The notes beneath the pieces are model-generated. The model was not told where the DNA came from. It worked only from the letters and a program-made list of their open reading frames with translations, and did no database searches. From the NCBI RefSeq assembly GCF_000482705.1, contig NZ_KI519474.1:124001-188000 (forward strand): a stretch of 64,000 bases of DNA, read 5' to 3'. Positions within the stretch are counted from its first letter, which is position 1, and each line of letters starts with the position of its first letter. Both the position numbers and the translations under genes were made by a program. Positions 1-64,000 of this stretch are shown in pieces. The DNA is from Glycomyces arizonensis DSM 44726 (GTDB lineage Bacteria > Actinomycetota > Actinomycetes > Mycobacteriales > Micromonosporaceae).

Positions 1-197
1 ACCTGTTCGATGAGGTCGCGAACGATTCCGAGCTGTCGAAGATCGAAGCAGTGAACGCGGTCGGTAGGGAGCTGGTGAAGAAGTTCCCCGGTCGCTGGGA
101 GGGCAAGGACCCCGCCAAGGCCGCGAAGCAGGCATTCACCCGAGCGAAGAACCTGGTTGGCGGCGAGTACACGGGTGGGCGCTGGACGGCGCCGTGA
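1..197 (+). CDS. C-terminal end of an unidentified element protein (partial)
   Basis: An open frame enters from the left edge and stops at TGA 195-197, giving about 64 residues beginning LFDEVANDSELSK and ending GRWTAP. The segment is charged and helical, with no motif that I recognise. It is probably the end of a replication or structural gene of the integrated element whose right part fills this window, but this is only inferred from position. A hairpin with a T-run follows 14 bases after the stop, as expected for the last gene of a transcript. Confidence 0.5.
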   Translation, partial: LFDEVANDSELSKIEAVNAVGRELVKKFPGRWEGKDPAKAAKQAFTRAKNLVGGEYTGGRWTAP

Positions 198-211
198 CAA
201 GTAGACAGAAC

Positions 212-248
212 ACACCCGCTCGGGGCACACGTTCCGGGCGGGTGTTTC
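212..248 (+). terminator. terminator-like hairpin after the partial first gene
   Basis: Inverted arms ACACCCGC (212-219) and GCGGGTGT (238-245) are followed by TT. The hairpin sits directly downstream of the stop at 197 and probably ends that transcript. Confidence 0.5.
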
Positions 249-254
249 CCCAGC

Positions 255-424
255 TTGGAACAGGTGGAACAACGGAACCCCCCCCTTATATTCATCCCCC
301 CCTGTTCCAATCTCCGGCCTTTCTGAGGCCGGAGAATATGCAGCCCCTCAAGGGCTGCCATGATATGAATATGGGCCGCCTGAAGCGGCCCCATGACAGA
401 GCCAGCCGCTTCGCGGCGGCTGGC
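255..424. other. tandem array of five stem-loops in non-coding DNA
   Basis: Five consecutive inverted repeats occupy almost all of this stretch: 255-264/301-310 (10 bp, enclosing a C-rich 36-nt loop), 312-334, 340-358, 371-394 and 401-424. Each of the last four has a 7-10 bp stem and a short loop, and they are separated by 5-12 bases. A nominal frame (194-433) crosses the region but its residues are dictated by the hairpins, so I do not call it a gene. The array may be a structured RNA, an mRNA stabiliser or a replication/packaging signal of the element. Confidence 0.6.
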
Positions 425-457
425 AATGAATAATATATATTAGATTAATAGGAAATA

Positions 458-492
458 GGGTCGGCCCTCCCAAGGGGTCGGCCCTCTTTTTG
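458..492 (+). terminator. terminator-like hairpin with T-run
   Basis: GGCC...GGCC arms with an inner CCC/GGG stem, interrupted by two mismatches, are followed by CTCTTTTTG near 484-491. It closes the hairpin array on the plus strand. Confidence 0.55.
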
Positions 493-508
493 CTTCTTGA
501 ATATGAGA

Positions 509-734
509 GGCCGCTTCCGTTATCACTCTCGCGGCCGACAATGAATGACAGAGGTGGAACGCCCCGAAGGGGCTGGAAGCGATGGAATGAACTTGGATAT
601 TCAAAAGCTCGTTGGCGCTCCGCAGCGCCGCCGAGCGTAGATTAGTTGTTAACTTTTCATCCTTCGTTCATCTTCCGATGTCTTCGCATCTCCAGATTCT
701 CTCTGTCGGCCGCCGGATCGTGAGGCGGCCTTTA
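509..734. other. further stem-loops in gene-free DNA
   Basis: There is no credible gene between 434 and 749. The stretch carries more inverted repeats: GGCCGC 509-514 with GCGGCC 531-536, GCCCC/GGGGC 561-573, a nested stem at 607-636, and GGCCGCC 708-714 with GGCGGCC 724-730 followed by TTTAT. The last one lies just beyond the stop of the minus-strand GntR gene and could terminate transcription from the left. Confidence 0.45.
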
Positions 735-749
735 TAGGGGTAGGAGCAG

Positions 750-977
750 CTACGGCGCGCGGAACACGCCACGCTGCGGAAGTACCAAGATCAGTCCTTC
801 GGCCTCCAGCTCTGCCAACGCCTTCCGCGTGGTCACGCGCGACACGCCGATGTCCTCGGCGAGCTGCCGTTCGCTCGGCATCTCGGCACCGGGCGCCCAC
901 TCGTCCGCCTGGACGCGTGCGCGGATGAGCGCTGCCGCCTGGAGGTAGAGCGGCGTAGCCGAGTAGCGATCGATCAT
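750..977 (-). CDS. GntR-family winged-helix mini-regulator (DNA-binding domain only)
   Basis: The 75-residue protein is essentially one GntR winged helix-turn-helix: a YLQAAALIRARV helix, the PSERQLAEDIGVSR recognition region (about 34-47), and a basic wing ending QRGVFRAP. There is no ligand-binding domain, whereas full GntR/HutC members have about 240 residues. Such short GntR repressors are common on actinobacterial mobile elements, where they silence transfer or excision genes. It is divergent from two tiny ORFs, and the 88-bp gap between them holds two copies of a CTGGTCTAGCTGG motif that are its probable operators. The ATG at 977 gives the complete domain. Confidence 0.85.
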   Translation of the reverse strand: MIDRYSATPLYLQAAALIRARVQADEWAPGAEMPSERQLAEDIGVSRVTTRKALAELEAEGLILVLPQRGVFRAP

Positions 978-1001
978 GCCGCCGAGCGTAGGCGGCTCTG
1001 A

Positions 1002-1053
1002 ACTGGTCTAGCTGGTTTCGGTTCTATGTCTTGTCCTACTGGTCTAGCTGGTC
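1002..1053. promoter_or_regulatory. two direct-repeat operator candidates for the GntR regulator
   Basis: ACTGGTCTAGCTGGT occurs at 1002-1016 and again at 1038-1052, exactly 36 bp apart, between the divergent GntR gene and the small ORFs. GGTCTA-type half-sites are typical of GntR operators. A related copy, CTGGACTAGCT, lies at 1772-1782. Binding by the regulator at 750-977 is inferred. Confidence 0.6.
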
Positions 1054-1065
1054 TACCCTGTGGTG

Positions 1066-1206
1066 ATGACCACCAAGGCCAAGAAGCGTGCCGTACCGGC
1101 ACCGCGTAGCCAGCACCTTCCACGCAGGGGAAACCCGCAAGTGTGCGAGCTGTGCGGCTCGCTATGGCCTTGCAAGGACGCACGGATCGTCTGGTGTGAG
1201 GGGTAG
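1066..1206 (+). CDS. small basic protein with Cys pairs (46 aa)
   Basis: ATG at 1066 opens a 46-codon frame to TAG at 1204-1206. The N-terminus is basic (MTTKAKKRAVPAPR) and the C-terminus contains CELC, then single cysteines in LWPCKD and VWCEG, which resembles a very small zinc-binding fold. It lies downstream of the operator repeats and two bases upstream of the next small frame, so the two probably form one transcript controlled by the GntR repressor. The function is unknown; comparable tiny Cys-rich proteins are common on actinobacterial mobile elements. Confidence 0.5.
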   Translation: MTTKAKKRAVPAPRSQHLPRRGNPQVCELCGSLWPCKDARIVWCEG

Positions 1207-1208
1207 CT

Positions 1209-1403
1209 GTGACGCTGTATCGCCGTACGTCGGCTGAGGATGCGCTCAGGGCGCTAGAGGTGCACACCAAGGACAAGGACGGGTACTGCCGCTGTTGTCG
1301 CCGCGGAGGTGTGCTCGCCAGCTTCACGACGTGCGAGCCGTACCGCTGGGCTCTCCGTGTTCTGAGGAATGAATTAGCCTCAGAAGCGCCTGAGCGCTTC
1401 TAG
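1209..1403 (+). CDS. small Cys-containing protein (64 aa)
   Basis: A GTG start at 1209, two bases after the previous stop and preceded by GAGGGG, opens 64 codons. The protein has a central GYCRCCRRGG cluster and a later Cys (FTTCEPY), suggesting metal binding, and is otherwise helical. No family is recognised. The tight spacing implies co-translation with the 46-residue protein. A terminator hairpin starts seven bases after the stop, which supports this being the end of a real short operon. Confidence 0.5.
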   Translation: MTLYRRTSAEDALRALEVHTKDKDGYCRCCRRGGVLASFTTCEPYRWALRVLRNELASEAPERF

Positions 1404-1409
1404 TCTGCC

Positions 1410-1442
1410 AAGCCCTTGTCTGGATGCCTTCAAGGGCTTTTC
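1410..1442 (+). terminator. rho-independent terminator of the two-gene small operon
   Basis: AAGCCCTT (1410-1417) pairs with AAGGGCTT (1432-1439) and is followed by TTCGTGT. It sits just after the stop at 1403. Confidence 0.65.
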
Positions 1443-2114
1443 GTGTCTCTACGGCCCGTACAGCGGGCCGGATGATGTTCTCTGTGTTCATCGTTCGGCC
1501 GTCTGCCGTCTGCTTGGGAGCACTTCGAGGTTCCCTCGAAGTGCCTACGTCCTGACGAAGTGGCTTAGGTACACCTTACTTACCGCACTCTCCAGAATGG
1601 AAGAGAGCGGTTACCAGTCTGGAATAGACAGTGCTTCAAAAGCCTCAAATACCCTAGTTTTATAACGCTCAGACACTCAATATGATAACAGCATGGTAAC
1701 AATACCCACTGTTTCATGATTTTAGTGACGCACGCCACTCTCTATTCCACTACAGACATTCGTGGTCTGAGCTGGACTAGCTCATTTTGAACGTTCAATT
1801 TACAACTTTGCCGTGTCTAGATTTACTGGTCACGGCTATTGCTGTCTGTCCACAAGTTTTTATCCCGAACTAACTAATGAAGGGGTATTTAACCGGGAGA
1901 ACTTCTCGGGAACTTCTTTCGTCGGTGGAGTCTGGCTTCATCCGACGCGCTTTGGGCGGCGGTCCGAGGCAAGTTGTATTACAAGATAACAGCGCCTTCA
2001 CGGCGCAACATACAGATACACAAATTCCCGCAGCGTAGCCGCTGCGGTAGGCGCGTATGCGCTTTTTATTTACCCGGCTAGAAAGTGCTATTACCCAGAT
2101 ATGGAGGTTTAACA
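1443..2114. other. AT-rich gene-free control region of the element
   Basis: No credible gene is present. The region from about 1560 to 1860 is markedly AT-rich for this chromosome. It contains a perfect 10-bp hairpin at 1520-1544, a palindrome GAGCTGGACTAGCTC at 1769-1783 that resembles the GntR operators, a perfect 8-bp hairpin at 2028-2047, and a short GCGC stem with a T-run at 2051-2067. It probably carries the promoter for the rightward gene run starting at 2115, and could also hold a replication origin. Confidence 0.45.
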
Positions 2115-2381
2115 ATGGTCACTCTGTCAATCCCGGATGTCTCCGACGACATCGAAAACACTCAGAAGTCAATCAAGTTTTACCGTGAGAGGCGCGGGTG
2201 GTCCCGCGCTGAGCTTGGGAGCCGTGTAGGCGTTACTGCTGTCATGATTTCGAAACTTGAAACCGGCGGCTCCCACGGTTCCGTTGCGCTGCTGTATCGC
2301 ATATCTAAAGTTCTTGGCATGGGTGTTGACGCGCTTATGCGCGGCATCCCCGAAGAGGACACCCCTTGGGTTTTGATGTGA
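2115..2381 (+). CDS. XRE-family helix-turn-helix regulator
   Basis: The 88-residue protein consists of one HTH_3 domain: IKFYRERRGWSRAELGSRVG, then VTAVMISKLETGG and a third helix through ALLYRISKVLGM. The ATG at 2115 is chosen over an upstream in-frame start at 2085 because GGAGG at 2103-2107 is at ideal spacing. It heads a rightward cluster of small genes and its stop overlaps the next start. In temperate elements such proteins control the lysogenic or induced state; here it may act on the AT-rich region upstream or together with the GntR-like protein. No cleavage or ligand domain is present. Confidence 0.85.
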   Translation: MVTLSIPDVSDDIENTQKSIKFYRERRGWSRAELGSRVGVTAVMISKLETGGSHGSVALLYRISKVLGMGVDALMRGIPEEDTPWVLM

Positions 2382-2563
2382 CAGCCACGCTCAATCTCAA
2401 CGCTTACGGTGCTAGCGAGCTGCTAGCCGAATTGCAGGCTCACCGAGACCACCTACACGAGGCCGCGCAAGTCGTCACGACTGATTCAGCTAAAGAACTG
2501 GAGAGCCGACAGGCTTTCTTGGAAAAGATAATCGCCGAGATCACTCGGCAGACAAGGAAATAA
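2378..2563 (+). CDS. small helical protein of unknown function (61 aa)
   Basis: GTG at 2378 overlaps the stop of the XRE gene (GTGA), implying translational coupling; an alternative TTG start at 2366 would add four residues. The sequence is helical with many Ala, Glu and Gln (ASELLAELQAHRDHLHEAAQ) and ends in a basic tail, so a coiled-coil or antiparallel hairpin is likely. I do not recognise a family. Its position directly behind the regulator suggests an accessory early protein. Confidence 0.55.
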   Translation: MTATLNLNAYGASELLAELQAHRDHLHEAAQVVTTDSAKELESRQAFLEKIIAEITRQTRK

Positions 2564-2568
2564 AACAC

Positions 2569-3372
2569 ATGGTTATGACTGCGCATTTCAACGTCCCCGA
2601 AGCTGTTCGGCTCGGAGCCAAGCTCCCTAAGGCTGTACTGGAAGCTTACGAGGCGTTTACTGAGGCTCAGGCGTACACGACTGAGCCCGACCTACCTGCG
2701 ATTAGTCTCGACAGCTCGGACGCTGAGATCCTGGCTTATATCGCCGCCGACAAGCGGCTAGCCATGTGGGAACGCGTCGGCCAAAAGAAGGACAAGGCGG
2801 TCAAGGCCAAGGCCGGCGCGGCTCTCACCAAGGCCATTAACGATCACTACCAAGACTGTATCGACGCGCTGTGCGGCGCGGCAAACAAGATGATTAAGGC
2901 CAAAAATTTCGATCCATCGGCTATCGCAGACTTCGATCAGGTCTGCGCGATGCTCGACAGTATGGTTAGCAACATCGTGATGGAACTCAAAATCCCGCTT
3001 ACGAGGATGCCCGTCATTACGTATGACCCGTATAAGGATGTTGCCCGCGTTGTTGACGGCGGACTGCGGCAGCTGTTCCCGATTGACATCCTCCGTGAGC
3101 CGTCGTTCTGGTTTGTAGGTGACAGCCCTTCTGAGAAGCTTCTCAAAGGCAATCGACCCGACTACATCCACTGCGTGGCTATGAAAGCTGAAATCCAGCT
3201 CCCCAACGTCGCTGAGCATGTCAAGGAATTCGCCTTTAATACGGTCAAGGCGGCTCACGCCGAGATTGACCGGTTCTCCGATATCTCAGACGGAGGAAAA
3301 GGCATCCTCGACGCTATCGATTGGCAGATGGAAAGGGGATACGCCTCTTGGGCAGACGGGCGAATCGTGTAA
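2569..3372 (+). CDS. hypothetical element protein (267 aa)
   Basis: A 267-residue soluble protein follows the previous stop after five bases. The N-terminal half is helical, with a Lys/Ala-rich stretch (KKDKAVKAKAGAALTKAIND) around residues 72-93. The C-terminal half contains a mixed region with LFPIDILREPSFWFVGDS near residue 165. No catalytic motif, signal peptide or membrane segment is seen. It is the largest gene of the early cluster; a role in replication or host takeover is possible but not shown. Codon use is less GC-biased than in the chromosome to the right. Confidence 0.7.
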   Translation: MVMTAHFNVPEAVRLGAKLPKAVLEAYEAFTEAQAYTTEPDLPAISLDSSDAEILAYIAADKRLAMWERVGQKKDKAVKAKAGAALTKAINDHYQDCIDALCGAANKMIKAKNFDPSAIADFDQVCAMLDSMVSNIVMELKIPLTRMPVITYDPYKDVARVVDGGLRQLFPIDILREPSFWFVGDSPSEKLLKGNRPDYIHCVAMKAEIQLPNVAEHVKEFAFNTVKAAHAEIDRFSDISDGGKGILDAIDWQMERGYASWADGRIV

Positions 3373-3623
3373 TGGACGACGATTTTTACGACGTACAGCA
3401 GACCAGCCGACCGATTAATTACATGGAGAAGGTAGAAGGTGTTCGAGTGAGTGGACCGAATAATATCGAGCTCGACGACGACGGCGACGAGCTCGTGAAG
3501 CGTTGGAACGCGCAGGCGGCGGAGATCAGAGCCGAGCGGGAGGAACACGAGCGCCAGCGTCGAGCGAAGCTCGACGCGATGGACCCCGCCGAACTCGCCG
3601 ATAAGCTGAGGCGAGGCTTTTAA
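3372..3623 (+). CDS. small acidic, coiled-coil-prone protein (83 aa)
   Basis: ATG at 3372 overlaps the preceding TAA (TAATG), so it is translationally coupled to the 267-residue gene. The N-terminus is acidic (MDDDFYD), followed by an acidic LDDDGDELVKRW segment and a long charged helix rich in Arg and Glu (EIRAEREEHERQRRAKLDAM). An internal ATG at 3423 is possible. No family is recognised; the layout resembles small scaffold-like or regulatory phage proteins. Confidence 0.6.
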   Translation: MDDDFYDVQQTSRPINYMEKVEGVRVSGPNNIELDDDGDELVKRWNAQAAEIRAEREEHERQRRAKLDAMDPAELADKLRRGF

Positions 3624-3628
3624 CCGGT

Positions 3629-3901
3629 ATGGCACTCAGATATGACAAGCCTGGGATGGTTGTCTACCTTCGAAGCGAGCTCGGCGTGATCGAAACCGCG
3701 ATCATAGAGAAGGTGAAGCTCCCCGCCCGGTCGGGCGGAACCGCTTATGTTCGCCTGCTCGGCGTTGACGGACTACACGATAAGCAGGATGTCCACCCGA
3801 CTTGGCACGCCGCGAACAACGCAACCCCTGAGTCCAGATTCAACCACCACCCGGTTATCCGACGCTGCGATGCTCGGTTTGTCGGTGATTGGAACCGTTA
3901 A
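3629..3901 (+). CDS. hypothetical small beta-rich protein (90 aa)
   Basis: This 90-residue frame starts five bases after the previous stop. The first 50 residues look like a small beta-barrel: MVVYLRSELGVIETAIIEKV and TAYVRLLGVDGL, similar in character to SH3-like folds, followed by a His/Trp-bearing tail. No enzyme motif is present. The next 54 bases contain a strong hairpin before the following gene. Confidence 0.6.
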   Translation: MALRYDKPGMVVYLRSELGVIETAIIEKVKLPARSGGTAYVRLLGVDGLHDKQDVHPTWHAANNATPESRFNHHPVIRRCDARFVGDWNR

Positions 3902-3911
3902 ACGACTTGTA

Positions 3912-3936
3912 GGCAGGGGCGTCACTCGCCCCTGCC
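3912..3936 (+). terminator. strong intergenic hairpin
   Basis: A perfect 10-bp stem (GGCAGGGGCG / CGCCCCTGCC, loop TCACT) is followed by GTTTGT, between the genes ending at 3901 and starting at 3956. It may be a partial terminator or an mRNA-stability element; the ribosome-binding site of the next gene follows immediately. Confidence 0.5.
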
Positions 3937-3955
3937 GTTTGTAGGAGAACCAAGT

Positions 3956-4390
3956 ATGACTGTAGATTCCGACCCATATTACAAGGTGGAACACACTATT
4001 TACTGCAAGACGCCTAACGGCGTCGCCGAATTGACACGGCCTATCCAATATTGGCACTTCAAAGCTACAGGCGTCGACCTGGTGATGAAGACCCGTGGCT
4101 ACCATGCGTTCGTGAGGCGTGCGACTTCCGCGCACGCCACTATCGAGGACAGGGCCACCCTGATCAAGCTTAGGACGGCTATCAAGCATCCCCACTATGA
4201 AACCGCCGAATATCCGGGTGTGCTGATACCGGCCGGGTGCCTAGGTAGCACGTGGGACTGTGCGATGTATGACCGGCGTGTATTCAATGGTGGGGAAGAC
4301 TGGGAAACCATCGAGCGCGCAGACGCGCTCCATACGGACGACATTGCATTCCACGCTCATAACCCGCAAGGGATTGCGAACGAATTATGA
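3956..4390 (+). CDS. hypothetical element protein (144 aa)
   Basis: A 144-residue frame is preceded by a good GTAGGAG ribosome-binding site. It contains aromatic and basic segments (RPIQYWHFKATGVDLVMKTR) and a Cys-containing centre (PAGCLGSTWDCAMYDRR). There is no signal peptide or transmembrane segment. I do not recognise a family. It is the last convincing gene before a 160-bp gap, so it probably ends the early transcript, possibly with a tiny frame behind it. Confidence 0.65.
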   Translation: MTVDSDPYYKVEHTIYCKTPNGVAELTRPIQYWHFKATGVDLVMKTRGYHAFVRRATSAHATIEDRATLIKLRTAIKHPHYETAEYPGVLIPAGCLGSTWDCAMYDRRVFNGGEDWETIERADALHTDDIAFHAHNPQGIANEL

Positions 4391-4493
4391 GCAAAAGAAA
4401 GACTTTTATCGTAAGTTCAATTCGTCTCAGAACAAACTCAAGAATGATCTTATAGTCCTTCGTGATTCTGTCGAGAAAAAGAATAAGAAATAG
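4374..4493 (+). CDS. possible 39-aa lysine-rich ORF
   Basis: A TTG at 4374 opens a short frame overlapping the end of the previous gene; it has the sequence YEQKKDFYRKFNSS and a KKNKK end. A competing 22-codon frame from ATG 4387 also exists. Basic, helical content and coupling make it possible, but length and start are weak evidence. Confidence 0.25.
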   Translation: MRTNYEQKKDFYRKFNSSQNKLKNDLIVLRDSVEKKNKK

Positions 4494-4498
4494 TAGTT

Positions 4499-4530
4499 CG
4501 CGAGCGAGGTTGACTTGCTCGCGTTCTCTT
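4499..4530 (+). terminator. terminator after the early gene cluster
   Basis: CGCGAGC (4499-4505) pairs with GCTCGCG (4517-4523), followed by TTCTCTTAT, a few bases after the stop at 4493. The remaining gap to 4655 contains a GC-rich inverted run and an A/T-rich leader, a plausible promoter for the packaging/tail genes. Confidence 0.55.
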
Positions 4531-4655
4531 ATGTCTGTTTTGGGTAGGGGAGGGACCCCCCAGGGGGTATCCAGGAGACGCGCCGGGCGCATTGCAGCTG
4601 CCAGCGGATGAGTTTGAACCAGGGAAAAAAATTAGTTAAAAGTTAGGACTAGACC

Positions 4656-5054
4656 ATGATTATGCCTATGAAGTCCCAGCGTAGACAGGCATACCGCCCG
4701 CCGAAGGCGGCGGAAGTAGAGATTACGCCTACCGGCGCCAAGCCACCCGATCCCGATCCGGAGTGGCGCCAAGAGGTGTTGGACTATTGGAACGCTTATA
4801 CGCGGTCCGCTGCCGCGCCTGCGTTCACTGACGCCGAATGGGCGGAAGTGTTCATGAGGTTTATCGGCCTGGACAAGATTCTCAAGGCTTCGAAGTTCTC
4901 CGCTAATGGTTGGCGGGAAACACTCGACGGTATCGCGGGAGTCGAAAAAGCCGTGATCGCCCGGCATAAAGCCGGTTACACGGGCAAGGTGAACGAGCAT
5001 GCCGAGCCGGAACGGCTCTCTATGGACGAATGGCGGGCATATCTTGAGGGATAA
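4656..5054 (+). CDS. phage terminase small subunit-like protein
   Basis: The 132-residue protein resembles small actinophage terminase subunits: a basic N-terminus (KSQRRQAYRPP), a Pro-rich linker, then the pattern PEWRQEVLDYWNAYTRS followed by FTDAEWAEVFMRFIGLDKIL (about 80-100). Small terminases of this kind carry W(W/N)AW..S....T..DW, recognise pac/cos sites and recruit the large subunit. No large terminase, portal or capsid gene follows. In phage satellites a stand-alone small terminase redirects helper-phage packaging, which fits this context (inference). The start could also be one of the downstream ATGs at 4662 or 4668. Confidence 0.6.
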   Translation: MIMPMKSQRRQAYRPPKAAEVEITPTGAKPPDPDPEWRQEVLDYWNAYTRSAAAPAFTDAEWAEVFMRFIGLDKILKASKFSANGWRETLDGIAGVEKAVIARHKAGYTGKVNEHAEPERLSMDEWRAYLEG

Positions 5055-5256
5055 AATCGGCAATCCAATTCCGAAGGAAACAGCTAAATTCCTGCTGGAT
5101 TGCAATGTCAACCCATCGGATGTTGAAGACATTGAACAGCTCGACGCTACGATCGTTATCTGTCAGTGGGCCGCGGACGATGACCCGCGTTGGACACTAC
5201 AAGAATTGGTCTACGCCGAAGTTTACGGCGATTCTACATTTCAGAATAAGGAATAA
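5044..5256 (+). CDS. hypothetical small acidic protein (70 aa)
   Basis: The frame overlaps the end of the terminase-like gene; the TTG at 5044 (giving MRDKIGNPIPKE) is the most sensible start because upstream residues merely shadow that gene. The protein is acidic, with NPSDVEDIEQLDATIVICQW and WTLQELVYAEVYGD. In position and size it resembles small head-tail or tail-assembly accessory proteins, but I cannot assign it to a family. A four-base gap separates it from the tail-like gene. Confidence 0.5.
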   Translation: MRDKIGNPIPKETAKFLLDCNVNPSDVEDIEQLDATIVICQWAADDDPRWTLQELVYAEVYGDSTFQNKE

Positions 5257-5260
5257 TTAA

Positions 5261-6082
5261 ATGCCTAGAAATTCAGTTATGCACCGCGGTGATCTCGTCT
5301 ATCGTATCGAGCAGCTGGAAAGACTGCTTATCGACCGCACTAGCGGTCGAAGCCTTGAGAACTCGTCTATTGGTGCGGGTGGTCTCGATATTCTCGATGA
5401 AGGCAACATTAACATCGAGGGTGGAGACCTTAATCTTAATAAGGGTGGCTCACTCACCATTAACGGCGGCGAACTGCGATCGGTATCGCCGAATGGCGAA
5501 ACCATCTTCTACACTGGCCCGCGTGATATCGGTGATGATTCGTATCGAATCTGGGAGCTCGGATATGATAACGGCGTCCGTGCTGTTTCCACGGCGGGGA
5601 CATTCGGCAGCGAGACAATTCGAATCCAGGATTATAACGGGAATGTCGTGTTCTCGACTGCCAGCGCGGCAGGCGGGATTGAGAACGTCGGCTTGGCAAA
5701 GCCACATATCCCTCTAGTTTTCTACCCTACTTTCGAAGCCGAGAACGGCGGCTCTGGGCCTGGTTCGTGCTTCCCCACGACAACTAATTCAGCGTTCACG
5801 CCTTTGCTTACTTGTACGGCGACTATCTGGGCCGGTCGTATCAGGATTAGCGTGCATACCGGCACGGCGGGTGGCGGGAATTGTGAGTGGCGCCTGCTCG
5901 TCGACGGCTCGCCTGCGACCGACACGATCAGCGGCACGGGCACGGAGTTCCTCGACGTACCCGGTTGGGGCAATGACATCCGGCCGGGTTTCTCGGTTGA
6001 CCTTGTCGTCGAAGCTCGTTGCGCCGATGGCGCCGAGCGGGCGTATTGCAACATCGATCACGCATGGGCCTTCTCTGGGTAA
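5261..6082 (+). CDS. phage minor tail / receptor-binding-like protein
   Basis: The 273-residue protein has the architecture of actinophage minor tail proteins: a short N-terminal coiled coil (DLVYRIEQLERLL), a SLENSSIGAGGLDI motif near residue 32, then repeated beta strands with Gly and Asn (GNINIEGGDLNLNKGGSLTI), consistent with a triple-stranded beta-helix. The C-terminal 130 residues look like a compact beta-sandwich with several Cys. It would sit on the tail tip and contact the host surface. It is the only structural-looking protein seen, so it may be cargo swapped onto a helper virion or a prophage relic. A perfect terminator follows at 6148. Confidence 0.65.
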   Translation: MPRNSVMHRGDLVYRIEQLERLLIDRTSGRSLENSSIGAGGLDILDEGNINIEGGDLNLNKGGSLTINGGELRSVSPNGETIFYTGPRDIGDDSYRIWELGYDNGVRAVSTAGTFGSETIRIQDYNGNVVFSTASAAGGIENVGLAKPHIPLVFYPTFEAENGGSGPGSCFPTTTNSAFTPLLTCTATIWAGRIRISVHTGTAGGGNCEWRLLVDGSPATDTISGTGTEFLDVPGWGNDIRPGFSVDLVVEARCADGAERAYCNIDHAWAFSG

Positions 6083-6147
6083 GGGTCTGGCCCTGCGAGG
6101 CCGTTAGAGGCCAAATCAAAGGGTTTTAGCTGGTCAGAGACAAGGAA

Positions 6148-6177
6148 GAACCCCCGTGGCAGCGACCACGGGGGTTC
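6148..6177 (+). terminator. strong terminator-like hairpin after the tail gene
   Basis: A perfect 12-bp stem, GAACCCCCGTGG (6148-6159) with CCACGGGGGTTC (6166-6177), has a 6-nt loop. It is followed by a second inverted repeat TATCATTC/GAATGATA at 6181-6210. Confidence 0.6.
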
Positions 6178-6210
6178 GGGTATCATTCCGAATGCTACGA
6201 CAGAATGATA

Positions 6211-6568
6211 GGTGCCAGACTACCACCAAACGTCTGGAGAACCGCCGGAGCCCTAGGCGGGATAGAAGTAGGGGACCGGGTTAACGGCCCGTGTATCGCC
6301 CGTCAAAGGGGCTTCTCTCGTAATGGACGCATGAGGTCATGTCACGTGTTCCGCACGCCGTGAGGCTTGCGGGTCCAAGGAAGGCCCAACGTGATACGCG
6401 CGCAGAGCGCTAGCGACCGGACAGCGCCCTACACAGCTTCACCCGCTACGGGTGACCGTAGGTGCCGGAGCCTAGAACCTCATGCACACAGCCGCCCTTG
6501 CAGCGCCTTAACCAGTCTGCCTAGTGTGTGCGACCAACCGACCGACGCGACAGCGACGGATAGTCACA
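6211..6568. other. gene-free stretch between tail gene and integrase
   Basis: About 360 bases have no supported gene. The frame 6367-6576 is Ser/Thr/Arg-rich with no ribosome-binding site and looks random. Small hairpins occur, for example TCACCCG/CGGGTGA near 6438-6454. I see no tRNA or known RNA motif. It may be a decayed gene or an untranslated RNA. Confidence 0.35.
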
Positions 6569-6599
6569 CCGCCTAGCCCTGAACCACCAGGCTAGGCGG
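6569..6599. terminator. hairpin overlapping the integrase stop codon
   Basis: CCGCCTAGCC (6569-6578) pairs perfectly with GGCTAGGCGG (6590-6599). The 3' arm includes the stop codon of the minus-strand integrase. It can end convergent transcription from both sides. Confidence 0.55.
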
Positions 6600-8172
6600 C
6601 TCCCTGCCCTCCCTCGGCTCCGCTCTGGATAGCCGCCCACTGCTCATCGGCGGTCATGCCCTGCCCATCGTCGTCGGGCTGGAACAGGTGCGCCGTGTAC
6701 ATGTTGGTTCTCGGTGTCCGCTTGATATACATCACGATACCCGCCTTGACCAGCATCTCTCGGCGTCCTTCCGGCCCCGACGAACGCCATCGCTCCCCGA
6801 AGGTCACCCCTAGCTGAGTCTCAACCCAACCGCCCGGTTCTGTCGGCTCAGATTCCAGAGACGCGATGCGGGCCGCCAACTGGTCCAACCGTGCGGTCTG
6901 GCGCTGAATCAACATGTCAGACGTGGCAGACTCCAGAGACTTTGACACGGCATCGAAAGCTGTACGCAGCTCGTCAAGCTCGCGCGAATGGTCCGATCGC
7001 TGTACATAGGTTCGCTCAATCACGGGGTCATCCTCATACTGGCCCAAGAACAACGACTCCAAGTAATCCCATGCGACATCCACAGCGATCATGCCTTTAT
7101 TCGGGCACTCGCCACGGTGCCCTTTCTTGCATAGCACGTACTGATAGATTCGGCCGTTTACCTTCCTGGTTGAGCCGTTCAGGTTCCGCCCGCAGTCGTA
7201 GCACTTTACGACCTCATGAAGTGGGTTAGCTGTCGCTTCACTGCTCGGCATACGCCGATACGGTGCGTCTAGCAAGCGTTGCACCTCTCGGAGCGTCGCT
7301 ACATCCGGCGAGCCGTCCGCAGTCGCCAAGACAGGATCGCAGAGCTTTATCGGCTCGCCCGTGACGGTATCCCGCGCCGTCCGCATCTTCCCGTCAACAT
7401 CACGCAACACCTGATACCCGAGCAGCGAATCAGTTGCGAACATAGCGGATATCGTCGTGTCATTCCAGCGGGTGCCCTTCGGTGCCTTCCCGTAGAATTT
7501 CCGAGTCCAATCCTTCGGCGACAACACGCCACGCTCGTTCAAGTCCTGAGCGATCGGGAGACGCTTCTCTCCCGAACGCAACCGAGTAACAATCTCGTAG
7601 ACGATAGGCGTTGTCTCTTCTGACTTTACCCATGTTCGATTGCCATTGGCGTCAACACCTGGTTTTGTGCCGAACGGCATCGAGCCGTTCAATGGTCGTT
7701 TCGATTCCCTCAAATAGTCCATCGTGTCGTTGACTCGAATAGCGAGGTTGGTTGACTCGATCTCGGCGAAGGCGACAACCACAGTCATAAGAAGCTCGGA
7801 AATAATCTTGTCGATCCCGTCCGCGTCGGGGTCGTATTGGATTGCTTCTGTAGCGGAAAAGACCTTTTTCTTATGCTTCTGTGCCCATGTGAGTACGTCT
7901 CGGAAGTCTTGCCCGTTCCGTACAAATCTGTCGACGCGCCAGAACACCAAGGCGTCGTACTGCGCGAGCTTGTCTGGTTCGGTCATCCAGGGTCCGAGCT
8001 TGGGGCGTTCGAAGGGGGAGTACTTCGACGCCGAGATGTCGAGGTCTTCCGGGTAGGCGATGATGTCGATTCGCTCGGCGTCTGCCTTGGTGTCGATGTG
8101 CCGCCGCTGGCGTGGGGGAGATGTCGTGTCGTCGTCAAGACGGCTAATCCGTATCGGTCCGATGCCTCGCAC
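6592..8172 (-). CDS. large serine integrase (serine recombinase)
   Basis: The 526-residue protein has the full large-serine-recombinase layout. The N-terminal resolvase domain has Ser10 in RISRLDDD and the arginine cluster VFWRVDRFVRN (about 76-86). It is followed by a recombinase domain (GSMPFGTKPGVDANG), a zinc ribbon with CYDCG and CKKGHRGEC around 325-360, a coiled-coil region, and a C-terminal tail. It integrates circular DNA by attP x attB exchange and needs a directionality factor for excision. The GTG start at 8172 follows GAGAGGAGAC. It lies at the edge of the element, 21 bases from the truncated GNAT gene and reading the same way, the usual position next to attP. Confidence 0.95.
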   Translation of the reverse strand: MRGIGPIRISRLDDDTTSPPRQRRHIDTKADAERIDIIAYPEDLDISASKYSPFERPKLGPWMTEPDKLAQYDALVFWRVDRFVRNGQDFRDVLTWAQKHKKKVFSATEAIQYDPDADGIDKIISELLMTVVVAFAEIESTNLAIRVNDTMDYLRESKRPLNGSMPFGTKPGVDANGNRTWVKSEETTPIVYEIVTRLRSGEKRLPIAQDLNERGVLSPKDWTRKFYGKAPKGTRWNDTTISAMFATDSLLGYQVLRDVDGKMRTARDTVTGEPIKLCDPVLATADGSPDVATLREVQRLLDAPYRRMPSSEATANPLHEVVKCYDCGRNLNGSTRKVNGRIYQYVLCKKGHRGECPNKGMIAVDVAWDYLESLFLGQYEDDPVIERTYVQRSDHSRELDELRTAFDAVSKSLESATSDMLIQRQTARLDQLAARIASLESEPTEPGGWVETQLGVTFGERWRSSGPEGRREMLVKAGIVMYIKRTPRTNMYTAHLFQPDDDGQGMTADEQWAAIQSGAEGGQGAA

Positions 8173-8179
8173 TTGCGTC

Positions 8180-8232
8180 TCCTCTCGGGTGTGCTACGCT
8201 TCAGCTAGAGATTGTACCTTCTCGAATACGCC
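8180..8232. other. probable attR junction of the integrated element
   Basis: The GNAT reading frame loses similarity to its two-domain paralogue at about 8205-8230 (residues GVFEKVQSLAEA), and base composition changes from chromosome-like to AT-richer at the same place. The serine integrase starts at 8172. Together these place the crossover in this interval. The partner half-site and attL must lie left of the window. Confidence 0.6.
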
Positions 8233-8910
8233 CAGCGGCATGTCGGTGTACATGCGGGCGTGCATGTACGCCATGCCGTCGAGCAGCTCGGCGGGCGGCT
8301 CGCCCTCGAACACGACGGTCTCGAAGCCGTCGGCCCGCTGCCACGCCTCGTTCCACAGCCGCTCGATCGCGGCGTCGTCGACCTTGTCGAGGTCGCAGAT
8401 CCGGACCACGTTGTCGAGCGTGTTCTTGTACCCGGTGGCCTCGGCGAAGCCGACCGCGCTGTCCCCGACGGCCGTGCTGCCGGGGATCGGGACGGGCGCC
8501 CACGTCGAGACGGTGGTGCGGCCGAGCTCGGCCGCGCGCCGCTCCAGGTGCGCCAGCAGCGCCGAGCCGATGCCCTGGCGGCGGTGGTCGGGGTGCACCT
8601 CGAGCTCGATCTCGGCCAGGTGCGTGTTGTCGCGCACCGGCAGCTCGATGGAGTACCAGCCGAGGGCCCGGCCGTCCCGGACGGCCGCCCAGCGCTCGGT
8701 GTCCGTGTCGGACCGGTGCTGGACGAGGCCCATCATGCGGTGGGTGGGCTGCCAGCCCATGCTGTCGCGCCAGTCGTGCCGCTCGACGGCCTCGCCGATG
8801 GCGAGCCAGGACTGCACCAGTTCGTGGTCGGCGGGGTCGATCGGGACGATGTCGAAAGTGGCGCTGTCGAATGCGGCGCTGTTGGATGAAGCGCTGTCGA
8901 AATCCTTCAT
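8194..8910 (-). pseudogene. GNAT acetyltransferase truncated by element insertion (N-terminal half)
   Basis: The 238-residue product carries one complete GNAT domain, with the acetyl-CoA loop VHPDHRRQGIGSALL near residues 105-119. Its end then aligns with the linker of the neighbouring two-domain GNAT (LLDGMAYMHARMYTDMP versus LVDGIGYLHSRILTDSP), after which the frame diverges into element sequence and stops at 8194. The second GNAT domain is therefore missing. The first domain may still fold and acetylate an amine substrate. The start ATG at 8910 has GGGAG upstream. Transcription from this gene would read straight into the integrase. Confidence 0.75.
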
Positions 8911-8956
8911 GCGGGGAGTCTCCCGTGCGTCGGTGCAGCGGGCAAGCGGATTTGCC

Positions 8957-9982
8957 TCAAGCCAGGGCCTTCTGGAACAGCGTGCCGAAGGCGCCCCGGC
9001 GGTAGCCGAGCGATTCGTTGATGGCGATCATGTGGCGGTTGTCCTCGGCGTTGCCGGTCCAGATGCGGCGCATCTTGGGGCGCCAGTCGCGGACGCGGCG
9101 CTGGTTGGCGATCTTGAGGAGGGTGCCGAGCCGGTGGCCGCGGAAGCGCGGGTCGACGATCGTGTCGCCCTGGTTCGCCTCGTGCTCGCGGCCCGCGTCG
9201 ATGTGGATCTCGGTGTAGCCGGCGACCGTGCCCGACTCGGTGTGGACCGCCGCGGCATGAAGGTGCAGGACGCCCTGTTCGCGGCGGAGGCGCTCCTCGT
9301 CGCGGACGCGGGCGGTGTCGAAGACGATCTTGCGGACGTCCCAGTCGCCGGTGGGGGAGTCGGTGAGGATGCGGCTGTGGAGGTAGCCGATGCCGTCGAC
9401 GAGCGCCTCGTCGATCGCGCCTTCGAAGAGGACGATCTCGAAGCCCTCGGCGTGCTCCAGCGATTCGGTCCACAGCCGGTCGAGTTCGGCGTCGTCGACG
9501 TCGTCGAGGTCCACGAAGCGCAGGCCCATGGTCATGGCCTTCGCGTAGCCGTGCCGTTCGAGGAAGGCGGAGCCGAAGTCGAGGAACTCCGGCCCTTCGG
9601 GGACGGGGCTGCGGACGGAGACGGTGAGGTTGGTGCGGCCGAGCTCGGCGGCGCGGGACTCGACGTGGCCGAGCAGGGCCGAGCCGACGCCCCGGCGGCG
9701 GAAGTCGGGGTGGACGCGGACGTCGAACTGGAGGTTGTGCGTGTTGTCCAGCACCGGCAGATGCACGGGGGAGAAACCGATCACGCGGCCGTCCTCGACG
9801 GCGGCCCATTCCTCGCGGGTCTTGTTGCGGTGGTGCTGGATGAAGTTGAGCATGAGCGAGGTCGGGGTGGGCGGCGGCAGGGGAATGCGGTCGTGCGCGA
9901 ACACGGAGAGGGCGGTGTCGATCTTGGACTGGATCAGATCGTGGTCGGTGTGGCCGAGCCGGACGATCGCGAAGTCACTCAT
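8957..9982 (-). CDS. two-domain GNAT-family N-acetyltransferase
   Basis: The 341-residue protein starts MSDFAIVRLGHTD at 9982; frames extending upstream are Arg-rich noise. It has two tandem GNAT folds. The first has VHPDFRRRGVGSALLGH near 103-119 as acetyl-CoA loop. The second has DPRFRGHRLGTLLKIAN near 272-288 and an NxxMIxINxxLGY signature near its end. Such tandem GNATs resemble mycothiol synthase in design, but sequence similarity to MshD is not evident, so substrate is unknown. It is paralogous to the truncated gene 46 bases downstream; the pair looks like a local duplication. Confidence 0.85.
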   Translation of the reverse strand: MSDFAIVRLGHTDHDLIQSKIDTALSVFAHDRIPLPPPTPTSLMLNFIQHHRNKTREEWAAVEDGRVIGFSPVHLPVLDNTHNLQFDVRVHPDFRRRGVGSALLGHVESRAAELGRTNLTVSVRSPVPEGPEFLDFGSAFLERHGYAKAMTMGLRFVDLDDVDDAELDRLWTESLEHAEGFEIVLFEGAIDEALVDGIGYLHSRILTDSPTGDWDVRKIVFDTARVRDEERLRREQGVLHLHAAAVHTESGTVAGYTEIHIDAGREHEANQGDTIVDPRFRGHRLGTLLKIANQRRVRDWRPKMRRIWTGNAEDNRHMIAINESLGYRRGAFGTLFQKALA

Positions 9983-10743
9983 CCGCCGAGTGTGGCCGAC
10001 CCCACCGACAAGTTCAAGAGGATTACTCCCGCAACCGTTGCCGCGGAACCGTTCGGCGCCCAGGAACGCCCGAAGGCCCCGCCCGCCCCCGTACGCCTTC
10101 GCGCGGAACCGCTCGGCGCAGAGGAAGGAGCTTGAGGACGGAGGCCGAATGCGCTCGCCGCGCTGCGGTGGCACCGCATCCGCTTTCGAGAGGGTCGGGC
10201 GGCATCGTTCCACCGAATGTGCCTGTCGGCGCCGAAGAACGATCGTGAGGGCCGAGCACCCGTTGCGGCCGAAGACCCCTGACCGCGAAGCTGGGTCCGC
10301 ACGCGGCGTTCGGCCCTGAGCGTCGCGGCGGACCGCCGCACCGATGTGGGGGCCATGCCGCCGGGGTGGTCATCGACCGCGCTGCGATGTCGGCGGTACC
10401 GTCGGAAGATCCGATTTCGCTGCGAAGCCGCTGCCGTCGGAGGACACTGGGGTGAAGAGCACCGGGTCCTGAAGATCCCAGAGGAAGAGATTGGTCGGGA
10501 GACCGCAGACCCTGACACCGGCTGGCGCTGCTCGACACGTTCTAGCCCCAGGACTCGCAGTCAACCGGGTGAGTGGCGACAGGACGGCTGCGGCCTCCCG
10601 CAAGAAGAATTCTTACTCATTCAGTGAATACGGTCAAGACCCGATCTTCGCTTCTTTTTGTCGGGTACCCGACAGTTGCCTTCACATCGGTCACAGAGAG
10701 TGATAATTTTGGCGGTTCGGCAAGCGTTTTACATAACCCCTGG
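9983..10743. other. 760-bp gene-free interval between GNAT and thrC
   Basis: Frames here are short, lack ribosome-binding sites and have the composition of random GC-rich DNA. Two similar blocks, CGCGGAACCG(T/C)TCGGCGC, occur near 10040 and 10099 as an imperfect direct repeat. The last 140 bases (from about 10600) are AT-richer and could contain the end signals of thrC. No RNA motif is recognised. Confidence 0.4.
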
Positions 10744-12021
10744 TCACGCTTGCAGCAGCCCCGCCTCACGAGCCGATTTCAGCGACGGCTTCACCGTGTG
10801 TGTCGGCCCCACCAGCGACGATACGGCGTCCAAAGTCTTCAGCCCATCGCCGGTGTTGTAGATGACCGTCTCCGCCTCGGGGTCCAGGCGACCGGACTCC
10901 AGAAGCTTACGGAGCGTAGCGACGACCACGCCGCCGGCCGTTTCAGCGAATACGCCGGTGGTCGACGCGAGCAACCTGATGCCGTCCCGGATCTCGTCGT
11001 CGTCGACCTTCGCCATGCCGCCGCCGGTCGACCGGCACGCCTCGATCGCGTACGGACCGGCCGCCGGGTCGCCGATGTTCAGGCTCTTGGCGATCCCGGT
11101 GGGCTTGACCGGCGTGATGACGTCGGTGCCCGCGCTGAAGGCGTCGGCGATCGGGCTGCACCCGGCCGACTGGGCGCCGAAGACGCGGACCTTGCCGGAG
11201 TCGGTCAGGCCGATCTCGGCCGACTCCTCGAACGCCTTGTGGATCTTGGTGAGCAGCTCGCCCGATGCCATCGGGACGACGACCTGCTCGGGCAGCCGCC
11301 AGCCGAGCTGCTCGGCGACCTCGTAGCCGAGCGTCTTGGAGCCCTCGGCGTAGTAGGGGCGGAGGTTGACGTTCACGAACGCGGTGGACTCGAACTCGTC
11401 GGTCTCGGTCAGCTCCGAGCACAGGCGGTTCACGTCGTCGTAGGAGCCCTCGACGGCCACGAGCTGGTTGCCGTAGACGGCGGTCATGACGATCTTGCCG
11501 GGTTCGAGGTCGTGGGGGACGAACACGGTGGAGGGGATGCCGGCGCGGGCGGCGTGGGCGGCGACGGAGTTGGCGAGGTTGCCCGTCGAGGCGCACGCGA
11601 AGCGGTCGAAGCCGAGCTTGACGGCCGCGGAGACGGCGGTGGAGACCACGCGGTCCTTGAAGGAGTGGGTGGGGTTGGCGCTGTCGTCCTTGACCCAGAG
11701 CTTGCGCATCCCGAGGGCCTCCGCGAGGTGCTTCGCGTCGATGAGGGGGGTGAGACCGGGGTCGAGGCTGACGCGGTCGGCCGGGTCGACGCCGACGGGG
11801 AGGAGCGGGGCGTAGCGCCAGATGCTCTGGGGTCCGGCCTCGATCTGCTCGCGGGTGACCTTGGCGAGCGCGTCCTGGTCGTAGTCGACCTCGAGCGGGC
11901 CGAAGCACTGCCAACAGGCGTGCTGCGCGATCAGGTCATAGGTGGTGCCGCAGTTGCGACAGATGAGTCCTTTGGCCGGGCTGTCGGCGAACAGGCTGGA
12001 CTGCGCATTGGCTGAAGACAT
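10744..12021 (-). CDS. thrC: threonine synthase
   Basis: The 425-residue PLP enzyme converts O-phosphohomoserine to threonine. An N-terminal zinc-ribbon-like module has CRNC (21-24) and CWQC (36-39), then the fold-type II core with the PLP lysine in HSFKDR (Lys122), the phosphate-binding STGNLANS loop, and SAGCSP. The ATG at 12021 is preferred to upstream frames because GGAGGAG lies ten bases before it and a complete SAM-I riboswitch ends just ahead. That riboswitch suggests control by S-adenosylmethionine, which is logical because O-phosphohomoserine is the branch point to methionine. No neighbour is co-transcribed. Confidence 0.95.
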   Translation of the reverse strand: MSSANAQSSLFADSPAKGLICRNCGTTYDLIAQHACWQCFGPLEVDYDQDALAKVTREQIEAGPQSIWRYAPLLPVGVDPADRVSLDPGLTPLIDAKHLAEALGMRKLWVKDDSANPTHSFKDRVVSTAVSAAVKLGFDRFACASTGNLANSVAAHAARAGIPSTVFVPHDLEPGKIVMTAVYGNQLVAVEGSYDDVNRLCSELTETDEFESTAFVNVNLRPYYAEGSKTLGYEVAEQLGWRLPEQVVVPMASGELLTKIHKAFEESAEIGLTDSGKVRVFGAQSAGCSPIADAFSAGTDVITPVKPTGIAKSLNIGDPAAGPYAIEACRSTGGGMAKVDDDEIRDGIRLLASTTGVFAETAGGVVVATLRKLLESGRLDPEAETVIYNTGDGLKTLDAVSSLVGPTHTVKPSLKSAREAGLLQA

Positions 12022-12037
12022 ACGAGAAGGCTCCTCC

Positions 12038-12141
12038 CTCATCTTTCCCGCTGAGCGGGCCGGAATTGGCACCTGCCGGCGTTGCCGCCGGTGGTTGCCG
12101 CAGCGTCATCGGGCCGGACCCCTCAGCTGCTCTGGATGAAG
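12038..12141 (-). promoter_or_regulatory. SAM-I (S-box) riboswitch upstream of thrC
   Basis: On the minus strand the segment carries the S-box consensus elements in order: ATCCAGAG, CTGAGGG, GGCCCGATGA, GCGGCAACC, a variable hairpin, AGGTGCCAATTCC, a CCCGCT...GCGGG hairpin and GAAAGATGAG. P1 pairs the first CATC with GATG. The P1 3' strand directly abuts the GGAGGAG ribosome-binding site of thrC, and no terminator is apparent, so control is probably translational. Confidence 0.93.
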
Positions 12142-12190
12142 TACGAGCCGAATGCTACGGCCGCCCGCAGCGGAGCGGCAACCGCAGTTC

Positions 12191-12368
12191 CACGAAGTGG
12201 AACCAACGGCACGGTCACGAAGTGGAATCAACGGCACGGTCACGAAGTGGAACTAGAGGCACGGTCACGAAGTGGAACCAAAGACACGGTCACGAAGTGG
12301 AATCAACGGCATGGTCACGAGAGGTGGAACCAAGCGGTACGGCCACGCAGTACCGATCGAGTCATGGT
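12191..12368. repeat. 25-bp tandem repeat array, about seven copies
   Basis: Units of the form CACGAAGTGGAAC(C/T)AACGGCACGGT begin at 12191, 12216, 12241, 12266 and 12291. A 28-bp variant starts at 12316 and a decayed copy at 12344. The first copy extends to the palindrome TTCCACGAAGTGGAA. The period is not a multiple of three and no frame with coding character spans it, so it is a non-coding minisatellite or binding-site array. Confidence 0.85.
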
Positions 12369-12501
12369 CGCGGCCCTACCGGCCAACTCGCTTCCCGGCC
12401 CGCCTGACTGCGCGCGTGAGAATCGCCGACCGCCTCTGGGTGCCTGACCGCAACCCGCCGCTGTGTGCAACACGACGGTTGTTCGCGACCAGCATTGAGC
12501 G

Positions 12502-12580
12502 GAGTTATAGGTTATAGAAACCTCATGGGCATGTTATAAGATATATCCTATAATTTATAACGATAATATAGGCTATAACC
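12502..12580. other. AT-rich island with five GTTATA(A/G) heptamers
   Basis: About 80 bases downstream of folP are strongly AT-rich in an otherwise GC-rich setting. GTTATAG occurs at 12504-12510 and 12511-12517, GTTATAA at 12533-12539, and inverted copies TTATAAC at 12555-12561 and CTATAAC at 12573-12579. The arrangement is roughly symmetric, and suggests a protein-binding cluster or a recombination/insertion scar. Confidence 0.6.
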
Positions 12581-12585
12581 TTCGT

Positions 12586-13425
12586 TCAGGCGGCCTGCTT
12601 CGTCGCCAGCCACACGGCCCTCGCGTCGGCCGTTCCCGCCACGTCGTGGACGCGCACGCCCCACGCTCCCGCCTCGAACGCCAGCATCGAGGTCGCCAGC
12701 GTCGCCGCCTCCCGCTGGCCCACCGGGCGCGGCTTGCCGCCCTCGTCGGCCAGCAGCTTCCCCAGATACGACTTCCGCGACGACGCGAACAGCACGGGGT
12801 AGCCCAGCGCCACGAACTCGCCCAGGTGCGCCGACAGCCGCCAGTTGTGCTCGGCGGTCTTGGCGAAGCCCAGCCCCGGGTCCAGAATCAGCCTGCTCGC
12901 GTCCACACCCGACTCCAAGGCCGCCTCGACGCGGTCCTCCAGCTCGGCCTTCACGTCCGCCACGATGTTGTCGTAATGCGCCAGCCGCTGCATGTCCGCC
13001 GAGTGCCCGCGCCAGTGCATGAGCACCCACCGCACCCCCGAGTCGGCCACCACGCGGGCCATGTCCGGGTCGGCCAGGCCCCCGGAGACGTCGTTGACCA
13101 CGCTCGCCCCCGCCTCGATCGCGGCGGCGGCCACCGCCGCCCGCGTCGTGTCGATCGACACCGCCAATCCCCGCTCGGCGAGCGCCGCCACCACGTCCAC
13201 CACCCTGGCGATCTCGGTCGCCGCGTCCACGCGCTCGGCGCCCGGTCGGGTCGACTCGCCGCCGACGTCGATCAGGTCGGCCCCCTCGGCGGCCATCTGC
13301 TCGCCGTGGCCCACCGCGTCCTCGAAGTCGAGGTAGCGCCCGCCGTCGGAGAAGGAATCCGGCGTGACGTTGAGGACCCCCATGATCCGCGGCCGGGCCG
13401 CGTGCGTGTCGTGTGGTGTGGTCAC
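12586..13425 (-). CDS. folP: dihydropteroate synthase
   Basis: The 279-residue TIM-barrel enzyme condenses p-aminobenzoate with dihydropterin pyrophosphate in folate synthesis and is the sulfonamide target. Seen motifs are GVLNVTPDSFSDGG (16-29), DVGGESTRPGA (53-63), the DPGLGFAKTAEHN segment (182-194) and SSRKS (215-219). GTG at 13425 is taken as start since it gives normal length; the upstream extension is poor. Other folate genes (folB, folK) lie 22 kb to the right, so the pathway is split here. Some actinobacteria encode a second folP-like paralogue, so the assignment as the active copy rests on the complete motifs. Confidence 0.93.
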   Translation of the reverse strand: MTTPHDTHAARPRIMGVLNVTPDSFSDGGRYLDFEDAVGHGEQMAAEGADLIDVGGESTRPGAERVDAATEIARVVDVVAALAERGLAVSIDTTRAAVAAAAIEAGASVVNDVSGGLADPDMARVVADSGVRWVLMHWRGHSADMQRLAHYDNIVADVKAELEDRVEAALESGVDASRLILDPGLGFAKTAEHNWRLSAHLGEFVALGYPVLFASSRKSYLGKLLADEGGKPRPVGQREAATLATSMLAFEAGAWGVRVHDVAGTADARAVWLATKQAA

Positions 13426-13466
13426 GATCTTGACGGTACCCGCGCTTCCCGCGCCGCCGAATGGGA

Positions 13467-14549
13467 TTAAGCGAGGTCCGTGAGGTCCAGCACGTGCCAC
13501 GCCCGCACCTCGCCCGACCCGGTCGACCACCACAGGCGCCGTGCGTCCGCGCCGGTCTCGCCCGCGGCCGAGGCCACCAGGTACGTCTCGGACTCGGCCA
13601 GGTCGAACAGCGTCACCCGTTGGGCATCGCCGACCTCGCCGGTCGACTCCTCAAGCGGCTCAAAGCGGTCGAGGAGCCCGACATCGGCCGCCACCGCCGA
13701 GGTGAAGCCCTCGGCGACGGTCACTCGGTCGGTCCCGTCTGGACGGACGAGGTCGACGCGGGAGCCGTCGGCGCCGGTCACGACGAGGCGGCACCACGTC
13801 GCCGAGCACAGCGCCAGCTCGTCGGAACCGGCCTCCACGAGCACCTCCGAGCCGTCCTCGGCGCTCACCAGCCGCGCCCCGCCGAGCGAGTCCGAACCCG
13901 CGCTGACCAGCCACGGCCACGCGGCGGCCTGCCAGGCGCCGGGGTGGTCCACGACCTCCACCTCGCCGCCGTCGACGCCCACGGAGCGGTGCTCGGTGGT
14001 GCGCTCGGCCGTGCGGGCCGTTGCGAGCCAGTGGAGTTCACCCGAGGCGAACTGGAGGTCGTAGGCGCTCCCGGCGAGCACGACGTCCCCGGTGTCGCCG
14101 GTGAGCGGCCGCGTCTCCTCAGGCGAGCCATCGGCGCCGCGGTCGGCGATCCACAGCTCGGAGACGACTCTGCCCACATCGTCCGGTGTGGACTCAATCC
14201 AGGCGAGGTGCTCCTCGCTCGCCGCGGCGGCGACCACGCCCGGGACGTCGCCGGGGTCGGCCAGCACCCTCATGGACGGATCGTCCCCGCCCTCGACGTA
14301 CAGCAGCCGCCCGGCCTCGTCAGTGCCCAGGGCCGTCGTGTCGTCCAGGAAGGACATCGGCTGCCACGCCCGCCCGTCGACCGTGCCCGGCCAGTCGACC
14401 GGCTCGGCGTCCCACGCCTCCCACACGGTCGGCGCGGCGTCGGCGGCCGGAGCGGTGACGGAGTCGCCGCGCTCGGGGGCGGGCCAGATCAACCAGGCGG
14501 CGGCGAGCGCGATCGCGCCGGCCAGCGTCCATCGCTGGGAGGCGGGCAT
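13467..14549 (-). CDS. secreted or membrane-anchored beta-propeller-like protein of unknown function
   Basis: The 360-residue product has a short basic N-terminus and one hydrophobic segment (WTLAGAIALAAAWLIW, about 7-22), then a long beta-rich extracellular region with Asp/Gly turns and Trp-ended strands, resembling a TolB- or LpqB-like propeller without clear repeats. Its ATG at 14547-14549 overlaps the stop of the HAD gene (TAATG), so the two are translationally coupled. No catalytic residues are evident. A role in envelope sensing or in presenting a ligand is possible, but nothing in the sequence proves it. Confidence 0.75.
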   Translation of the reverse strand: MPASQRWTLAGAIALAAAWLIWPAPERGDSVTAPAADAAPTVWEAWDAEPVDWPGTVDGRAWQPMSFLDDTTALGTDEAGRLLYVEGGDDPSMRVLADPGDVPGVVAAAASEEHLAWIESTPDDVGRVVSELWIADRGADGSPEETRPLTGDTGDVVLAGSAYDLQFASGELHWLATARTAERTTEHRSVGVDGGEVEVVDHPGAWQAAAWPWLVSAGSDSLGGARLVSAEDGSEVLVEAGSDELALCSATWCRLVVTGADGSRVDLVRPDGTDRVTVAEGFTSAVAADVGLLDRFEPLEESTGEVGDAQRVTLFDLAESETYLVASAAGETGADARRLWWSTGSGEVRAWHVLDLTDLA

Positions 14550-15448
14550 TATTCGCGGTCGCGTCCCCGCAGCAGATAGAACAGCCCGGCGGCGACGCCC
14601 GCGGCGGCGGCCGAGGGCAGCGCCAGCTTCGCGGCGCGCCTGCCGCGCCGGTAGTCCAGCACCGGCCAGCCGTGGTGGCGGGCCTGCCGGGCCAATCGCG
14701 CGTCGGGGTTGACCGCGATGGCCTTGCCGACCTTGCGCAGCATCGGCAGGTCGTTGGCCGAGTCGGAGTAGGCGGTGCACTGGTCCAGGTCGAGCCCGCG
14801 CTCGGCGGCGAGTGCGGCAATCCCCTCGGCCTTGGCCGGGCCGTGCATGAGGTCGCCGACGAGGCGGCCGGTGTAGCAGCCGTCGGCCACCTCGGCGATG
14901 GTGGCGAGCGCGCCGGTGAGCCCGAGCCGCGTGGCGATCACCCCGGCCAGCTCGATGGGGCTGGCGGTCACCAGCCACACCTCCTGGTCGGCCTCGAGGT
15001 GCCGTTCGGCCAGGCGCTGGACGGGCGCGAGAATCCGCGGGGAGATGTCGCGGTCGACGACCTCCTCGCACAGCTGCCGCATCTCGGCCACGGGATAGCC
15101 CGCGACCAGTTCGAGCGCCGAGGCCCTGACCGACTGGATGTGGCCGTGGTGCTCGGTGCCGCGCAGCTTGAACCGGGCCTGCTTCCAGGCGAAACCGGCG
15201 ATGTCGCGTCCGGAGAGGACGCCGTGGCGGGCCAGGCCGCGCGCCAGCCAGTAGATGGAGGCGCCGTGCATGAGGGTGTTGTCGACGTCGAAGAACGCCG
15301 CCGTCGGCAGGCGGGCATGCTCGTCCTCGCCCGGGGCGCCGGACTGGACGACGACAGAGTGGTGTCGCGGTTGCTCGTCGCCTCCGGCCCTCACGGCCGC
15401 AGGTCGGGGCACGCTGGAGGCGCTGACGGAAGCCTCGGTTTCAGACAC
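14549..15448 (-). CDS. HAD-superfamily subfamily IB phosphatase with C-terminal membrane segment
   Basis: The 299-residue protein is a SerB-like HAD-IB hydrolase. Motif I is FFDVDNTLM with Asp54 and Asp56, motif II is TASP (161-164), motif III Lys206, and motif IV DSANDLPML (229-237). A helical cap lies between motifs I and II. Residues about 275-294 are hydrophobic and may anchor it to the membrane. Members of this group act on phosphoserine or lysophospholipid-like substrates; the substrate here is unknown. The GTG start at 15448 lies six bases from a TAGGCT -10 box, suggesting a leaderless transcript. This gene is commonly linked to bldN-hem clusters in actinobacteria. Confidence 0.88.
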   Translation of the reverse strand: MSETEASVSASSVPRPAAVRAGGDEQPRHHSVVVQSGAPGEDEHARLPTAAFFDVDNTLMHGASIYWLARGLARHGVLSGRDIAGFAWKQARFKLRGTEHHGHIQSVRASALELVAGYPVAEMRQLCEEVVDRDISPRILAPVQRLAERHLEADQEVWLVTASPIELAGVIATRLGLTGALATIAEVADGCYTGRLVGDLMHGPAKAEGIAALAAERGLDLDQCTAYSDSANDLPMLRKVGKAIAVNPDARLARQARHHGWPVLDYRRGRRAAKLALPSAAAAGVAAGLFYLLRGRDRE

Positions 15449-15454
15449 CCTAAA

Positions 15455-15460
15455 AGCCTA
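15455..15460 (-). promoter_or_regulatory. -10 box for a leaderless HAD transcript
   Basis: TAGGCT on the minus strand ends six bases before the GTG at 15448, so transcription would begin at or next to the start codon. There is no clear -35 box and no ribosome-binding site. Confidence 0.4.
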
Positions 15461-15516
15461 CCGGTCGGAAACAGACGCCCTGTAACGCCAGGACGCGCGC
15501 TCGATGAATTTCCAGT

Positions 15517-15561
15517 GTGGGCCCAGTTACGCGCCTTGCGCGGCGTTTGTCCCGGGCCCAC
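15517..15561 (-). terminator. hairpin downstream of rsbN
   Basis: GTGGGCCC (15517-15524) pairs with GGGCCCAC (15554-15561), with inner pairing in the loop, ten bases beyond the rsbN stop. There is no T-run. Confidence 0.45.
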
Positions 15562-15570
15562 CTTCGCGGA

Positions 15571-16749
15571 TCAGCCGAACAGGTCCTCGACGATGCCGGA
15601 CAGCTCGTCGAGGACCTCGCCGGATTCCTCGTCGTCGTCCGCATCGCCGGTGACCGCGTCGGTCACGGGCTCGCTCACGGCGTCGGTGAGCGTCTCGGTC
15701 GCCTCGCCGGCGGCGTCGTCGTCGGCCGAGGGAGCCTCGTCCGACGGTTCGTTGCCCGGCTCCGGCGTCGAGTCGTCGCCTTCGCTCTCGGACCCGTCGA
15801 CGGCGGTGTCGGTGGGGCCCTGGCTCGACGCGTCGGTGTCCTCGGTGTCGCGGCGGTCGTCGGCGCATCCGCCGGGGATCGGCCCGAGCTCGTCGGACGG
15901 TCCGCCGGGCTCGGTGCACTCGAGCGCCTCGCGCAGCTCCACCGACCGCACCGCGGCGTCCTCGACCAGGGCGATCAGGTCGTCGCCGGCCGCTCCGGCC
16001 TCGTCGTCCAGGCCCGCGGCGAGCGCTTCGAGCGTCCAGCGGTGCTCGTTGGTGAACAGGTCGATGTAGTCCAGCGGCCCGGCGTCGCCGTGCTCGACGG
16101 CCAGCTCGCCCAGCAGCGCCGCACCCGAGCGCAGCTCGTCGGCGGCCTCGCGGAGCGCGTTCGCGGCCGCGTCCTCGTCGCTCAGCGCCCCGGCCTCCTC
16201 GATGCGGGTGCTCGCGAACTCGAGGTGCAGCTGCGCCCGACCGAGATCGGTCCCGGCGAGCGCGAGCTGCGCCCGCTCGGTGGAGCGCTTGACGTTGTAC
16301 AGCGTCTCGCCCGGCAGCGCGTCGCCCGAGGCGGCGGAGACACCGGAGACGGCGACGGTGCCGGTGAGCAGCGCGGCGACGATGGCGATGCGCCTGCCGC
16401 CGCGCGGACGGCGCGGAAACAGCTCGTCGTGGACCGGCTCTTTCACCGGTTCGGGGACGGCCGCGCTGGCGCGGTGGCGCGCGGTGGCGCCGATGCCCTC
16501 GTCGGCGGCGACGGCCATGAGTCGGCGCCGCGTGGCGTCCTGCCACTCCGTCGAAGGCCGGGTGACGGCGGACATCTGGCCGCCGAGCTCGTGCAGGCGC
16601 TCGGTGACGCCGACGAGTTCGGCGAGCGTTTCCGTCGCCGCACCCGATGCGCGAGCGGCATCGCTCGCATGAGGGAGGGCGGGATCGTCGAAGTCAAGCT
16701 GTTGCGCGAATTCCTCCGCGCGCCGACGCTCCAATGGGTTGTAGATCAT
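15571..16749 (-). CDS. rsbN: RsbN-like membrane anti-sigma factor (DUF5667)
   Basis: The 392-residue protein has a cytoplasmic N-terminal region of about 115 residues (IYNPLERRRAEEFAQQLD...), one transmembrane helix at about 120-140 (RIAIVAALLTGTVAVSGVSAA), a DUF5667 domain (ALPGETLYNVKRSTERAQLAL onward) and a long acidic, disordered extracellular tail. In Streptomyces the equivalent gene next to bldN encodes the anti-sigma factor RsbN, whose N-terminal region binds BldN; the assignment relies on that context and topology. ATG at 16749 has GGGGG eight bases upstream; a GTG at 16758 is the alternative. A BldN-type promoter precedes it, matching known feedback control. Confidence 0.8.
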   Translation of the reverse strand: MIYNPLERRRAEEFAQQLDFDDPALPHASDAARASGAATETLAELVGVTERLHELGGQMSAVTRPSTEWQDATRRRLMAVAADEGIGATARHRASAAVPEPVKEPVHDELFPRRPRGGRRIAIVAALLTGTVAVSGVSAASGDALPGETLYNVKRSTERAQLALAGTDLGRAQLHLEFASTRIEEAGALSDEDAAANALREAADELRSGAALLGELAVEHGDAGPLDYIDLFTNEHRWTLEALAAGLDDEAGAAGDDLIALVEDAAVRSVELREALECTEPGGPSDELGPIPGGCADDRRDTEDTDASSQGPTDTAVDGSESEGDDSTPEPGNEPSDEAPSADDDAAGEATETLTDAVSEPVTDAVTGDADDDEESGEVLDELSGIVEDLFG

Positions 16750-16795
16750 CGGGCACACCCCCTCTCATTGCGTGGATCCTGGTCCTGTACTTAGA

Positions 16796-16824
16796 ACAAC
16801 GCACGAATAGCCCCTGAGGTTACG
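16796..16824 (-). promoter_or_regulatory. candidate BldN-dependent promoter of rsbN
   Basis: On the minus strand CGTAAC (16819-16824) and CGTTGT (16796-16801) are separated by 17 bases, about 47 bases before the rsbN start. This resembles the CGTAAC / CGTTGA pattern I recall for BldN-type ECF promoters. The rest of the 326-bp gap to bldN is GC-rich with no gene. Confidence 0.5.
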
Positions 16825-17075
16825 GCCGCCGCGGCGGCACCTGCGAGCCGCGATGCGGCCCGGTCCCGGCGGTGTCGACGGGCGCGGTGCCCGGCTTCGG
16901 TCCTGGCGGTGTCCGCCGGTCACGGCGGGGTGCCGATCGTGACGGGGCATGCGGGCCGCGGGCCGTTGCCGGACGGCGGAGGTGCCGCGCGGCCGCGGCC
17001 GCATGCCTTCTTGGCGGACGAGTGGTGTCGGGTTTCCGACAGTCGAGGTGTCGTCGGTCGGGGTCGGGGGACGGC

Positions 17076-17924
17076 TCAGCCGCGGAAGCCCTCCGGCAGC
17101 AGCCGCGCGAGGGTGCGCACGGCCCGGTACTGGAGCGCCTTGACCGCGCCTTCGTTCTTGCCCATGGTGCGGGCGGTCTCGGCGACGGTGAAGCCCTGGA
17201 GGAACCGCAGGACGATGCACTCCTGCTGGTCGGGGTTGAGCTTCTTGACCGCCGTGAGGAGCGTGGCGTTGGTGAGCTTCTCCAGCGCCGCGGTCTCCGG
17301 CGAGGTGGACGGGTCGGTTTCGGGGGAGTCGGCGCCGAGCACGTCGGGCTTGGCGATCTCCAGGCGGTAGCGACCCGACTTGAAGTGGTCGACCACCAGG
17401 TTCCGCGCGATCGTCACGAGCCAGGCCCCGAAGGCCCGGCCCTGCCAGCTGAAGCTGGAGATCCGCCGCAGCGCGCGCAGGAACGTCTCGGAGGCGAGGT
17501 CCTCGGCGAGCTGGGCGTTGTTGACGCGGAAGTAGATGTATCGGTAGACGGTCTCGTTGTAGCGGTCGTAGATCTCGCCGAACGCCGACGAGTCGCCCGC
17601 CTGGGCTCTGGCGACCAGCGCGGCCACCTCCTCGCCGTCGGCGTGTTCCTCCGGTTCGCGGCGCTGCCCGCCGTCGTGCAGGCGCGTCGCCGAGGCGGCC
17701 TCCGGCGCGGTCGGTTCGACGCGCACGGATTGCTGCTCGGCGGTGCCGGTGTCCAGGCTCAGGACCGCCCAGAGGGCCTGCCTGAGCCGCTCCAGCGCCG
17801 GTGCCGCGGTGAGCGGCAGGGCGCCGGAGATCGAGTCGCCGTGAAGGAAGGGGACGGTGTCTGCTGTGAGCATTGCGAATCGACGGCTCGTGAGCGCCGC
17901 CATGGCTGCTGCAATACCGGGCAC
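17076..17924 (-). CDS. bldN: ECF sigma factor BldN with N-terminal extension
   Basis: The 282-residue sigma factor has a roughly 100-residue N-terminal extension, then sigma region 2 (AFGEIYDRYNETVYRYIYF, 115-133, through RRISSFSWQGRAFGAWL, 153-169) and region 4 (LNPDQQECIVLRFLQGFTVAE, KNEGAVKALQYRAVRTLARLL). The extended N-terminus matches BldN of Streptomyces, which is made as a pro-sigma factor that is processed and directs chaplin and bldM expression during aerial development. GTG 17924 has AGGAGG seven bases ahead. The adjacent DUF5667 anti-sigma gene and the downstream glutaredoxin-rex-hem block repeat the Streptomyces gene order. Confidence 0.88.
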   Translation of the reverse strand: MPGIAAAMAALTSRRFAMLTADTVPFLHGDSISGALPLTAAPALERLRQALWAVLSLDTGTAEQQSVRVEPTAPEAASATRLHDGGQRREPEEHADGEEVAALVARAQAGDSSAFGEIYDRYNETVYRYIYFRVNNAQLAEDLASETFLRALRRISSFSWQGRAFGAWLVTIARNLVVDHFKSGRYRLEIAKPDVLGADSPETDPSTSPETAALEKLTNATLLTAVKKLNPDQQECIVLRFLQGFTVAETARTMGKNEGAVKALQYRAVRTLARLLPEGFRG

Positions 17925-18260
17925 TATTGGCCTCCTCGTGTGAGGGGTCGGGCCGAGTCATGCGATCGGGTCCCGCAGGGACTGACCCGCCTGAGTCTAG
18001 GAATCGCAATGACGCTCCAGCGGGATTTGGAGTCGGCGTGTCGCAATGAGTGACGGCCGGACGCACGCCGATGTCGATGCTCGAAGCCGCAAGCGGCGTA
18101 CCCTTCCTTGCGGGGGCGGAATCCCACCATTACCTCCCCAGATGTTCAGCGGTCCGGTGTCCCGGGCCTGTTCTGACCCAATAGTGATGGAGAAATGACA
18201 GAGGGTGTCGCACAAGTTGTGCGATCTCTGCATCGGCTCGCGGACGACGGAGGGAGCAGG
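17925..18260. other. divergent control region between bldN and the glutaredoxin-like gene
   Basis: About 335 bases without a gene. An in-frame ATG at 18195 could extend the glutaredoxin-like protein but has poor spacing. The region must hold the bldN promoter(s); I could not find a convincing BldD-type palindrome. Small hairpins occur near 18089-18100. Confidence 0.4.
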
Positions 18261-18497
18261 GTGAACAGGTTGACCCTTTTGACCACAAAGGAGTGTCATC
18301 TGTGCGGTCGGGCGAGGGCCGACCTCGACGCGGTGGCGCGCGCGACCGGCGAGGCGTGGAGCGAGGTCGACGTGGCCGACGACGCCGAGCTGGCCCGCGA
18401 GTATGGCGACCGGCTGCCGGTCGTGCTGCTCGACGGCAAGGAGCACGGCTACTGGGACGTCGACGTCGAGCGGCTCAAGCGCGACCTCGGGGCCTGA
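18261..18497 (+). CDS. glutaredoxin-like thioredoxin-fold protein (DUF836)
   Basis: The 78-residue protein begins with a beta strand and the redox motif ECHLC (about residues 11-15), then a helix, WSEVDVADD, and the cis-Pro segment RLPVVLLDGKEHG typical of glutaredoxin-like proteins. It probably reduces disulfides or delivers reducing power in the cytoplasm; the partner is unknown. GTG at 18261 is preceded by GGAGGGAGCAGG; a longer form from ATG 18195 is possible. The same small redox protein lies next to rex and hemA in other actinobacteria, linking it to redox control of haem and respiration genes. Confidence 0.85.
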   Translation: MNRLTLLTTKECHLCGRARADLDAVARATGEAWSEVDVADDAELAREYGDRLPVVLLDGKEHGYWDVDVERLKRDLGA

Positions 18498-18982
18498 CGC
18501 ACCGCCGGGCGCGACGCGCCGAAGAACATCGGTTAGCGGGCATCCGTCCTGTTTCGGGGCAAAATGGTACCGACGGCTACTCGCCGGGCGACACCGACGA
18601 TTCGGTACAGCTGAGCGATGCTCAGTGTTACGGGGGTGTACCGGAGCGGGCGCCCGGCGGTAGCCTCAATCGCGCCGCCAGGCCGGGAAGACCCGGCCTG
18701 GGCCGCTCCACCCGACGCCGCCCGCGCGAACGCCCGCCGCTCCGGGAGCGGCCCGTCGCGCAATGTGAGCGCTATCCTGTTTCCGCGCGGCCCTGTGATC
18801 AGCGCAGTCGGTGAGGACTGCCTATGCGAACGCCCTCCCGGTCGAGGTCCTAAGCTGAGTAACTCACAAGTGCCGTGCGCCGCACCGGCGAAGAGAGATC
18901 GGCCACAGCCAGGGCGACGGCGAGGGCCACACCACACGGCGGCGAGGACAACGGCACAGGCGGCGAGAGACCTGGAGTTTCA
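18498..18982. other. 485-bp leader/promoter region of the rex-hem operon
   Basis: No supported gene. A frame upstream of rex (from 18875) stays open but has an Arg/Thr-rich random character. Features are an inverted repeat CTGAGC/GCTCAG near 18611-18625 and a TGAGTAACTCA palindrome near 18855-18865. The region should hold the promoter and any Rex operator; a full TTGTGAA-N4-TTCACAA site is not found. Confidence 0.4.
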
Positions 18983-19696
18983 TTGACGACCACCGGCGAA
19001 GGCACCGACCGGCAAGCCCCGGCGCACCCCCACCCCACCACGGCCGCCGACCTCCCGGCCGCCACCGTCAGACGCCTGCCCGAGTACCTCCGCGCCCTCA
19101 CCGCCCTCACCGACGCCGGCGTCGAGACCGTCTCCTCCGAGACCCTCGCCTCCGCCACCGGCGTCAACTCCGCCATGCTCCGCAAGGACCTCTCCCAGCT
19201 CGGCGCGAGCGGCATGCGCGGCGTCGGCTACAACACCGCCGCGCTCGCCTCCTACATCGCCGCCGTGCTCGGACTCACGAAGGACTCCCGCGTCGCCATC
19301 ATCGGCCTCGGCCACCTGGGGCAGGCCCTCGCCCGCTACCCCGGCTTCTCCGAACGCGGTTTCGACATCGTCGGCCTCTTCGACGCCGACCCGGGCATCA
19401 TAGGAAAGGACCTCGACGGCCTGACCGTGCGCGACGTCGCCCGCCTGGCCGGCGCGATCCGTGACGAAGGCATCAACATAGGGGTGATCGCCACACCGGA
19501 AACGGCCGCGCAACATGTGGCCGATCTCCTCGTACATGCTGGAGTCACCAGCATTCTCAACTTCGCGCCATGCGTGCTCGCCGTGCCCGAGGGTGTGGCG
19601 GTCCGCAAAGTCGACCTGGCCGTCGAGTTGCAGATCCTGTCATTCCACGAACACCACAAGACACTCCGGCGTCAACAGACGGGAACGGTGAAGTGA
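18983..19696 (+). CDS. rex: redox-sensing transcriptional repressor Rex
   Basis: The 237-residue protein has an N-terminal winged helix (ATVRRLPEYLRALTALTD, then SATGVNSAMLRKDLSQLG, about 58-74) and a Rossmann domain with IIGLGHLGQAL (106-116) that binds NADH/NAD+. Rex represses respiratory and fermentative genes until NADH rises. A TTG at 18983 with GGAG five bases upstream is chosen as start; upstream codons are low-complexity. Its TGA overlaps the hemA GTG (GTGA), so rex heads a coupled rex-hemA-hemC-hemD-hemB operon, linking haem synthesis to cellular redox state as in Streptomyces. Confidence 0.95.
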   Translation: MTTTGEGTDRQAPAHPHPTTAADLPAATVRRLPEYLRALTALTDAGVETVSSETLASATGVNSAMLRKDLSQLGASGMRGVGYNTAALASYIAAVLGLTKDSRVAIIGLGHLGQALARYPGFSERGFDIVGLFDADPGIIGKDLDGLTVRDVARLAGAIRDEGINIGVIATPETAAQHVADLLVHAGVTSILNFAPCVLAVPEGVAVRKVDLAVELQILSFHEHHKTLRRQQTGTVK

Positions 19697-21021
19697 ACCT
19701 CCTGGTAGTCGGCATCTCGCATCGCAGTGCCGCAGTCGAGACCCTCGAACGGCTCGCGGTGGACGACGAGGCGGGCACGCGAATGGCGCAGCGGCTCCTG
19801 CGCGGCGGCGAGGTCCGCGAGGCCGTGGTCCTCTCCACCTGCAACCGCGTCGAGGTCTACGCCGCCGCCGCCAGCTTCCACGGCGCACTGTCCGCCATCG
19901 TCGACGAACTCCACGACCTCTGGGGCTACGCCGAGTCCGAAGCCGCCCTCGACTTCGCCTCCTGCGGCTACGTCCGCCACGGCACCGACGCCGTCGCCCA
20001 CGTCTTCCGCGTCGCCGCGGGCCTGGACTCCATGGTGGCCGGCGAGCCCCAGATCCTCGGGCAGCTGCGCGACGCCTACGAGGCCGCCCGCGAGGCCGAC
20101 CTCGTCGGCCGCCACCTGCACGAGCTGTTCCAGCAGGCCCTGCGGGTCGGCAAGCGCGTCCACGCCGAGACCGAGGTCGACGCCGCCGCCCCGTCGGTCG
20201 TCACCGCCGCGCTCGAACTCGCCGAGGCCGCGCTCGGCAAGCCCATGAGCGAGGCCGACGCCGCCGTCGTCGGCGCCGGGGCCATGGGCGGCCTCGCCAC
20301 CGCCACGCTCGCGCGCGCGGGCACCGCGACGCTCGCCGTCGCCAACCGCGACCGGGGCAAGGCCCGCCGCCTCGCCGCCGAGCACGGCGCCGCCGTCGCC
20401 GACTACCACGACCTCGCCTCCCTCGCCTCCGGCGTCGACCTCCTCGTGTGCGCCACCGCCTCGCCCGAGCCCGTGGTCGCCGCCGCCACGCTCGAAGGCC
20501 GCCGCTCGCGGCTGGTGGTCTGCGACCTCGCGCTGCCCCGCGACGTCGCCGAGGACGTCGCCGAACTCGACGGCGTCACCGTCGTCGGCATCGCCGAGAT
20601 CCAGCGCGCCGACGCCGCCGTGGCCGGGAGTGCGGCCATCGCCGACGTCGAGCGGCTCATCGCCGAGGAGATCGAGGCCTACAACGAGGGCCTGCGCGCC
20701 GACGCCGTCACCCCCACCGTCGCGGCCCTGCGCGCCGCCGCCGCCGACATCGTCGACGCCGAGCTCGCCCGCGTCGCCCGCCGCGGCGACTTCACCGACG
20801 ACCAGCGCGCCGAGGTGGCCCGCACCGTCCACCGCGTCGTGCAGCGGCTGCTGCACGAGCCGACCGTGCGCGTCCGCGAACTCGCCGGGCAGCCCGGCGC
20901 CCCCGACTACGCCAAGGCGCTGCGCGACCTGTTCGCGCTCACGCCGACCACGCTCGCCGAACCCCGCGACACCGCCCTCGCCGAAGCGCTGAAAGTCAAG
21001 CCGGAAGGTAGTGCCAAGTGA
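19693..21021 (+). CDS. hemA: glutamyl-tRNA reductase
   Basis: The 442-residue enzyme reduces glutamyl-tRNA to glutamate-1-semialdehyde with NADPH, the first committed step of C5-pathway tetrapyrrole synthesis. The catalytic Cys50 lies in VVLSTCNRVEVY, the tRNA/substrate loop is AGLDSMVAGEPQILGQ (109-124), the NADPH Rossmann motif is VVGAGAMGG (192-200), and the C-terminal dimerisation helices are present. GTG 19693 overlaps the rex stop and the stop overlaps the hemC start, so translation is coupled. Length is normal for the family. Confidence 0.96.
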   Translation: MNLLVVGISHRSAAVETLERLAVDDEAGTRMAQRLLRGGEVREAVVLSTCNRVEVYAAAASFHGALSAIVDELHDLWGYAESEAALDFASCGYVRHGTDAVAHVFRVAAGLDSMVAGEPQILGQLRDAYEAAREADLVGRHLHELFQQALRVGKRVHAETEVDAAAPSVVTAALELAEAALGKPMSEADAAVVGAGAMGGLATATLARAGTATLAVANRDRGKARRLAAEHGAAVADYHDLASLASGVDLLVCATASPEPVVAAATLEGRRSRLVVCDLALPRDVAEDVAELDGVTVVGIAEIQRADAAVAGSAAIADVERLIAEEIEAYNEGLRADAVTPTVAALRAAAADIVDAELARVARRGDFTDDQRAEVARTVHRVVQRLLHEPTVRVRELAGQPGAPDYAKALRDLFALTPTTLAEPRDTALAEALKVKPEGSAK

Positions 21022-21959
21022 TCCGTGTCGGTACCAGGGCGTCGAAGCTGGCGCTCGCCCAGACGAAGATGGTCGCCGACGAGCTCGCCCGCGTCTCGGG
21101 CGAGGACGTCGAGCTCGTGGAGATCAAGACCACAGGCGACGGCACGACGGTGCCGGTCGCCCAGCTCGGCGTCGGCGTCTTCGTCAACCAGCTGCGCGAG
21201 GCGCTGGAGCGCGAGGAGATCGACGTCGCCGTCCACTCCTACAAGGACCTGCCCACCGCCCAGCCCGAGCACCTCGTCATCAGCGTGCCGCCGCGCGCCG
21301 ACGCGCGCGACGTCCTCATCGCCTCGGGCGGCCGCACCCTCGCCGACCTGGGGCCCGGCAGCCGCATCGGCACCGGCTCGCCCCGGCGCATCAGCCAGCT
21401 GATGGCCCTGGACCGCGGCTTCGAGTGCGTCCCGATCCGCGGCAACATCGACACGCGCATGGGCCGCGTCGGCGACGACCTCGACGCGGTCGTCCTCGCC
21501 GCCGCCGGGCTCGCCCGGGTAGGCCGTGCGGGTGAAGTGAGCGAATACCTCGATCCGCTCGTGATGCTTCCCGCACCGGCACAAGGGGCATTGGCGGTCG
21601 AATGCCGCAAAGCGGACAAGACATCTGCGCGTATTTCGAGTATGCTCAACGACCGGTACTCACAAGCCGCGGTCGCCGCCGAGCGCGGCCTCCTGGAACG
21701 CCTCGAAGCCGGATGCAGCGCACCCGTCGCCGCACTCGCCGAAGTCGCAGAAGGCAGCTCGCCCGGCAAGCTCGACTTGTACCTGCGGGGGGCCGTCGGC
21801 GCCGTCGACGGCAGCGTGGTCGAGCGACTGTCGACCACCGCGACGCTCGCCGACGCGACAGGGGACGAGTTGACGGCCGAGGCCGCCGCGGTGGGGAAGG
21901 CGCTCGCCGAAGACTTGCTGACCAGTGGTGCCGAGCGACTATTGAAGTCAGACCTGTAG
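21018..21959 (+). CDS. hemC: hydroxymethylbilane synthase (porphobilinogen deaminase)
   Basis: The 313-residue enzyme polymerises four porphobilinogens into hydroxymethylbilane. It starts MIRVGTRASKLALAQT, carries the catalytic region VHSYKDLPT (72-80), the arginine-rich substrate site GTGSPRRISQL (118-128) and the cofactor-binding cysteine in LEAGCSAPVAAL (Cys233), which holds the dipyrromethane. The GTG start overlaps the hemA stop by four bases. The next gene follows after 26 bases with its own ribosome-binding site. Confidence 0.96.
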   Translation: MIRVGTRASKLALAQTKMVADELARVSGEDVELVEIKTTGDGTTVPVAQLGVGVFVNQLREALEREEIDVAVHSYKDLPTAQPEHLVISVPPRADARDVLIASGGRTLADLGPGSRIGTGSPRRISQLMALDRGFECVPIRGNIDTRMGRVGDDLDAVVLAAAGLARVGRAGEVSEYLDPLVMLPAPAQGALAVECRKADKTSARISSMLNDRYSQAAVAAERGLLERLEAGCSAPVAALAEVAEGSSPGKLDLYLRGAVGAVDGSVVERLSTTATLADATGDELTAEAAAVGKALAEDLLTSGAERLLKSDL

Positions 21960-21985
21960 CTCAGACGATTGTTGATGGAGAGAAC

Positions 21986-23566
21986 ATGACCAGTGCCCGT
22001 AAGCTGGTGGGCCGCGTGCGATTCGTCGGGACCGGCCCAGGCGATCCGGGACTGCTGACCAAGCGCGCCCTCGACGCCATCGCCGAAGCCGACCGCGTCT
22101 ACTACGACCGCTCTCTGCCGCAGTCGCTGATCGAGGCCGCCAAGGAGATCGCGGGCGACGACGGCAAGATCAAGCTGATCGAGAACGCCCCGAGCGACCA
22201 GGGCAAGCTCATGGCCGCCGCCGCGCGCGAAGGCGAGAACATCGCCCGCCTCGTCGTCGGCGACGCCTACCCGAACCGCCTCGCCAAGGCCGAGATCAAG
22301 GCCGCCTCCGCCGAGCAGGCCCGCTTCGAGGTCATCCCCGGCATGAGCCACGCCCAGGCCGTCGCCGTCTACGCCGGGATGCCCCCCGGACCGGTCCGCA
22401 CCGTCATCGACATCGACGACATCGCCTCCCTGGAGCCCCAGGCCCTCGCCGACGCCGCCGGGCGCGGCAGCCTGACCGTCACCGCCGACGTCTCCGACCT
22501 CTCGTCCTTGCGCGACATCCTGCTCGCGGGCGGGGTCTCCGGCGAGACCGCCGTAGCCGTCACCGGCGACGCCACCGGCGAGACCGAGTACACCACCACG
22601 TCCTCTGTGGACACCTTCGTGGAGGCCGCCCTCGGCTACGCCGGGCAGGTCGTCCTCACCATCGGCCCCGGCGTCGAGGACCGGCACGAGCTCGCCTGGT
22701 GGGAGTCGCGCCCGCTGTACGGCTGGAAGGTCCTCATCCCGCGCACCAAGGAGCAGGCCGGGATCATGTCCGAGCGCCTGCGCTCCTACGGCGCCATCCC
22801 GTGCGAGGTGCCGACCATCGCCGTCGAGCCGCCGCGCACCCCCGCCCAGATGGAACGCTCCATCAAGGGCCTGGTCGACGGCCGGTACGCGTGGATCGTG
22901 TTCACCTCCCAGAACTCCGTCAAGGCGATCTGGGAGAAGTTCAAGGAGCACGGCCTCGACGCGCGCGCCTTCGGCGGCATCAAGATCGCCTGCATCGGCG
23001 AGGCCACCGCCGACAAGGTCCGCGAGTTCGGCATCGAGCCCGAGCTGCTCCCCGGCGGCCAGCAGACCTCCGAAGGACTCCTCGAAGTCTTCCCGCCGCA
23101 CGACCCGGTCCTGGACATGGTCGGCCGCGTTCTCTTGCCGCGCGCCGACATCGCCACCGAGACGCTCGTGTCCGGGCTGAGCGAGCGCGGCTGGGAGGTC
23201 GACGACGTCACCGCCTACCGGACGGTGCGCGCCTCGCCGCCCGCCGCCGAGATCCGCGACGCGATCAAGTCCGGTGGCTTCGACGCCGTCCTGTTCACCT
23301 CGTCCTCGACGGTGCGGAACCTCGTGGGCATCGCCGGGAAGCCGCACCAGCGGACCGTCGTGGCCTGCATCGGGCCGCACACCGCCGACACCGCGATCGA
23401 GTTCGGGCTGCGCGTCGACGCCAAGCCCGAGAACGCCTCGGTCCCCGATCTCATCGAATCACTCGCCGAATACGCCGTGGAGCTGCGCAAGCGCCTCGCC
23501 GAAGGTCCGATCAAGACCCGGCGCGGCCAGAAGGTGCAGGGGCCCACGGCGCTGAGGTTCCGCTAG
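21986..23566 (+). CDS. hemD: uroporphyrinogen-III synthase fused to a SUMT-like methyltransferase domain
   Basis: The 526-residue fusion has an N-terminal tetrapyrrole-methylase-like domain ([22 protein letters not shown], then [20 protein letters not shown]) and a C-terminal HemD domain from about residue 240 ([45 protein letters not shown]). HemD closes and inverts ring D; the first half would normally methylate C2/C7 for sirohaem and B12. However, the conserved GGDPFVFGRGGEE segment of SUMT is replaced by [16 protein letters not shown], so methylase activity is doubtful. ATG 21986 has GGAGAG upstream. The frame remains open upstream but reads as a hemC shadow. Confidence 0.92.
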
Positions 23567-23585
23567 CCGTAAGGAGATGGCCGCA

Positions 23586-24575
23586 GTGCCGCGCAACGAA
23601 TCCGCCTTTCCGACGATCCGTCCCCGGCGGCTGCGCCGCACTGCGGCCATTCGCCGTCTGGTGGCCGAGACGAGGGTGCATCCCGCCGACCTGGTGCTGC
23701 CGTTCTTCGTCAAGGAGGGCCTGAGCGAGCCGAGGCCGATCGCCTCGATGCCGGGGGTGTGGCAGCACACGGTGGCGTCCGCGCGCAAGCTCGCCGTCGA
23801 GGCCCACCGGGCCGGCATCGGCGGGCTCATGCCGTTCGGCGTCCCCGAGACGCGGGACGCGACCGGCTCGGGCGCGACCGACCCGGACGGGATCCTCAAC
23901 GTGGTGACGAGGGCGATCCGTGAGGAGATCGGCGACGACCTGGTGCTCATCCCGGACCTGTGCCTGGACGAGTTCACCGACCACGGGCACTGCGGCGTCC
24001 TCAACGATGACGGCACGGTCGACAACGACGCGACGCTGGAGCGCTACGCCGAGATGGGCGAGCGCCTGGCCGAAGCCGGAGCGGACCTGCTGGGCGCCTC
24101 GGGGATGATGGACGGCCAGATCGGTTACGTGCGCAGTGCGCTCGACCAGAGCGGCCACACTGAGACGGGACTGCTGGCTTACGCGGCGAAGTACGCGAGC
24201 GCGTTCTACGGCCCGTTCCGCGAGGCGGTCGAATCGCAGCTGAAGGGCGACCGGCGGACCTACCAGCAGGACGCGCCGAACGCGACCGAGGCATTGCGGG
24301 AGATCGAGCTCGATGTGGCCGAGGGGGCGGACATCGTGATGGTGAAGCCCGCGTTGCCGTACCTGGACATCGTGCGGGCGGCGGCGGACTACTCGCCGGT
24401 CCCCGTTGCGGCGTACCACATCTCAGGCGAGTACGCGCAGCTCGTGGCGGCGGCCGAACGAGGCTGGATCGACAAGGACGCGGCGGTCTTGGAGAGCCTG
24501 ACGAGCATCAAGCGGGCCGGTGCCGGAATCATCGCCACCTACGCGGCGATCGACGCTGCAAGACTCCTGGCCTAA
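23586..24575 (+). CDS. hemB: delta-aminolevulinic acid dehydratase (porphobilinogen synthase)
   Basis: The roughly 329-residue TIM-barrel enzyme joins two 5-aminolevulinates into porphobilinogen. The Schiff-base lysines lie in [10 protein letters not shown] (Lys202) and [10 protein letters not shown] (Lys254). The metal site reads [14 protein letters not shown] (125-138), a mixture of the Zn-type cysteines and Asp residues. GTG 23586 has AAGGAG at ideal spacing; ATG 23577 directly abuts the same AAGGAG and is less likely. It is the last gene of the rex-hem operon, and its 3' end is overlapped in antisense by the vapC frame. Confidence 0.95.
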
Positions 24576-24998
24576 CCAGTCCTCATTCTCGGATGGCAGC
24601 GGCTCGGTGATGCGGTGCTGGAGCAACTGCGGAAAGACACCCGACGCTGCGACGAAGTCCTTGTCGTTGTGCAGCACTGTCAACTTGTAGTGGATGGCGA
24701 CAGCGGCGACGAGGTAGTCGGCGACGCTGAACATGTTGTGCATCGATCGCTCAGCGAGATCGTCGCCCATGGCGCGAACGAGGTCCCAGGCCGGTTTAGG
24801 CACCGGTACCCATTCGTACGCGTCGAGCAGCTGCGTCTGGAGCCGCTTGTACGCCTGTTTGTCGGCGACCTTCATGACTTCGCGGAGGACCGGTTCGCAG
24901 ATGGCGACCTGCTCGTCGGCGATCAGTTCTTCGACCCAGGGGTCGGCCTGCTCTCGGATGACGCGGATGACGGTGCTGCTGTCGGCCAGGTACCTCAC
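24423..24998 (-). CDS. vapC: VapC-family PIN-domain ribonuclease toxin with unusual C-terminal extension
   Basis: Residues 1-135 form a PIN domain: Asp6 in YLADSS, Glu40 in EPVLREV, Asp94 in SVADYLVAA, and Asp112/Asp114 in LHNDKDF, the acidic cluster that cuts RNA with Mg2+. VapC toxins usually end near here. This frame continues another 56 residues, the last 51 antisense to the 3' end of hemB, with no stop between. The GTG start shares a base with the vapB stop (TAGTG). Toxicity is neutralised by VapB. The tail may be non-native readthrough or a fusion scar; it lacks any recognised motif. Confidence 0.88.
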
Positions 24999-25207
24999 TA
25001 GTCGTCTTTCTCCGATTCCGAGAAGTCGAGCAGGCCGTCACGAGCCATCTGCTGCATCGCCCGGATCGCGCGAATGCGCTTTTCGCGATCGCCTTCGACC
25101 GCCAACGCCAAGGCCTTGTTCACGGCTTCTTTCTTGGTGGTCGAGTGTGTTGCCGACATGGCCCTGTCCAGCAGGTTGTCGTCTATGTCGATCAAGGTCT
25201 TGCCCAT
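24998..25207 (-). CDS. vapB: VapB-type antitoxin
   Basis: The 69-residue protein begins TLIDIDDNLLDRAM and STTKKEAVNKALALAV, the ribbon-helix-helix pattern of VapB antitoxins, followed by a charged C-terminal segment that would wrap the PIN toxin. It precedes vapC with a one-base overlap, the standard antitoxin-first order, and should autoregulate through the palindrome immediately upstream. The ATG at 25207 has AGGGGG upstream within the operator. Confidence 0.92.
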   Translation of the reverse strand: MGKTLIDIDDNLLDRAMSATHSTTKKEAVNKALALAVEGDREKRIRAIRAMQQMARDGLLDFSESEKDD

Positions 25208-25212
25208 GATGC

Positions 25213-25252
25213 CCCCTTGGATATACGGCTAATCTCAGTATATCCGAAGGGG
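25213..25252. promoter_or_regulatory. vapBC operator palindrome
   Basis: GGATATAC (25219-25226) and GTATATCC (25238-25245) are perfect inverted arms around 11 bases; CCCCTT and GAAGGGG extend the symmetry on both sides. It covers the vapB ribosome-binding site and is the expected VapBC autoregulatory site. Confidence 0.75.
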
Positions 25253-25760
25253 CGGTTCGACGGAGGTGCGAGCGCTCAGCGCGTCGCGGGGTCGTCGATC
25301 GTTGTTTCGTGTCGGCGGCGAGGAAGCCGCGCCCGGGACGCCCTGAGCCGTGTCGAGGATTCGGGGGGCCGATCGATCATGGTGGGGATCGACCGGCCCC
25401 TTTGCCTCCCGTGTGGGGCACCCTTGCCGCCGTCGACTGCCGGCGAGGCGGATGACCACGGCGTCGTCGGTCAGCCTGGCATCTGCACCGAGCGGACGCC
25501 GGTCATGGGTTCGGGAGGCGCGGGGGTGGCCACCAAGTCGGCCGTGGGGAGACCCACGGGCATGGCGTATGCGACAAGGCGGGACATACGGGTGCGTCTC
25601 GAACGCGTCATGCGCCGAGGGTAAGGAGCGGATGCCGGGACCGGTCCCGCTCAAGGGCGGTATCGACGGGAGGGCGGCGGTCGTCGACGCCCCTTCGCGT
25701 TGGCAGCCCGGTGTTAGGCTGGCGCAATACATGACACCCCTGGATGCATGAGGAAGCGCT
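25253..25760. other. 508-bp gene-poor interval
   Basis: No supported gene. A minus-strand frame at 25235-25732 lacks a ribosome-binding site and family resemblance. An imperfect hairpin GGGCCGATCGAT...ATCGACCGGCCC lies near 25367-25401. The gene at 25761 has its ribosome-binding site GAGGAAG at the right end. Confidence 0.35.
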
Positions 25761-26447
25761 ATGGCTTACCCTCCCCAGCAGCCAAGCTCCGACCCCGATC
25801 GGCAACCCCCGCCCGATCTTCCGCCAGGCCCTCCACAGGGGCCGCCCTATCAGCCGGGCGGCTACCCTCCGCAGGTGCCTTACGGGCAGCAGCCCGGATA
25901 CGGCGGCTATCCTCTCCCGCCGCGGCGAAAGCCCAAGGCCGGCATGGTCTTCGGCATCCTGATCGGCTCCATGGTGCTGATCGTCGTCGTCGGGCTGCTG
26001 ATCGGGCAGGCCGACGACGGGCCGTCGGCCTCGGACTCGCCCGAGGAAGTGGTCGGGCAGTACTTCGACGCCGTCGCCGACGTCTTGAACTCCGGTGACC
26101 GCACCGATCCCCAGGCGACCGCCGAAAGGCTCGCCCCGTACCTCTGCGCCGATCTCCGAGAGGACATGAGCGAGGCGATCGAGGAGATGGGCGATCCGGA
26201 CGAGATGACCGCGATGTACTCCGATGAAGAGCTGGAAGTCATGGAAGGCATGCAGTTCGAGCTGGAGTACGTGATCACCGATTCGGCCGTGTTCGGCGAC
26301 ACCGCCATTGTCGACGTCGACTTCACCACCGTGGTGACCACGGAGGAGTACGGCACGCAGTCGGAGGACTCGTCCGACAGCGTCGACCTGGTCCGCGAGT
26401 CCGGCACGTGGAAGATCTGCGACGACACCTCCGGCGAATTCCTCTGA
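25761..26447 (+). CDS. Pro-rich single-pass membrane protein with extracellular NTF2-like domain
   Basis: The 228-residue protein has a cytoplasmic Pro/Gln/Gly/Tyr-rich tail (residues 1-55), a basic stop (RRKPK), one transmembrane helix (MVFGILIGSMVLIVVVGLLIG, about 62-82) and an extracellular domain. That domain has the DUF4878/NTF2-like pattern: EEVVGQYFDAVADVLNSGD, then beta strands ending TWKICD. Such proteins are abundant in actinobacteria and often lie near secretion or cell-wall genes. Function is unknown. The ATG at 25761 follows GAGGAAG. Confidence 0.8.
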   Translation: MAYPPQQPSSDPDRQPPPDLPPGPPQGPPYQPGGYPPQVPYGQQPGYGGYPLPPRRKPKAGMVFGILIGSMVLIVVVGLLIGQADDGPSASDSPEEVVGQYFDAVADVLNSGDRTDPQATAERLAPYLCADLREDMSEAIEEMGDPDEMTAMYSDEELEVMEGMQFELEYVITDSAVFGDTAIVDVDFTTVVTTEEYGTQSEDSSDSVDLVRESGTWKICDDTSGEFL

Positions 26448-26631
26448 CATCCTGCTTCCCGGCTCGGGCGCCGTCGGTACGGCACTGCTCGGACGGGTCC
26501 CTGTTTCAGCGGGGCGTGCCGGGCTTACCGGCGCTCGGCATGCGGAGACCTCGTCCGCCGCACCGATGTCGGCCCGTGCCCCGGCCATCCGCTGGTTCGC
26601 CGCTGAGGGCGTGAACCGTTTGCCGGATGCC

Positions 26632-26660
26632 TTGACCAGGTATCGATGTTTGTCTATGCT
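26632..26660 (+). promoter_or_regulatory. sigma-70-type promoter of the GH30 gene
   Basis: TTGACC (26632-26637) and TATGCT (26655-26660) are exactly 17 bases apart, a near-consensus vegetative promoter. Transcription would start near 26667, just before the palindrome at 26675. Confidence 0.7.
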
Positions 26661-26674
26661 CAAGGCTGAATTAG

Positions 26675-26694
26675 TTTCGGAGGGTCATCCGAAA
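26675..26694. promoter_or_regulatory. operator palindrome in the GH30 leader
   Basis: TTTCGGA and TCCGAAA are perfect inverted arms around GGGTCA, extended by TTAG/ATTA-like flanks. Located just after the predicted start of transcription, it could let a repressor block elongation until xylan-derived inducer appears. Similar TTTCG/CGAAA motifs precede Streptomyces xylanase genes. Confidence 0.6.
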
Positions 26695-26751
26695 TTATCG
26701 ATGATCCCGGTTGGTGACCGATAACATCTTTCGCGACCGTAAGGAAAGAGC

Positions 26752-28377
26752 ATGACGCCACGTCGAAACGAATCCCAAGGCACCCGGAGGAAGGCACTCA
26801 GCCGCAGGTCCTTCCTCGCGATGAGCGCACTCCCGGCACTCGCGGTGGCGACGCCCGCCTCCGCGCAGTCTGCGGTCGTCGTCGATCCCTCCGCGGTGCG
26901 CCAGCAGATCCAGGGCTTCGGCGGCATGAACCACACCGTCTGGATCAACGACCTCACCGCCGCCCAGCGGGACACCGCGTTCGGCAACGGTCAGGGCCAG
27001 CTCGGCTTCTCGGTGCTGCGCATCCCCGTCCACGAGAACCAGGGCGACTGGAGCGGCGAGGTGGCCACCGCCCAGCGCGCGAGCGAGCTGGGCGCGAAGG
27101 TCATCGCCTCGCCGTGGAACCCCCCGGCCTCGATGACCGAATCCTTCTCCGGTGGCAAGCGCCTCCGGTACGACATGTACGACGACTACGCCCGGCACCT
27201 CAACGACTTCACCGACTACATGAGCGCCAACGGCGTCAACCTCTACGGCATCTCGGTCCAGAACGAGCCCGACTACGCCCACGACTGGACGGCGTGGACC
27301 GCCTCCGAGATCGTCCGGTTCCTACGCGAGAACGCCGGGTCGATCAACACCCGCGTCATCGCGCCGGAGTCCTTCCAGTACCGCAAGAACATGTCGGACC
27401 CGATCCTGAACGACTCCCAGGCGCTGGCCAATCTGGACATCCTCGGCGCCCACCTCTACGGCACGCAGCTCTCCGACTTCGACTATCCGCTCTTCGAGCA
27501 GAACGGCTCGGGCAAGGAGCTGTGGATGACCGAGGTCTACTACCCCAACTCGAGCGACTCGGCCGACCTGTGGCCCCAGGCGCTCGACGTCGGCGAGCAC
27601 CTGCACCACGCGATGGTGGACGCCCAGTTCCAGGCCTACGTCTGGTGGTACATCCGCCGCTCCTACGGCCCCATGCGCGAGGACGGGCAGATCAGCAAGC
27701 GCGGCGCGAACATGGCGCACTTCGCGAAGTTCGTCCGCCCCGGCTACGTGCGCATCGACGCCACCGCGAACCCGCGGTCGAACCTCTACACCTCCGCCTA
27801 CAAGGGCGACTCCAAGGTCGTCATCGTCGCGGTCAACAAGGGCTCGTCGGTGAGCCAGCCGTTCACGATGCTCGACACCACCGCCACCGAGGTGTCGTCC
27901 TGGGTGACCGACGCGAGCGGGAACCTCCGGCCGCAGGACCCGATCGCCGTGTCGAACGGCTCGTTCACCGCCACACTGCCCGCCCAGAGCATCACGACCT
28001 TCGTCACCGGCGCGGGCAGCGACGGCGGCGGTGACGACGACGGTGGCGGCGATGACGGTGGCGGCGACGATGACGGCGACGACGGCACCGGCGCCTGCCA
28101 GGGCCGCGTCGAGGTCGTCAACGACTGGGGCTCGGGCTGGCAGGGCAACGTCACGCTCACCGCCGGCAGCACGGCCGTCGACGGCTGGAACGTGAGCTGG
28201 AACTGGCCCGGCGGCCAGCAGATCAGCAGCTCCTGGAACGCGGACCTGTCGCAGTCCGGCTCCACGGTCACCGCCTCGGACACGGGCTGGAACGCCCGCA
28301 TCGAGGCCGGCCAGAGCCGCCAGGTCTTCGGCTTCATCGCCTCGGGGCCTGCGGTCGACGTCGACTTCAGCTGCTAG
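26752..28377 (+). CDS. secreted GH30 glucuronoxylanase with C-terminal CBM2
   Basis: The 541-residue protein opens with a Tat signal peptide (SRRSFLAM at 17-24, cleavage after PASA, about 38). The GH30 catalytic domain follows, with IQGFGGMNH, SPWNPPASM, acid/base Glu172 in QNEPDYAHDW and nucleophile Glu261 in WMTEVYYP; VWWYIRRSYGPM matches subfamily 8 xylanases that cut next to glucuronic-acid side chains. After a small beta domain comes a Gly/Asp linker (423-445) and a CBM2 (about 449-541) with Cys at both ends and surface Trp residues for binding crystalline cellulose or xylan. The gene stands alone with its own promoter and terminator. Confidence 0.92.
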   Translation: MTPRRNESQGTRRKALSRRSFLAMSALPALAVATPASAQSAVVVDPSAVRQQIQGFGGMNHTVWINDLTAAQRDTAFGNGQGQLGFSVLRIPVHENQGDWSGEVATAQRASELGAKVIASPWNPPASMTESFSGGKRLRYDMYDDYARHLNDFTDYMSANGVNLYGISVQNEPDYAHDWTAWTASEIVRFLRENAGSINTRVIAPESFQYRKNMSDPILNDSQALANLDILGAHLYGTQLSDFDYPLFEQNGSGKELWMTEVYYPNSSDSADLWPQALDVGEHLHHAMVDAQFQAYVWWYIRRSYGPMREDGQISKRGANMAHFAKFVRPGYVRIDATANPRSNLYTSAYKGDSKVVIVAVNKGSSVSQPFTMLDTTATEVSSWVTDASGNLRPQDPIAVSNGSFTATLPAQSITTFVTGAGSDGGGDDDGGGDDGGGDDDGDDGTGACQGRVEVVNDWGSGWQGNVTLTAGSTAVDGWNVSWNWPGGQQISSSWNADLSQSGSTVTASDTGWNARIEAGQSRQVFGFIASGPAVDVDFSC

Positions 28378-28384
28378 AACGGAA

Positions 28385-28414
28385 GCGGCCCGGACCCGCG
28401 CGGGTCCGGGCCGC
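28385..28414 (+). terminator. terminator of the GH30 gene
   Basis: A perfect 13-bp GC stem, GCGGCCCGGACCC with GGGTCCGGGCCGC, has loop GCGC and starts eight bases after the stop. Confidence 0.75.
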
Positions 28415-28585
28415 GAAACCGTCGCCTTCACTCGACCGGTTCGCGATCGGCGGCGGACACCCTCTATACAGGACCGGAGGGGACTGCCGCCGTTGCGGTG
28501 AACCGCGTCTCGCCGTCGAGCCCCACGGGTGGATACGAGATACTATGAGGCTGTTTCTTACCTTCAACCGGCGACGGGAGCCTCG

Positions 28586-28987
28586 ATGCCCGGACAGAGC
28601 GGGATCGAACAAGAACTGGCGGACGCACGGGCGGCCTTGGCGCGCACCACTGCCGCGCCCGAGGCCGATCAGGTCCAGCCGGTCACCGCGGCCTCGGCCG
28701 AGGGCCTCATCAGCGTGACCCTCGGGACCGACGGCCGAGTCGAGCGGATCACGGTGGAGCCCAAGGCGTTCAAGGAGGGCTCCGACTTCATCGCCGAGCA
28801 CGTGCGGCTCGCGGCCAACGCCGCGCTCGACCAGCGGGCCACTGTGGTCGGCACCGACGAGCCCGTCCCCGACCTGGACGCGATCGACAAGTCCATGGCC
28901 GAGATCCAGGAGGGCTCACTGGCCCGGCTCCAGGCCATGAGCGCCTCGATCACCCAGGTGATGTCGAAGCTCAACGGGGCGGGGTGA
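28586..28987 (+). CDS. YbaB/EbfC-like protein heading a type VII-like toxin cassette
   Basis: The 133-residue protein has the YbaB pattern: an N-terminal helix (IEQELADARAALART), a central beta-hairpin (GLISVTLGTDGRVERITVEP) and C-terminal helices (AANAALDQRAT...LQAMSASITQVMSKLNG). Classical YbaB proteins bind DNA as dimers, but copies placed next to WXG100-type genes in actinobacteria are thought to serve secretion or effector folding (inference). ATG 28586 has GGGAG six bases upstream. The next gene starts two bases after its stop. A paralogue closes the cassette at 31015. A TACTAT box at 28541 may be its promoter. Confidence 0.82.
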   Translation: MPGQSGIEQELADARAALARTTAAPEADQVQPVTAASAEGLISVTLGTDGRVERITVEPKAFKEGSDFIAEHVRLAANAALDQRATVVGTDEPVPDLDAIDKSMAEIQEGSLARLQAMSASITQVMSKLNGAG

Positions 28988-28989
28988 CC

Positions 28990-29325
28990 ATGGCCGACCT
29001 CGATCTCGACCTCGAGACGATGCGCAGCGCGGCCGATGAGATCGACGCCGCCAAGGACGAGGTCCAGGCCCTGCTCGACCAGTTCACCGGAGCGCTCGCG
29101 CAGTACGCGGACGCCTTCGGCGGCGACACGATCGGCAGCCTGGTGGGCTCGGCCCACCAGATGGTCGCGGACGCGCTCACCGAGTGCCTCACGACGAACA
29201 TCGAGGAGATCGCCGAGTACGCCCAGGCGGTGCGCGAGATGGCGGACGACCACCAGGGCGCCGACGACGAGACCGCCCAGACCTTCGAGGCGCTCCTCGG
29301 GGCGCTCGGCGAAACCCCAGGCTAG
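28990..29325 (+). CDS. small helical ESX/WXG100-like secreted protein
   Basis: The 111-residue protein is almost wholly helical and acidic: LETMRSAADEIDAAKDEVQALLDQF, a central turn with FGGD in place of WxG, and a second long helix to LLGALGETPG. Size and hairpin architecture fit WXG100/ESAT-6-like type VII substrates or partners, although the Trp-x-Gly motif is missing. A GTG at 28984, overlapping the YbaB stop, is an alternative start. It probably pairs with the carrier encoded next. Confidence 0.7.
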   Translation: MADLDLDLETMRSAADEIDAAKDEVQALLDQFTGALAQYADAFGGDTIGSLVGSAHQMVADALTECLTTNIEEIAEYAQAVREMADDHQGADDETAQTFEALLGALGETPG

Positions 29326-29343
29326 AGAGGGCGGCGACATCCC

Positions 29344-29838
29344 ATGGGCATGCAGATACCGTCGGAGCTGGCCGGTCTGCTGAGCGTGCTCGGCTACGAA
29401 TGGCCCGAATCGGACGAGGAGTCCATCTTCAACCTGGCCGGCGAGTGGACCGGCATGGCCGAGCAGATCTCCGGCAAGGTCGAGTCGCTCAACGCGGCGG
29501 CGAAGACGCTGCTGGACAACAACGTCGGCAAGGACGTCGACGCGTTCGGCGAATCGTGGACGGAAGCCGAGTCGGCCGTGAACAACATCGCCGACGCCGC
29601 CGACCCCTCGACCTTCGTCAACATCGGCCTGACGATCTCCGCCGGGATCGTCCTCGCACTGAAGATCCAGGTGATCGTGCAGCTGGCGATCCTGGCGTTC
29701 CAGATCGCGCAGGCGATCGCCACCGCCGCGGTGACGTTCGGCGCCTCCCTGCTCCAGATCCCGATCTTCAAGACCATCACCGGAGTCATCATCGACCAGC
29801 TGATGAACATGGCGATCGAGTCGGTGCTCAATGGGTAG
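29344..29838 (+). CDS. WXG100-like carrier protein (toxin N-terminal module encoded alone)
   Basis: The 164-residue protein starts MQIPSELAGLLSVLGYEWPESDEESI, the hallmark of the WXG100-like N-terminal domain found on large actinobacterial polymorphic toxins. A helical hairpin follows, and then two hydrophobic helices (FVNIGLTISAGIVLALKIQVIV and ILAFQIAQAIATAAVTFG, about 95-140) that may insert in membranes. In most such toxins this module is fused to the C-terminal nuclease; here the frame stops and the nuclease begins as a separate gene overlapping by eight bases. An internal ATG at 29350 is possible. Confidence 0.82.
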   Translation: MGMQIPSELAGLLSVLGYEWPESDEESIFNLAGEWTGMAEQISGKVESLNAAAKTLLDNNVGKDVDAFGESWTEAESAVNNIADAADPSTFVNIGLTISAGIVLALKIQVIVQLAILAFQIAQAIATAAVTFGASLLQIPIFKTITGVIIDQLMNMAIESVLNG

Positions 29839-30331
29839 GGGAAAATCCAAGGGCATCACCTTCCCCGGCAGCACGGCGAAGGTCATCACCGGACCGGTCA
29901 ACGGGAAGCTCCGCACCGCACCGGGCGGTGTGCAGAAGAAGAAGCGCAAGAACAAGCGGAAGCCCACCGTCGCCCAGGATCCCTATGTGCGCCCCGGGTT
30001 CAACAAGTCGACCAGGGAGAAGATCTGGCAGAACGCGGTCAACGCCAGCCCCGACGGCAAGGTGCGCGACCCGCTCACCGGCAAGGTCATGAACAAGAAC
30101 GAGCCTTGGGAGGCCGGTCACCTGCCCGACTGGGAGTTCCGCAAGCACAAGGCCGCGGCCGAGCAGTACGGGACCGCCATCTACCCCCGCAGCCAATTCG
30201 TCAAGGACTACAACAACGCCGACCACGCCCAGCCGGAACTGAAGTCCTCGAACGCGAGCCACCAGGGCGAGGGCAAGGGCGACGAATGGGCGGACTTCCT
30301 GAAGAAACGGTACGGCCCTCCACCGCCGTAG
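29831..30331 (+). CDS. GH-E family HNH/Endo VII-type nuclease toxin
   Basis: The 166-residue protein has a very basic N-terminus (KKKRKNKRKP, 36-45), a TREKIWQNAV helix and a GH-E nuclease domain: EPWEAGHLPDWEFRKHK (91-107, catalytic Gly-His at 96-97), then FVKDYNNADHAQPEL and SSNASHQGE (139-147) with Asn, His and Glu for metal binding. GH-E toxins are metal-dependent nucleases of polymorphic toxin systems. Its start overlaps the carrier gene, so the two are translationally coupled, implying assembly of a split effector. The following SUFU-like gene fits the immunity role. Confidence 0.85.
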   Translation: MGRGKSKGITFPGSTAKVITGPVNGKLRTAPGGVQKKKRKNKRKPTVAQDPYVRPGFNKSTREKIWQNAVNASPDGKVRDPLTGKVMNKNEPWEAGHLPDWEFRKHKAAAEQYGTAIYPRSQFVKDYNNADHAQPELKSSNASHQGEGKGDEWADFLKKRYGPPPP

Positions 30332-30382
30332 CCCCCGGCCCTGAAGGTACTGTTCGACCGGGACCCGATTTGAGGATGTGAC

Positions 30383-30958
30383 ATGCCGCTTTCCGAGACC
30401 GACAAGCGCGTGGGAATGAAGGTGGCCGACGCCTTCAGTCCCGGCGAATTCGCGAGGATCTTCGAGATCTCCGACGACCGGTCCGTGGTCGATGTCGCCG
30501 AGTACCCCGGTTCGCCGGGGCCGGGCATCGTCTCGTACTCGACGCTCGGCCTCTCGGCCTCCCCGCTCATGGACGGCGCCACCGAGATGCCGTTCCGGCT
30601 GGAGATCTGCGGGGCGGCCGACAGCGGCTACGACCGCTTTCCGCACGTCCTGGCGACGGCGGCGTTCGAGGTCCTCGGCGGCGGATTCGTCTACCCGGAC
30701 CGCATCCTCGGCGGCGCCGTGGCGGCGCACTACCCGGACCTGGAGATGAAGCACCTGCTGTTCATGACCCCGTTCCTGTGGGGCGAGGGGCTGCGGACGT
30801 TCGACGCGGGCGGACGGCAGGTCGCCTGGTTGCAGGCCGTGCCGATCTCGGACGGGGAGCTGGACCTCGCCCTGCGCACCAGCGTCGACCGGATGACCGA
30901 CCTCCTCCAGGAGCGCGGCGCCGAGCCGACCGACCTGGGCCGCCCCTCCGTGGCCTGA
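30383..30958 (+). CDS. SUFU-family immunity protein
   Basis: The 191-residue protein shows the suppressor-of-fused-like pattern used by many bacterial immunity proteins: VVDVAEYPGSPGPGIVSYSTLGLS (52-75), MPFRLEICGAA, then a helical part FPHVLATAAFEVL and FMTPFLWGEGL, ending in beta strands. It directly follows the GH-E nuclease after 51 bases, the canonical toxin-immunity order, and should bind and inhibit that nuclease in the producing cell. The fold and position support this; specificity is inferred. Confidence 0.82.
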   Translation: MPLSETDKRVGMKVADAFSPGEFARIFEISDDRSVVDVAEYPGSPGPGIVSYSTLGLSASPLMDGATEMPFRLEICGAADSGYDRFPHVLATAAFEVLGGGFVYPDRILGGAVAAHYPDLEMKHLLFMTPFLWGEGLRTFDAGGRQVAWLQAVPISDGELDLALRTSVDRMTDLLQERGAEPTDLGRPSVA

Positions 30959-31014
30959 CCCCGCCCGAGCCATCGGCGGTTTCCCTTGCACACCTTGCTC
31001 AGGCAGGAGTCCGA

Positions 31015-31413
31015 ATGTTCGGAGAAGACCAGATCGCGGAGCAGCTCGCCGCCACCCGGGAGGTCCTGGCGCGGGCGCCCGCTTCGGCCCGCGCCCAGAC
31101 GGAGCCGATCGCGACCGAGGCGGCCGACGGCCGCATCAAGATCACGCTCGGCACCGACGGCCGGTTCGAGCGGATCAAGATGAGCCTGAGCGCCCTCAAG
31201 GACGGCCCCGAGGCCCTCGTCGAACAGCTCAAGCTGGGCCTGAACGACGCGCTCGACCAGCGGGCCGCGATGACCGACACCGGCGAGCCGGTCCCCGACA
31301 TGGAGGCCGTGAACGAGAAGCTGGCCGACCTGCAGGACGCGTCGCTGCGGCAGTTCCAGGACATGCGCTCCTCGATCAGCGGACTCATGCGCGGGCTCAA
31401 CGGAAGTCGGTGA
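31015..31413 (+). CDS. second YbaB/EbfC-like protein of the toxin cassette
   Basis: The 132-residue protein is paralogous to the one at 28586: helix IAEQLAATREVLARAP, beta-hairpin RIKITLGTDGRFERIKMS, and C-terminal helices with LNDALDQRAAMTDTGEPVPD and a closing LNGSR. ATG 31015 follows GGAG. It lies 56 bases after the immunity gene. Duplicated YbaB-like genes flanking a toxin module suggest that one marks the start of another, partly lost, cassette, or that the two form a heterodimer. Confidence 0.8.
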   Translation: MFGEDQIAEQLAATREVLARAPASARAQTEPIATEAADGRIKITLGTDGRFERIKMSLSALKDGPEALVEQLKLGLNDALDQRAAMTDTGEPVPDMEAVNEKLADLQDASLRQFQDMRSSISGLMRGLNGSR

Positions 31414-31466
31414 CCGCACCGGGCCGGATCGGGGACGCCGTCGAAACCGCGCGCAGGTCCGCGCGG

Positions 31467-31539
31467 TGCCCCAGGCAGGATTCGAACCTGCGACGCACGG
31501 TTTAGGAAACCGACGCTCTATCCCCTGAGCTACTGGGGC
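31467..31539 (-). tRNA. tRNA-Arg (anticodon CCT)
   Basis: The 73-nt minus-strand sequence folds as a tRNA: acceptor arms GCCCCAG/CTGGGGC, D-arm GCTCAGGGGATAGAGC, anticodon loop TTCCTAA with CCT, T-arm GCAGGTTCGAATCCTGC and discriminator A. No CCA is encoded. It reads AGG arginine codons. It lies at the right edge of the accessory toxin region, a common place for integration, although no duplicated 3' end is seen here. Confidence 0.96.
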
Positions 31540-31579
31540 GGCAGTGCACGAGTCTAACCCATGGGGCCGCGGCGTCCGC

Positions 31580-32776
31580 TCAGCGGTTGAGGGACGTCAC
31601 GAACTGGGCGTAGTCGCCGAAGGCGTCCTCCACCTGATCGGGGGCCAGGCCGTACCGCGACAGGAAGTACTCGTGCCTGCGGTCGCGGATCGGGCGCTCC
31701 ATGATCTTGTCCAGCTTCGCCGTGTCCTGCGCGGTCCAGGTCGCGCCCAGCTTCTCGTACAGCTTCGGCACGTCCTCCCACGGGTTCGAGGCGACCGACG
31801 CGTAGTGCACGTCGATCAGCGAGCCCGGCGGCAGGTGCGGACGGGCCGCGCGGCCCTGCTCGATCGCCGAGGTCATCAGGTCGAGCCACAGCTCGCCGAT
31901 CAGCTTCAGGTCCGCCTTCCTGACGTAGAGGAGGTTCGTGGTCTCGATCAGCGAGCACAGCGAGCCCATCACCGTCACCGGGTCGCGGTGCGTCCAGACC
32001 ACCTTCGCGTCGGGGAACACCTTCATCAGCAGGTCGAGGTGGAACAGGTGCTCCGGCGTCTTCAGCACCCAGCGCTTGCGCTCCCTCCCGTGCTGGAGCA
32101 CCTGGAGCGCCTGCTTGAGGTAGCGGTAGTCCTCCGTGAAGTCGTGCTCGTCGAGGTAGGCGCGGTAGCGCGGCATGGTGCCCAGCGCGAGCTGGTGTAT
32201 GCCGTGGGGGAGGAGGTACACGCACTCCTCGGGCTTCTCGGCGCGCACCGGGTGTATCAGGTCGTACATCGGCGAGAGCTTCACCAGCGAGTTCATCTGC
32301 TTCGTCTCGACCTTGATCCGCTTCGCGCGGGTCGCCGCGTCCACTTCGAGGTCCGTCCAGTGCAGCTCCCACAGCAGCGGACCGCGGTGTCCCTCGGAGC
32401 GGGCGATGATGTGGTGCGTCAACGTCGTGGCCGTGCGCGGCAGGCCCGTCACGAAGATCGGCGCCTCGATCGGCTCGTCGGCGATCTCGGGATGCTCGGC
32501 GATGAGCTTCTGGACGCGGAACCGGTTCGCCATCCGGCCGCGTGTCTCGGCGAGCACGCCCTGCCAGCCCAGCGGCGTCAGTTTCAGCTCGTTGAAGCAC
32601 TCGAACAGGAAGTGCAGGCCCTCGACGAACGACTCGCTGCCCGCGGCCGTGCCGCCGGAGCTCGCCTCGGCCTGCGCCACGTTCTTCCGCCAGGCCGCTT
32701 CGGGGCGCCTGCGTCCGCCCGAGAGGGGAGCGAGCAGCGCGTTCAGGACATGGGCGGTGTTGGATATGCGTTTCAC
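31580..32776 (-). CDS. PAPS-dependent sulfotransferase family protein
   Basis: The 398-residue protein has the 5'-phosphosulfate-binding loop VTGLPRTATTLTHHII (109-124), the 3'-phosphate-binding segment VVWTHRDPVTVMGSLCSL (about 256-273) and a WVLKTPEHLFHLDLL segment between them, as in the mycobacterial Stf-like Sulfotransfer_3 family. It would move sulfate from PAPS onto a lipid, sugar or other acceptor. The acceptor is not evident from neighbours (a tRNA and glpD). GTG 32776 is the start. No signal peptide or membrane helix, so it acts in the cytoplasm. Confidence 0.85.
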   Translation of the reverse strand: MKRISNTAHVLNALLAPLSGGRRRPEAAWRKNVAQAEASSGGTAAGSESFVEGLHFLFECFNELKLTPLGWQGVLAETRGRMANRFRVQKLIAEHPEIADEPIEAPIFVTGLPRTATTLTHHIIARSEGHRGPLLWELHWTDLEVDAATRAKRIKVETKQMNSLVKLSPMYDLIHPVRAEKPEECVYLLPHGIHQLALGTMPRYRAYLDEHDFTEDYRYLKQALQVLQHGRERKRWVLKTPEHLFHLDLLMKVFPDAKVVWTHRDPVTVMGSLCSLIETTNLLYVRKADLKLIGELWLDLMTSAIEQGRAARPHLPPGSLIDVHYASVASNPWEDVPKLYEKLGATWTAQDTAKLDKIMERPIRDRRHEYFLSRYGLAPDQVEDAFGDYAQFVTSLNR

Positions 32777-32859
32777 GAGGGGGCGTCCTCATTCCCTGGG
32801 GGAGGGGCGGTGATGTGCCCACCACCCTACTCACGGACCGGCACTGAGGCGAGGCGCCC

Positions 32860-34608
32860 TCATGTGGACTGTCCGAGGGAGGCCACCCGACGGATCTCCG
32901 TGGCCGCCAGGCGCGCCGCCTCCGCCGCGTCGTCGTCGGGCTGGCGCTGCGAGCGCCGCTCGGCCTCCACCCGCCGCAGGTACGCCTCCACTTCGCGGGC
33001 CCTGTGCTCCTCGCTCCAGCCCAGCACCTCGCCCGCCAGCGCGGCCGCGTCCATCGCCGCCCGCGTCCCCCGGTCGGCCGTCTCGATCGACAGCCGCAGC
33101 CGCCTTGCCAGCACGTCGTCCAGGTGCAGCGCGCCCTCGGTGCGGGCGGCGAACACCACCTCGGCGCGCAGGTACTCCTCGGTGTCGGGCAGCGGTCTGG
33201 CCAGCTGCGGCTGCTCCGCGGCCAGGCGCAGCACCTGCGGCGCCAGGTTCCCGTAGCGGCGCAGCAGGTGCTCCACCACGGCGATCGGCGCCTTGTACCG
33301 GCGCGCCAGCGCCTCCCGGCGCTCCCAATAGGCGGCGAAGCCGTCCGCGCCCAGCAGCGGCAGCAGGTGCGTCCCGCTCTCGGGCACGTCCGGGCCGAGC
33401 CGCCGCGCCGCCCGGTCGACCGCGTCCTTGGCCATCACCCGGTACGTCGTCAGCTTGCCGCCCGCCACGAAGCACAGCCCCGGCTCGGGCTCGACGACCG
33501 CGTGCGTGCGGCTCAGCTTCGAGGTCTCCTCGGTCTCCCCGCGCAGCAGCGGCCGCAGCCCCGCGTAGACGCCCTCCACCATGCCCACGTCCAGGCGGGT
33601 GCGGAGGATGTCGCTCGCCTGCTGCAGCAGGTACGCCACGTCCGCGGCCGAGGCCGCCGGGTGCGCCAGGTCGAGGTCCCAGTCGGTGTCGGTGGTGCCG
33701 ATGATCCAGTGCCGGTTCCACGGGATGACGAACAGGACGCTCCACTTCGTCCTCGTGATGATCCCGGCGTCCCCGTCGATCGCCGAGCGCGGCAGCACCA
33801 GGTGCACGCCCTTGGACGCCTGCACCGCCATCCCGGTGCGCTCGGGCAGCATCCGCGCCAGCTCGTCGCTCCACACCCCCGCCGCGCTGATCACCGTCGA
33901 GGCCCTGACGCGGTGCCGCTCACCGCTCTCCACGTCCATGACCTCGACGCCGGTCAGGCGCCCGCCGTCCCTGAGGAAGCCGACCGCCTCGGCCGAAGGG
34001 ACCACCGCCGCGCCCAGCGACGCCGCCGTCCGCGCCAGCGTCACCACCAGCCGCGCGTCGTCGACCTGCCCGTCGTAGTAGCGGATCGCGCCGCGCACGT
34101 CCTCGGCCAGGTCCGGGAACGCCCGGCGCGCCGCCGCCCGGCCCAGGTGCCGGTGCCACGGCATGTTCCGTTCGGAGCCGAGCGCCGTCGCCAGCACGTC
34201 GTAGGCCGCCACGCCCGCCCCGTAGTACAGCCGCTCCCACACGTCCTTCAGCGGCAGCAGGAACGGCACCGGGCGCACCAGGTGCGGCGCCAGGCGCCCG
34301 GCCAGGAGCCCGCGCTCGGTCAGCGCCTCGTGCACCAGCGGCAGCTCCAGCTGCTCCAGATACCGCAGGCCGCCGTGCACCAGCTTGCTCGACCGCGACG
34401 ACGTCCCCGAGGCCAGGTCCCGCGCCTCCACCAGCGCCGTCCGCAGCCCGCGGGAGGCCGCGTCCACCGCCGCTCCCGCGCCCGTCGCCCCGCCGCCGAT
34501 CACGAGCACGTCGAACGGCTCGGTGCGCAGCCGCTCCAGATCGGAGCGCCGCCGCTCCGGCGAGAGCCTGCCGCGCCGCGAACGGGGCCAGGCGGTGAGC
34601 GTACGCAT
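32860..34608 (-). CDS. glpD: aerobic glycerol-3-phosphate dehydrogenase
   Basis: The 582-residue FAD enzyme oxidises sn-glycerol-3-phosphate to dihydroxyacetone phosphate, feeding electrons to the respiratory chain. Visible motifs are the FAD loop VLVIGGGATGAGAAVDA (34-50), SGTSSRSSKLVHGGLRYLE typical of GlpD, a TTDTDW substrate segment (IIGTTDTDWD) and VAGGKLTTYR near 400. The C-terminal DAO_C domain is present with about 150 residues. ATG at 34608. It is divergent from the gene at 34680 with a 71-bp shared promoter region; no glycerol kinase or facilitator lies beside it. Confidence 0.95.
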   Translation of the reverse strand: MRTLTAWPRSRRGRLSPERRRSDLERLRTEPFDVLVIGGGATGAGAAVDAASRGLRTALVEARDLASGTSSRSSKLVHGGLRYLEQLELPLVHEALTERGLLAGRLAPHLVRPVPFLLPLKDVWERLYYGAGVAAYDVLATALGSERNMPWHRHLGRAAARRAFPDLAEDVRGAIRYYDGQVDDARLVVTLARTAASLGAAVVPSAEAVGFLRDGGRLTGVEVMDVESGERHRVRASTVISAAGVWSDELARMLPERTGMAVQASKGVHLVLPRSAIDGDAGIITRTKWSVLFVIPWNRHWIIGTTDTDWDLDLAHPAASAADVAYLLQQASDILRTRLDVGMVEGVYAGLRPLLRGETEETSKLSRTHAVVEPEPGLCFVAGGKLTTYRVMAKDAVDRAARRLGPDVPESGTHLLPLLGADGFAAYWERREALARRYKAPIAVVEHLLRRYGNLAPQVLRLAAEQPQLARPLPDTEEYLRAEVVFAARTEGALHLDDVLARRLRLSIETADRGTRAAMDAAALAGEVLGWSEEHRAREVEAYLRRVEAERRSQRQPDDDAAEAARLAATEIRRVASLGQST

Positions 34609-34666
34609 ACGGCAACGATACGCAGAACGGTGCTCCCAGGGGATGCGTCACGCCGAGGCACTTCGG

Positions 34667-34672
34667 TAACTT
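34667..34672 (+). promoter_or_regulatory. -10 box of a leaderless transcript for the gene at 34680
   Basis: TAACTT ends seven bases before GTG 34680, so transcription would start at the initiation codon; the -35 region is weak and the AGAGGG next to the GTG is too close to serve as a ribosome-binding site. Confidence 0.45.
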
Positions 34673-34679
34673 AGAGGGC

Positions 34680-35318
34680 GTGCCACTCTCCCCCCTGCGG
34701 CATCTGCGACGAGTCACCGTGCTGGCCAAGCGCATCGAAGGACGGCTCACCCTCCCCGTGGTGATCGCCGTCTGCGCCTCCGTGCCCGCGGTGTTCCTCA
34801 CCATCTGGTCCGAGGGCGAGCTCGTCCTCACCGGGCAGATCGTCGGCTGGGCCGCCGGGGCCGTCCTGTGGGCCGAGGCGGTCATCCTGCTGCTCGCCTC
34901 CGAGCACAAGCTCCGGTGGCTGTGGCACCACAAGTGGCTGCTGCTGGTCTGCGCCCTCACCCTCGTCAGCCTCGTCCTCGCCACCGGCGGCGCTCAGATC
35001 CTGCGCCTCGCCTACGTCGTCGGCTCCATCCGCGTCCTGCGCGCCAAGCGCATCATCACCGCCGCGCAGGTCCTGGCCCGCCGGTTCGCCCTCGGCGTGT
35101 GGTGGCGCTCGGCGCTGTTCACCGTCGCCGGGATCATCGCCGCGCTCTTCGTGGCCGTCGTCCTGGCCGACCCCACCGCCGAGTACGTCAAGCTCATCTC
35201 CTGGTTCGACCACAACCTCCGCATCATCCCGATCCTCCTGGCCGGCGCCATCCTCGGCGTCGCGACGTGGCTGGCGGCGCGCGGACGCGCCGAAGCGAAA
35301 GAGGAAGAAGGCGATTGA
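34680..35318 (+). CDS. multi-pass membrane protein with voltage-sensor-like S4 segment
   Basis: The 212-residue protein has hydrophobic helices at about 25-42, 51-73 (with Glu66), 86-101, 143-162 and 184-200. Between helices three and four lies ILRLAYVVGSIRVLRAKRIITAAQVLARR (107-135, given here only as two parts: ILRLAYVVGSIRVL and RAKRIITAAQVLARR), with positive residues every three to four positions, as in S4 of voltage-sensing ion channels. No TVGYG selectivity filter is seen, although a pore-like helix pair follows. It might be a sensor-only or minimal channel-like protein. GTG start; probably leaderless. Function unproven. Confidence 0.65.
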   Translation: MPLSPLRHLRRVTVLAKRIEGRLTLPVVIAVCASVPAVFLTIWSEGELVLTGQIVGWAAGAVLWAEAVILLLASEHKLRWLWHHKWLLLVCALTLVSLVLATGGAQILRLAYVVGSIRVLRAKRIITAAQVLARRFALGVWWRSALFTVAGIIAALFVAVVLADPTAEYVKLISWFDHNLRIIPILLAGAILGVATWLAARGRAEAKEEEGD

Positions 35319-35320
35319 CG

Positions 35321-35326
35321 TAGGGT
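35321..35326 (+). promoter_or_regulatory. -10 box of a leaderless folB transcript
   Basis: TAGGGT ends seven bases before GTG 35334; no ribosome-binding site is present. The same spacing occurs at 34667, suggesting a shared mode of initiation. Confidence 0.45.
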
Positions 35327-35333
35327 CGGGTGT

Positions 35334-35702
35334 GTGAGTACCGACGTCATCACCTTGTCCGGCCTGCGGGTGCACGGCCGCCACGGCGTGTTCGACCATG
35401 AGCGGGAGGCGGGGCAGGACTTCATCGTCGACGTCGCGCTGGCCACCTCGACCGCGAAGGCCGCCGCCACCGACGACCTGCAGCACACCGTCGACTACGG
35501 CACGCTCGCGGACACGCTCGCCGACATCGTCTCCGGCGAGCCGTGCAACCTCATCGAGACCCTCGCCGAGCGCCTCGCCGCCGCCTGCCTCGAAGACGGG
35601 CGGGTCGAGCGCGCCCGCGTCACCGTCCACAAGCCGCAGGCGCCCATCGCGCAGCGCTTCACCGACGTCTCGGTGACGATCGAGCGGAGCCGCGAACGAT
35701 GA
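35334..35702 (+). CDS. folB: dihydroneopterin aldolase
   Basis: The 122-residue enzyme cleaves dihydroneopterin to 6-hydroxymethyl-dihydropterin. It has the T-fold sequence ITLSGLRVHGRHGVFDHEREAGQDFIVDV in two parts (ITLSGLRVHGRHGVF, then EREAGQDFIVDV), VDYGTLADTL and the pterin-binding NLIETLAERLA (Glu near 74), with a C-terminal strand KPQAPIAQRFTDVSV. Length is normal. Its stop overlaps the folK start (ATGA), so the two pathway steps are translationally coupled. It supplies the pterin that FolP, encoded at 12.6 kb, uses after FolK. Confidence 0.95.
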   Translation: MSTDVITLSGLRVHGRHGVFDHEREAGQDFIVDVALATSTAKAAATDDLQHTVDYGTLADTLADIVSGEPCNLIETLAERLAAACLEDGRVERARVTVHKPQAPIAQRFTDVSVTIERSRER

Positions 35703-36223
35703 GCCGCGTCGTACTCAGCCTCGGCTCCAACCTCGGCGACCGCGAGGCCAACCTCGCCGCGGCCGTCGCCGCGATCCGGCCCGAGGCGGTCTCCGAGGTC
35801 TACGAGACCCCGCCGTGGGGCGGCGACGACGACCAGCCCGCCTACTACAACGTCACGGCCGTCGCCGACGACCCCGAGCGGGACGCCGACGAGTGGCTCG
35901 CCTTCGCCGGGGACCTGGAGATCGAGGCCGGGCGCGTCCGCGACCCCGAGCGGCCCTACGGCCCGCGCACCCTCGACGTCGACCTCATCGCCGTCTGGGA
36001 CGCGGAGGGCCGCCCCGTCCACCGCGCCGAGCCCCTGCTGGAGCTGCCCCATCCGCGGGCCCACCTGCGGGCCTTCGTCCTCGTGCCGTGGCTGGCGATC
36101 GACCGCGACGCCGAGCTGCCGGGCAGGGGCCGCGTGCGCGAGCTGCTGCGCGACGAGACCCTGGCCGCGGACGCGCGCGCACTGCGCCGGTTGCACCCGA
36201 TATGGTCAGAGCATCATGAGTGA
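35699..36223 (+). CDS. folK: 2-amino-4-hydroxy-6-hydroxymethyldihydropteridine diphosphokinase
   Basis: The 174-residue HPPK transfers pyrophosphate from ATP to 6-hydroxymethyl-dihydropterin. Motifs include VVLSLGSNLGDREANL at the N-terminus, VYETPPWGGDDDQPAYYNVT, the RTLDVDLI Mg/ATP site and the LPHPRAHLRAFVLVPWL signature. ATG 35699 overlaps the folB stop, and its stop overlaps the DUF3180 start by eight bases. This makes a compact folB-folK-DUF3180 operon. Confidence 0.95.
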   Translation: MSRVVLSLGSNLGDREANLAAAVAAIRPEAVSEVYETPPWGGDDDQPAYYNVTAVADDPERDADEWLAFAGDLEIEAGRVRDPERPYGPRTLDVDLIAVWDAEGRPVHRAEPLLELPHPRAHLRAFVLVPWLAIDRDAELPGRGRVRELLRDETLAADARALRRLHPIWSEHHE

Positions 36224-36773
36224 CGACAAGCACGGTCCTCAGCCGAGCCTGCGGCCGACGGCACCGTCGACGATCGCCGTGTGCGCGCTCGCCGCCGGCG
36301 CGCTGACGATGCTCCTCGTCGCCCGCTACTACCAGCAAGTACCCGACCTCACCTGGTACAACTCCGCCGTCATTTTCGCGCTCGCCGCGCTGCTGGCCTG
36401 GCTGGCGTGGACCACGGGGAGGACGCTGCATCCGAGCGCGCGGTCCCTGCGCGCGCAGTCCGCGGGCCGGGCCGAGGACCGCCCGCGGGCCGGGACCGTC
36501 CGCGGCCCCGAACACGCACTCCAGATCGCCAGGTTCGCCGTCCTCGCGAAGGCCGCCGCGATCGGCGGCGCCATCTTCTTCGGCGCCTACCTGGGGTTCA
36601 CCATCTGGCTCGCCGTGCAGAGCGACCGCCTCCAAGCCGCCACCGACGACCTGCCGGGGGCCATCCTCGGTGCCGTCTCGTGCGCGGCGCTGACCGCCGC
36701 GGCGCTCTGGCTCGAGCACTCCTGCAGGATTCCCCCCTCGCAGGAGGAGGACGAGGACCGCTCGCCCGGATAG
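36216..36773 (+). CDS. DUF3180 membrane protein
   Basis: The 185-residue protein has four predicted transmembrane helices in two pairs (about 19-38 and 46-66; 105-128 and 144-161), with a Lys/Arg-rich loop between. DUF3180 proteins are actinobacterial and almost always follow folK, as here. The function is unknown; the conserved linkage suggests membrane association of pterin metabolism or simple operon inheritance. It overlaps folK by eight bases and is followed by a 66-bp gap. Confidence 0.88.
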   Translation: MSDDKHGPQPSLRPTAPSTIAVCALAAGALTMLLVARYYQQVPDLTWYNSAVIFALAALLAWLAWTTGRTLHPSARSLRAQSAGRAEDRPRAGTVRGPEHALQIARFAVLAKAAAIGGAIFFGAYLGFTIWLAVQSDRLQAATDDLPGAILGAVSCAALTAAALWLEHSCRIPPSQEEDEDRSPG

Positions 36774-36839
36774 CCGAACCCCGAGGTTCCCTCCCATCCG
36801 GAACTTTCCATACACATTGCGCGTTATGAGGTGCGCCAC

Positions 36840-38120
36840 ATGAAGTTTGACACCCCGAGTCGAAGCGACGACCGCGATGCGACCGCATCGGCGGACGTCC
36901 ACTCCGAACCGTCGAACGACCGCATGGCCGTCCACGTGGTCTGGGAGATCGGCCTGCTGCTCCTGGGCGGCGGCGTCCTGTTCGCGCTCACCCGGGCCTC
37001 GGGCGGGCCGTTCGCCGACGGGTCCTGGAGCGGCTTCGCGGCCGCCCTCGCCCCGCTCGTGCTGGCCGCCACCGCCGCCGCCGTCTCGCTGCGCGTCGGC
37101 GCCATCAACCTCGCCGTCGGACCCATAGCGCTCCTCGCGGCGTGGATGTTCATGGACGCCTCCGGCTCCGGCACCCTCGTCGCCCTCGGCATGGGCCTGG
37201 GCGCGGCCGTCTTCGCCGGGATCGTCCTCGCGACGCTGTGCACCTGGCTGCGCGTGCCCGGCTGGGCCGCCGGCGGCGCCGTCGGCGGCGCGATCGGCCT
37301 CTGGGCGGGCACCGCGGGCGACCCCGCGGCGTTCATGCTCGCCGAGCTGCCGACCACCGGCGTCATCGCGGCCGTGGCCGCCGCGGCGGGACTGTCGATA
37401 TTCCTCGGCCTGGTCGGCTCCTTCACCGGCGTGCGCGAGCGGCTCTCGCCGATCCGCGCCACTCCGGTGGGGGAGCGGCACGGGCGCGGCGGCCTGGTCT
37501 TCTTCGGCACGCTGCTGTCCGCGTCGCTCGCCGGAGCGGCGGGCGTCCTCGCCGCCTGGGTCGGGGCGCCCGAGCAGGGCGCGGCCGCGCTGCCCGACCC
37601 GATCCTCCTGTCCGTCCTGGCCGTCGGCACCGCCCTCCTCGGCGGCACCAGCCTGCTGGGCAGGCGCGGCGGCGTCTGCGGCACCGCGTTCGCCTCGACG
37701 CTCCTGCTCGCGTTCATCTGGCTGGCCGAGTCGCGCGGCTGGAGCTTCGACACCGGCTGGGTCGCGCTCGGCGCGATCGTCGCCGGGTTCCTCGTCACCC
37801 GCCTCGTCGAGGCGATGAACACGCCCGACGAGGACGACCTCGCCTCCACCAGTCGTGCCGGAGACGTCACCGACCTGCGCGACGACGACCCGGTGGTGCC
37901 GCCGGAGCGCGAGGAGGCCTACGAGGAGTACGACGAGGACCTCGCCGCCGTCGGCAGCGGCGGCGACCCCTGGGCGACGACCGGGAGCATGCCGCGCGTC
38001 GGCGCCGACCCGTTCGGCGCCTCCGGGGCCTTCGACGACCTGCGCGAATCCCGCGGCGACGGCTACGACGCGCCCGGCGGCGCTCGCTACGATGACGCCG
38101 ACCGCCGTTACCTCCGCTGA
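36840..38120 (+). CDS. ABC-permease-like membrane protein (sugar-permease type), orphan
   Basis: The 426-residue protein has about ten transmembrane helices in residues 35-330 and a 95-residue acidic cytoplasmic tail. The membrane part resembles ribose/nucleoside-type permeases (BPD_transp_2): SLRVGAINLAVGPIALLAAW corresponds to the GGIDLSVG region of RbsC, and GTALLGGTSLLGRRGGVCGT to its second conserved loop. No ABC ATPase or binding protein is encoded nearby. ATG 36840 has GAGG eight bases upstream. A paralogue follows 53 bases later, so the two probably form a heterodimer of unknown role. Confidence 0.72.
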   Translation: MKFDTPSRSDDRDATASADVHSEPSNDRMAVHVVWEIGLLLLGGGVLFALTRASGGPFADGSWSGFAAALAPLVLAATAAAVSLRVGAINLAVGPIALLAAWMFMDASGSGTLVALGMGLGAAVFAGIVLATLCTWLRVPGWAAGGAVGGAIGLWAGTAGDPAAFMLAELPTTGVIAAVAAAAGLSIFLGLVGSFTGVRERLSPIRATPVGERHGRGGLVFFGTLLSASLAGAAGVLAAWVGAPEQGAAALPDPILLSVLAVGTALLGGTSLLGRRGGVCGTAFASTLLLAFIWLAESRGWSFDTGWVALGAIVAGFLVTRLVEAMNTPDEDDLASTSRAGDVTDLRDDDPVVPPEREEAYEEYDEDLAAVGSGGDPWATTGSMPRVGADPFGASGAFDDLRESRGDGYDAPGGARYDDADRRYLR

Positions 38121-38173
38121 GATCCCCGTTTCGACCGATACCGCCCCTGACCTCCACACAGAGGACCGCTCAC

Positions 38174-39466
38174 ATGACATACGTACCCCCAGAACGCGAC
38201 GGCGAGGAGCTCGACCACACGCAGCCCCTCCCCGGCCAGGCCCTGCCCAGCGTCGGCAACGGCGACCTGGGCGGCCGGGCCGCGCCGTTCCAGCCCGAGA
38301 CCTCGGCGACCGTGCCGTTCGCCGCCGACCGCGGCGAGGGCGAGCCGGTGCCGCTCGAGTACGCCGAGCCGAGGCCGCCGAGGGACCGCGTCGTCTTCCA
38401 GCTCGTCTGGGAGGCCGTCCTGGTGCTCTTGACCGCGAACGCGCTGTTCATGGTCTACCAGCGGCGCGACGAGGTCTTCGGCGACGCCCCGATCAGCGAC
38501 GCGATGGACCGGCACATGGCCCTCCTCGCGCCGGTCCTGCTGGTGGCGGTCGCCCTCGGCCTGTCGCTGCGGTTCGGCGCGGTGAACCTCGCCGTGCCGT
38601 CGCTGGCCGCGCTCGTCTCCTCCGCGCCGGGCCTGTTCGTCGGCGCCGACCCGTGGATCGGCCTGGGCTTCACCGCCGCGGCCGCCGCCGCCGCGACCGT
38701 CGCCTACGCGCTGCTCGTGCTGGTGCTGCGCGTGCCGGGCTGGCTCGCGGGCTTCGCCGTCTCGGCCGGGGCGCTCGCGGTCGCCCCGGTGGTCCAGGAC
38801 GGGATCTTCGGCTACGCCGCGTCCGAGGCCGCCGCCTGGGACTCGCCCGGCGGCACCTGGCTGCTGGGCGGGGCCGCCGTGATCGCCGTGGCCGGGGGCC
38901 TCATCGGCCTCGTGCCCGCCGTGCGCGAGCGCATGACCGCGGTCAAGGACGCGGTCGAGGGCCCGGGCGGGCGCGACGCGGCCAGCGTGGCCGCGCTCGT
39001 CGGCGCCACCTTCGTCTCCTCGTTCCTGGCGGCCGCGGCCGGATTCCTCCTGGTCGTCTTCCGCGACACCGCGCAGGGCGAGGGCATGAACGCCTTCGCG
39101 GCGCTCCCGTTCGGCTTCTTCCTGAACCTGGACCTGTTCGCGCTCATCGTGGTGTTCCTCGCCGGGACCAGCCCGAGGGGCAGGCGCGGCGGCGTCTTCG
39201 GCACCTTGATAGCGGCGGTCCTGGTCTGGGCGGTCTACCTGCTGTGGGGCAGCTACCAGGGCGAGGCCGTCGGCGACGACCTCCAGCAGTGGTCGGGCCT
39301 GCTCGGCTTCGGCCTGCTCGTGTTCGGCCTGGCGATGGCCGCGGCCCTCGACCGGCTCGGCCGCCCCAAGGACCGGCCCGACGAGGCCCCCGTTCAGGAG
39401 GTCCAGCCGTTCGACCCGCCGCAGGACGCGGCCCTGTTCGAGCCGGAGCCGACTACACCACGATGA
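38174..39466 (+). CDS. second ABC-permease-like membrane protein, orphan
   Basis: The 430-residue protein has a 70-residue hydrophilic N-terminus rich in Pro and Glu, then about ten transmembrane helices and a short acidic tail. GLSLRFGAVNLAVPSLAALV parallels the preceding paralogue, as does VFLAGTSPRGRRGGVFGTLIAAVL. The sugar-permease motif is altered (NLAVPS instead of DLSVGS). It follows its partner with the same polarity. No ATPase is linked. The 3' end overlaps the convergent DeoR gene by 14 bases. Transport, channel or structural roles are all possible. Confidence 0.72.
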   Translation: MTYVPPERDGEELDHTQPLPGQALPSVGNGDLGGRAAPFQPETSATVPFAADRGEGEPVPLEYAEPRPPRDRVVFQLVWEAVLVLLTANALFMVYQRRDEVFGDAPISDAMDRHMALLAPVLLVAVALGLSLRFGAVNLAVPSLAALVSSAPGLFVGADPWIGLGFTAAAAAAATVAYALLVLVLRVPGWLAGFAVSAGALAVAPVVQDGIFGYAASEAAAWDSPGGTWLLGGAAVIAVAGGLIGLVPAVRERMTAVKDAVEGPGGRDAASVAALVGATFVSSFLAAAAGFLLVVFRDTAQGEGMNAFAALPFGFFLNLDLFALIVVFLAGTSPRGRRGGVFGTLIAAVLVWAVYLLWGSYQGEAVGDDLQQWSGLLGFGLLVFGLAMAAALDRLGRPKDRPDEAPVQEVQPFDPPQDAALFEPEPTTPR

Positions 39467-40238
39467 CGCGGATGCCCGCCTCCTCGAAGGCCCTGAGCTG
39501 TTCGAGGGGCGCGTTCCCGTCGGTGACGAGCGTGTGGACGCGGTCGGTGGAGCAGATCCGGGCGAAGGCGTGCCCGCCGATCTTCGAGCCGTCCGCGATC
39601 ACCACGACCTTCCGCGCCCGCGCCGCCATCAGCGCGTTGATCGCCGCCTCGCCCTCGTGGTGGCTGGTGGCGCCCAGCTTGATGTCGATGGCGTCGACGC
39701 CGAGGAAGGCGATGTCGAGCGTGATCTCGCGCAGGATCGGCGCGGCCAGCGGCCCGATGAGCTCGTAGGACTGCGGGCGCACCACGCCGCCGACGACCAC
39801 GACCTTCAGGTGCGGGCGCACGATCAGCTCGTTGGCGATGTTCAGCGCGTTCGTCACGATCGTCAGGCCGGTCGAGCCGGGCGTCGCCACCAGGTCGGTG
39901 CGCATCGCCAGCGCTCTGGCCACCTCGGTGATCGTCGTGCCGCCGTTGAGCGCGATGACCTGGCCGGGGCTGACCAGGCCCGCCCCGGCGGTGCCGATGC
40001 GGTGCTTCTCCTCGACGTGGCGGGCGGTCTTGTAGCGCAGCGGCAGGTCGTAGGAGATGCCGCCCGCGACGGCCCCGCCCCTGGTGCGGGTGATCATCTG
40101 CTGCTGTGAGAGCTGGTCGAAGTCGCGGCGGATGGTCGCCTGCGAGACGCCGAGCCGGCTCGCCGCATCCTCCACAGTGATGCGTCCGGTCTCGGCGAGG
40201 ATCTCCAGCAAGGTGTTCCACCTCGCGTAGCGGTCCAC
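39453..40238 (-). CDS. DeoR-family transcriptional regulator
   Basis: The 261-residue regulator has an N-terminal winged helix (RWNTLLEILAETGRITVEDA, LGVSQATIRRDFDQLSQQ) and a C-terminal DeoR sugar-phosphate sensor domain: IGTAGAGLVSPGQVIALNGGTT in two parts, TIVTNALNIANEL, FLGVDAID and VVIADGSKIGG. It is divergent from nagA across 168 bases, so it probably senses an amino-sugar phosphate such as glucosamine-6-phosphate and controls nagA. GTG 40238 has GAGGAG upstream; longer upstream frames are noise. Confidence 0.9.
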   Translation of the reverse strand: MDRYARWNTLLEILAETGRITVEDAASRLGVSQATIRRDFDQLSQQQMITRTRGGAVAGGISYDLPLRYKTARHVEEKHRIGTAGAGLVSPGQVIALNGGTTITEVARALAMRTDLVATPGSTGLTIVTNALNIANELIVRPHLKVVVVGGVVRPQSYELIGPLAAPILREITLDIAFLGVDAIDIKLGATSHHEGEAAINALMAARARKVVVIADGSKIGGHAFARICSTDRVHTLVTDGNAPLEQLRAFEEAGIRVIVV

Positions 40239-40406
40239 GGTGCTCCTCGGGTCGGTATCGCGGCGGGCCGCCGCGGCTTGCAAGATAATGTTCGAAACGC
40301 GGTCTCCGGTGCGCGCAACGTGCCCATTGGAGGCGCGAGCGCTCAGGATCATTGTGCCGTACGAGCGTGAGCTGACACACGCCGGATCGAATACGAGGGA
40401 GAGCCA

Positions 40407-41522
40407 GTGGAAGGCGTCATGCTGCCGAAGGTGGGCCGGGTCGTCACGCCCGACGGGATCGTGAACGGGACCGTGGCCGTCGAGGACGACCGCATCGCGG
40501 CCGTCGAGGAGCGCGACGGCGAGCCCACCGGGTGGGTCCTGCCCGGCTTCGTGGACGTCCACTGCCACGGCGGCGGCGGCCACTCGCTGGCGAGCGGCGA
40601 CCCCGCATCGGCCCGGGGCGCGGCCGCCTTCCACGCCTCGCGCGGGACGACGACGCTCGTCGCCTCGATGGTGTCCTCGACGCACGAGTTCCTGCTCGAC
40701 GCGACGCGCGCGATGCGCCCGCTCGTGGCCGACGGGACGCTCGCCGGGATCCACTACGAGGGTCCCTACATCTCGGCGGCCAAGTGCGGCGCGCACGTCA
40801 CCGCCGTACTGCGCGACCCGGACACCGCCGAGCTCGGCGAGCTCATCGACGCCGGGGACGGGGCGGTCAAGATGGTGACGATCGCGCCCGAGCTGCCCGG
40901 CGCCCTGGAGGCGATCGAGTTCCTCGACGCGCGCGGGGTCGTGCCCTCCATCGGCCACACCGACGCCGGTTACGAGGAGACGGCCGCGGGCATCGACGCG
41001 GGCGCGCAGTCGGCGACGCACCTGTTCAACGCCATGCGCGCCTTCAACCATCGCGACCCGGGCCCGATCCCGGCGCTCATCGCCGACGAGCGGATCTTCT
41101 CCGAGATCATCGCCGACCCGGTCCACCTGCACCCGGGGACGATGCGGTTCGCCTTCGACGTCTCGCTGCCGGGCTGGACGATCCTGGTCTCCGACGCCAT
41201 GGACGCCGCCGGGCTCGACGACGGCACGTACCGGCTCGGCAGGCACGAGGTGTCGGTGACCGGCGGCGTCGCGACCGTCGCGGGCACCGACGTCATCGCC
41301 GGATCGACCATCACGCTGCTCGACGCCGTGCGCAACGCGGTCACGCTGGCCGGGCAGTCGGTGCCGGCCGCCTCGCAGATGGCCTCGGCCACGCCCGCCG
41401 AGCTGCTCGGCCTGAGCGAGGTCGGCGCGATCGAGCCGGGCAGGTTCGCCGACGCGGTGGTGCTCGACGACGACCTCCGGCTCGTCTCGGTCATGCGCCG
41501 CGGTGCCTGGCTGGAGATCTAG
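40407..41522 (+). CDS. nagA: N-acetylglucosamine-6-phosphate deacetylase
   Basis: The 371-residue amidohydrolase removes acetate from GlcNAc-6-phosphate, entering chitin and wall-recycling products into glycolysis. Metal and catalytic residues lie in FVDVHCHGGGG, IHYEGPYIS, SIGHTDAGY, SATHLFNAMRAF and the catalytic Asp in LVSDAMDAAG. The C-terminal strand pair (FADAVVLDDDLRLVSV) closes the composite beta-sandwich. GTG 40407 has GGGAGAG. nagB is not adjacent. The divergent DeoR regulator is the likely controller. Confidence 0.94.
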   Translation: MEGVMLPKVGRVVTPDGIVNGTVAVEDDRIAAVEERDGEPTGWVLPGFVDVHCHGGGGHSLASGDPASARGAAAFHASRGTTTLVASMVSSTHEFLLDATRAMRPLVADGTLAGIHYEGPYISAAKCGAHVTAVLRDPDTAELGELIDAGDGAVKMVTIAPELPGALEAIEFLDARGVVPSIGHTDAGYEETAAGIDAGAQSATHLFNAMRAFNHRDPGPIPALIADERIFSEIIADPVHLHPGTMRFAFDVSLPGWTILVSDAMDAAGLDDGTYRLGRHEVSVTGGVATVAGTDVIAGSTITLLDAVRNAVTLAGQSVPAASQMASATPAELLGLSEVGAIEPGRFADAVVLDDDLRLVSVMRRGAWLEI

Positions 41523-41983
41523 ACCGGCCCCATCCAGAACGGCGCCATGTTGTAGTCGACGTACTCGCCCGAGCCCCCGCCGATCACCGCGTAGATCAGG
41601 CAGAAGGTGAAGAACGAGACGATGCCGAGCACCAGCCCGGTGATCGCCTGGCCCTTGTTCGTGGCCTGGCCCTTGTTGACGCGGCTCCAGCCGATGGCGC
41701 CGAAGACGATCGCCAGGATCCCCAGCGGCCAGGTGAAGACGTTGAGGACGGGGACGAGCGAGAGCGCGACCGCGATGATGCCGCACACGAGCCCGGCGAG
41801 GCCGAGGCCGTTGCGCGGCTCGCCGACCTGGGGCCGCCCCTGGTCGCCGTAGCCCGGCGGCGGTGGGGCGGGCGGCATCGAGCCGCCGCCGTAGGAGTCG
41901 GAGCCGTAGCCGCCCTCGCCGCCGGGCCGGTCGCCGGGACGGTCGGGGTCGGGCCGCTCGTTGTACGACGGGTCGGTGGTCAT
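41519..41983 (-). CDS. DUF4190-type small membrane protein
   Basis: The 154-residue protein has a Pro/Gly/Tyr-rich cytoplasmic N-terminus (to about 72) and two transmembrane helices (GLAGLVCGIIAVALSLVPVL and AITGLVLGIVSFFTFCLIYAV) separated by SRVNKGQATNKGQ, the DUF4190 pattern. ATG 41983 has AAGGAGG upstream. It is convergent with nagA, with a four-base overlap. Function is unknown; these proteins are common small envelope proteins in actinobacteria. Confidence 0.82.
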   Translation of the reverse strand: MTTDPSYNERPDPDRPGDRPGGEGGYGSDSYGGGSMPPAPPPPGYGDQGRPQVGEPRNGLGLAGLVCGIIAVALSLVPVLNVFTWPLGILAIVFGAIGWSRVNKGQATNKGQAITGLVLGIVSFFTFCLIYAVIGGGSGEYVDYNMAPFWMGPV

Positions 41984-42540
41984 TGGAGCCCTCCTTAGCA
42001 GGGTCAAGGCCGCGCCGCGGCGCTCAATCCCCGCAAGGTAACCCAATCCGGGCGCTGATATGCCGATTCGGCCGATCAGCCGGAAACCGGCCGTGCCGCT
42101 CGGTGAGGCGGCGGCGCCGATCCGTTGACGGAGGGGCGGCCGCGGAAGGCGCGTGTGAACGCATCTCGGATTTTTTGCCCGTAGCCCTTTACTACCCGTC
42201 AGTATGCGAGTAGAAAAGAGTTACGGACCCCGAGGGGATGAGGGGCAAGTCCTCGCAGACCTGAAGGGTTCGCGCACAGCCGCCGAGTACCCACGTGCGA
42301 CAAGAGCCGTCGGGAGGCACTGCGGGCCCAGCGCCTAGGGGTTAGGGCACCGCTAGTCAAGACTTCACGCTTGGTAGCTCGGTCCGGATGTGGCAGTGAG
42401 TAACACGAGCGGCCCAGTCGAGGTAGTACACCGACTGGGCCGTATCTCTGCGCCCCGGACCCCCGCCCACGCCGGACTTTGAATCATCTGTGCGCGAACT
42501 TTCTGGGAAGTTCGGGCGATGGCTGCAAGAATGGGCCTCG
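41984..42540. other. 557-bp intergenic region with no recognised gene
   Basis: The centre (about 42160-42230) is AT-richer and has a T6 run, suggesting a promoter. The stretch 42220-42360 is GC-rich with many small inverted repeats and could be an untranslated RNA, but I cannot match it to a known family. No open frame with coding character is present on either strand. Confidence 0.4.
42410..42442. terminator. perfect hairpin upstream of the RDD gene
   Basis: CGGCCCAGTCG (42410-42420) pairs with CGACTGGGCCG (42432-42442), followed by TATCT. It may end a transcript crossing the intergenic region. Confidence 0.55.
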
Positions 42541-43395
42541 ATGACCACGATCGAACCGGGCTGGTACCAAGACCCCGCCGAGCCGGCCACGCAACGCTAT
42601 TGGGACGGCTCCGCCTGGGTCGGCAAGCCGGTCCCGGCCGACATCGAGCCCCCGGACCGGCCCGAACCGGTCGAGCCTCCCCCTCCGACCGCCGAACCGG
42701 CCACATCGGACGCCACCGAGTACCCGGCCCCCGCCGGCGGCTTCGGACCCGAAGGGCCGCCCAAGATCGTCCAGCGCACCCCCGGCGCCGTCCAGCCGCC
42801 CGACTCCGTCCCCATCCGCTCCCTCGGCATCACCGTCGGCTGGATCTCCAACCGCGACGTGTCCCGCATCCTCGCCGGACGCGTCCTCGCCCACCCCGGC
42901 GCCCGCTTCGTCGCCCGGCTGATCGACATCATCTGCGTCTTCGCCCTCAACGTCGTCGTCAACGGCTACTTCGTCTACCAGTACTGGAAGCACGACCTGC
43001 GGCCCGCCTTCGAAGAGGCGATGCGCGGCACGCCCGCCTCCGAGATCGACTACCAGGCCGACGCCGGCCTCTTGTGGACCATCGGCTTCATCGCCCTCGG
43101 CCTGTGGTTCGCCTACGAGGTCCCCTCCACCCTGAACACCGGCCAGACCCTCGGCAAGCGCGTCATGGGCATCAAGGTCGCCTCCCTGGCGCCCATGGAC
43201 CTCGGCTGGGGGCGCCTGCTGCTGCGCTGGTCCTACGCCGCGCTCCCGCTCATCTGCTTCCCCTTCGGCGCGGTCCTGTGGATCCTCGACGGGATATGGT
43301 GCATCCGGGACCGGCCGTTCCGCCAGTGCCTGCACGACAAATCCCCCGGCACCGCCGTCGTCGAAGTGCCCCGAGAGAAAGAACCCGCCGCATGA
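42541..43395 (+). CDS. DUF2510-RDD family membrane protein
   Basis: The product from ATG 42541 is 284 residues. An N-terminal DUF2510 motif (PGWYQDP...RYWDGSAW) and a Pro-rich linker precede an RDD domain from about residue 118: ARFVARLIDIICVFALNVVV with the Arg and Asp of the family, a second helix near 195, and GQTLGKRVMGIKV. RDD proteins are small multi-pass membrane proteins, some acting as ion antiporters. A GTG at 42490 would add 17 residues. The stop overlaps the aminotransferase start (ATGA). Confidence 0.85.
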   Translation: MTTIEPGWYQDPAEPATQRYWDGSAWVGKPVPADIEPPDRPEPVEPPPPTAEPATSDATEYPAPAGGFGPEGPPKIVQRTPGAVQPPDSVPIRSLGITVGWISNRDVSRILAGRVLAHPGARFVARLIDIICVFALNVVVNGYFVYQYWKHDLRPAFEEAMRGTPASEIDYQADAGLLWTIGFIALGLWFAYEVPSTLNTGQTLGKRVMGIKVASLAPMDLGWGRLLLRWSYAALPLICFPFGAVLWILDGIWCIRDRPFRQCLHDKSPGTAVVEVPREKEPAA

Positions 43396-44447
43396 CCAAG
43401 CCGCTCCGGAAAGACCTGGAGAACATCCCCCTCTACGTCCCCGGCAAGGCCCTGCCCGAGGCGCTCAAGCTCTCCAGCAACGAGGTGCCCTACGGGCCCC
43501 TGCCCGGCGTCCCCGAGGCCATCGCCGCCGCCGTCGGCGAGGTCCACCGCTACCCCGACCTCGCCGTCGTGCGCCTGCGCGACGCCCTGGCCGAGCGCCT
43601 CGGCGTCGACGCCGAGCGCATCGCCGCCGGCACCGGCTCGGTGGCCCTCATCGGCCACCTCATGCAGGCCGTCGCCGACCCCGGCTGCGACGTCGTCTAC
43701 TCCTGGCGCTCCTTCGAGGCCTACCCGATCGCCGCCACCGTCGCCGGGCTGCGCAGCGTCCAGGTTCCCAACACCGCCGACCACCGCCACGACATCGCCG
43801 CCATGATCAAGGCCGTCGGCCCCGACACGCGCGCCGTGATCGTGTGCAGCCCCAACAACCCCACCGGGCAGGCGGTCACGGCCGCCGAGCTCGACGAGCT
43901 GTTCGACGCGGTCGACCCCTCGGTCCTGGTCGTCATCGACGAGGCCTACCGCGAGTTCGTGACCGACCCGGCCGCGCCCGACGCCGTCGAGCGCTACGCA
44001 GACCGGCCGAACGCGGTCGTCTTCCGGACGTTCTCCAAGGCGTGGGGGCTGGCCGGGCTGCGCGCCGGATACCTGATCGGCTCGCCCGAGGTGGCCGCGG
44101 CGGTGAGCAAGTGCGTCATCCCGTTCGCGGTGAACGTGCTCGCGCAGACGGCCGCGCTCGCGGCGCTGGAGGCCGAGGAGGAGATGCGGCGGCGCGTCGC
44201 GCTCGTCGTCGCCGAGCGCGAGCGCATGCTCGCGGCCGCGCGCGAGTTCGTGCCCGACATCCCGGACTCGCAGGCGAACTTCTTCTGGCTGCCGCTCGGC
44301 GAGCGGACCGTGCCGTTCGCCGCGCACTGCCAGGAACAGGGAATCCTGGTGCGGCCCTTCGACGACGACGGCGTCAGGGTCACGCTCGGGCGGCCGGAGG
44401 ACGACGACCGGATGCTCGAGGCGATCCGGTCGTTCAAGGAGGCGTAG
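43392..44447 (+). CDS. hisC: histidinol-phosphate/aromatic aminotransferase family protein
   Basis: The 351-residue fold-type I PLP enzyme has LKLSSNEVPYGPLPGV, CSPNNPTGQAV (152-162), DEAYREFV and the PLP lysine Lys216 in TFSKAWGLAGLRAGY, typical of HisC. It is not in a his operon, and a stand-alone HisC-like gene in actinobacteria is often the aromatic aminotransferase (Pat/HisC2), so the substrate could be phenylpyruvate or histidinol-phosphate. It is translationally coupled to the RDD gene. Confidence 0.85.
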   Translation: MTKPLRKDLENIPLYVPGKALPEALKLSSNEVPYGPLPGVPEAIAAAVGEVHRYPDLAVVRLRDALAERLGVDAERIAAGTGSVALIGHLMQAVADPGCDVVYSWRSFEAYPIAATVAGLRSVQVPNTADHRHDIAAMIKAVGPDTRAVIVCSPNNPTGQAVTAAELDELFDAVDPSVLVVIDEAYREFVTDPAAPDAVERYADRPNAVVFRTFSKAWGLAGLRAGYLIGSPEVAAAVSKCVIPFAVNVLAQTAALAALEAEEEMRRRVALVVAERERMLAAAREFVPDIPDSQANFFWLPLGERTVPFAAHCQEQGILVRPFDDDGVRVTLGRPEDDDRMLEAIRSFKEA

Positions 44448-44448
44448 G

Positions 44449-44817
44449 TCAGCGGCGGGCGGGCTGCGTCGGGACCGCGGTGCGCTCGTTCTCGCGGACG
44501 AAGGCGTCGTAGATCTCGGTCATGGTCTGCTTCTGCCGCGCCGTGAGCTCGGGGTCGGTGGCGATGGCCAGCGGCGTCGCCGAGCCCTCGTCCGAGCCGA
44601 GACCGGCGCGCAGGTACATGATGGGGGTGGTCATCCGCAGCGCCGCCGCCAGCTGCCGCAGCACCGCCGAGCTCGGACGGCGCACGCCGCGCTCGCCCTG
44701 CAGGTACGGGTTCGACACCCCGGCCTGATCGGAGAGCTCGCGGAACGACACGTGCGCCCGTCTGCGCACGTCGCGGATCAATGAACCAAAGTCGCGATCT
44801 GTCACCCGCGTCACCAT
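44449..44817 (-). CDS. XRE-family transcriptional regulator
   Basis: The 122-residue protein has a basic N-terminus and an HTH_3 domain (LIRDVRRRAHVSFRELSDQA, GVSNPYLQGERGVRRPSS, about 14-58), followed by a helical tail with a conserved-looking PELTARQKQTMTEIYDAFVREN. ATG-like start at 44817 is chosen; a GTG at 44805 is possible. It is divergent from fhaA across about 260 bases, so it might control the cell-wall signalling operon or itself. It ends one base from the aminotransferase stop. Confidence 0.8.
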   Translation of the reverse strand: MVTRVTDRDFGSLIRDVRRRAHVSFRELSDQAGVSNPYLQGERGVRRPSSAVLRQLAAALRMTTPIMYLRAGLGSDEGSATPLAIATDPELTARQKQTMTEIYDAFVRENERTAVPTQPARR

Positions 44818-45075
44818 ACGCGCCCGCGATGGCGTCCGCAAACCCGCCCGTTCTTCGCAAGGCGCGGACCTGGCGCCGGGACTACCTGGGGGATCGCACC
44901 GCGGCACCGGCGCCCATGCGCGCCTCCACCGAACAGGCGATCCGAGCGCGACTCGCGGAAGTGTTGCCTCTCAACCGCTCGCCGTCGCGGGAACTCAGCC
45001 GATACCATCGGAGGTCGACGCACGTAATTAAGGGACAGCGTCACCGCCTGGTGGGCGTCAGACGAGGAGGATACG

Positions 45076-45795
45076 GTGAGCGTTCTGCAACGCTTGGAAA
45101 AACAACTGGAGGGCCTGTTCGAGGGCACCTTCAACAAGATGTTCAAGGGCGTTGTGCACCCGGTCGAGATCGCCAGCGCCATGCAGCGCGAGGCGGAGAC
45201 CCACAAGGCCGTCCTGGCCGGCGGGCGCGTACTGGTGCCGAACCGCTACGTCATCGACCTGTCCCCGCCCGACCACGACCGGCTCGCGCCGTACGCGGCC
45301 GCGCTGGCCCAGGAACTGGCGCAGTCCCAGGCGGAGTTCATCGGTGAGAACGGCTGGACCGTCTACGGCGACGTCATCGTCGAGATCGAGCGCGGCGAAG
45401 GGCTCGACACCGGCATGTTCCGCGTGACCGCCGAGGTCGCCGCCCTCAACGAGGGCGTCGACCAGTCGCAGCCGGTCTCCGGCGGCGGCTACGGCCCCGC
45501 GCAGCCCCAGGCCCCCACCGGGCCGGTGCTGGTGGCGGCCGACGGGCGGCAGTTCTCCGTGGCGCACGGCGCGACCGTCATCGGCCGCGGCGAGCAGGCC
45601 CAGATCCGGCTGCCCGACGTGGGCATCTCGCGGCGCCACGTCCGCGTCGACTTCGACGGCCGCCAGGTCTCGGTCACCGACCTCGGCTCGACGAACGGCA
45701 CCCTGGTCAACGGACAGCGCGTCACCACCGTCAGCATGCAGCCCGGCGACGTCATCCAGATAGGAACGACCTCCCTGACGTTGCAGGCGGGATAG
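45076..45795 (+). CDS. fhaA: FHA-domain protein FhaA (DUF3662-FHA)
   Basis: The 239-residue protein has an N-terminal DUF3662 domain (LQRLEKQLEGLFEGTFNKMF, VHPVEIASAMQREAE) and, after a Gly/Pro linker, a C-terminal FHA domain with the phosphothreonine-binding residues in VIGRGEQAQIRLP (Arg171), GISRRHVRVD (Ser185, His188) and DLGSTNGTLV (Asn207). FhaA reads phosphothreonines made by PknA/PknB and regulates peptidoglycan synthesis. GTG 45076 has GAGGAGG. It is the first gene of the conserved fha-pstP-rodA-pbpA-pkn operon. Confidence 0.93.
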   Translation: MSVLQRLEKQLEGLFEGTFNKMFKGVVHPVEIASAMQREAETHKAVLAGGRVLVPNRYVIDLSPPDHDRLAPYAAALAQELAQSQAEFIGENGWTVYGDVIVEIERGEGLDTGMFRVTAEVAALNEGVDQSQPVSGGGYGPAQPQAPTGPVLVAADGRQFSVAHGATVIGRGEQAQIRLPDVGISRRHVRVDFDGRQVSVTDLGSTNGTLVNGQRVTTVSMQPGDVIQIGTTSLTLQAG

Positions 45796-45905
45796 CGCGT
45801 CGGCCCACTCCGCGCACGCACCGGTCCCCGGCAACGCGACCGGGTCGGCGTGTCGGCGTGGGCTACCGTGTTCGAGACTGAACGTTCGCCCTCCGGGAGT
45901 GCCGC

Positions 45906-46379
45906 ATGCCTGAGATAGTCCAGACCGTCGCCCGATTCGGATTTCTCATCCTGCTGTGGCTCTTCGTGTTCGCGGCGGCCCGGACCGTCACCAGGGACCT
46001 GCTCGCGCAGCGGCGCCCGGCGACCGCCGGAGGCCCCGGCCCGGTCTCGGCGCCGCCCGCGCCCGGCGGTCGGCAGCGCCCCCAGCAGGCCGCGCAGTGG
46101 CTCGTCGTCACCACCGGAGAGCTGGCAGGACGCCGCTTCACGCTCTCCGGCCAGCCCATCTCGATCGGCCGCGCCCCCGACTCGACGATCGTCATCCGCG
46201 ACGACTTCGCCTCCAACCGGCATGCCCGCGTCGCCCCCATGGACGGCCAGTGGGTGGTCGAGGACCTGGGCTCCACGAACGGCACCTACCTGGGACGCGC
46301 TAGAGTCACCAGACCGACCCCCGTGCCCTTGGGGGTCCCGATCCGGATCGGGCGTTCATCATTCGAGCTGCGGGCCTAG
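45906..46379 (+). CDS. fhaB: membrane-anchored FHA protein FhaB
   Basis: The 157-residue protein starts with one transmembrane helix (ARFGFLILLWLFVFAAART, 9-27), a short linker, and an FHA domain with SIGRAPDSTIVIRD (Arg89), FASNRHARVA (a less usual S-N-R-H form) and DLGSTNGTYLG. FhaB (FipA) links kinase signalling to septal and polar wall synthesis and binds FtsZ or division proteins in mycobacteria. ATG 45906 follows GGGAGTG. It precedes pstP by 28 bases. Confidence 0.92.
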   Translation: MPEIVQTVARFGFLILLWLFVFAAARTVTRDLLAQRRPATAGGPGPVSAPPAPGGRQRPQQAAQWLVVTTGELAGRRFTLSGQPISIGRAPDSTIVIRDDFASNRHARVAPMDGQWVVEDLGSTNGTYLGRARVTRPTPVPLGVPIRIGRSSFELRA

Positions 46380-46407
46380 TGCCTCACTGCGACGGCGGGT
46401 TGATTTC

Positions 46408-47679
46408 ATGAGTTTGCACCTGCGATACGCGGCCATTTCGGACCGCGGTGTGGTGAGGCAAGGCAATCAGGACTCGGTCTATGCGGGTTCCCATTTCATT
46501 GCGGTGGCCGACGGCATGGGCGGCATGGCCGCGGGCGACCTCGCCTCGGCGATCGTGATCAACACGGTCGCGCGGCTCGACGTGCCGCCGCCCGAGGAGT
46601 CGGTGGCCGACGAGCTGGCCGACACCGTCGCCGAGGCCAACCGGGCGATCAGGCGCCTCGTCGCCGACGACCCCGACAAAGAGGGCATGGGCACCACCCT
46701 GACCGCGCTGTGGTTCGACGGCGAGTGGTTCAACATGGTGCACATCGGCGACTCGCGGGCCTACCGGATGCGCGACGGCGCCTTCGAGCAGATCACCGTC
46801 GACGACACGTACGTCCAGATGCTCGTCGACGAGGGTCGCATCACCGCCGAGGAGGCCGAGCGGCACCCCCAGCGCTCGCTCCTGCTGCGCGCCCTGGGCG
46901 CCTCGGAGGTCGAACCGGCGTTCCAGACGCTCAAAGGCGTCCCCGGCGACCGGCTGCTCTTGTGCTCGGACGGCCTGACCGGGCCGGTCTCCGACGCCGA
47001 CATCGCCCTGGCGCTCCAGAGCGCCGCCACGCCCATCGAGGCGGTCGAGTCGCTCGTCGGCCAGGCCCTGGAGGCCGGAGCGCCCGACAACGTGACCGTC
47101 CTCATCGCCGACGTCGTCGAAGGCGACCCCGGCGAGCAGGCCCCGATCATCGCCGGAGCGGCCGCCGACGCCCGGCTCGCCGAATCCGACACGGCCGTGC
47201 TGCCCGCCATCAAACGCGGGGACCCCGCCGAAGCGGACGAGGAGGCCGAGAGCGACGGCGAGGCCGAGCCGAAAGGCAAGCGCCGGGGAGGCAGGGTGTG
47301 GCGCACCGTCCTGGCCTGCCTCATCGTCCTGGTCCTGGCCGCCGGTGGCGGCCTGTGGTGGGTGCGCACGCACTACTTCATCGGCGTCTCCGACTCAGGC
47401 AACATCAGCGTCTTCCGCGGCATGCCGGTCGAAGTCGCGGGCGTCGAGGCCGCCTGGCTCGAGATCGAGTCCTCCCGGGCCGCCGAGGACGCCGTCGACG
47501 ACGTCCAGGACGACCTCGACGAGGGCATCACCGCCGACAGCATCGAGGACGCCGAGTCCGAGCTGGCCGAGCTGACCGACGCCGCCGCGACCAACGAGCA
47601 CCTCGTGCCGCTGTGCTCCTCTGGGGACTCATCGACCGACACGCAGCCTGCGGCTACGGCGGACTGCCGCGAGAGCTGA
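46408..47679 (+). CDS. pstP: PP2C-type Ser/Thr protein phosphatase
   Basis: The 423-residue protein has a cytoplasmic PP2C domain: YAAISDRGVVRQGNQDSVYA, VADGMGGMAAGD (metal Asp), GMGTTLTALW, HIGDSRAYRM and LCSDGLTG, ending GAPDNVTVLIAD. A disordered acidic linker, one transmembrane helix (about 300-320) and an extracellular domain of about 100 residues follow. PstP dephosphorylates PknA, PknB and their substrates. ATG 46408 gives the exact family N-terminus. The extracellular part ends with Cys-bearing low-complexity sequence. Confidence 0.95.
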   Translation: MSLHLRYAAISDRGVVRQGNQDSVYAGSHFIAVADGMGGMAAGDLASAIVINTVARLDVPPPEESVADELADTVAEANRAIRRLVADDPDKEGMGTTLTALWFDGEWFNMVHIGDSRAYRMRDGAFEQITVDDTYVQMLVDEGRITAEEAERHPQRSLLLRALGASEVEPAFQTLKGVPGDRLLLCSDGLTGPVSDADIALALQSAATPIEAVESLVGQALEAGAPDNVTVLIADVVEGDPGEQAPIIAGAAADARLAESDTAVLPAIKRGDPAEADEEAESDGEAEPKGKRRGGRVWRTVLACLIVLVLAAGGGLWWVRTHYFIGVSDSGNISVFRGMPVEVAGVEAAWLEIESSRAAEDAVDDVQDDLDEGITADSIEDAESELAELTDAAATNEHLVPLCSSGDSSTDTQPAATADCRES

Positions 47680-47731
47680 GCACCGCCCGTGTAGGCTCGC
47701 ACCCGTCGTTTCCGAGACATGAGGGGGACTG

Positions 47732-49573
47732 ATGGCCCAGCCCATGTCGGCCACCGCCAAACCGGCAGGGCCGTCCGAGCCGCCGCTGACCCCCCTGTCG
47801 GGCATGCCGCGGCGCATGGGGCGACAGCTCGCCCTCATCCTCTTCGGCGGCCTCATCGTCCTGGCGCTGCAGATCGCCGCCGACATGGGCTTCAACGACA
47901 ACGAGACCACGGCGACGACCTTCGCGCTCCCGCTCGTGATCGTCATCGTCTCCCTGGCCGCGTGGGGTGCCACGACGGTGTTCGCCCCGCACGCCGACCC
48001 CCTGTTCGTGGGCATCGCCTCGCTGTTCACCGGCATCGGCATCGTCTTCATCCGCCGCCTGAGCTACGCCTTCGACGAGAACGCGACCGAGATCGACGCC
48101 GGGGTCTTCGCCGGCGTCGGCGGACGCCAGCTGCTGTACTACATGGCGGGCGTGGTGGCGTTCGTCGTCTTCCTCGCCGTGGTCCGCAACCACCGCATCA
48201 TGCGCGGCTACGCCTACATCCTGCTGTTCGCCGGCATCGCCCTGGCCGCGCTGCCGGGCTTCCTGCCCGCCTCGATCTCCGAGGTCGACGGCTCGAAGAA
48301 CTGGATCAAGCTCGGCCCGATCTCGGTGCAGCCCAGCGAGTTCGCCAAGCTGATGCTGCTGCTCTTCTTCGCCGTCTACCTGATCCGCAAGCGCGACGTG
48401 CTCCAGGTGGCCGGACCGAGGTTCCTCGGCCTCCAGTTCCCGCGCCTGAAGGACCTCGGCCCCATCGTCATCGTATGGGCCGCCAGCCTCGGCCTGCTCA
48501 TCCTCGAGAAGGACCTGGGCACCTCGCTGCTGCTGTTCAGCATCTTCCTGTCGATGCTCTACATGGCCACCCGCCGCGTCTCGTGGATCGTCATCGGCCT
48601 GACCCTGTTCATCGGCGGCTGCATCGCGCTCTACCCGTTCTTCTCGCACCTCCAGGTGCGCGTGGCGATCTGGCTCGACCCCTGGCCGTACTACGACCAG
48701 TCGTGGCCCTCGTCCTACCAGCTCATCCAGGGCCTGGTCGGCATGAACGAGGGCGGCCTGCTCGGCAACGGCCCCGGCATGGGGCGCCCCGACATCGTCC
48801 CCGCCGGGATCTCGGACTACATCCTCGCCACGCTCGGCGAGGAGATCGGCCTGATGGGCCTGCTGGCCATCCTCGTGCTCTACGGCGTCCTCGTCCAGCG
48901 CGGCTTCAAGACCGCGGTCATGTCGCGGGACCTGTTCGGCAAGCTCCTGGCCGCCGGCCTGGCCTTCGCGGTGGCGTTCCAGCTGTTCGTCGTCTGCGGC
49001 GGCATCACCCGCCTGATCCCCCTCACCGGCCAGACCACGCCGTTCCTGTCGGCGGGCGGCTCCTCGCTGGTCGGCAGCTGGCTGCTGTTGGGCCTGCTGG
49101 TGCGCGTCTCCGACGACGCCCGCAAGCCCTGGCAGGTCTCCTACGGCCTGCAGAAGACCGAGGCCCCGCCGGAGTTCCTCGCCGAGCAGGCCGCGAAGCG
49201 CGCCGCCGAGGAGGCCGCCAAGGCCGAGGCCGCGGGCGTGGGCGACTCCGGCCCGATCCCCGGCGGCGACCAGCCGACCCAGATGATCATCCCCTCCGCC
49301 GTGGAAGGGGGACCCGGCACCGGGCGCACCGGCCAGGCCCCGACCGGGCCAGGACCCGTCTCCGGCCCGCCATCAGGCGGTCCGACCGGGCCGGGGCCCG
49401 TCTCCAGCCCACCGCCCACCGGCCACGCCCCGAGCCCGCCGCCCCCCGGCACCCCGCCGCGCACCCTGCCCAGGAGAGACCCGCAACCGCCCCCGAGCGC
49501 GCCACCGACGCCGCCCCCGCCGCCACCTGAATCGGCCTACGGACCGCCGCCCGGGAAGGACCCCCGCCAGTGA
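47732..49573 (+). CDS. rodA: SEDS-family peptidoglycan glycosyltransferase RodA/FtsW
   Basis: The 613-residue protein has a cytoplasmic N-terminus, about ten to twelve membrane helices (35-470) and a long Pro-rich cytoplasmic tail. SEDS signatures include DGSKNWIKLGPISVQPSEFAK, EKDLGTSLLLF with the catalytic Asp, and GGITRLIPLTGQTTPFLSAGGSSL. It polymerises lipid II for elongation together with the transpeptidase PbpA, encoded immediately after with a four-base overlap. The tail (from about 480) is Pro/Gly-rich and could carry kinase target sites. Confidence 0.94.
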   Translation: MAQPMSATAKPAGPSEPPLTPLSGMPRRMGRQLALILFGGLIVLALQIAADMGFNDNETTATTFALPLVIVIVSLAAWGATTVFAPHADPLFVGIASLFTGIGIVFIRRLSYAFDENATEIDAGVFAGVGGRQLLYYMAGVVAFVVFLAVVRNHRIMRGYAYILLFAGIALAALPGFLPASISEVDGSKNWIKLGPISVQPSEFAKLMLLLFFAVYLIRKRDVLQVAGPRFLGLQFPRLKDLGPIVIVWAASLGLLILEKDLGTSLLLFSIFLSMLYMATRRVSWIVIGLTLFIGGCIALYPFFSHLQVRVAIWLDPWPYYDQSWPSSYQLIQGLVGMNEGGLLGNGPGMGRPDIVPAGISDYILATLGEEIGLMGLLAILVLYGVLVQRGFKTAVMSRDLFGKLLAAGLAFAVAFQLFVVCGGITRLIPLTGQTTPFLSAGGSSLVGSWLLLGLLVRVSDDARKPWQVSYGLQKTEAPPEFLAEQAAKRAAEEAAKAEAAGVGDSGPIPGGDQPTQMIIPSAVEGGPGTGRTGQAPTGPGPVSGPPSGGPTGPGPVSSPPPTGHAPSPPPPGTPPRTLPRRDPQPPPSAPPTPPPPPPESAYGPPPGKDPRQ

Positions 49574-51036
49574 ACCCAGCGCTCCGCCGCACCGGCGTCA
49601 TCGCCCTCATCCTGCTCGGCGCCCTGCTGGTCCAGGTCACGTGGGTGCAGTTCATCCACCACGACCGGTACGACGAATTCGACGACGCGCGGACCCTCTT
49701 CGCCGAGTACGAGGTCCCGCGCGGCTCGATCCTCGCCGGAGACACCGTCATCGCCCAGTCCCTGCCCAGCGAGGACGACGACTCGGCCTACGCGTACTAC
49801 CGCGACTACCCCGAGGGCGACTACTTCGGCAACATCACCGGCTTCAAGTCCCCCCACCGCGGCTCCAGCGCCATGGAGGCGGCCCAGAACGAGGTCCTCA
49901 ACGGCAGCAGCTCGCTGTTCTTCCTCGACGAGCTCGGCTCGTCCATCACCGGCGAGGACCGCGTCGGCGGCAACGTCGTCCTCACCATCGACCCCGAGCT
50001 CCAGAAGGCCGCCTACGACGCCATCGCCGAGACCGGCGTCCCCGAGGGCGGCGCGGTCGTGCTCGATCCCCGGACCGGGCAGATCCTCGCCGAGGCCTCC
50101 TATCCCGGCTGGAACCCCACCGAGGTCTCCTCCAACAACTACGAGACCTCCACGGAGGCGTGGGAAGCGGTGATCAACGCCCCCGGCAACCCCGGCAGCG
50201 ACCGCACCCGCTCCGACTGGTACCCGCCGGGGTCGACGTTCAAGACGATCGTGGCCTCGGCGTTCCTCGAGCAGGGCCACGACGCCGACACCATGGTCCC
50301 CGCGGGCAACAGCTACACCGCGCCGGACACCGACCACACCATCACCAACGCCGGGGACCAGTGCCCGGCCGAGGAGATGACCCTCCGCGAGGCGTACGCC
50401 CTCTCCTGCAACACCACGTTCGCGCGCCTGTGCGTCGAGGAGCTCAGCGAGGAGGACATCCTCGACACGGCCGCCGCCTACGGCTTCGAGGAGGCGTTCA
50501 CCACGCCGCTGGAGACCATCGCCTCCACGACCGGCGACATCTCCGAGGAGGCCTTCCGCGCCCAGGCCTGCATCGGCCAGCAGGAGGTCCGCGAGACCAT
50601 CGTGCAGAACGCCATGATCGCGGCCGCCATCGCCAACGGCGGCGAGGTCATGGCCCCCCAGATGATCGCCGAGATCACCGACTCGGAGGGCACCACGCTC
50701 AAGCGCGGCGAGGAGGACTCCCTCGGCGAGGCCGTCTCCAGCTCCACCGCCGAGGAGATGCGCAAGCTCATGGAGGCCGTCGTCCAGGAGGGCACCGGCG
50801 AGAGCGCGCAGATCGACGGGATCACCGTCGGCGGCAAGACCGGCACCGCCGAGCACAGCGCGGGCGCCCACGGTGACGAGGCCAACCACGGCTGGTTCCA
50901 CGGCTGGGCCATGAACGAGGACGGCGAACCGGCCGTCGCCGTGGCGGTCTACCTCGGCGCCTACGGCCCCGACGGCTCCCACAAGGCCGCCGAGATCGCC
51001 GGCGACCTCATGGAACAGGTGCTGAGCGGCGACTGA
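49570..51036 (+). CDS. pbpA: class B penicillin-binding protein PbpA
   Basis: The 488-residue protein has an N-terminal signal anchor (ALRRTGVIALILLGALLVQVTW), a dimerisation region and a transpeptidase domain: catalytic Ser in PPGSTFKTIVAS (about 217-228), SCN in YALSCNTTFARL, and KTGTA in GGKTGTAEHSAG. It crosslinks the glycan made by RodA. GTG 49570 overlaps the rodA stop, making an obligate SEDS-bPBP pair. Length is normal for the M. tuberculosis PbpA type. Confidence 0.94.
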   Translation: MNPALRRTGVIALILLGALLVQVTWVQFIHHDRYDEFDDARTLFAEYEVPRGSILAGDTVIAQSLPSEDDDSAYAYYRDYPEGDYFGNITGFKSPHRGSSAMEAAQNEVLNGSSSLFFLDELGSSITGEDRVGGNVVLTIDPELQKAAYDAIAETGVPEGGAVVLDPRTGQILAEASYPGWNPTEVSSNNYETSTEAWEAVINAPGNPGSDRTRSDWYPPGSTFKTIVASAFLEQGHDADTMVPAGNSYTAPDTDHTITNAGDQCPAEEMTLREAYALSCNTTFARLCVEELSEEDILDTAAAYGFEEAFTTPLETIASTTGDISEEAFRAQACIGQQEVRETIVQNAMIAAAIANGGEVMAPQMIAEITDSEGTTLKRGEEDSLGEAVSSSTAEEMRKLMEAVVQEGTGESAQIDGITVGGKTGTAEHSAGAHGDEANHGWFHGWAMNEDGEPAVAVAVYLGAYGPDGSHKAAEIAGDLMEQVLSGD

Positions 51037-51078
51037 CTAGACTGAAGCGTCGACCCCCCGAGATATAAGGAGCACGCC

Positions 51079-52359
51079 GTGTTGAGCCCCGAAATGCGCC
51101 TCGGGCAGCGCTACCGCCTGCTCGAACGCATCGCGGTGGGCGGCATGGGCGAGGTGTGGCGGGCCGAGGACACCGTCCTGGAACGCAAGGTCGCCGTCAA
51201 GGCGCTCCTGCCCGCCCTGCTGAACGAGCCCGGCTTCGCCAAGCGGTTCGCGGCCGAGGCCAAGACCGTCGCCGCGCTCTCCCACCCCCACATCGTCAAC
51301 GTCCACGACTACGGCGAGGCCCCGCTGCCCAGCGGGGACACCACCGCCTACCTGGTCATGGAGTACATCGAGGGCCGTTCGCTGGCCGACCTCATCTCCG
51401 AGCGCGGCGCCCTGGGCGCCGCCGAGATGATGCCGATCATCGCCTCGGTCGCCGAAGCGCTCCAGCACGCCCACGACCACGGCGTCATCCACCGCGACAT
51501 CAAGCCCGGCAACATCCTGGTGCGCGCCCGCGACGGCCAGGCCGTCCTCACCGACTTCGGCATCGCCCGGTCCGGCGCGGCCGGGGACCTCACCGCCACC
51601 GGCGCGGTCATGGGCACCGCCTCCTACATCGCCCCCGAGCAGGCAGAAGGCACCGGGGTACTCCCCGCCTCGGACATGTACTCGCTCGGCGTCGTCGCCT
51701 TCCACGGCCTGACCGGCCGCCGCCCGTTCGACGCCGAGAACCCGATCGAGCTGGCCCTCCACCACGTCCGCACCCCCATGCCGCCGCTGCCGAACGACAT
51801 CGCGCCGGGCGTGCGGGCCTTCGTCGAGCGGGCCATGACCAAGAACCCCGCGCAGCGCTTCGCGACCTGCGCCGACATGGCCGCGGCCGCCCGCGGCGCG
51901 CTGACGGCCCCGCCCGCGACGTCGGTGATGGCGCCCCTCGGCGCCGCCCCCGCGGGCGCGGGCGTCGTCGGCATGGGCGGCCCGGTGGCGGGCGTCGCCG
52001 AACCGTCCCCCGCCACCGGGCCGTACGGCGGGATCGACCTGGGCGCGCCCGGGCAGCCCGCCCCCAAGACAGGTCCGAACAAGACCCTCCTGGGCGCCAT
52101 AGTGGGCATAGTGGCGCTGGCACTCGTAGGCGGTATGGTGTGGCTGTTGCTGCTCAACGGCGACGACGGTGGTGGAGACAAGAACCCCGAGCTCAATCCG
52201 GCCGACAACGATACGAGCGAGACCGTCGAATCCCCGTCGCCGGACGGCGAGTCGCCGGAGACCGGCGAGCAGAGCGAGACGCCTTCGGAAGGCCGGACGA
52301 CCGACAGGCCGGGCGGTGGGTTCGACTCGTGCCTGCCGGGTGCCATCTGCGACGAATAG
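51079..52359 (+). CDS. pknA: transmembrane Ser/Thr protein kinase PknA
   Basis: The 426-residue kinase has Gly-rich loop IAVGGMGEVWRAED, catalytic Lys41 (KVAVKALL), HRDIKPGNIL, DFGIAR and APEQ (activation segment), ending near 270. A Pro/Ala linker and one transmembrane helix (about 336-359) lead to a short acidic extracellular tail with terminal Cys pair (CLPGAICDE). There is no PASTA domain, as in PknA. It phosphorylates division and wall proteins with PknB. GTG 51079 has AAGGAG upstream. Confidence 0.92.
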   Translation: MLSPEMRLGQRYRLLERIAVGGMGEVWRAEDTVLERKVAVKALLPALLNEPGFAKRFAAEAKTVAALSHPHIVNVHDYGEAPLPSGDTTAYLVMEYIEGRSLADLISERGALGAAEMMPIIASVAEALQHAHDHGVIHRDIKPGNILVRARDGQAVLTDFGIARSGAAGDLTATGAVMGTASYIAPEQAEGTGVLPASDMYSLGVVAFHGLTGRRPFDAENPIELALHHVRTPMPPLPNDIAPGVRAFVERAMTKNPAQRFATCADMAAAARGALTAPPATSVMAPLGAAPAGAGVVGMGGPVAGVAEPSPATGPYGGIDLGAPGQPAPKTGPNKTLLGAIVGIVALALVGGMVWLLLLNGDDGGGDKNPELNPADNDTSETVESPSPDGESPETGEQSETPSEGRTTDRPGGGFDSCLPGAICDE

Positions 52360-52364
52360 CGGTC

Positions 52365-52391
52365 TTGACAGTCTTATACAGCGATTAGAAT
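52365..52391 (+). promoter_or_regulatory. candidate internal promoter ahead of pknB
   Basis: TTGACA (52365-52370) and TAGAAT (52386-52391) are spaced by 15 bases, shorter than ideal, in an AT-rich 70-bp gap between pknA and pknB. It may allow pknB to be expressed apart from the long operon. Confidence 0.4.
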
Positions 52392-52429
52392 CGATCCGCG
52401 ACGCATGGAACACGAGGACGTATAACGCG

Positions 52430-54358
52430 ATGACGACAGAGCCCCGCCTGCTCGGCGGCAGATACGAGATCGGCGAGGTCGTCGGCTACGGGGGGATGGC
52501 TGAAGTCCACCGCGGTCGGGACCTGCGGCTCGGTCGCGACGTGGCGGTGAAACTGCTGCGCGCCGATCTGTCTCGCGATGAATCGTTCCTCATCCGCTTC
52601 CAGCGGGAGGCCCAGAACTCGGCCTCCCTGAACCACCCCAACATCGTCGCCGTGTTCGACACGGGCGAAGAGCACGGCATCCCCTACATGGTGATGGAGT
52701 TCGTCAACGGCAGGACCCTCAAAGAGGTCCTGATGGCGGAGGGCCGCTTCGACCCCGTCACGGCCTGCGAGATCGTCGCCGACATGTGCTCGGCGCTGGA
52801 CTTCAGCCACAAGCACCACATCATCCACCGGGACGTCAAACCCGGCAACGTGATGCTGTCCGACACCAACCAGGTGAAGGTCATGGACTTCGGCATCGCG
52901 CGGGCCCTGGCCAGCGGCCAGGCCACCATGACCCAGACCTCGGCGGTGATCGGGACCGCCCAGTACCTCTCTCCCGAGCAGGCGCGCGGCGAGACCGTGG
53001 ACGGCCGCTCGGACGTCTACGCCGCAGGCTGCGTCCTCTACGAGCTGCTCGTGGGCCACCCGCCCTTCACCGGCGACAACCCCGTATCCGTCGCCTACCA
53101 GCACGTGCGCGAGGAGGCCCGGCCGCCTTCGGAGCTGAACCCGAGCATCCCGGCGACCGTCGACGCCGTGGTCATGAAGGCCCTGGCGAAGAACCCCGAC
53201 CACCGGTACCGCTCGGCCGCCGAGATGCGCGAGGACCTCATCCGCGCCGCCCGCGGCGGCGCGGTCAACGCGCCGATGGCCATGGGCGGGGAGGCCCGCA
53301 CGCAGATCATCGGGGGCGGCGGCGAGTCCACCGCCCCGATCGCGCCGATCGAGCCGGAGTCCGACCGCAAGAAGCCGTGGCTGGTCGCCCTCGGGGTGAT
53401 CGCCGCGCTCGCGCTGGTCGGCCTGGCGGCGTGGGGCATCATGCAGGCCATGTCGACGGAGTCCGAGAAGGTGGCGGTGCCGGACGTGAGCGGCCTGTCC
53501 GTCGAGGACGCGACCGTCGAGCTGGAGGGCGATGGCTTCACCGTCGCCCCCGAGGTGGTGGAGCAGGAGGCCGAGGAGCCGATCGATCCGGACAACGTCG
53601 GCAAGGTCGTCGACCAGGACCCCGGGGCCGGCGACGAGGTCGAGGAGGGCACCGAGGTGACCCTCACCGTCATGGTCCAGCCTTCCGAGGTCACGGTGCC
53701 CGACGTCCTCGGCCAGGACTACGACACGGCGAAGGCGGCGCTCGAAGAGCTCGGCTTCAAGGTCGACCGCGAGGAGCAGTCGTCGACCGAGCCGGCGAAC
53801 ACGGTCCTCGGGCAGGACCCCGAGGGCGATGCGACGGCCGATTACGGCGCCACGGTGACGCTCACGGTCTCGGCGGGCGGCGTGGTGGTCGTGCCCGACG
53901 TCACCGGCTCGACCGAGGAGAAGGCCACTGAGACGCTGCAGAACGCGAATCTCCAGGTGGCCGTCGAGTACGTCCCCGAGGGCAACACGCCGGGCGTGGT
54001 CAACAGCCAGGACATCAGCCCGGACTCCGAGGTCGACGAGGGCACGACGGTCACGATCTACGTCACCGGCGTCCTGGTCCAGTGGGACGAGACCACGACC
54101 CCGCAGCAGCTCCAGAGCGCGCTCGAGAACGACGGGCTGACCGTGGAGCTCGCGGGCGACCCGGAGGGCACGGTCATCGAATCGGTGACCGGCCCCGACG
54201 GCGAGGTGACCAGCGGGAACGTGGTCGCGCCGCGCAGCAGCGTCACCATCAACGTCACGGCCGAGGATGACGGCGGCGGTGGCGGCGACGACGAGACGAG
54301 TGACGCGCCGAGTTGCGGCCTGATCGAAGACTGCGAGAGCACCGGCGAAGGCAACTAG
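52430..54358 (+). CDS. pknB: transmembrane Ser/Thr protein kinase PknB with PASTA repeats
   Basis: The 642-residue kinase has GGRYEIGEVVGYGGMAEVHRG in two parts (GGRYEIGEVVGYGG, MAEVHRG), Lys41 (DVAVKLL), HRDVKPGNVML, DFGIAR and SPEQARGE. A transmembrane helix lies at about 316-340, then three clear PASTA domains (VPDVSGLSVEDATVEL, VPDVLGQDYDTAKAAL, VPDVTGSTEEKATETL) and a fourth decayed repeat before a Gly/Asp and Cys-bearing tail. The PASTA part senses muropeptides or lipid II and localises the kinase to sites of wall growth. ATG 52430 follows GAGGA. A long terminator closes the operon. Confidence 0.95.
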   Translation: MTTEPRLLGGRYEIGEVVGYGGMAEVHRGRDLRLGRDVAVKLLRADLSRDESFLIRFQREAQNSASLNHPNIVAVFDTGEEHGIPYMVMEFVNGRTLKEVLMAEGRFDPVTACEIVADMCSALDFSHKHHIIHRDVKPGNVMLSDTNQVKVMDFGIARALASGQATMTQTSAVIGTAQYLSPEQARGETVDGRSDVYAAGCVLYELLVGHPPFTGDNPVSVAYQHVREEARPPSELNPSIPATVDAVVMKALAKNPDHRYRSAAEMREDLIRAARGGAVNAPMAMGGEARTQIIGGGGESTAPIAPIEPESDRKKPWLVALGVIAALALVGLAAWGIMQAMSTESEKVAVPDVSGLSVEDATVELEGDGFTVAPEVVEQEAEEPIDPDNVGKVVDQDPGAGDEVEEGTEVTLTVMVQPSEVTVPDVLGQDYDTAKAALEELGFKVDREEQSSTEPANTVLGQDPEGDATADYGATVTLTVSAGGVVVVPDVTGSTEEKATETLQNANLQVAVEYVPEGNTPGVVNSQDISPDSEVDEGTTVTIYVTGVLVQWDETTTPQQLQSALENDGLTVELAGDPEGTVIESVTGPDGEVTSGNVVAPRSSVTINVTAEDDGGGGGDDETSDAPSCGLIEDCESTGEGN

Positions 54359-54367
54359 CACGCACGA

Positions 54368-54405
54368 ACAGGGCCTTGCGGAGCGATCGCTCCGCAAGGC
54401 CCTGT
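54368..54405 (+). terminator. strong terminator of the fhaA-pknB operon
   Basis: A perfect 17-bp stem (arms 54368-54384 and 54389-54405, loop GATC) starts ten bases after the pknB stop. Confidence 0.85.
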
Positions 54406-54450
54406 CGCGTCCGCGCCGCGCAGACCCGCCTCGGTACATGTGCGGCACGA

Positions 54451-54479
54451 GGGCCCGAACCGATCGCCGGCTCGGGCCC
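54451..54479 (-). terminator. terminator-like hairpin for the convergent transporter operon
   Basis: GGGCCCGA (54451-54458) pairs with TCGGGCCC (54472-54479). It lies about 80 bases past the stop of the minus-strand binding-protein gene. Confidence 0.5.
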
Positions 54480-54559
54480 CGGACTGTGATCCATTCAGGA
54501 AATTTCCTTTATGGAGCCTTTGTTTCGGGCGCGGCCCCTCGCGAAGCGGCGCTCGTGCT

Positions 54560-56344
54560 TTAGGCGGGCTCGATCTCGCCTTCGAGGATCCGCACCATGA
54601 TCGGGTTGTCGAAGTAGACGTCGTTGAGCTCGTACTCGCCCGCGCTGATCTCCTTGACGCGCACGCCCTCGATGGCGAACGAGACGCGCTGGTTGAGGAA
54701 CAGCGGCAGGCGCGGCAGGGTCTCGTTGAACACGATGCCCAGCTGCTTGTTCGCCTCGGCCTGCTCGGCCTCGTCGCCCTTCTGCGACTTCAGGTACAGG
54801 TCGTCGACGTTGACCGTGCCCACCGACTGCGTCTCCACCGCGTCGGTCGGGATGGCCATGCCGGGGGCGTCGGCCGTGTTCGCGTTGTCGGTGAACCAGG
54901 CCATCTGCCAGGAGCCGTACACGTACGGCACGAACGGGTTCGCCCACTGGCGCACCGCGATGTCGAAGTCGCCCGCGCCCCAGGCGCCCCACTGGTTCCC
55001 GTCGTCGGGCATGTTCCGGTAGGTGATGGTGAAGCCGAACTCGTTCAGCTGCTGCATCGCCTGCTCACCGGTCAGGGAGAAGTCGGTCCAGCCCTCCACG
55101 CCGACGATCTCGTACTCGGCCAGGTCGCCGTTCGGCTTGTGCCAGCCGTCGTCCTCCTTGGCCCAGCCGGCCTCCTCCAGCAGCGAGGTCGCCTTGGCGT
55201 GGTCGGTCGAGTAGAACTCCAGGTCGACGTCGTCGAACAGGCCCTCGGCGTGCGGGTCCGGCAGGCCCGAGTAGGTCGCCGGGATGTAGTAGCCGCCCGC
55301 GCCCTTGGCGATCTCGCCGATGATCTCGGTGTCGAAGACGTACATGAACGCCTTGCGGACCCGCGTGTCGGCGAACTCGGGGAAGCGGCCCTGGTTGAGC
55401 ATCAGGCCGATGCCGTCGAAGCCGGGCGTCGAGATCTCCTTGAGGCCCTCGACCGCGGAGATGGTCTCCCGGTCGGTCGCGCCGAGCACCTGCGTGGAGT
55501 AGTCGACCTCCTGGTTGAGCAGCATCTGCACGCTGGCGGCGTTGTCGCCCTTCTGGACCTTGACGGTGTCGAACTTGACCTGGTCGGCGAACAGGCCGTC
55601 GGAGTGGACGCTGAAGGTCACGACGGTCTCGCCGATCTCCTCGAACTTGTAGGCGCCGCAGGTGATGTTCCCGTCGTCGAGGAAGTCCTCGGCGGCGATC
55701 TGCTCGGACAGGGCCGACTGCTCCGCATCGCCCTGCACGACGCCCGCGGCCACCAGCTCGCCGGCCTGGTCCATCCAGTCGCCGTAGCGGGCGTGCGGGA
55801 GGACCTGGGTCTTCAGCACGCCGTGCTCGACGCCGGGGAAGGCCTCGGTGTAGGTGACCGTCACCGTCAGGTCGTCGTCGGCGGTCACCGTCTTGACCTG
55901 GTCCCAGCCGATGGTGCCCTGCGCGGCGTTGAGCTTCTGCAGGTAGAGGGATCCGACCAGGTCAGCGGAGGTGAGGTCGTTCCCGTCGGTCCACTTGATG
56001 CCCTCGCGGAGGGTCACCTTCAGCGTGGCGCCGTCCAGCTCGATGGTCTCGGCCAGCTGCGGGATCCACTCGTGGGTGTCCCAGTTCATGATCGCCGGGC
56101 GCGGCAGGAACAGCTCGGCCACCGGGGCGGCGACGAGGAGCGCGGCGTTGCTGATCGCGGCGTTGTAGTGCTGGGTGGTGGTGTCGAAGGGATAGACGTA
56201 GGCGAATGTCCCGCTGGCCCCTTCGTCGTCGGCGCCTTCGGCCTGGCAGGCGCCGAGGACTCCGGTGGCGGCGACGGCGCCCGCGCCGATGCCGACCGTC
56301 TGGAGCAGACGGCGCCGGGAGAGCTCGATATTCTGAGAGGTCAT
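54560..56344 (-). CDS. oligopeptide/dipeptide ABC transporter substrate-binding lipoprotein
   Basis: The 594-residue protein has a Tat-type signal (LSRRRLLQTVGIGAGAVAA) ending in a lipobox LGAC (Cys33), then an SBP_bac_5 fold: FAYVYPFDTTTQHYN, LAETIELDGATLKVTLREGIKWTDG in two parts, DTRVRKAFMYVFD and a C-terminal lobe. It would bind peptides or another oligomer outside the membrane and deliver them to the OppBC-like permeases. It is the last gene of the operon, with a four-base overlap with a small membrane protein upstream. The substrate cannot be read from sequence. Confidence 0.92.
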   Translation of the reverse strand: MTSQNIELSRRRLLQTVGIGAGAVAATGVLGACQAEGADDEGASGTFAYVYPFDTTTQHYNAAISNAALLVAAPVAELFLPRPAIMNWDTHEWIPQLAETIELDGATLKVTLREGIKWTDGNDLTSADLVGSLYLQKLNAAQGTIGWDQVKTVTADDDLTVTVTYTEAFPGVEHGVLKTQVLPHARYGDWMDQAGELVAAGVVQGDAEQSALSEQIAAEDFLDDGNITCGAYKFEEIGETVVTFSVHSDGLFADQVKFDTVKVQKGDNAASVQMLLNQEVDYSTQVLGATDRETISAVEGLKEISTPGFDGIGLMLNQGRFPEFADTRVRKAFMYVFDTEIIGEIAKGAGGYYIPATYSGLPDPHAEGLFDDVDLEFYSTDHAKATSLLEEAGWAKEDDGWHKPNGDLAEYEIVGVEGWTDFSLTGEQAMQQLNEFGFTITYRNMPDDGNQWGAWGAGDFDIAVRQWANPFVPYVYGSWQMAWFTDNANTADAPGMAIPTDAVETQSVGTVNVDDLYLKSQKGDEAEQAEANKQLGIVFNETLPRLPLFLNQRVSFAIEGVRVKEISAGEYELNDVYFDNPIMVRILEGEIEPA

Positions 56345-56529
56345 CGCCTCTTCCTTTCCGTGTAAAGGGCAAATATGGAGATGAGGACGAGGAACACCCC
56401 GAGGCCGACCGTCAGCACGCTGATGGCGGACTCCGCTGTCCCCGCGGGTAGATAGAGCAGGAGGAGGGTCGCGCTCAGGATCAGGAAGACCCCGAACCCG
56501 AGCCCGAATCTGGCGATCAGGCCGACCAT
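56341..56529 (-). CDS. small two-helix membrane protein inside the transporter operon
   Basis: The 62-residue protein consists of two hydrophobic helices (IARFGLGFGVFLILSATLLLLYL and ISVLTVGLGVFLVLISIFALY, each about 20 residues) and a basic C-terminus (TERKRR). It overlaps the ATPase gene by 13 bases and the binding-protein gene by four, so it is clearly co-translated. A similar tiny protein is reported between opp genes in some actinobacteria, but I recognise no family. It may modulate the permease complex. Confidence 0.75.
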   Translation of the reverse strand: MVGLIARFGLGFGVFLILSATLLLLYLPAGTAESAISVLTVGLGVFLVLISIFALYTERKRR

Positions 56530-57653
56530 GCCGCGCCCCGAGGGGTGCCGGTGTCCGAGGCGGTCACGGCGGGGTCGTGCGAGGGGGCCCGGCCGCGGTC
56601 GCGCGCGACCACGTGGCAGGCCAGCCTCCGGCCGTCAGCGGCGCCGGGGGCCGCCGGGCGGTCCCCGAGTCGGATGAGCGGCGGTGCGGCATCGTCGCAC
56701 AGCCCCGGCTCGAAGGCCGGGCAGCGCGGATGGAAGGCGCAGCCGGACGGCAGCGCCGTCAGGCTCGGGATGTCGGCGGAGCGCAGCCCGGAGGCGGCCC
56801 GGTTGGCCTTGGCCAGGTCCGGGTCGGGCTCGCAGACCGCGCCGATGAGCGCCTTGGTGTACGGGTGCTGCGGGTCGCCGACCACCTCGGGCGTCGGTCC
56901 GTGCTCGACGACCTTCCCCAGGTACATGACCGCGATCTCGCCGTCCCACGCGAAGTACTTCGCGACGGCGAGGTCGTGGGTGATGAACAGGAAGCCGACG
57001 TCGAGCTCGTCGCGGAGCCTGCCGAGGGTGTTGAGCAGGCTCACGCGGATCGAGACGTCCAGCATGGACGTGGACTCGTCGCAGATGAGCAGCTCGGGGT
57101 TCATCGCCAGGGACCGCGCCACGTTGACCCGCTGGCGCTGGCCGCCCGACAGCTGGTGCGGGTAGGAGTCCAGGTAGGACTCGGGCGGGGTGAGGTCGAC
57201 GAGCCGGAGCAGCTCGCTCGCCTTCTGGCGGGCCTCGGCCTTGGACCTGACCTGCTTGTGGCGGCGCAGGCCCGCGGTGAGCGTCGAGAAGACGGTGCGG
57301 GTGGGGTTGAGCGCGGCGTAGGGGTCCTGGTGGATGTACTGGACCGCGCGGCGGTAGGCGAGGCGCTCGGCCGAGTTCATGCCCGCGACGTCCTTGCCGC
57401 GGAAGGCGACGGTGCCGCCGGTGGGCCTCGTGAGCCCCGCGGCGGCGCGAGCGGTGGTGGTCTTGCCGCAGCCGGACTCGCCGACCAGGCACAGGACCTT
57501 GCCGGGCCGCACCTCCAAGTCGACGCCGCCGACGGCGGGGACCTTGCCCTTCTTGGTGTCGAAGACCTGCTCCAGGCCGGAGAGCTTGAGCAGCGGCTCA
57601 GCGCCCGCCGGCGCGGGGCGCTGGGCGGGGAGACGGGAGTGCGTGTCAGACAT
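56517..57653 (-). CDS. oligopeptide ABC transporter ATP-binding protein (OppF-like)
   Basis: The 378-residue ATPase has Walker A GESGCGKTTTARAAAG, the Q-loop YIHQDPYAALNP, signature LSGGQRQRVNVARSL, Walker B LLICDESTSMLDVS and switch His in FITHDLAV, followed by the C-terminal oligopeptide-transporter domain (GCAFHPRCPAFEPGLC) with Cys residues of an Fe-S-like or zinc cluster. The ATG at 57653 is preferred to the upstream frame. It overlaps oppD by eight bases. In Walker B Ser replaces the usual Pro after Glu, a mild variation. Confidence 0.93.
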   Translation of the reverse strand: MSDTHSRLPAQRPAPAGAEPLLKLSGLEQVFDTKKGKVPAVGGVDLEVRPGKVLCLVGESGCGKTTTARAAAGLTRPTGGTVAFRGKDVAGMNSAERLAYRRAVQYIHQDPYAALNPTRTVFSTLTAGLRRHKQVRSKAEARQKASELLRLVDLTPPESYLDSYPHQLSGGQRQRVNVARSLAMNPELLICDESTSMLDVSIRVSLLNTLGRLRDELDVGFLFITHDLAVAKYFAWDGEIAVMYLGKVVEHGPTPEVVGDPQHPYTKALIGAVCEPDPDLAKANRAASGLRSADIPSLTALPSGCAFHPRCPAFEPGLCDDAAPPLIRLGDRPAAPGAADGRRLACHVVARDRGRAPSHDPAVTASDTGTPRGAAWSA

Positions 57654-58737
57654 TGGTGGGCTCCTTCTCCGATGCGGCCGCCTGTCCACCGGCGGCCTTG
57701 CGCTCCAGGCGGACGCGGTCGTGGTGCAGGCACGCCGCCGCGTGCGTCATCCCGTCCGGCCGCTCGGCGAGGACGTCGAGCGCGACCGGGGCGGCCTTGC
57801 ACTCCTCGGTGGCGAAGGCGCACCGCGGGTGGAAGGCGCAGCCGCTCGGCATGGCCTTGAGGCTCGGCGGGTAGCCGGGGATCGACTCGAGCTTCGGCGT
57901 GGCCCCCGAAACGGGGACCGGGTCCTTGACCGGCATGACCGCGTTGATGAGCCCGGCCGTGTACGGGTGCTTCGGGGTGTGGAAGATGTCGCGGGCCGAA
58001 CCGGTCTCGATGATCCTCCCCGCGTACATCGTGGCGACCCGGTCGGCCAGCTCCGCGGCCAGACCGAGGTCGTGGGTGATGAAGACCATCGTGAAGCCGA
58101 ACTTCTGGCGCAGTTCGTGGAGCTGCTGCACGATCTGCCGCTGGGTCAGCAGGTCCAGGGCGGTGGTCGGCTCGTCGAGGACGAGCACCTGCGGGTTCAA
58201 GGCGATGGCCAGCGCGATGAGCGCGCGCTGCTTCATGCCGCCGGACAGCTCGTGCGGGAAGGACGGCAGCACGCGGTCGGGGTCGAGCCTGACGGTCGCC
58301 AAGAGCTCCCCGGCCCGCTCCTCGACGGCGCGCTTCGTCCAGCGCTTGCCGTCGGCGTGGTCCCTGAGCGTGTCGGCGAAGTGGTCGAAGATCCTCGCCA
58401 CGGGGTTGAAGGCGTTCATGGCGCCCTGGAAGACCATCGCGGCCTCGTTCCAGCGGAAGCGCCGCAGCGGCTCCTTGCCCATGCCGAGCAGGTCGGCGCG
58501 GGTGCCGTCCTTGAGCCGGTACACCAGCGACCCGGAGGTGATCTCGCCGATCTTCGGCAGCAGGCGCAGCAGCCCGAGGCCGAGCGTGGTCTTGCCGCAG
58601 CCGGACTCGCCGACGAGCGCCAGGGACTGCCCCTCGTACAGGTCGAGGTCGACGCCGCTGACGGCGGTGACCGAGTCCTTCCGGCCGGTGCGGTAGGCGA
58701 TCTCGAGGTCGCGGACGCTGAGAATCGGTTCTGTCAC
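57646..58737 (-). CDS. oligopeptide ABC transporter ATP-binding protein (OppD-like)
   Basis: The 363-residue ATPase has Walker A GESGCGKTTLGLGLL, Q-loop MVFQGAMNAFNP, signature LSGGMKQRALIALAI, Walker B VLVLDEPTTALD and FITHDLGL, then the C-terminal oligopeptide domain with SGCAFHPRCAFATEEC. It pairs with the OppF-like ATPase to power peptide import. It lies four bases after the OppC-like gene. Confidence 0.94.
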   Translation of the reverse strand: MTEPILSVRDLEIAYRTGRKDSVTAVSGVDLDLYEGQSLALVGESGCGKTTLGLGLLRLLPKIGEITSGSLVYRLKDGTRADLLGMGKEPLRRFRWNEAAMVFQGAMNAFNPVARIFDHFADTLRDHADGKRWTKRAVEERAGELLATVRLDPDRVLPSFPHELSGGMKQRALIALAIALNPQVLVLDEPTTALDLLTQRQIVQQLHELRQKFGFTMVFITHDLGLAAELADRVATMYAGRIIETGSARDIFHTPKHPYTAGLINAVMPVKDPVPVSGATPKLESIPGYPPSLKAMPSGCAFHPRCAFATEECKAAPVALDVLAERPDGMTHAAACLHHDRVRLERKAAGGQAAASEKEPTNV

Positions 58738-58741
58738 GGTC

Positions 58742-59656
58742 TCACCTTTCCCTCAGGCGCGGGTTCAGGGCCTGGTCGAGACCGCGGCCCATGGTGACCA
58801 GCCCGATCGTGAAGAGCACGATCATGATCAGCGGCGCGAAGACGTACGGCAGCGCGGTCGTGTTGAGGTAGAAGTTGTCGCGCCACGAGATGTGGATCAT
58901 CAGGCCCCAGTTCGGGGTGCCCGAGGGCATGAGGCCCAGGACGTAGAGGCCGACGATGGCGTAGATCGCCTGGTTCACCGCGATGACGAAGTTGACGAAG
59001 ATGAACCCGGCCATGTTCGGCAGGATCTCCCGGAAGACGATGCGCGCGGCGCCGAGGTCCTGGAGCCGGGCCGCCTCGACGAACTCGCGCTCCTTGAGGC
59101 TCATGACCTGCGCCCGGATCGAGCGGAACAGGAAGGCCCACATGGTGGAGCCGACGACGATGGCGATGCCCCACGGCGGGATGTCCTCGAAGAAGGCCAC
59201 GACGGCGAGCATGAGCAGGAACTGCGGGATGGTGACGGTGACGTCGGTGAGCTGGAGCAGGACCGCGTCGACGCGGCCGCGGAAGTACCCGGCGATCGAG
59301 CCGAGGGTCACGGCGACGAAGACGGCCATGACGGCCGCCAGGGCGCCGACCCAGATCGGCTCGGCTCCGGAGTTGACCAGGATCGTGAAGGTGTCCTTGC
59401 CCTCGTACTGGGTGCCGAGCCAGTGCTCGGCCGAGGGCGAGGTCCAGATCTGCGAGATGTCGGTGGGGTTGTGCTGGTCGACCAGGAGCGGGCCGACGAA
59501 GGAGAACAGGACGATGGCGAGCACCAGGACCGAGCCGGCGAACCCGGCGGGGGAGCGGGTCAGGCCCGTCCAGATCTGTCCGAGGGCCGACTGGCGCGAC
59601 TCGGGGGCCGGGGCGGCGGCGGTGTCCGCCGCGTTCGCCGCTGTGCTTGCGGACAT
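58742..59656 (-). CDS. oligopeptide ABC transporter permease (OppC-like)
   Basis: The 304-residue protein has an Ala-rich cytoplasmic N-terminus, an OppC_N-type first helix (FAGSVLVLAIVLFSFVGPLLV), a periplasmic segment with EHWLGTQYEGKDTF, and five more helices with the EAA loop EFVEAARLQDLGAARIVFREILPN. ATG 59656. It starts two bases after the OppB-like stop. With OppB it forms the membrane channel. Confidence 0.93.
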   Translation of the reverse strand: MSASTAANAADTAAAPAPESRQSALGQIWTGLTRSPAGFAGSVLVLAIVLFSFVGPLLVDQHNPTDISQIWTSPSAEHWLGTQYEGKDTFTILVNSGAEPIWVGALAAVMAVFVAVTLGSIAGYFRGRVDAVLLQLTDVTVTIPQFLLMLAVVAFFEDIPPWGIAIVVGSTMWAFLFRSIRAQVMSLKEREFVEAARLQDLGAARIVFREILPNMAGFIFVNFVIAVNQAIYAIVGLYVLGLMPSGTPNWGLMIHISWRDNFYLNTTALPYVFAPLIMIVLFTIGLVTMGRGLDQALNPRLRER

Positions 59657-59658
59657 GC

Positions 59659-60747
59659 TCAGGCCTCCTCGGTCTTGATGCGGGGGTCGACCTTCGACAG
59701 GACGAGGTCGACGGTGAGGCTGGCGAGGACGACCGAGGTCGCCAGGACGATCACGGCGGCCTGCACGACGGGGTAGTCGCGGTTGGTGATGGCGCTCATG
59801 AGCATCTGGCCGGCGCCGGGGTAGTCCAGGACCTGCTCGATGACGATCGAGCCGCCGACGAGGGTGCCGACGGCGAGCGCGATCTGGGGGATGACCGGCA
59901 GCAGGGCGTTGCGGCCGACGTAGGCGCGCCCGATGCGGCCGCTCTTGAGGCCCCTGGCCTGGGCGACGGTCACGTAGTCCTCGGTGAGGACCTCGGTGGT
60001 GGCGGCCTTCATGTTGAGCATGAAGGAGCCGGTGGCGGTGAACGAGAAGGCGAGGATCGGCAGGATCGCGTGGTAGAGGGCGTCGCCGATGAACACGGGG
60101 TTGAGGCCGGGCTCGACGCCGGCGGTGATGCGCCCGCGCATCTCCAGGAACGGCAGGACGTCCAGGACGGTGTAGCCGATGACGACGACCGCGGCGATGA
60201 GGATGTAGTTCGGGACGCCGGTGAGGAAGGACCCGACCGAGGTCATGACGTGGTCGAAGGCCGAGCCGCGGCGGTAGGCCATGATCATGCCGACGGTCAG
60301 GCCGACGGTGACGGCGAGGACGACGCCCGCGCCGACGGCGAAGAGCGTCCACGGCAGGTATTCCATGACGTGCTCGAAGACCGTGCTGCTCGGGTTGGTC
60401 AGCGAGTTGCCGAGGTCGAGGGTGACCAGGCCCTGGAGGAATTGGAGGTACTGCTGCCACAGCGGGGCGCCGACGTCGTAGTTGATCATGTTCGTCGCGG
60501 TGGCGATGGCCTGGTCGTGGGTCATCCCGGCGCTGCTGAGGCGCCCGGCCATGATCTCGATGGGGTCGCCGGGCATGAAGTGCATGAGCAGGAACGTGAT
60601 CGTCGAGACCAGCCAGATGACGAACACGGACTGGCAGACGCGGCGGAAGGCGTAGGAGGTCCATACGCGCCGGAGGACGCTCCGGCCCGGCGGCCGCCGC
60701 TCGGCGGCGGGCTCCGCGTCCGTCGGCGGTGCGGTAGCTGTTGTCAC
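59659..60747 (-). CDS. oligopeptide ABC transporter permease (OppB-like)
   Basis: The 362-residue protein has a cytoplasmic Pro/Ala N-terminus, first helix CQSVFVIWLVSTITFLLMHF followed by MPGDPIEIM, and the EAA loop DYVTVAQARGLKSGRIGRAY. The GTG at 60747 has AAGGAG at eight bases; the longer open frame upstream is random. It is the first gene of the B-C-D-F-small-SBP operon. An inverted element TTCTAGTTAACGAACT-like sequence near 60832-60849 may be an operator. Confidence 0.93.
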   Translation of the reverse strand: MTTATAPPTDAEPAAERRPPGRSVLRRVWTSYAFRRVCQSVFVIWLVSTITFLLMHFMPGDPIEIMAGRLSSAGMTHDQAIATATNMINYDVGAPLWQQYLQFLQGLVTLDLGNSLTNPSSTVFEHVMEYLPWTLFAVGAGVVLAVTVGLTVGMIMAYRRGSAFDHVMTSVGSFLTGVPNYILIAAVVVIGYTVLDVLPFLEMRGRITAGVEPGLNPVFIGDALYHAILPILAFSFTATGSFMLNMKAATTEVLTEDYVTVAQARGLKSGRIGRAYVGRNALLPVIPQIALAVGTLVGGSIVIEQVLDYPGAGQMLMSAITNRDYPVVQAAVIVLATSVVLASLTVDLVLSKVDPRIKTEEA

Positions 60748-61276
60748 CTGCACTCCTTCGTGCGTGGGTCGGGGTAGGGCTTGCGAGCTCACCGTGGTCT
60801 GAACGTGGGGGCGAAACAAACTGGAAAGAATGTTTCTAGTTAACGAACTTACCTGTGGTGACGCGTCGCACGCCAGCCCTGAGACGCAATCGTTACGTTG
60901 AACTTCGGAGAGCGTTTCCCCTGCTCTCCTCGATCGCGAGGGCCGGTGGCGCGGACGGATCCGGCGAATCGGGCACCGCTCGGACCATACTCCGCTGTGA
61001 CGATCGCCTCCAAGGCCCGCGCGGGGCGCGAGTGAACACGGCGAAGCCGAGGCGCGCGCGGCCCCAAGGCCCGCACCCGCCCCGATGGCCCTGCTGTGAC
61101 GATCGCCTCCCGGGCCTGCCTGTCGCCGCCGCCGCACACCCAGTACGCTCGTACTGTTAGTAGCAGGGCATCACGCAATGCCGAGCACACTCACGACTCG
61201 GACACCTCGCCGAGCGGGCGACGCCGAGCCGACACGAACAGCGCCTCCGAGAAGCGCTAGGAGAGGTACCGAACGC
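60748..61276. other. 529-bp divergent control region with a direct repeat
   Basis: It separates the transporter operon from icd. GCTGTGACGATCGCCTCC occurs twice, at 60994-61011 and 61093-61110, 99 bases apart, followed in each copy by a GGCC-like block. AT-rich sequence near 60810-60850 contains GTTAAC and is the probable promoter of the transporter. The icd ribosome-binding site GGAGAGG is at the right end. No gene is supported. Confidence 0.5.
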
Positions 61277-62500
61277 ATGGCCAAGATCAAAGTCGCGGGC
61301 CCGGTCGTCGAACTCGACGGCGACGAGATGACCCGCATCATCTGGAGCAAGATCAAAGACGAGCTCATCCACCCCTACCTGGACGTGGACCTGAAGTACT
61401 TCGACCTCTCCGTCGAGCACCGCGACGCCACCGACGACCAGGTCACCGTCGACGCCGCGAACGCGATCGCCGAGCACCACGTCGGCGTCAAGTGCGCCAC
61501 CATCACCCCCGACGAGGCCCGCGTCGAGGAGTTCGGCCTCAAGAAGATGTGGCGCAGCCCCAACGGCACCATCCGCAACATCCTCGGCGGCACGATCTTC
61601 CGCGAGCCCATCATCATGGACAACGTCCCGCGCCTCGTCCCCGGCTGGACCAAGCCGATCATCGTCGGCCGCCACGCCCACGGCGACCAGTACAAGGCCA
61701 CCGACTTCAAGGTCGACCGCCCCGGCACCCTGACCGTCACCTTCACCCCCGACGACGGCTCGGCGCCGATGGAGTTCGAGGTCGCCCAGTACCCGGAGGG
61801 CGGCGGCGTGGCCATGAGCATGTACAACTACAAGAAGTCCATCGAGGACTTCGCCCGCGCCTCCTTCCGCTACGGCCTCTCGCGCAAGTACCCGGTGTAC
61901 CTGTCCACCAAGAACACCATCCTCAAGGCCTACGACGGCATGTTCAAGGACGTCTTCCAGGAGGTCTTCGACGCCGAGTTCAAGGCCGAGTTCGAGGCCG
62001 AGGGCCTCGCCTACGAGCACCGCCTCATCGACGACATGGTCGCCGCCGCCCTGAAGTGGGAGGGCGGCTACGTCTGGGCCTGCAAGAACTACGACGGCGA
62101 CGTCCAGTCCGACACCGTCGCCCAGGGCTTCGGCTCGCTCGGCCTGATGACCTCGGTGCTCATGACCCCCGACGGGAAGACCGTCGAGGCCGAGGCCGCC
62201 CACGGCACCGTCACCCGCCACTACCGCCAGCACCAGGCCGGCAAGCCGACCTCGACGAACCCGATCGCGTCGATCTTCGCCTGGACGCGGGGCCTGTCCC
62301 ACCGCGGCAAGCTCGACGGCACCCCCGAGGTCGCCGCCTTCGCCGACAGCCTGGAGCGGGTCGTCATCGACACCGTCCAGGGCGGCAAGATGACCAAGGA
62401 CCTGGCGCTGCTCGTCGGCGGCGACCAGGAGTGGCAGACCACCGACGAGTTCCTCGACACCCTCTCGGAGAACCTCGCCAAGAAGGTCGCCTCGGCCTGA
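61277..62500 (+). CDS. icd: NADP-dependent isocitrate dehydrogenase (homodimeric type)
   Basis: The 407-residue enzyme begins [21 protein letters not shown], the mark of the dimeric, eukaryotic-like NADP-IDH (as in mycobacterial Icd1), and continues with [33 protein letters not shown], and the metal/catalytic region [29 protein letters not shown] (in parts [11 protein letters not shown] and [12 protein letters not shown]). It oxidises isocitrate to 2-oxoglutarate and makes NADPH. ATG 61277 follows GGAGAGG. A strong terminator follows, so it is monocistronic. Confidence 0.96.
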
Positions 62501-62595
62501 CAAAGCCGTAACCGAGAGCCCCGAGGCTCGTTGAGCAGGGTGCGGTGCGCGAACGCCACCTTCGGGTGATGTCCGCGGGCCGTCCCTTCCCAGTT

Positions 62596-62648
62596 GGAGG
62601 CCCCAGCACAAGTGCGCTGACGCACACTTGGCCGGGGCCTCCCCCCTT
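62596..62648 (+). terminator. strong terminator after icd
   Basis: GGAGGCCCC (62596-62604) pairs with GGGGCCTCC (62634-62642), with an inner CAAGTGCG/CGCA-CTTG stem, followed by CCCCTTTC. It precedes a TAAACT-type -10 box near 62658 for the next gene. Confidence 0.7.
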
Positions 62649-62710
62649 TCGCGGCTTGTAAACTCAGAGGCGCAACGAGACGGCACGAACGAGCGGAAGG
62701 CACAAGACAC

Positions 62711-63439
62711 GTGAGAGGCGTCATTCTCGCCGCCGGCCAAGGGCAGCGCCTGCGCCCCGACACCGACGAACTGCCCAAAACCCTCCTCCCGATCGACGCC
62801 GCCTGGACCATTCTCGACTCCATCGTGTTCGCGCTGTCCACCGTCGACGTCAATGAGATCGCCATCGTCGTCGGCCACGCGGCCGACAAGATCCGCCGGG
62901 AGCGGGACCGTCTCGAAGACACCTACACCGTCAAGATCACCTTCGTCGAGAACGACCACCCCGAGTGGAACAACGCCTACTCGCTCTGGACCGCCCGCGA
63001 GCACTACAAGGACGGCGCGATCCTCGTCAACGGCGACACCGTCCACCCCTGGAGCGTCGAAGACCGCCTCCTCGAGGAACCGAACGACCCCCCGAGGCTC
63101 CTGCTGGCCATGGACGACCGCAAGACCCTGACCGAAGAGGCGATGAAGATCGGCGTCGGGCACTCGGTCATGCCGCTCATCAGCAAGCAGCAGCCGGTCG
63201 ACCGCGCCATGGGCGAGTACATCGGCGTCAGCCTGATCCCCGCCGAGCTCGCCGACGACCTGACCGACGCCCTGAAGACCGTCTACACCCGCGACCGCAC
63301 CCTCTACTACGAGGACGCCTTCCAACTGCTGGCCTTCCGCGCCAAGGTCGGGACCGTCTCGATCGGCGACGTGGCCTGGACCGAGGTCGACGACCACGCC
63401 GACTGGGCCCTGGCCAAGAAGATCGCGAAGGACCTGTAG
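62711..63439 (+). CDS. sugar-phosphate/choline-phosphate nucleotidylyltransferase-like protein
   Basis: The 242-residue protein has the nucleotidyltransferase start MRGVILAAGQGQRLRP with the G-x-G-x-R loop, KTLLPIDAAWTILDSIVFAL, a central ENDHPEWNNAYSLWTARE (typical of LicC-like cytidylyltransferases) and the Mg-binding ILVNGDTVHPW. It would activate a phosphorylated alcohol or sugar with CTP or another NTP. GTG 62711 has CGGAAGG upstream. It is coupled to the following glycerol-1-phosphate-dehydrogenase-like gene (TAGTG), suggesting one pathway making a CDP-activated polyol. Confidence 0.85.
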   Translation: MRGVILAAGQGQRLRPDTDELPKTLLPIDAAWTILDSIVFALSTVDVNEIAIVVGHAADKIRRERDRLEDTYTVKITFVENDHPEWNNAYSLWTAREHYKDGAILVNGDTVHPWSVEDRLLEEPNDPPRLLLAMDDRKTLTEEAMKIGVGHSVMPLISKQQPVDRAMGEYIGVSLIPAELADDLTDALKTVYTRDRTLYYEDAFQLLAFRAKVGTVSIGDVAWTEVDDHADWALAKKIAKDL

Positions 63440-64000
63440 TGCCGCTGCTCGCCCGCACTGTCCTGGCGCCCCTCGCCGTCGAAGTCGCGGCCGGGGCCCT
63501 CGCCCGGCTCCCCGAGCTGCTCGTCGACACCCGCATCTCCTCGGGCGGCCGCGTCGCCGTCGCGCTCGGGCCCGGCCTCGGCGCCCGGATCGCCCCCACG
63601 CTCGATCTGCCCGACGCCGTCGTCCACACGATCAAGCCCGGCACCCTCGCCAGCGCGCACGACCTCGCCTCCCGCCTGCGGGACGACCGCGTCGACGCCC
63701 TCGTCGGCATCGGCGGCGGGCGCCTGATCGACACCGCCAAGTACGCGGCCACCGAACTGGGCCTGCCGATGGTCGCCGTCGCCACCAGCCTCGCCCACGA
63801 CGGCCTCGCCTCCCCGGTCGCCTCGCTCGAACGCGAGAAGGCCACCATCTCCTACGGCGTCCACACGCCCCTCGCCGTCCTCGCCGACCTCGACTTCATC
63901 CGCCGCGCCCCCGCCGCCCAGCTGCGCTCGGGGGTGGGCGACGCGCTCACCAACCTCTCGGCCACGGCCGACTGGGAGCTGTCGCACCAGGTGAACGGCG
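63439..64000 (+). CDS. glycerol-1-phosphate dehydrogenase-like protein (iron-containing ADH family), partial
   Basis: The frame from GTG 63439 runs off the right edge after 187 codons. It has VAVALGPGLGARI, the NAD(P)-binding GIGGGRLIDTAKYAA (near residues 93-107) and the SLAHDGLASPVASL segment (about 119-132) seen in AraM/EgsA-type glycerol-1-phosphate dehydrogenases, which reduce dihydroxyacetone phosphate to sn-glycerol-1-phosphate. In Archaea this builds the lipid backbone; bacterial members serve special polyols. It shares one base with the stop of the nucleotidyltransferase. The C-terminal metal-binding half lies outside the window. Confidence 0.85.
   Translation, partial: MPLLARTVLAPLAVEVAAGALARLPELLVDTRISSGGRVAVALGPGLGARIAPTLDLPDAVVHTIKPGTLASAHDLASRLRDDRVDALVGIGGGRLIDTAKYAATELGLPMVAVATSLAHDGLASPVASLEREKATISYGVHTPLAVLADLDFIRRAPAAQLRSGVGDALTNLSATADWELSHQVNG

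Follow-up and report, generated by a model that had tools for sequence, protein, structure and literature searches.

In Glycomyces arizonensis DSM 44726, a gene for a one-domain GNAT acetyltransferase stands between an intact two-domain paralogue and the gene for a large serine integrase. This arrangement raises the question of whether an integrated element has split a tandem-GNAT gene, what kind of element it would be, and whether its excision could serve the bacterium as a switch. The window analysed is a stretch of 64,000 nucleotides (positions 1-64,000), which corresponds to C5:124001-188000 in a genome of 5.05 Mb and 49 contigs, referred to here as G000. Positions with the prefix C5 are those of the whole contig.

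The tandem-GNAT gene and its uninterrupted relatives

The features at the junctions are the following.

8957..9982, minus strand: intact paralogous tandem-GNAT neighbour, 341 aa, 51.5% to the joined gene
8194..8910, minus strand: 5' part of the interrupted tandem-GNAT gene, 238 aa, with 227 host and 11 element residues
C5:121537-121944, same strand: 3' part of the interrupted GNAT gene, 63% to neighbour residues 206-341
8229..8239, plus strand: attR core copy CGCCCAGCGGC, crossover dinucleotide inferred to be AG, with the attP symmetry centre on AG
C5:121923-121933: attL core copy CGCCCAGCGGC
6592..8172, minus strand: large serine integrase, 526 aa, GTG start, convergent to the gene for a 273-aa protein
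1..8239, no strand: right-hand part of the element, which runs core to core over C5:121923-132239, its left 2,078 bases lying outside the window

The domain search places a GNAT domain in the stub encoded at 8194-8910 (PF00583, residues 53-134, E 9.7e-13). According to the original prediction, this frame follows the first half of its neighbour and diverges near the integrase, where the base composition changes. We found that the stub aligns at 41% with residues 3-233 of the 341-aa neighbour, in an alignment that continues through the stub TAG, and that the C-terminal 11 residues of the stub (VFEKVQSLAEA) are element-derived. The GC content is 57.2% in the element and 70.5% and 68.7% in the flanks. 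Between the stub stop and the GTG of the co-directional integrase at 8172 there is a gap of 21 bases (8173-8193), the spacing that had been described.

A second GNAT half with a matching core had been expected to the left of the window, and it is there. With the neighbour protein as query, eight matches were obtained in G000, including the neighbour itself, the stub and the detached second half, which lies outside the window at a distance of 10.3 kb from the stub. The 11-bp core CGCCCAGCGGC is found at both junctions, C5:121923-121933 and C5:132229-132239 (window 8229-8239). Because the core copies begin at C5:121923 and C5:132229, the element measures 10,306 bp. Joined in silico, the flanks yield a single open frame for a 356-aa tandem GNAT with the seam ...MPLG/EWDLQ..., and precise excision is predicted to restore the full gene in frame, in agreement with the original prediction. 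The insertion would leave a one-domain GNAT stub pointing toward the integrase, and the second half would be severed from its own start and promoter.

The uninterrupted form of the gene is preserved in G013, a genome of the same genus, where both GNAT paralogues lie side by side and the element is absent from the syntenic site. The joined protein is 87.5% identical to the second copy of G013 over 337 aa, gapless across the join. At the DNA level, 175 of 188 bases around the seam are identical without a gap, and the flanking DNA on both sides aligns collinearly at 87-93%. Since G013 carries both copies, the GNAT duplication predates the insertion. In 19 of the 21 other genus genomes, the best match of the neighbour is free of stops and covers residues 2-338 or more; of these 19 loci, the seven examined against the joined protein match it at 61-88% over 336-352 residues. 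The remaining two, G003 and G017, have a best match of 41-43%, which may represent another paralogue. The dN/dS values against G013 (first half 0.74, second half 0.37, whole gene 0.56, neighbour 0.76) are based on few substitutions; they give no clear sign of decay, nor of constraint on the first half, and do not discriminate.

No one-domain GNAT was seen at this site in element-free relatives, and the second half does lie at the left end. That a naturally one-domain GNAT simply stands beside an integrase without any insertion is practically negligible: the stub is an open frame, and nothing further speaks for this view, whereas the second half lies 10.3 kb off with the same core and the gene is intact and collinear in G013.

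The intact neighbour has an orthologue at 78% in G013. Its solved relative, over residues 54-328, is ORF14 of the clavulanic acid cluster (PDB 2wpw, E 6.3e-29; also 2wpx). An imperfect 15-bp tandem repeat of 3.5 copies lies at 8850-8902, close to the start codon of the GNAT stub, at a place where the G013 orthologue is shorter than the G000 protein by about 15 residues. Another repeat, at 12191-12351, consists of 6.3 copies of the 25-bp unit CACGAAGTGGAACCAACGGCACGGT and is apparently intergenic.

The serine integrase and its attachment sites

The integrase combines a Resolvase catalytic domain, a Recombinase domain and a zinc ribbon in one long protein, the composition of a large serine integrase (PF00239 1e-15, PF07508 1.6e-4 and PF13408 1e-5, all above cut-off). 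It also matches phrog_95 (integrase) at 1.3e-70. Its GTG at 8172 is the sole start codon within the first 40 codons of the frame.

The attachment sites have the features of this enzyme class, namely imperfect inverted repeats at attP and a short core common to attL and attR. The predicted attP at the circle junction is symmetric at 16 of 25 positions and is the sole one of the 10,306 circle positions to reach 16; as background, 45 of 63,938 window positions do so. The predicted attB, with 12 of 25, lies below attP. An attP with the most symmetric arms in the element is what a serine integrase should have. The integrase would recombine attP with attB at the AG dinucleotide. Taken with the core at both junctions, which agrees with the proposed attB within the coding sequence of one of two paralogous tandem-GNAT genes, these features make insertion by the serine integrase at a coding-sequence attB almost certain. 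Only one occupied site was found for this GNAT attB, and no published report of it was obvious among the literature matches listed.

A coding-sequence attB of a serine integrase is established for Listeria phage A118 at comK (PMC3556126, excerpt). The system described here resembles the A118-type serine integrases, as characterized in that excerpt, in its large C-terminal part, an attB within a gene, an asymmetric 2-bp crossover, and attP and attB sites that are otherwise poorly related to each other (PMC3556126). It differs from A118 in its target, a tandem GNAT, and in its extent, as the element is 10 kb and A118 is a full phage. It is also distant from known phage integrases (about 30% for the best listed), a comparison that lies outside A118. 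The integrase matches 740 phage records, none of which reaches 60% identity; the 20 listed of these 740 are at 30-32%.

Relatives are equally distant elsewhere. At E 1e-60, with one genome per species and the best few candidates per genome scored, the integrase is found in one of 354 family genomes, its own, and distant integrases of 26-34% occur in eight of the 21 other genus genomes. The protein collection gave four relatives at 27-30% among 7,995 scored candidates. None of six pattern-matching stretches in genome_contigs was confirmed, and viral_contigs contained none.

Read-through of host transcription from the stub into the integrase, as had been suggested, is partly supported. Strand and spacing fit this idea, but a GAGAGGAG motif belonging to the integrase itself precedes the GTG, and the promoter comparison was uninformative: the match to the hexamer consensus is 8 of 12 in the integrated state and 7 of 12 in the circle, with the TACAAT of the element arm present in both.

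Gene content and probable origin of the element

Read from left to right, the element has two small ORFs, after which come genes for a DUF2637/HTH protein, the AAA_25 ATPase, two regulators (GntR-type, then HTH_3) and a 267-aa protein. Further small ORFs lie between these and the genes for the terminase small subunit and the 273-aa protein, and the convergent integrase gene comes last. Most of the other small ORFs are without assignment in the Pfam and PHROGs scans. The genes of interest within the window are listed below.

3..197, plus strand: 3' end of the AAA_25 ATPase gene, whole gene C5:123181-124197, PF13481 5.2e-14
750..977, minus strand: GntR-type HTH protein, 75 aa, PF00392 1.1e-18
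2115..2381, plus strand: HTH_3 regulator, PF01381 1.8e-10
2569..3372, plus strand: 267-aa protein without Pfam, PHROGs or PADLOC match
4656..5054, plus strand: terminase small subunit-like protein, 132 aa, PF25673 28.6 bits with a cut-off of 27
5261..6082, plus strand: tail-tip-like protein, 273 aa, 26-28% to Streptomyces phage proteins

The 132-aa terminase-like protein is found in one of 354 family genomes and has no match among the phage records. A terS gene, which characterizes some PICIs and is not universal among them, is narrowly recognized here. The relatives of the 273-aa protein, in six of 50,697 phage records, belong to the Streptomyces phages Picard, Mojorita, Alderaan and SV1; the Picard homologue is flanked by a minor tail protein and an endolysin. 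The protein also matches phrog_9849 (function unknown) and two unnamed relatives at 38-42% in the protein collection. On a satellite-like element, a tail-tip-like protein of this kind might obstruct helper tails or change their target. The DUF2637/HTH protein matches phrog_733, which is labelled excisionase, a label that we did not accept as evidence for a recombination directionality factor (RDF). A PADLOC scan of eight element proteins gave a weak CasR match of the GntR protein and nothing else.

No capsid, portal or lysis gene was found among the element ORFs scanned, which do include the tail-tip-like gene. Capsid-forming PICIs are marked by a major capsid protein, a portal and both terminase subunits of their own, a set that the element lacks as far as the ORFs scanned and two families searched genome-wide show. 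These two, the PF05065 capsid and the PF03354 large terminase, gave no hit in G000 at E 0.001, in a search whose controls were positive in 4 of 14 and 3 of 14 genomes, respectively, and they do not suggest a resident helper.

The integrase and the regulators of this 10.3-kb element are clear, whereas the role of the AAA_25 protein in replication is putative. We consider it probable that the element is phage-satellite-like (PICI-like), with its own serine integrase and a coding attB in the tandem-GNAT gene. The combination of genes makes a phage satellite a likelier identity than a prophage or a conjugative element. In the proposed life cycle, the AAA_25 protein would probably replicate the element upon arrival of a helper phage, the small terminase subunit would probably divert packaging into helper particles, and the 273-aa protein may modify helper tails or hamper them. 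With precise excision, the GNAT gene would be restored as a by-product of this cycle.

Several points speak against a satellite. The terminase match is barely above the cut-off and has no phage relative, a tail-like gene is unusual in a classical PICI, and what the related elements described below have in common is mostly the AAA gene and, to a weak degree, the terminase; the integrases are unrelated or 25% identical, and the two tail-like proteins are dissimilar. A decayed prophage that has lost its structural genes and its mobility would account for the few recognizable phage genes, the many small unassigned ORFs and the leftover tail-like gene near the integrase. We regard it as rather unlikely, as the integrase is intact, elements of nearly equal length (10,261 bp in G242 and about 9.6 kb in G213) recur with AAA_25 and a terminase small subunit, and the close AAA family is absent from the 50,697 phage records searched by tblastn. 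DUF2637/HTH-type proteins occur on actinomycete plasmids and elements, and the presence of one here would fit an actinomycete integrative conjugative or mobilizable element. Such an origin is nevertheless highly improbable: the ORFs scanned match neither FtsK/Tra nor a relaxase, the other ORFs were judged too short for FtsK, the terminase and tail-like genes are present, and the AAA protein has no relative by tblastn in 72,556 plasmid records. Against these two alternatives, the satellite is the origin that we favour, with somewhat more reserve than the description as PICI-like itself.

The criteria for PICIs, among them an attachment site never occupied by a prophage, are those in the excerpt of PMC6092414. 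By that excerpt, the element is like the SaPI-type PICIs in having an integrase, regulators, a probable replication gene and a terminase small subunit and no capsid; it differs in its length (10.3 kb against about 15 kb), its serine integrase and its tail-like gene (PMC6092414). The candidate PICIs of Mycobacterium and phiRv1/phiRv2 include at least one example with a serine integrase in the part of PMC10654092 available. The candidates are also small integrated elements with an integrase and phage genes, and the likeness to them and to phiRv1/phiRv2 is drawn from descriptions, not from sequence comparison. They were defined by an integrase and a major capsid gene, whereas here a capsid was not detected and the host group is another (PMC10654092, in part). 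The Streptomyces satellites MulchRoom and MiniFlayer are likewise actinobacterial phage satellites but, according to the abridged PMC10690885, encode capsid and packaging genes and parasitize virulent phages, in which they differ from the element here. No satellite in Glycomyces or Micromonospora was apparent from titles and abstract beginnings among the literature matches listed.

Related elements and the possibility of a switch

The AAA protein connects the element to others. Of 8,000 candidates scored in the protein collection, 70 match it, with the protein itself in first place. The named relatives, at 54-63%, are from Mycolicibacterium, Mycobacterium, Rhodococcus, Nocardia and Pseudonocardia, and the unnamed ones are mostly at 50-65%. 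Relatives occur in five of 354 family genomes at 1e-10 and in four of 397 order genomes at 1e-40, G000 included in both. One locus out of 170 pattern matches was found in genome_contigs and none was confirmed out of 91 in viral_contigs. In M. vanbaalenii (L047), the AAA gene (62%) has a serine integrase and a terminase small subunit in its vicinity, the latter with a PHROGs match and no Pfam match, in a frame about 0.9 kb from the contig end.

Another relative is L052:7368-17668 (G242:C304), from another genus. This element of 10,261 bp is bounded by 40-bp repeats and splits a class-V aminotransferase gene. It encodes a tyrosine integrase, the AAA protein, a strong terminase small subunit, a capsid and a minor-tail-like protein. 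Its terminase small subunit matches the 132-aa protein at 27% over 78 aa, and direct comparison of the two tail-like proteins showed no similarity. The site is empty in G246, where one alignment of 806 bp (91.7%) crosses the join, and in G213 (L061) it holds another element, with about 9.6 kb between two core copies and genes for AAA_25, a capsid and a terminase small subunit.

Two further loci concern comEC. In L053:11345-15193 (G177:C133), an AAA gene and a serine integrase gene lie just after a comEC that is cut at the HHGSA motif; comEC orthologues continue past this cut point in all five examined, of 14 other genomes with a match, and the second half was not found within the 20 kb examined in G177. 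In L069:786-13355 (G260:C2), comEC is broken into two parts separated by about 10 kb, with a serine integrase and a larger AAA_25 protein between them; no exact core was identified there. Interruption of competence genes by mobile elements may recur in the genus of G260. No report of comEC interruption in Micromonospora was apparent from titles and abstract beginnings among the literature matches listed.

In the three serine-integrase cases read (G000, G177 and G260), the truncated host gene is followed directly, on the same strand, by the integrase. Its distance from the stub is 21 bases in G000 and 6 or 57 in G177, depending on the start codon, and in G260 it overlaps the stub end. The count was made after the fact and leaves out L047, and the chance of it is 1 in 8 if orientation is random; the three co-oriented cases prove nothing. 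We would give only slight credence to a broader scheme, a family of actinobacterial satellites of about 10 kb within conserved host genes, in which transcription of the target by the host would drive the integrase and excision would rebuild the gene. Under that scheme, the family would comprise an AAA_25 ATPase, a terminase small subunit, a tail-tip-like gene and interchangeable serine or tyrosine integrases, with tandem GNAT, class-V aminotransferase and comEC genes as its targets.

The original prediction went further and proposed a regulated gene-reconstruction system. In such active lysogeny, for which Listeria comK and the Bacillus sigK skin element are precedents, condition-dependent excision would restore the tandem GNAT, with reinsertion possible. 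Helper-embedded PICIs, in the account excerpted from PMC10111431, affect the expression of the gene that they interrupt and time it, and offer a further precedent. The element shares with them the location of a satellite within a gene; it differs in that theirs is a late gene of the helper prophage (PMC10111431) and here it is a host acetyltransferase gene. The restored frame, the two halves that are both open and well conserved against G013, the apparently complete integrase and its co-directional position 21 bases after the stub are all compatible with such a system. However, no RDF was identified, an intact paralogue (51%) lies next door, and recency alone accounts for the open halves. Because the integrase is found in one of 354 family genomes (one per species, E 1e-60), the gene and the element show no conserved pairing. 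The proposal of a regulated system is not supported by these findings, and we consider it very improbable.

The structural interpretation of the insertion is strongly supported by the predicted join and the empty site, whereas its use as a switch by the bacterium is possible in principle and unsupported. The element has more the look of a recently acquired satellite than of a domesticated switch. The integrase, with a predicted attB and attP that are cleanly delimited, is a possible new integration tool. The AAA_25 ATPase would make a scattered group of satellites recognizable, in which related elements interrupt other conserved genes. If the broader scheme is true, a satellite would sense its host through the gene that it interrupts, and if excision is regulated, the tandem-GNAT gene would be under a gene-reconstruction switch carried by a satellite.
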